From Candidatus Eiseniibacteriota bacterium (lineage in GTDB: Bacteria; Arandabacterota; Arandabacteria; JAGLYR01): DNA of 8,518 nucleotides. The stretch covers positions 1-8,518 of the forward strand of contig JAGLYR010000092.1 in NCBI GenBank assembly GCA_023132135.1. Direction: 5' to 3'. The notes under the pieces are model-generated. The model was given only the letters and a program-made list of their open reading frames with translations, was not told the DNA's origin and did no database searches. Numbering within the stretch: position 1 is the first letter of the stretch; each line of letters opens with the position of its first letter. The position numbers and the translations under genes were made by a program. Of this stretch, positions 1 through 8,518 are shown one piece after another.

Positions 1-966
1 AAGCTCGTCACTTTCCAGGACAACCTGCTGATTCTCCATACTCGCCGCCTTCGAGCCCGTCATTCCAATGAAACCCGTGATCTGGTCGATGGCTCCATCG
101 ACGGTGTCCAGGAGATCTCCGACGGCCTGGCCGTCGTCTTTCCAGAGAGCGTTCTTGAGATCGATGACCATCTGGAATATGTCCACGGACGAATCCATGA
201 CATCCGATGCAAGGAGGTTCACTGTCACTGTGCGATTCGAGTCAATCTGGCGGGAAATCTCTCCTTCGATGCCGCTGTTGATTGTCACGGAACTGACGGT
301 CTCGGTTTCGTAGCTGGCGAGATAGCCGGTCCCCTCCACCATACTTCCCCCCCCCATCAACGAGATCCGCCCGGATTCATGGTCGACGGTGTAGTCCACA
401 CCTTCGACAAACGTCGTCGTTCCGGTCTGGTCCGTGACAACCACCGTCCCGGAGGCAATCCTCCCGTTGACCAGGTCCACCGCAACCCCGACCGCGCCGG
501 CGGTGATTGCCTCATTCTCAACCAGGGTGCTGGTCTGGATGGGAGAGGTGAACGACATGAATCCGGACAGCAGGTACCGGTTGTCAATCTGCGAGGATAT
601 CTGGTCAATCAGCTCTTCCAGCATTGAATCCACGCTGGTACCCATCGGAAAACGACTCTCGGGCAGCTCGTTAGCCCCGCGGAGCGCGATCTCTTTCACC
701 TGCATCAGGATGTCGTTGACCCCCCCCATCACCATCTCCGTGGATGTGGCCCATCGGAGACCATCCGCGACGTTGTCCTGGTACTGCCGGTTGCGGTCGA
801 GACTCCGCTGGAACGAGAGCAGCCGCATCGTACCCGTCGGATCATCGGACGGTTTCTGGATTCTCTTGCCCGTTGCCAGCTGCGTCTGGACGCGCTCAAT
901 ACGCCCCAGTGTGTCGTTGAGAGCATGCATCATCGTGAGCTGCAACCGGTTACTGGGAATTCGCAT
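1..966 (-). CDS. flgL: Flagellar hook-filament junction protein FlgL (HAP3), C-terminus cut by window edge
   Basis: The frame is open from ATG at 964-966 to the left edge, giving 322 residues with no stop. FlgL is the second adaptor between hook and flagellin filament and is exported by the flagellar type III system. The N-terminus (MRIPSNRLQL) and the helical region to about residue 100 follow the flagellin/HAP3 fold, including QLATGKRIQKPSDDP at 29-43. NRYLLSG at 129-135 matches the family's N-x-x-Y-x-F/L-S/A-G signature. Residues about 160-225 form a beta-rich insert (FVEGVDYTVDHESGRISL). Helical sequence returns from about 260. The terminal helix, which I estimate at roughly 50 residues, lies outside the window. 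A GGGAG Shine-Dalgarno (974-978) sits 7 nt before the ATG. It follows flgK, separated by a 129-nt gap full of 37-bp repeats. Family identity rests on the motifs and on the flgK neighbour. Confidence 0.93.
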   Translation of the reverse strand, partial: MRIPSNRLQLTMMHALNDTLGRIERVQTQLATGKRIQKPSDDPTGTMRLLSFQRSLDRNRQYQDNVADGLRWATSTEMVMGGVNDILMQVKEIALRGANELPESRFPMGTSVDSMLEELIDQISSQIDNRYLLSGFMSFTSPIQTSTLVENEAITAGAVGVAVDLVNGRIASGTVVVTDQTGTTTFVEGVDYTVDHESGRISLMGGGSMVEGTGYLASYETETVSSVTINSGIEGEISRQIDSNRTVTVNLLASDVMDSSVDIFQMVIDLKNALWKDDGQAVGDLLDTVDGAIDQITGFIGMTGSKAASMENQQVVLESDEL

Positions 967-983
967 CGTCCGTCTCCCGCGCT

Positions 984-1131
984 GTTAGCCCAACGAATGA
1001 ATCAGCGTCGCCATCATCCCGTTAGCCCAACGAATGAATCAGCGTCGCCATCATCTCGTTAGCCCAACGAATGAATCAGCGTCGCCATCATCCCGTTAGC
1101 CCAACGAATGAATCAGCGTTGCCATCATCTC
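984..1131. repeat. Four-copy 37-bp tandem repeat made from the 3' end of flgK
   Basis: Units start at 984, 1021, 1058 and 1095, exactly 37 bp apart. Units 1 and 3 are identical. Unit 2 differs from them at unit position 36, and unit 4 shares that change plus one more (T for C in the gcgtc/gcgtt segment). The rightmost unit is the genuine end of flgK: it encodes MMATLIHSLG and the TAA stop. The other three lie after the flgK stop. The C/T/C/T alternation at position 36 suggests a two-unit (74-bp) block was duplicated after the first duplication. Removing three units would leave an 18-nt flgK-flgL gap, similar to the other gaps in this operon. Because every copy carries a stop, changes in copy number would not alter the FlgK protein. 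Confidence 0.97.
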
Positions 1132-2469
1132 GTCAATCGTGGCGACCACCCGCGCCATTGCCTGGTACGCGTGCTGGTAGGAGAGCATGTACGCCATCTC
1201 CTCATCCAGGGACACGCCCGAGACTCCAAGGCGCTGGGTCTCAGCACCCAGGACCAGAAGTTCCTCCGCTTCCAGGAAGGACGTGGCCACCCGCGATTCC
1301 TGGCCGATTCTCCCCACGAGGGAACCGTAGAAATCATCGAAGCTGATTGAGCCGCCGACCATGGTGTTGGCCGTGGCGAGGTTTGCAATGGCCAACGCGT
1401 TCCGGCCATCTCCCACCTCACCCTCCGCCGACGCCGCGATGAGATCCAGGTTCGATGCGAGTGCAGGGTCTATCGCTATGTCGGCCGCCGTCACCCTCTC
1501 GGGATCAAAGAAGTTGTTGCCCGTCGACCCATCCAGACCGTAACCGGCCGAGTGCGCGCTGTTGATCCGGGAAACCAGCGCGCCCGCCAAGGCATCCAGA
1601 TCCGCCAGGTATCCGTTGACATACTCGTCCCGCGCTGTGATGTACCCTTCCATGAGCCCGCCTTCGATCAGCACCTCGCGACCCGTGCTCTTCCAGACCA
1701 CGGAGGTCGAATCGGTTGTCCCCCTGACAGACAGCTCCAGCTCACGATGGGTGTTGCCCTGGACCAGGACCTGGGAGTTCAGCCGGATAATGGTCGAGCC
1801 GTCGGAGGATTCCGTAACATCGACACTGATGATCTCCGAGAGCTCGTCGGTCAGGAGATCCCGCTCGTCACGAAGACCGCTCGCCTCGTGGCCTCCCACC
1901 TCGGCATCGATAATGACACCGTTGAGATCTGCAAGACGACCGGACAGCTCGTTGATACGGCTGATCTGAGCTCCGATTTCTTCGTTGAGACTCTGCTTGA
2001 GGTCCCTGAAATTCGCACTCAGGCGGTGAAACGTGCTGCAGAGCTCCTGGCCCCGGAGCAGAACAGCGCTGCGAGTTGCCGATTGCTCCGGATCATTGGC
2101 CAGATCCTGCCATGCGGACCAGAACTCGCCCATGACATCACTCAGGCCGGCGCCCGGCTCGTTGGTAATGGTCTCCACATTGGACAGGTAGTTCTGGATG
2201 CCCGCCCATTTTCCCAAATCACTCATGTGCGAACGGTAGAATTTGTCCAGAACAGCATCCCGCGCCCGCTCGATGTTCCGGACTTCCACGCCGGCGCCGA
2301 CATAGCCGTATCCGCTGTCCATTGCCGCGGCCGCCGCAACAACAGCCCGGCGTCGGGAGTAACCGGGGGAGTTCACATTGGCGATGTTGGTCCCGATCAC
2401 ACTCATCGCCAGCTGGTGCGTCTGAAGCGCCCGCTTGGCGATTTCCAGAGAGGCATTCAAGCTGATCAT
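1096..2469 (-). CDS. flgK: Flagellar hook-associated protein 1 FlgK (HAP1)
   Basis: This 457-residue protein is the first hook-filament junction component; it assembles on the distal hook end after secretion through the flagellar export channel. The N-terminus has the rod/hook/HAP signature, with QLAMSVIGTNIANVNSPGYS at 19-38. The C-terminus (420-457) has the FlgK pattern SLDEEMAYMLSYQHAYQAMA followed by RVVATIDEMMATLI. Both ends form the coiled-coil core in this family. At 457 residues it is shorter than the roughly 547 of enterobacterial FlgK, so the variable outer domain is probably reduced. ATG at 2467-2469 is preceded by GAGGG at 8 nt. It lies 46 nt after flgN, its likely chaperone gene. 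Its last 10 codons and stop are repeated three more times downstream. Confidence 0.96.
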   Translation of the reverse strand: MISLNASLEIAKRALQTHQLAMSVIGTNIANVNSPGYSRRRAVVAAAAAMDSGYGYVGAGVEVRNIERARDAVLDKFYRSHMSDLGKWAGIQNYLSNVETITNEPGAGLSDVMGEFWSAWQDLANDPEQSATRSAVLLRGQELCSTFHRLSANFRDLKQSLNEEIGAQISRINELSGRLADLNGVIIDAEVGGHEASGLRDERDLLTDELSEIISVDVTESSDGSTIIRLNSQVLVQGNTHRELELSVRGTTDSTSVVWKSTGREVLIEGGLMEGYITARDEYVNGYLADLDALAGALVSRINSAHSAGYGLDGSTGNNFFDPERVTAADIAIDPALASNLDLIAASAEGEVGDGRNALAIANLATANTMVGGSISFDDFYGSLVGRIGQESRVATSFLEAEELLVLGAETQRLGVSGVSLDEEMAYMLSYQHAYQAMARVVATIDEMMATLIHSLG

Positions 2470-2515
2470 CGTTCAGTCCCTCGTCTCTGCCGGATGGACC
2501 CGACCCTGCCCGCGC

Positions 2516-3016
2516 TCACGTGACCTGGTCCACCAAGCTGTGATCCTGAGATCGGGCTTTCAGGTTGCCCGAAGCCTCGTACGTCCGCCCTGTCGGTGCA
2601 GCGCCCGTGAGAGCTCCCAGCATCTCCTGAACGAATTCAAGAGAGTGCTCAATCAGCCGCCGGTTCTCGCTGTTCACCCTGCCGATGTTCTCCAGCGTCT
2701 CGCGTATCGCCCTGCCGGTGGCCCGGAGTTCGGTCCCCACTTCGGGCTCCAGGTTCTCCGTCAGCTCCTTCAGAGTGATCCCGCCGAGTCCCAGACCGAG
2801 AACACCGGAGATCTTTTCCATGAGGCCCGCTCGGTCTGCCTCCATCTCCCGGATACGCGCAAGGCACGCCTCCTGGCCGGAGATGCTCTCAAGGATTCCC
2901 GGAACATCGCGCCGGACCAGTGCTTTCTGCTGATTCTGCATCAGCGTTTCCAGCGCCTTCAGGTTCTCCACCTGCTGGGCCAGCAGTACACCAAGATCCC
3001 GCAACAAGGATTCCAT
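2516..3016 (-). CDS. flgN: FlgN-family export chaperone for FlgK/FlgL
   Basis: A 166-residue, helix-rich, cytoplasmic-looking protein with no signal peptide. Residues 1-70 contain long amphipathic helices (LLRDLGVLLAQQVENLKALE), then ALVRRDVPGILESISGQE and REMEADRAGLMEKI. This is the usual FlgN layout: a leucine-rich helix, a short loop around an R-x-D-x-x-x-I/L segment, and a basic/acidic helix ending in R-x-x-L. FlgN binds the C-terminal helices of FlgK and FlgL and delivers them to the export gate. The position directly before flgK and flgL is typical and supports the call, since FlgN sequences are poorly conserved. ATG at 3014-3016 has AGGAG 8 nt upstream. The 49-nt gap from flgJ has no room for flgM, which often sits here in other bacteria. 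Confidence 0.85.
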   Translation of the reverse strand: MESLLRDLGVLLAQQVENLKALETLMQNQQKALVRRDVPGILESISGQEACLARIREMEADRAGLMEKISGVLGLGLGGITLKELTENLEPEVGTELRATGRAIRETLENIGRVNSENRRLIEHSLEFVQEMLGALTGAAPTGRTYEASGNLKARSQDHSLVDQVT

Positions 3017-3065
3017 TCGTGTATCTCCTGATTGTGCCGGGACGCGACTACTCGGGTCCCATCAC

Positions 3066-3899
3066 TCATGACCGATCTTTCGCAGTCCCATTCGCGTGAG
3101 CCGATACCTGCATAAGTTCCATGACCCGGCGCACGTAGTCCCTGGTCTCCCGATAGGGCGGCACCCCACCGTGCCGCTCGACCGCCGCCGGTCCGGCGTT
3201 GTACGCCGCAAGGGCTTTCTTCAGATCCCCCCGCCACCGGTTCAGAAGCTGCCGCAGGTAGCGCGCTCCTCCAAAAATGTTCTGCTCCGGATCGTAGGGA
3301 TCGGCAACTCCGAGATCGCGGGCGGTTTCGTCCATCAATTGCATCAACCCCTTCGCCCCCTTCGGAGAGACCGCGTCCGCCTTTCCCCCCGACTCCTGAG
3401 TGATCACGGCTCTCAGCAGGCCCGGGCTGAGGTTGAATGATCCGGCCGCCCGAGCAATGATTGGGTCGTACCGGGCGACGCGCCGGGGCGCCTCGCCGGC
3501 GGGCCGCTCCACCGGTATCCACCGGGTCATGCCCAAGCCTGCTGCGGGCGGGGAAAACACCCGCGCCGGCGCGTCCGTCTCTCCCCCACTCCTGGCGTGC
3601 AGCTTCGCCTCCAGCATGCGGCCCAGTCCCAGACCACCGGCCTTCGCCAGCGCGCGCGCCAGGTGCTCATCCATGAGCTCGCTCATCAGTCCCGCGCCCG
3701 TCTCCTCGTGAGGCTCTCCAAGAGCCGCCGCGGATTCCCGCATTCCCTTCAGCATCTGAGTCAGAAGCAGCGACTCAAACTCCTGGCAGGCCCGGTGCAG
3801 TTTCTCCTCGCGCCCAGAGGCCGAAGAATCGGAATTCCCCGGCGGCGTGACCCGCCGTGGACCCTGAAAACCGCTCAGCGGCATAGTGAAACCAGCCAT
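3066..3899 (-). CDS. flgJ: FlgJ: rod-binding domain fused to SLT-type lytic transglycosylase
   Basis: A 277-residue, two-domain protein. Residues about 33-100 are the FlgJ N-terminal rod-binding (rod cap) domain, with FESLLLTQMLKGMRES at 41-55 and the glycine-rich AGGLGLGRML near 87-96. A Pro/Ala linker runs to about 140. Residues about 143-262 are a family-1 SLT lytic transglycosylase: catalytic Glu169 in the ES pair (ITQESGG), GLMQLM at 184-189, NIFGGARYL at 207-215 and AAYNAGP at 231-237. These are the Slt70-like motifs, not those of the GH73 glucosaminidase domain found in enteric FlgJ. The expected role is to cap the growing rod in the periplasm and cleave peptidoglycan for its passage. 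No N-terminal signal peptide is visible, consistent with flagellar export. The gene starts 2 nt after the flgI stop, implying translational coupling; AGGG lies 10 nt upstream. Confidence 0.94.
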   Translation of the reverse strand: MAGFTMPLSGFQGPRRVTPPGNSDSSASGREEKLHRACQEFESLLLTQMLKGMRESAAALGEPHEETGAGLMSELMDEHLARALAKAGGLGLGRMLEAKLHARSGGETDAPARVFSPPAAGLGMTRWIPVERPAGEAPRRVARYDPIIARAAGSFNLSPGLLRAVITQESGGKADAVSPKGAKGLMQLMDETARDLGVADPYDPEQNIFGGARYLRQLLNRWRGDLKKALAAYNAGPAAVERHGGVPPYRETRDYVRRVMELMQVSAHANGTAKDRS

Positions 3900-3901
3900 C
3901 T

Positions 3902-5011
3902 TTAGATAACCCTGAGTTCGGCGCGCAGCGCGCCCGCCTGCTTGAGCGCCTGGAAAATGGCGATCATGTCTCTCGGGCTAACACCCAACGCGTTGAGCGC
4001 GCGGGCCAGATCCCTCACGTTAGCCGCCTCTTCCACAGGCACCAGGCCTGTGCTCTCCGTTTCCACCAGGATCGTCGTGTCTTCCGCCAGGACCGTCTCG
4101 CCCTTGGAGAAAGGGGCCGGCTGGGAAACGAACGGTTGGCCCTTGACTTCCACCGAGAGATTGCCATGGGCAATGGCAACCGCCGCTATCGTCACGCGCT
4201 CTCCCGCAACGATGGTTCCGGTTTTCTCATTCACCACCACCCGCGCCGCGACATCCGGTTCCACCTCCAGCGATTCCACCCTCGCCAGAAGCGCCACGCG
4301 GTCTTCTTCTGCCTCCGGGCCGGACTGATTCAGCACAACGGTAGCCGCATCCAAGGCCTGGGCGCGGCCCTCGCCGAGTTCCCCATTGATTACAGAGGCC
4401 ACCCGCCCGGCCGTCGTGAAATCCGGATCGTAGAGGAGAATCGTGATGGCCTCGCTGTCGCTCTCCCCGCTCCACTCGCGCTCGACAATTCCTCCCCCGG
4501 GAACGCGTCCCGCCAGAACATAGTTCTGGCTCACCCGGTCGCTCCCACTCCCCCGGACGCTGAAGCCGCCGACGGACACCGGCCCCTGCGCGATCACATA
4601 GACCGAACCATCGGCCGTGGCCAGAGGGGTATGGAGGAGGGTCCCTCCCTGCAGGCTCTTGGCGTCGCCCATGGAGGAGACGGTGACGTCCACCGTGGCG
4701 CCCCTGCGATGGAAACGGCCGGTGCGCGTCACAACCATGACCGCGGCTGTGTTCCGGGCCCGAATACGATCCTGCGAGACCGAGACACCCATACGCGTGA
4801 GCATGTTCGCAATGGACTGCATGGTGAAAAGGGAAGACTTGGTGTCCCCCGTACCGTCCAGACCAACGACGAGTCCATAGCCCACCAGCTGCAGGTCCCC
4901 GCCCACGTCGATGCGGGCGATATCCTTCAGGCGCACGGCCGCCGAAGCATCCGCCGCGCCAAGACCGATCACTGCCGCGACTGCAAGGATCCAGACAACT
5001 GCGCTTCTCAT
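3902..5011 (-). CDS. flgI: Flagellar P-ring protein FlgI
   Basis: FlgI polymerises around the rod in the peptidoglycan layer. The N-terminus is a Sec signal peptide (MRSAVVWILAVAAVIGLGAA, then DASA), with mature protein probably from AVRLKDIARI. Family motifs follow: LVGYGLVVGLDGTGD near 42-56, FTMQSIANMLTRMGV near 62-76, VTVSSMGDAKSLQGGTLL, and the C-terminal ALNALGVSPRDMIAIFQALK then GALRAEL. Length from this start is 369 residues, close to the 365 of E. coli FlgI. I chose ATG 5009-5011 because GGAG (5019-5022 on the plus strand as ctcc) lies 7 nt upstream. An in-frame ATG at 5027-5029 would add six residues but has only GAG at 7 nt, or GAGG at 2 nt, before it. No cysteine is present, so the disulfide of enteric FlgI is absent. 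Confidence 0.96.
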   Translation of the reverse strand: MRSAVVWILAVAAVIGLGAADASAAVRLKDIARIDVGGDLQLVGYGLVVGLDGTGDTKSSLFTMQSIANMLTRMGVSVSQDRIRARNTAAVMVVTRTGRFHRRGATVDVTVSSMGDAKSLQGGTLLHTPLATADGSVYVIAQGPVSVGGFSVRGSGSDRVSQNYVLAGRVPGGGIVEREWSGESDSEAITILLYDPDFTTAGRVASVINGELGEGRAQALDAATVVLNQSGPEAEEDRVALLARVESLEVEPDVAARVVVNEKTGTIVAGERVTIAAVAIAHGNLSVEVKGQPFVSQPAPFSKGETVLAEDTTILVETESTGLVPVEEAANVRDLARALNALGVSPRDMIAIFQALKQAGALRAELRVI

Positions 5012-5037
5012 CACTCCGCTCCGTTTCATGGCCTCGC

Positions 5038-5670
5038 TCAGAAAATCCAGGACAACACGCGCACCAGAAGATTCGGGCGGCTTCCGTCGGTCAGGAGACC
5101 TTTGCCCTTGTAGCTGATCTTGGCCTCCGCTATGTCCGTGGAATAGATGACGTTGCCGGGTCCGATGTCCTCCGGCCGAACCACGCCGGCGAGGCTGAGG
5201 ATCTCCTGCTCCTCGTTGATCCACACCTCCCGCTCACCCTGGATCACCAGATCGCCGTTGGGGCGGATGTCCACGACCACAGCGGCCATCCGGGCGGTCA
5301 GCCGCCCTTCCCGGCTGAGCTGCCCGGACCCTTCGTGCTTCCGGCCCAGATCCGCCGACAGTCCAAACTCCGGAACGAAGCTGAAGAGCCCTGTGCCCCC
5401 CGCTCCATTCTGGTAGTCGATCTCCGTGTTTCTCCGGGTCGAGAGCCTGGAGGTGTTGCTGGCACTGGCCCGTTCGACGATGGCCACGGTCACGATATCC
5501 CCGATGGCCCGGGCCTTAACGTCGGCGTAGAGGGACACCTGCCGGATCGTAAGAACCGCGGTCTGCCCACCGGTCTCCGCCCGCCCCGCGGTATCGGTCT
5601 GCCCCCGGACGTCACCGGGCACCGCAAGAACCAGTGCCGCGAGCACGCACGAAAGAGTGAACCTTGACAT
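5038..5670 (-). CDS. flgH: Flagellar L-ring protein FlgH
   Basis: FlgH forms the ring in the outer membrane through which the rod passes. The family signature dominates the C-terminal half: GRLTARMAAVVVDIRPNGDL, NEEQEILSLAGVVRPEDI, GPGNVIYSTDIAEAKISYKG. The length (210 residues) fits the family, as does the earlier segment VKARAIGDIVTVAIVERASA. I set the start at ATG 5668-5670 because GGGAGG (5680-5685) lies 9 nt upstream; a TTG at 5677-5679 overlapping the flgA stop would have no proper site. The signal peptide is MSRFTLSCVLAALVLAVPGD, then VRG, cleaved probably before QTD. The only N-terminal cysteine (residue 8, in TLSC) precedes the hydrophobic stretch and is not a good lipobox, unlike the lipoprotein FlgH of enterics. 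Confidence 0.96.
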   Translation of the reverse strand: MSRFTLSCVLAALVLAVPGDVRGQTDTAGRAETGGQTAVLTIRQVSLYADVKARAIGDIVTVAIVERASASNTSRLSTRRNTEIDYQNGAGGTGLFSFVPEFGLSADLGRKHEGSGQLSREGRLTARMAAVVVDIRPNGDLVIQGEREVWINEEQEILSLAGVVRPEDIGPGNVIYSTDIAEAKISYKGKGLLTDGSRPNLLVRVLSWIF

Positions 5671-5675
5671 CTGTG

Positions 5676-6431
5676 TCAACCTCCCAACTGCGGATACACC
5701 GCCAGCTCAATCTCAACCAGGTTCTTGTTCACCACGATGCCGCGGAGCCGTTTTCCGCTCCGCTCATTCCTTACGTCGATCGATTCACCCGCCGCACCGT
5801 CCTGGAGCGCCTTGCCTGTCGCCCGGATCGTAATGCCCCCGATCCTGGCCACGATCAGTATCTTGGCGCCCCGCTCGATGACGGGGACCTCTTCAATGTC
5901 GCCGGCCAGGACCACACGGCCCTCAGGCACTACCCTCCGGGTCCGGCGGCCGACCAGGTCCTCCACCACCGTGAAAAACTCTCCTCCCAGGATCCGGACG
6001 TCCGCTTCTTCAAACCGGATATCCCCCTCCTCGATCAACGCGTGCCTGTCCAAGAGTTCGGCAGTCACGAGCACGCGCCGGAGAACCTCCACGTCCGCGC
6101 TGACGGAGCGCCTGCCTACCTTCTCATCTCCCTTCCAGAAATCCAGCGAGACCAGAACCGGTCCCCGCGCATCGGGCGAACCGGCCAACCGGCAGCGGAT
6201 GTCCAGATCCTGGCCCTCCAGATCCCCCAGCTCGGGAATCCGGGCAGCATGGACCACGACATCTCCCCGATCCCCGAAAGCACGACGGATGCCGTCCTCG
6301 GCCGCGGCCCGGACAGAAGTGCAGGAGATCTCTTCCGCCGAGAGAAACCCTGAAACCGTAGTGAGCGCGAAGAACGCCAGCGCCGCGACCAAGGTGCTGT
6401 GAATCCTCGTGCTGCGTGGAGAGTTACCCAT
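5676..6431 (-). CDS. flgA: Flagellar basal-body P-ring formation protein FlgA
   Basis: FlgA is the periplasmic chaperone needed for P-ring assembly by FlgI, which is encoded two genes downstream. From ATG 6429-6431 the protein has 251 residues. It starts with a basic n-region (NSPRSTRIHS) and a hydrophobic core (TLVAALAFFALTTVSGFL), with probable cleavage after FLSA. The C-terminal half is the SAF/FlgA region: LDRHALIEEGDIRFEEADVR, LVGRRTRRVVPEGRVV, VIERGAKILIVARIGGITIR, ATGKALQDGAAGESIDVRN. The last part is the characteristic G-x-AL-x-DG-x-x-G-x-x-I-x-VRN pattern. An in-frame ATG at 6438-6440 is less likely because the AGGAG site (6441-6445) abuts it with no spacer, whereas it lies 9 nt from the chosen ATG. 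The flgH Shine-Dalgarno is embedded in its last codons, suggesting coupling. Confidence 0.93.
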   Translation of the reverse strand: MGNSPRSTRIHSTLVAALAFFALTTVSGFLSAEEISCTSVRAAAEDGIRRAFGDRGDVVVHAARIPELGDLEGQDLDIRCRLAGSPDARGPVLVSLDFWKGDEKVGRRSVSADVEVLRRVLVTAELLDRHALIEEGDIRFEEADVRILGGEFFTVVEDLVGRRTRRVVPEGRVVLAGDIEEVPVIERGAKILIVARIGGITIRATGKALQDGAAGESIDVRNERSGKRLRGIVVNKNLVEIELAVYPQLGG

Positions 6432-6460
6432 TCCAATCATCTCCTGTCGTCAGACGGCCG

Positions 6461-7249
6461 CTACCTCGCCAGGTTGTTGGCCATGGACATCATTTCTTCC
6501 GAAGCTTTGATGGCCTTGGAGTTGAGCTCGTACGCGCGTTGCGCTGCGATGAGCGCTATCATTTCTTCGACGATGTCCACATTGGAGACTTCCAGGTAAC
6601 CCTGGCCCAGACTCCCCATTCCGTCGGAACCAGGCGTGCCGAAGGTCGGCGCCCCGGAAGCCGGCGTCTCCACAAGAAGGTTCTGCCCGATAGCCTGCAG
6701 CCCGGACGGGTTGACAAACCGCACCAGCTCAATCTGCCCGATAATCTGGGGGGTTGTGTCATCGGCGATGGTCACGGCCACCACTCCATCATCCGAGATG
6801 GTTACATGGCTGGTTCCCCCGGGAAAAGAGATGTCCGGATCAAGGGTGTATCCATCGGTGGTCATGAGGCGGCCCTCGCCGGAAACCTTGAAGCTGCCGT
6901 CCCGCGTGTATGCCTCCCCTCCCTGGGGAAGAAGCACCCGGAAGAACCCGTCGCCACGGATGGCCAGATCGAGCGCATTCCCGCTGGCTATCATCTCTCC
7001 CTGGGAGAACATCCTCAGTGTCGCGACGGGCGCGGTTCCGTAGCCGATTTCCAGGGAAGCCGGCGATTCCTCCCCGCTGGCTCTGGGTTTGCCGGCCACC
7101 TTCGCGTGGTAGTAGAACAGGTCCTGGAATTCGATCCTGCTCTTCTTGAAACCTGTGGTGTTCACGTTGGCCAGGTTGTGGGCAATGATGTCCACGTTGA
7201 GCTGCTGGGCTTTCATGCCCGTGGCAGCCGTCCGCATGGCTCGGATCAT
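6461..7249 (-). CDS. flgG: Flagellar distal rod protein FlgG
   Basis: FlgG (262 residues) builds the distal rod that crosses the peptidoglycan to the hook. The N-terminal rod signature is clear: MIRAMRTAATGMKAQQLNVD, IIAHNLANVNTTGFKKSRIE, with FQDLFYY at 41-47. GDGFFRV at 99-105 and YTRDGSFKVSGEGRLMTTDG are the central FlgE/F/G motifs. The C-terminus has the family repeat: GQGYLEVSNVDIVEEMIALI, AAQRAYELNSKAIKASEEMM, SMANNL. The length matches enteric FlgG (260). FlgG rather than FlgF is supported by FQDLFY and the closing QRAYE-N-KAI-ASEEMM string. ATG 7247-7249 is preceded by GGGAGG about 6 nt upstream. It lies 18 nt after the flgF-like gene. Confidence 0.96.
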   Translation of the reverse strand: MIRAMRTAATGMKAQQLNVDIIAHNLANVNTTGFKKSRIEFQDLFYYHAKVAGKPRASGEESPASLEIGYGTAPVATLRMFSQGEMIASGNALDLAIRGDGFFRVLLPQGGEAYTRDGSFKVSGEGRLMTTDGYTLDPDISFPGGTSHVTISDDGVVAVTIADDTTPQIIGQIELVRFVNPSGLQAIGQNLLVETPASGAPTFGTPGSDGMGSLGQGYLEVSNVDIVEEMIALIAAQRAYELNSKAIKASEEMMSMANNLAR

Positions 7250-7267
7250 CGGTGTCCTCCCGCACGT

Positions 7268-7999
7268 CTACCGGCTGATCAAGTCATTGATCGCCTGTCT
7301 CAGCGCACCGTCCTGCATCTGCACCATCTTGTGACTCGCTTCGTATTTCTTGAATTCGGATATCATCCGGATCATTTCGTCCATGGCAAGGGCGTTGGAT
7401 TCCTCCAGGCAACCCTGGCGCACCTTCGCCGAGGGCTCTGACTCCTGCAAATGCCGCCCCGGTCCGGGTCCAAACAATCCCGGAGCCGTCCTCTGAAGAT
7501 CCTCCAGGGAAACGAAGTGGCGGATCATCAGTTTGCCCATCAGGCGGTCGCCCATGAATATCTCCCCGTCCTCATTCACATTCACAGGTCCGGGACTGGA
7601 CTCGTCGTCCAGGACCACAGGACCCATGTCCGTGAGGACGGGAAACCCGGCGTGGTTCACCAGCCGTCCGTCTATGTCCAGAGAGAAGCTCCCGTCTCTC
7701 GCGAACCGCTCCCCCTCGGGGGTGTCCACCACGAAGAACCCGTCTCCGTCCAGTGCGAAATCCAGTTCCCGCCCTGTTCTCTGAACAGATCCCTGGGAGA
7801 AATCGATGTAGACCTCCTGGCCCCGCTCCGCATCCCGCATGGCCTCCACCGACCCCTCGACATCCTCCAGCGCCTTGGCGAAGAGACGAGCGGCCTTGTA
7901 ACCGGGCGTAGACGCGTTGGCAAGGTTGTGAACCATGGCCTCCTGGCGGATCTGCTGCGATAGCATCGCGGCGCCGGCCAGGTAGATTCCGTCTCCCAT
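7268..7999 (-). CDS. flgF: Flagellar rod protein of the FlgF/FlgG family, probably FlgF
   Basis: This 243-residue protein (E. coli FlgF: 251) is probably the proximal rod subunit FlgF, preceding flgG as in most such operons. The N-terminus MGDGIYLAGAAMLSQQIRQE, then MVHNLANASTPGYKAARL, is the rod/hook signature in a divergent form. LDGDGFFVV at 83-91 and FARDGSFSLDIDGRLVNHAG are the central motifs. The C-terminus has CLEESNALAMDEMIRMISEF, then KKYEASHKMVQMQDGALRQA, the expected amphipathic helix that packs in the rod core. It diverges more than FlgG, and the FlgF label rests on gene order and length. ATG 7997-7999 has GGAGG 5 nt upstream. It is the first gene of the operon, with a sigma-54 promoter about 60 nt upstream. 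Confidence 0.87.
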   Translation of the reverse strand: MGDGIYLAGAAMLSQQIRQEAMVHNLANASTPGYKAARLFAKALEDVEGSVEAMRDAERGQEVYIDFSQGSVQRTGRELDFALDGDGFFVVDTPEGERFARDGSFSLDIDGRLVNHAGFPVLTDMGPVVLDDESSPGPVNVNEDGEIFMGDRLMGKLMIRHFVSLEDLQRTAPGLFGPGPGRHLQESEPSAKVRQGCLEESNALAMDEMIRMISEFKKYEASHKMVQMQDGALRQAINDLISR

Positions 8000-8058
8000 C
8001 CAGGCCTCCAGGACTCAGTGCCCTGCCGTAGCGGCAGACACTTCCGGTGGCGGTAAGC

Positions 8059-8073
8059 GCAAGCCCCGTGCCA
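8059..8073 (-). promoter_or_regulatory. Sigma-54 (RpoN) promoter for the flg operon
   Basis: Read on the minus strand this is TGGCACGGGGCTTGC. It matches the sigma-54 consensus TGGCACG-N4-TTGC at every defined position, with the -24 GG and -12 GC at the required spacing. By family rule the start of transcription would be near 8047, giving a leader of about 48 nt before the flgF ATG at 7999. RpoN control of rod, ring and hook genes is well known in polarly flagellated bacteria. Activation would need an enhancer-binding protein that is not encoded here. Confidence 0.88.
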
Positions 8074-8107
8074 GACGGTAGGCCAATGGGGGTGACGCTC
8101 TATTTTG

Positions 8108-8118
8108 TTGTGTCACAA
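8108..8118. promoter_or_regulatory. Short palindrome upstream of the sigma-54 promoter, possible activator site
   Basis: TTGTG-T-CACAA is a perfect 5-bp inverted repeat around one base, inside a locally T-rich stretch. Its centre is about 65 nt upstream of the predicted transcription start, within the range where sigma-54 enhancer-binding proteins can act. I cannot match it to a named binding motif, so the assignment is positional inference only. Confidence 0.25.
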
Positions 8119-8190
8119 TGGGTAAGGAGTGTCCGGGTGGATCCGGAATTGCAGGTGTGACCGGAATTCCGGAAAAAGCTTCCGGTTCGC

Positions 8191-8220
8191 AAAGGAAAAG
8201 GGCGACCCGCCGGGTCGCCC
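8191..8220 (-). terminator. GC-rich hairpin followed by T-rich tract on the minus strand
   Basis: Minus-strand arms GGGCGACCC and GGGTCGCCC (8212-8220 and 8200-8208) form a 9-bp stem with a 3-nt GGC loop, followed by TTTTCCTTT. This has the form of an intrinsic terminator for transcripts arriving from the right, and would insulate the flg operon. The same sequence also looks like a dispersed palindromic repeat of the REP type, so termination may be a secondary role. Confidence 0.45.
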
Positions 8221-8239
8221 CTACGGAGCTATCGCGCCT

Positions 8240-8325
8240 GTCGTCCCCGCGGAAGCGGGGACCCATTCACATATGCACGCTGTTCCAGCAACATCAAAAT
8301 GGGTTCCCGCGTGCGCGGGAACGAC
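8240..8325. repeat. Pair of inverted hairpin repeats (REP/BIME-like)
   Basis: Two 28-bp arms, 8240-8267 and 8298-8325, are inverted copies matching at 24 of 28 positions with a 30-bp spacer. Each arm is itself a hairpin: TCCCCGC/GCGGGGA with loop GGAA (8244-8261), and GTTCCCGC/GCGGGAAC with loop GTGC (8303-8322). The four differences between arms are two loop bases and one base pair (C-G in one stem, T-A in the other), so both stems remain intact. The core resembles the GTC(G/A)TYCCCGCG...GCGGGRA dispersed repeats seen in many bacterial genomes. Confidence 0.8.
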
Positions 8326-8445
8326 GATCGGCTCTGTCCCGCAATGGTTCTCCGCTTGCTCTCGGCATTCGCTACCGCTATTGTAGGCTGGATTATTCAG
8401 GAATGCGTATGCCTGCGATGTGCTAGTGCGTTGTCGGACAGGAAA

Positions 8446-8474
8446 ATAGACAATAGAGAATAGACCGCAATAGA
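8446..8474. repeat. Short ATAGA direct repeats
   Basis: ATAGA occurs at 8446, 8453, 8460 and 8470. The first three are 7 bp apart, forming a short heptad array. The tract is AT-richer than the rest of the window. Its role is unknown; it could be a remnant of a simple repeat or a cluster of binding sites. Confidence 0.5.
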
Positions 8475-8518
8475 GAAGTGTGAAGGTGTTTCTATGATGC
8501 TCTTGTCCGGGATCTATT

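Follow-up and report, generated by a model that had tools for sequence, protein, structure and literature searches.

The stretch of DNA analysed here (the window) is an entire contig of 8518 bp, belonging to an assembly of 3.4 Mb in 345 contigs. Its flgK and flgL genes encode hook-associated proteins and are separated by a gap of 129 nt (967–1095) that holds most of a tandem array of 37-bp units. If the three extra units of this array are subtracted, the gap measures 18 nt; the first-pass annotation had inferred a widening from 18 to 129 nt, and the coordinates agree.

TRF delimits the array at 984–1133, with a period of 37, 4.1 copies, 96% matches, no indels, and a score of 279. An exact 24-base core recurs four times, at 984, 1021, 1058, and 1095, whereas 200 shuffles gave no hit. 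Both results confirm the earlier reading of four 37-bp units at 984–1131 with two variable positions. One variable column is position 1120 of the plus strand, where T is present in the flgK copy only. The other comprises positions 1019, 1056, 1093, and 1130, which read C, T, C, and T on the same strand. With a unit of 10–100 bp, a head-to-tail arrangement, a fixed period, and an occurrence above chance, the array is a minisatellite. The unit is confined to one locus: searched against the whole 3.4-Mb genome, a 16-base core has four matches, all of them here. A dispersed element is ruled out by this single-locus occurrence, together with the lack of any viral hit.

Each extra unit contains a possible mini-ORF of 10 codons (ATGATGGCGACG...GGCTAA), oriented like the flanking genes. 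The ATG of each lies 4 nt past the preceding stop, which for unit 2 is the stop of flgK itself.

Table 1. Features of the flgK–flgL junction, with units listed in minus-strand (mRNA) order, and arrays with 35–40-bp units in the surveyed sequence
Feature	Position	Strand	Unit (bp) and copies	Basis
flgK (hook-associated protein 1)	1096..2469	-		TIGR02492, E 1.5e-103 (NCBIfam)
flgL (hook-associated protein 3), 3′ end lost at contig end	1..966	-		TIGR02550, E 1.1e-39 (NCBIfam)
GGGAG, flgL ribosome-binding site, 7 nt before ATG, outside array	974..978	-		Sequence
Unit 1, true flgK 3′ end with TAA stop, GAG...GCA	1095..1131	-		TRF, sequence, C-terminus alignment
Unit 2, extra copy, GGG...GCG; possible 10-codon mini-ORF 1091–1059	1058..1094	-		TRF, sequence
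Unit 3, extra copy, GAG...GCG; mini-ORF 1054–1022	1021..1057	-		TRF, sequence
Unit 4, extra copy, GGG...GCG; mini-ORF 1017–985	984..1020	-		TRF, sequence
Array, flgK/flgL			37	
Array, NHL-repeat protein end with TGA/next ORF	L182:3872		35 × 3.1	
Array, HdrC-like end with TAA/HdrA	L121:11486		39 × 4.4	
Array, clpP/clpX	L138:2200		40	
Array, prmC/murA	L141:1012		38	
Array, PIP-synthase-like/INO1	L141:7550		39	
Array, ABC ATPase/N-terminus of following ORF, in frame	L112:17368		36	
Array, in-frame C-terminus of ORF overlapping prfA	L186:1137		39	
Array, in frame at IspD/IspF join	L136:3900		36	
Array, in frame within OYE-type gene	L204:6952		36	

Origin of the units

The FlgK C-terminus encoded in the rightmost unit (...ATIDEMMATLIHSLG) aligns with that of relatives (...TVIDNLMETIMSTL), which makes unit 1 the original; the earlier identification of the rightmost unit as the genuine 3′ end of flgK is thereby borne out. 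It had also been claimed that the FlgK protein is unaffected and that copy number alters only the spacing and the spacer RNA between the genes. These claims stand and extend to FlgL, as the first copy retains the FlgK C-terminus and stop, the flgL start lies beyond the array, and both reading frames are unchanged.

A search for genomes that share the genus, family, or order of this one found none, and the nearest used for comparison were four relatives of the same class. Their FlgK proteins are 40–42% identical to that of the window, and their flgK–flgL gaps of 14–19 nt match the 18 nt inferred here for a single unit. In a scan of genome contigs that covered 80 flgK loci, the nearest FlgK was 44% identical, and the gaps downstream of flgK were mostly 4–30 nt. 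None of these 80 other junctions showed a downstream copy of the flgK end above shuffle noise, compared with a score of 71 for the window. A candidate old duplication in Neobacillus niacini (L081) was rejected, as its score of 22 falls inside shuffle noise (maximum 25).

The near identity of the units supports the earlier view that the 3′ end of flgK underwent a recent tandem expansion. This expansion would have taken place in two steps. The first, a 37-bp tandem duplication across the flgK stop codon, can be read directly from the units, while the second, a duplication of the 74-bp dimer that yields four units, is proposed because one column alternates A, G, A, G. The order of events would be the 37-bp duplication, one substitution, the dimer duplication, and, in the flgK copy, a later synonymous change of GCG to GCA. 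Apart from the whole copies, the TRF span leaves only 2 bp of homology at the unit borders (150 = 4 × 37 + 2).

Hairpin-driven slippage was considered as a source of the units and rejected, since the unit hairpins are ordinary and no stronger than those of shuffled units. Ku end joining was likewise rejected, since Ku is absent from the genome. Cas1 is encoded in the genome; no link to it is claimed because no inserted spacer sits between the units.

Arrays with 35–40-bp units across the genome

Arrays were sought with TRF and a shift-match scan in 100 stretches of the source genome (925 kb), which together with the window make up 934 kb, or 27% of the genome. Ten arrays with 35–40-bp units occur in this sample (35, 36, 36, 36, 37, 38, 39, 39, 39, and 40), nine of them at the boundary of a gene or domain, the genes being unrelated. 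Two, at the ends of the NHL-repeat and HdrC-like genes (L182:3872 and L121:11486), share the design of the flgK array, in which the end of the upstream gene is repeated with its stop and the downstream start is left intact. The remaining tandem-like arrays in the shift-match scan (units of 20–200 bp) have units of 24 bp or multiples thereof, and several weaker arrays of 21–32 bp were added by TRF. All arrays within genes have 3n units, and all non-3n arrays lie outside genes, in a sample with a coding share of 77% as judged from the gene calls of a simple script. Since this partition shows selection acting, the arrays are taken to be real DNA.

At the NHL-repeat array (L182:3872–3987), the ATG of the unit overlaps the preceding TGA (ATGA), which gives a chain of mini-ORFs reaching to ~9 nt before the next start. 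The 39-bp array upstream of HdrA (L121:11486–11676) can be read as a single in-frame leader ORF with 13-residue repeats such as NIDVGVFPGIVPV, and this ORF terminates within the HdrA ribosome site (AGGAGGTGAATG). The clpP–clpX gap (L138:2200–2276) is duplicated with a period of 40, right up to the GTG start of clpX.

Controls comprised 1.14 Mb from two relatives (G001 and G006) and 80 named loci. There, two of 13 tandem-like arrays fall in the 35–40-bp band, both representing one motif in G001. The excess over controls has a Fisher p of 0.003 without flgK, on small counts and with a band that was set after seeing the data, although it takes the flgK unit as its centre; when TRF arrays are counted more inclusively, p is only 0.04, with the band again post hoc. 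In the two G001 arrays (L217:13025 and L223:791), the motif TTTTTAGCTCCGACCCC is paired at a 36-bp spacing, much like a small dispersed element, and both were counted as controls despite this appearance.

The occurrence of 35–40-bp arrays at many unrelated junctions indicates a general mutational process. The flgK array is probably a young, protein-silent, and neutral intra-operon minisatellite that arose from such a process and was filtered by selection. Its primary duplication would stem from the same source as the other arrays of the 934-kb sample, a process producing 35–40-bp tandem duplications genome-wide, and subsequent changes in copy number would occur by slippage or recombination. 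Selection would tolerate the array since neither protein changes: the FlgK C-terminus and stop are complete in the first copy, and flgL has its ribosome site and start past the last one. The surviving duplications appear to be those that would do no harm, namely those that span a stop codon or a start region and those that keep the frame.

A narrower proposal is offered tentatively. The lineage may have a length-specific process that yields 35–40-bp tandem duplications genome-wide, which mostly survive at stop–start junctions within operons, the flgK array being one example. In that case, an enzyme (e.g., through paired nicks at a fixed distance) would determine the unit length, and flanking repeats would not.

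The array alone would be an ordinary young minisatellite, formed by a duplication across a stop codon that is invisible to both flanking proteins. Viewed alongside the genome survey, it samples a mutational spectrum. A narrow 35–40-bp band at unrelated loci would indicate a specific enzymatic source of bacterial tandem duplications, and such a process would give operons a steady supply of new spacers. The more interesting lead is this narrow band of unit lengths. Literature searches on short duplications in tandem at the ends of bacterial genes revealed nothing directly comparable.

Known intra-operon repeats and expression of flgL

The closest precedent for the flgK array is found in the intra-operon VNTRs of M. 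tuberculosis, and by analogy the array may work like one of these. For example, in the rnc–fpg1 VNTR (VNTR3239/ETR-F), tandem repeats of tens of bp with a 37-bp core widen a short gap between co-directional genes, which is 1–54 bp in other mycobacteria and 279–358 bp in the M. tuberculosis complex (PMC2734929). This VNTR is also lineage-restricted, begins near the upstream stop, and ends at the downstream start; its repeat length varies among isolates and is correlated with expression (PMC2734929). Its units are composite, with 37-bp repeats plus elements of 18, 16, and 26 bp, whereas the flgK array consists of plain 37-bp units copied from the upstream coding end.

Small ORFs were reportedly described within MIRU units by Supply et al. 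in 1997, and the extra flgK units likewise contain one, oriented like the genes on either side. The MIRU of senX3–regX3 in M. tuberculosis are, like the flgK array, intra-operon tandem repeats between co-directional genes (PMC4213456). However, MIRU are a dispersed family of 40–100 bp at 41 places (PMC2734929), whereas the core of the flgK unit is present four times at one locus, and membership of the flgK array in this family is rejected for that reason. A further difference is that the senX3–regX3 MIRU region has promoter activity, while none is predicted in the flgK array. In M. tuberculosis, promoters of dop and other genes contain phase-variable tandem repeats (PMC12817950), which resemble the flgK array in lying upstream of a gene and in having units of tens of bp. 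They alter promoter strength, whereas the flgK array is intra-operon and has no promoter-like site.

These systems bear on the earlier suggestion of a contingency locus, in which slippage would change the number of units and so tune FlgL relative to FlgK. In principle, near-identical tandem units are mutable when they lie within an operon gap, the expression of a downstream gene is correlated with the repeat number of an intra-operon VNTR in M. tuberculosis (PMC2734929), and promoter repeats are phase-variable in the same species (PMC12817950). However, when the flgK end, one to four units, and the flgL start were folded together, the flgL SD was predicted to be unpaired at 0.54, 0.53, 0.54, and 0.52, respectively, with opening energies of 14.2 to 13.7 kcal/mol, such that predicted accessibility of the start is flat. 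In addition, no promoter-like or terminator-like site was seen in 850–1300, and comparable arrays occur at many unrelated junctions. The tuning claim gains no support from these results, and a contingency locus is unlikely. A known regulatory RNA is not indicated either, the window having no match in Rfam. If FlgL is affected, the effect would be modest and would act through weaker translational coupling across the longer spacer (129 versus 18 nt).

Slightly less likely again is a chain of minicistrons, in which ribosomes finishing flgK would re-initiate across the units and so reach the vicinity of flgL, a model also suggested for MIRU. Re-initiation from unit to unit is possible in view of the three intact mini-ORFs and their 4-nt stop-to-start spacing, and the L182 units form ATGA-overlapping mini-ORFs. 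However, the flgK mini-ORFs are simply copied flgK codons, no good ribosome site precedes them to support re-initiation, and the final one stops 18 nt before flgL, which is the single-unit spacing.

It is very improbable that the extra units were created by the assembler or by contig joining: the assembly is fragmented and the 148-bp array is about the length of one short read, but the units differ at two columns, unit size and copy number vary across loci, and an artefact would not keep the frame in coding arrays and exclude non-3n arrays from genes.

Repeats of other kinds were also noticed. In the window, two GC-rich palindromes (CCCGCGGAAGCGGGGAC and TTCCCGCGTGCGCGGGAACGAC) lie at 8238–8325, behind the flg gene that comes first in the cluster, and TTCCCGCGTGCGCGGGAACGAC has two further exact-pattern matches elsewhere in the genome, like a REP element. 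Related short repeats on GCGAGAGC/GCGACAAGG, located at L113:6857, L129:3985, and L134:3120, constitute a dispersed low-complexity family.
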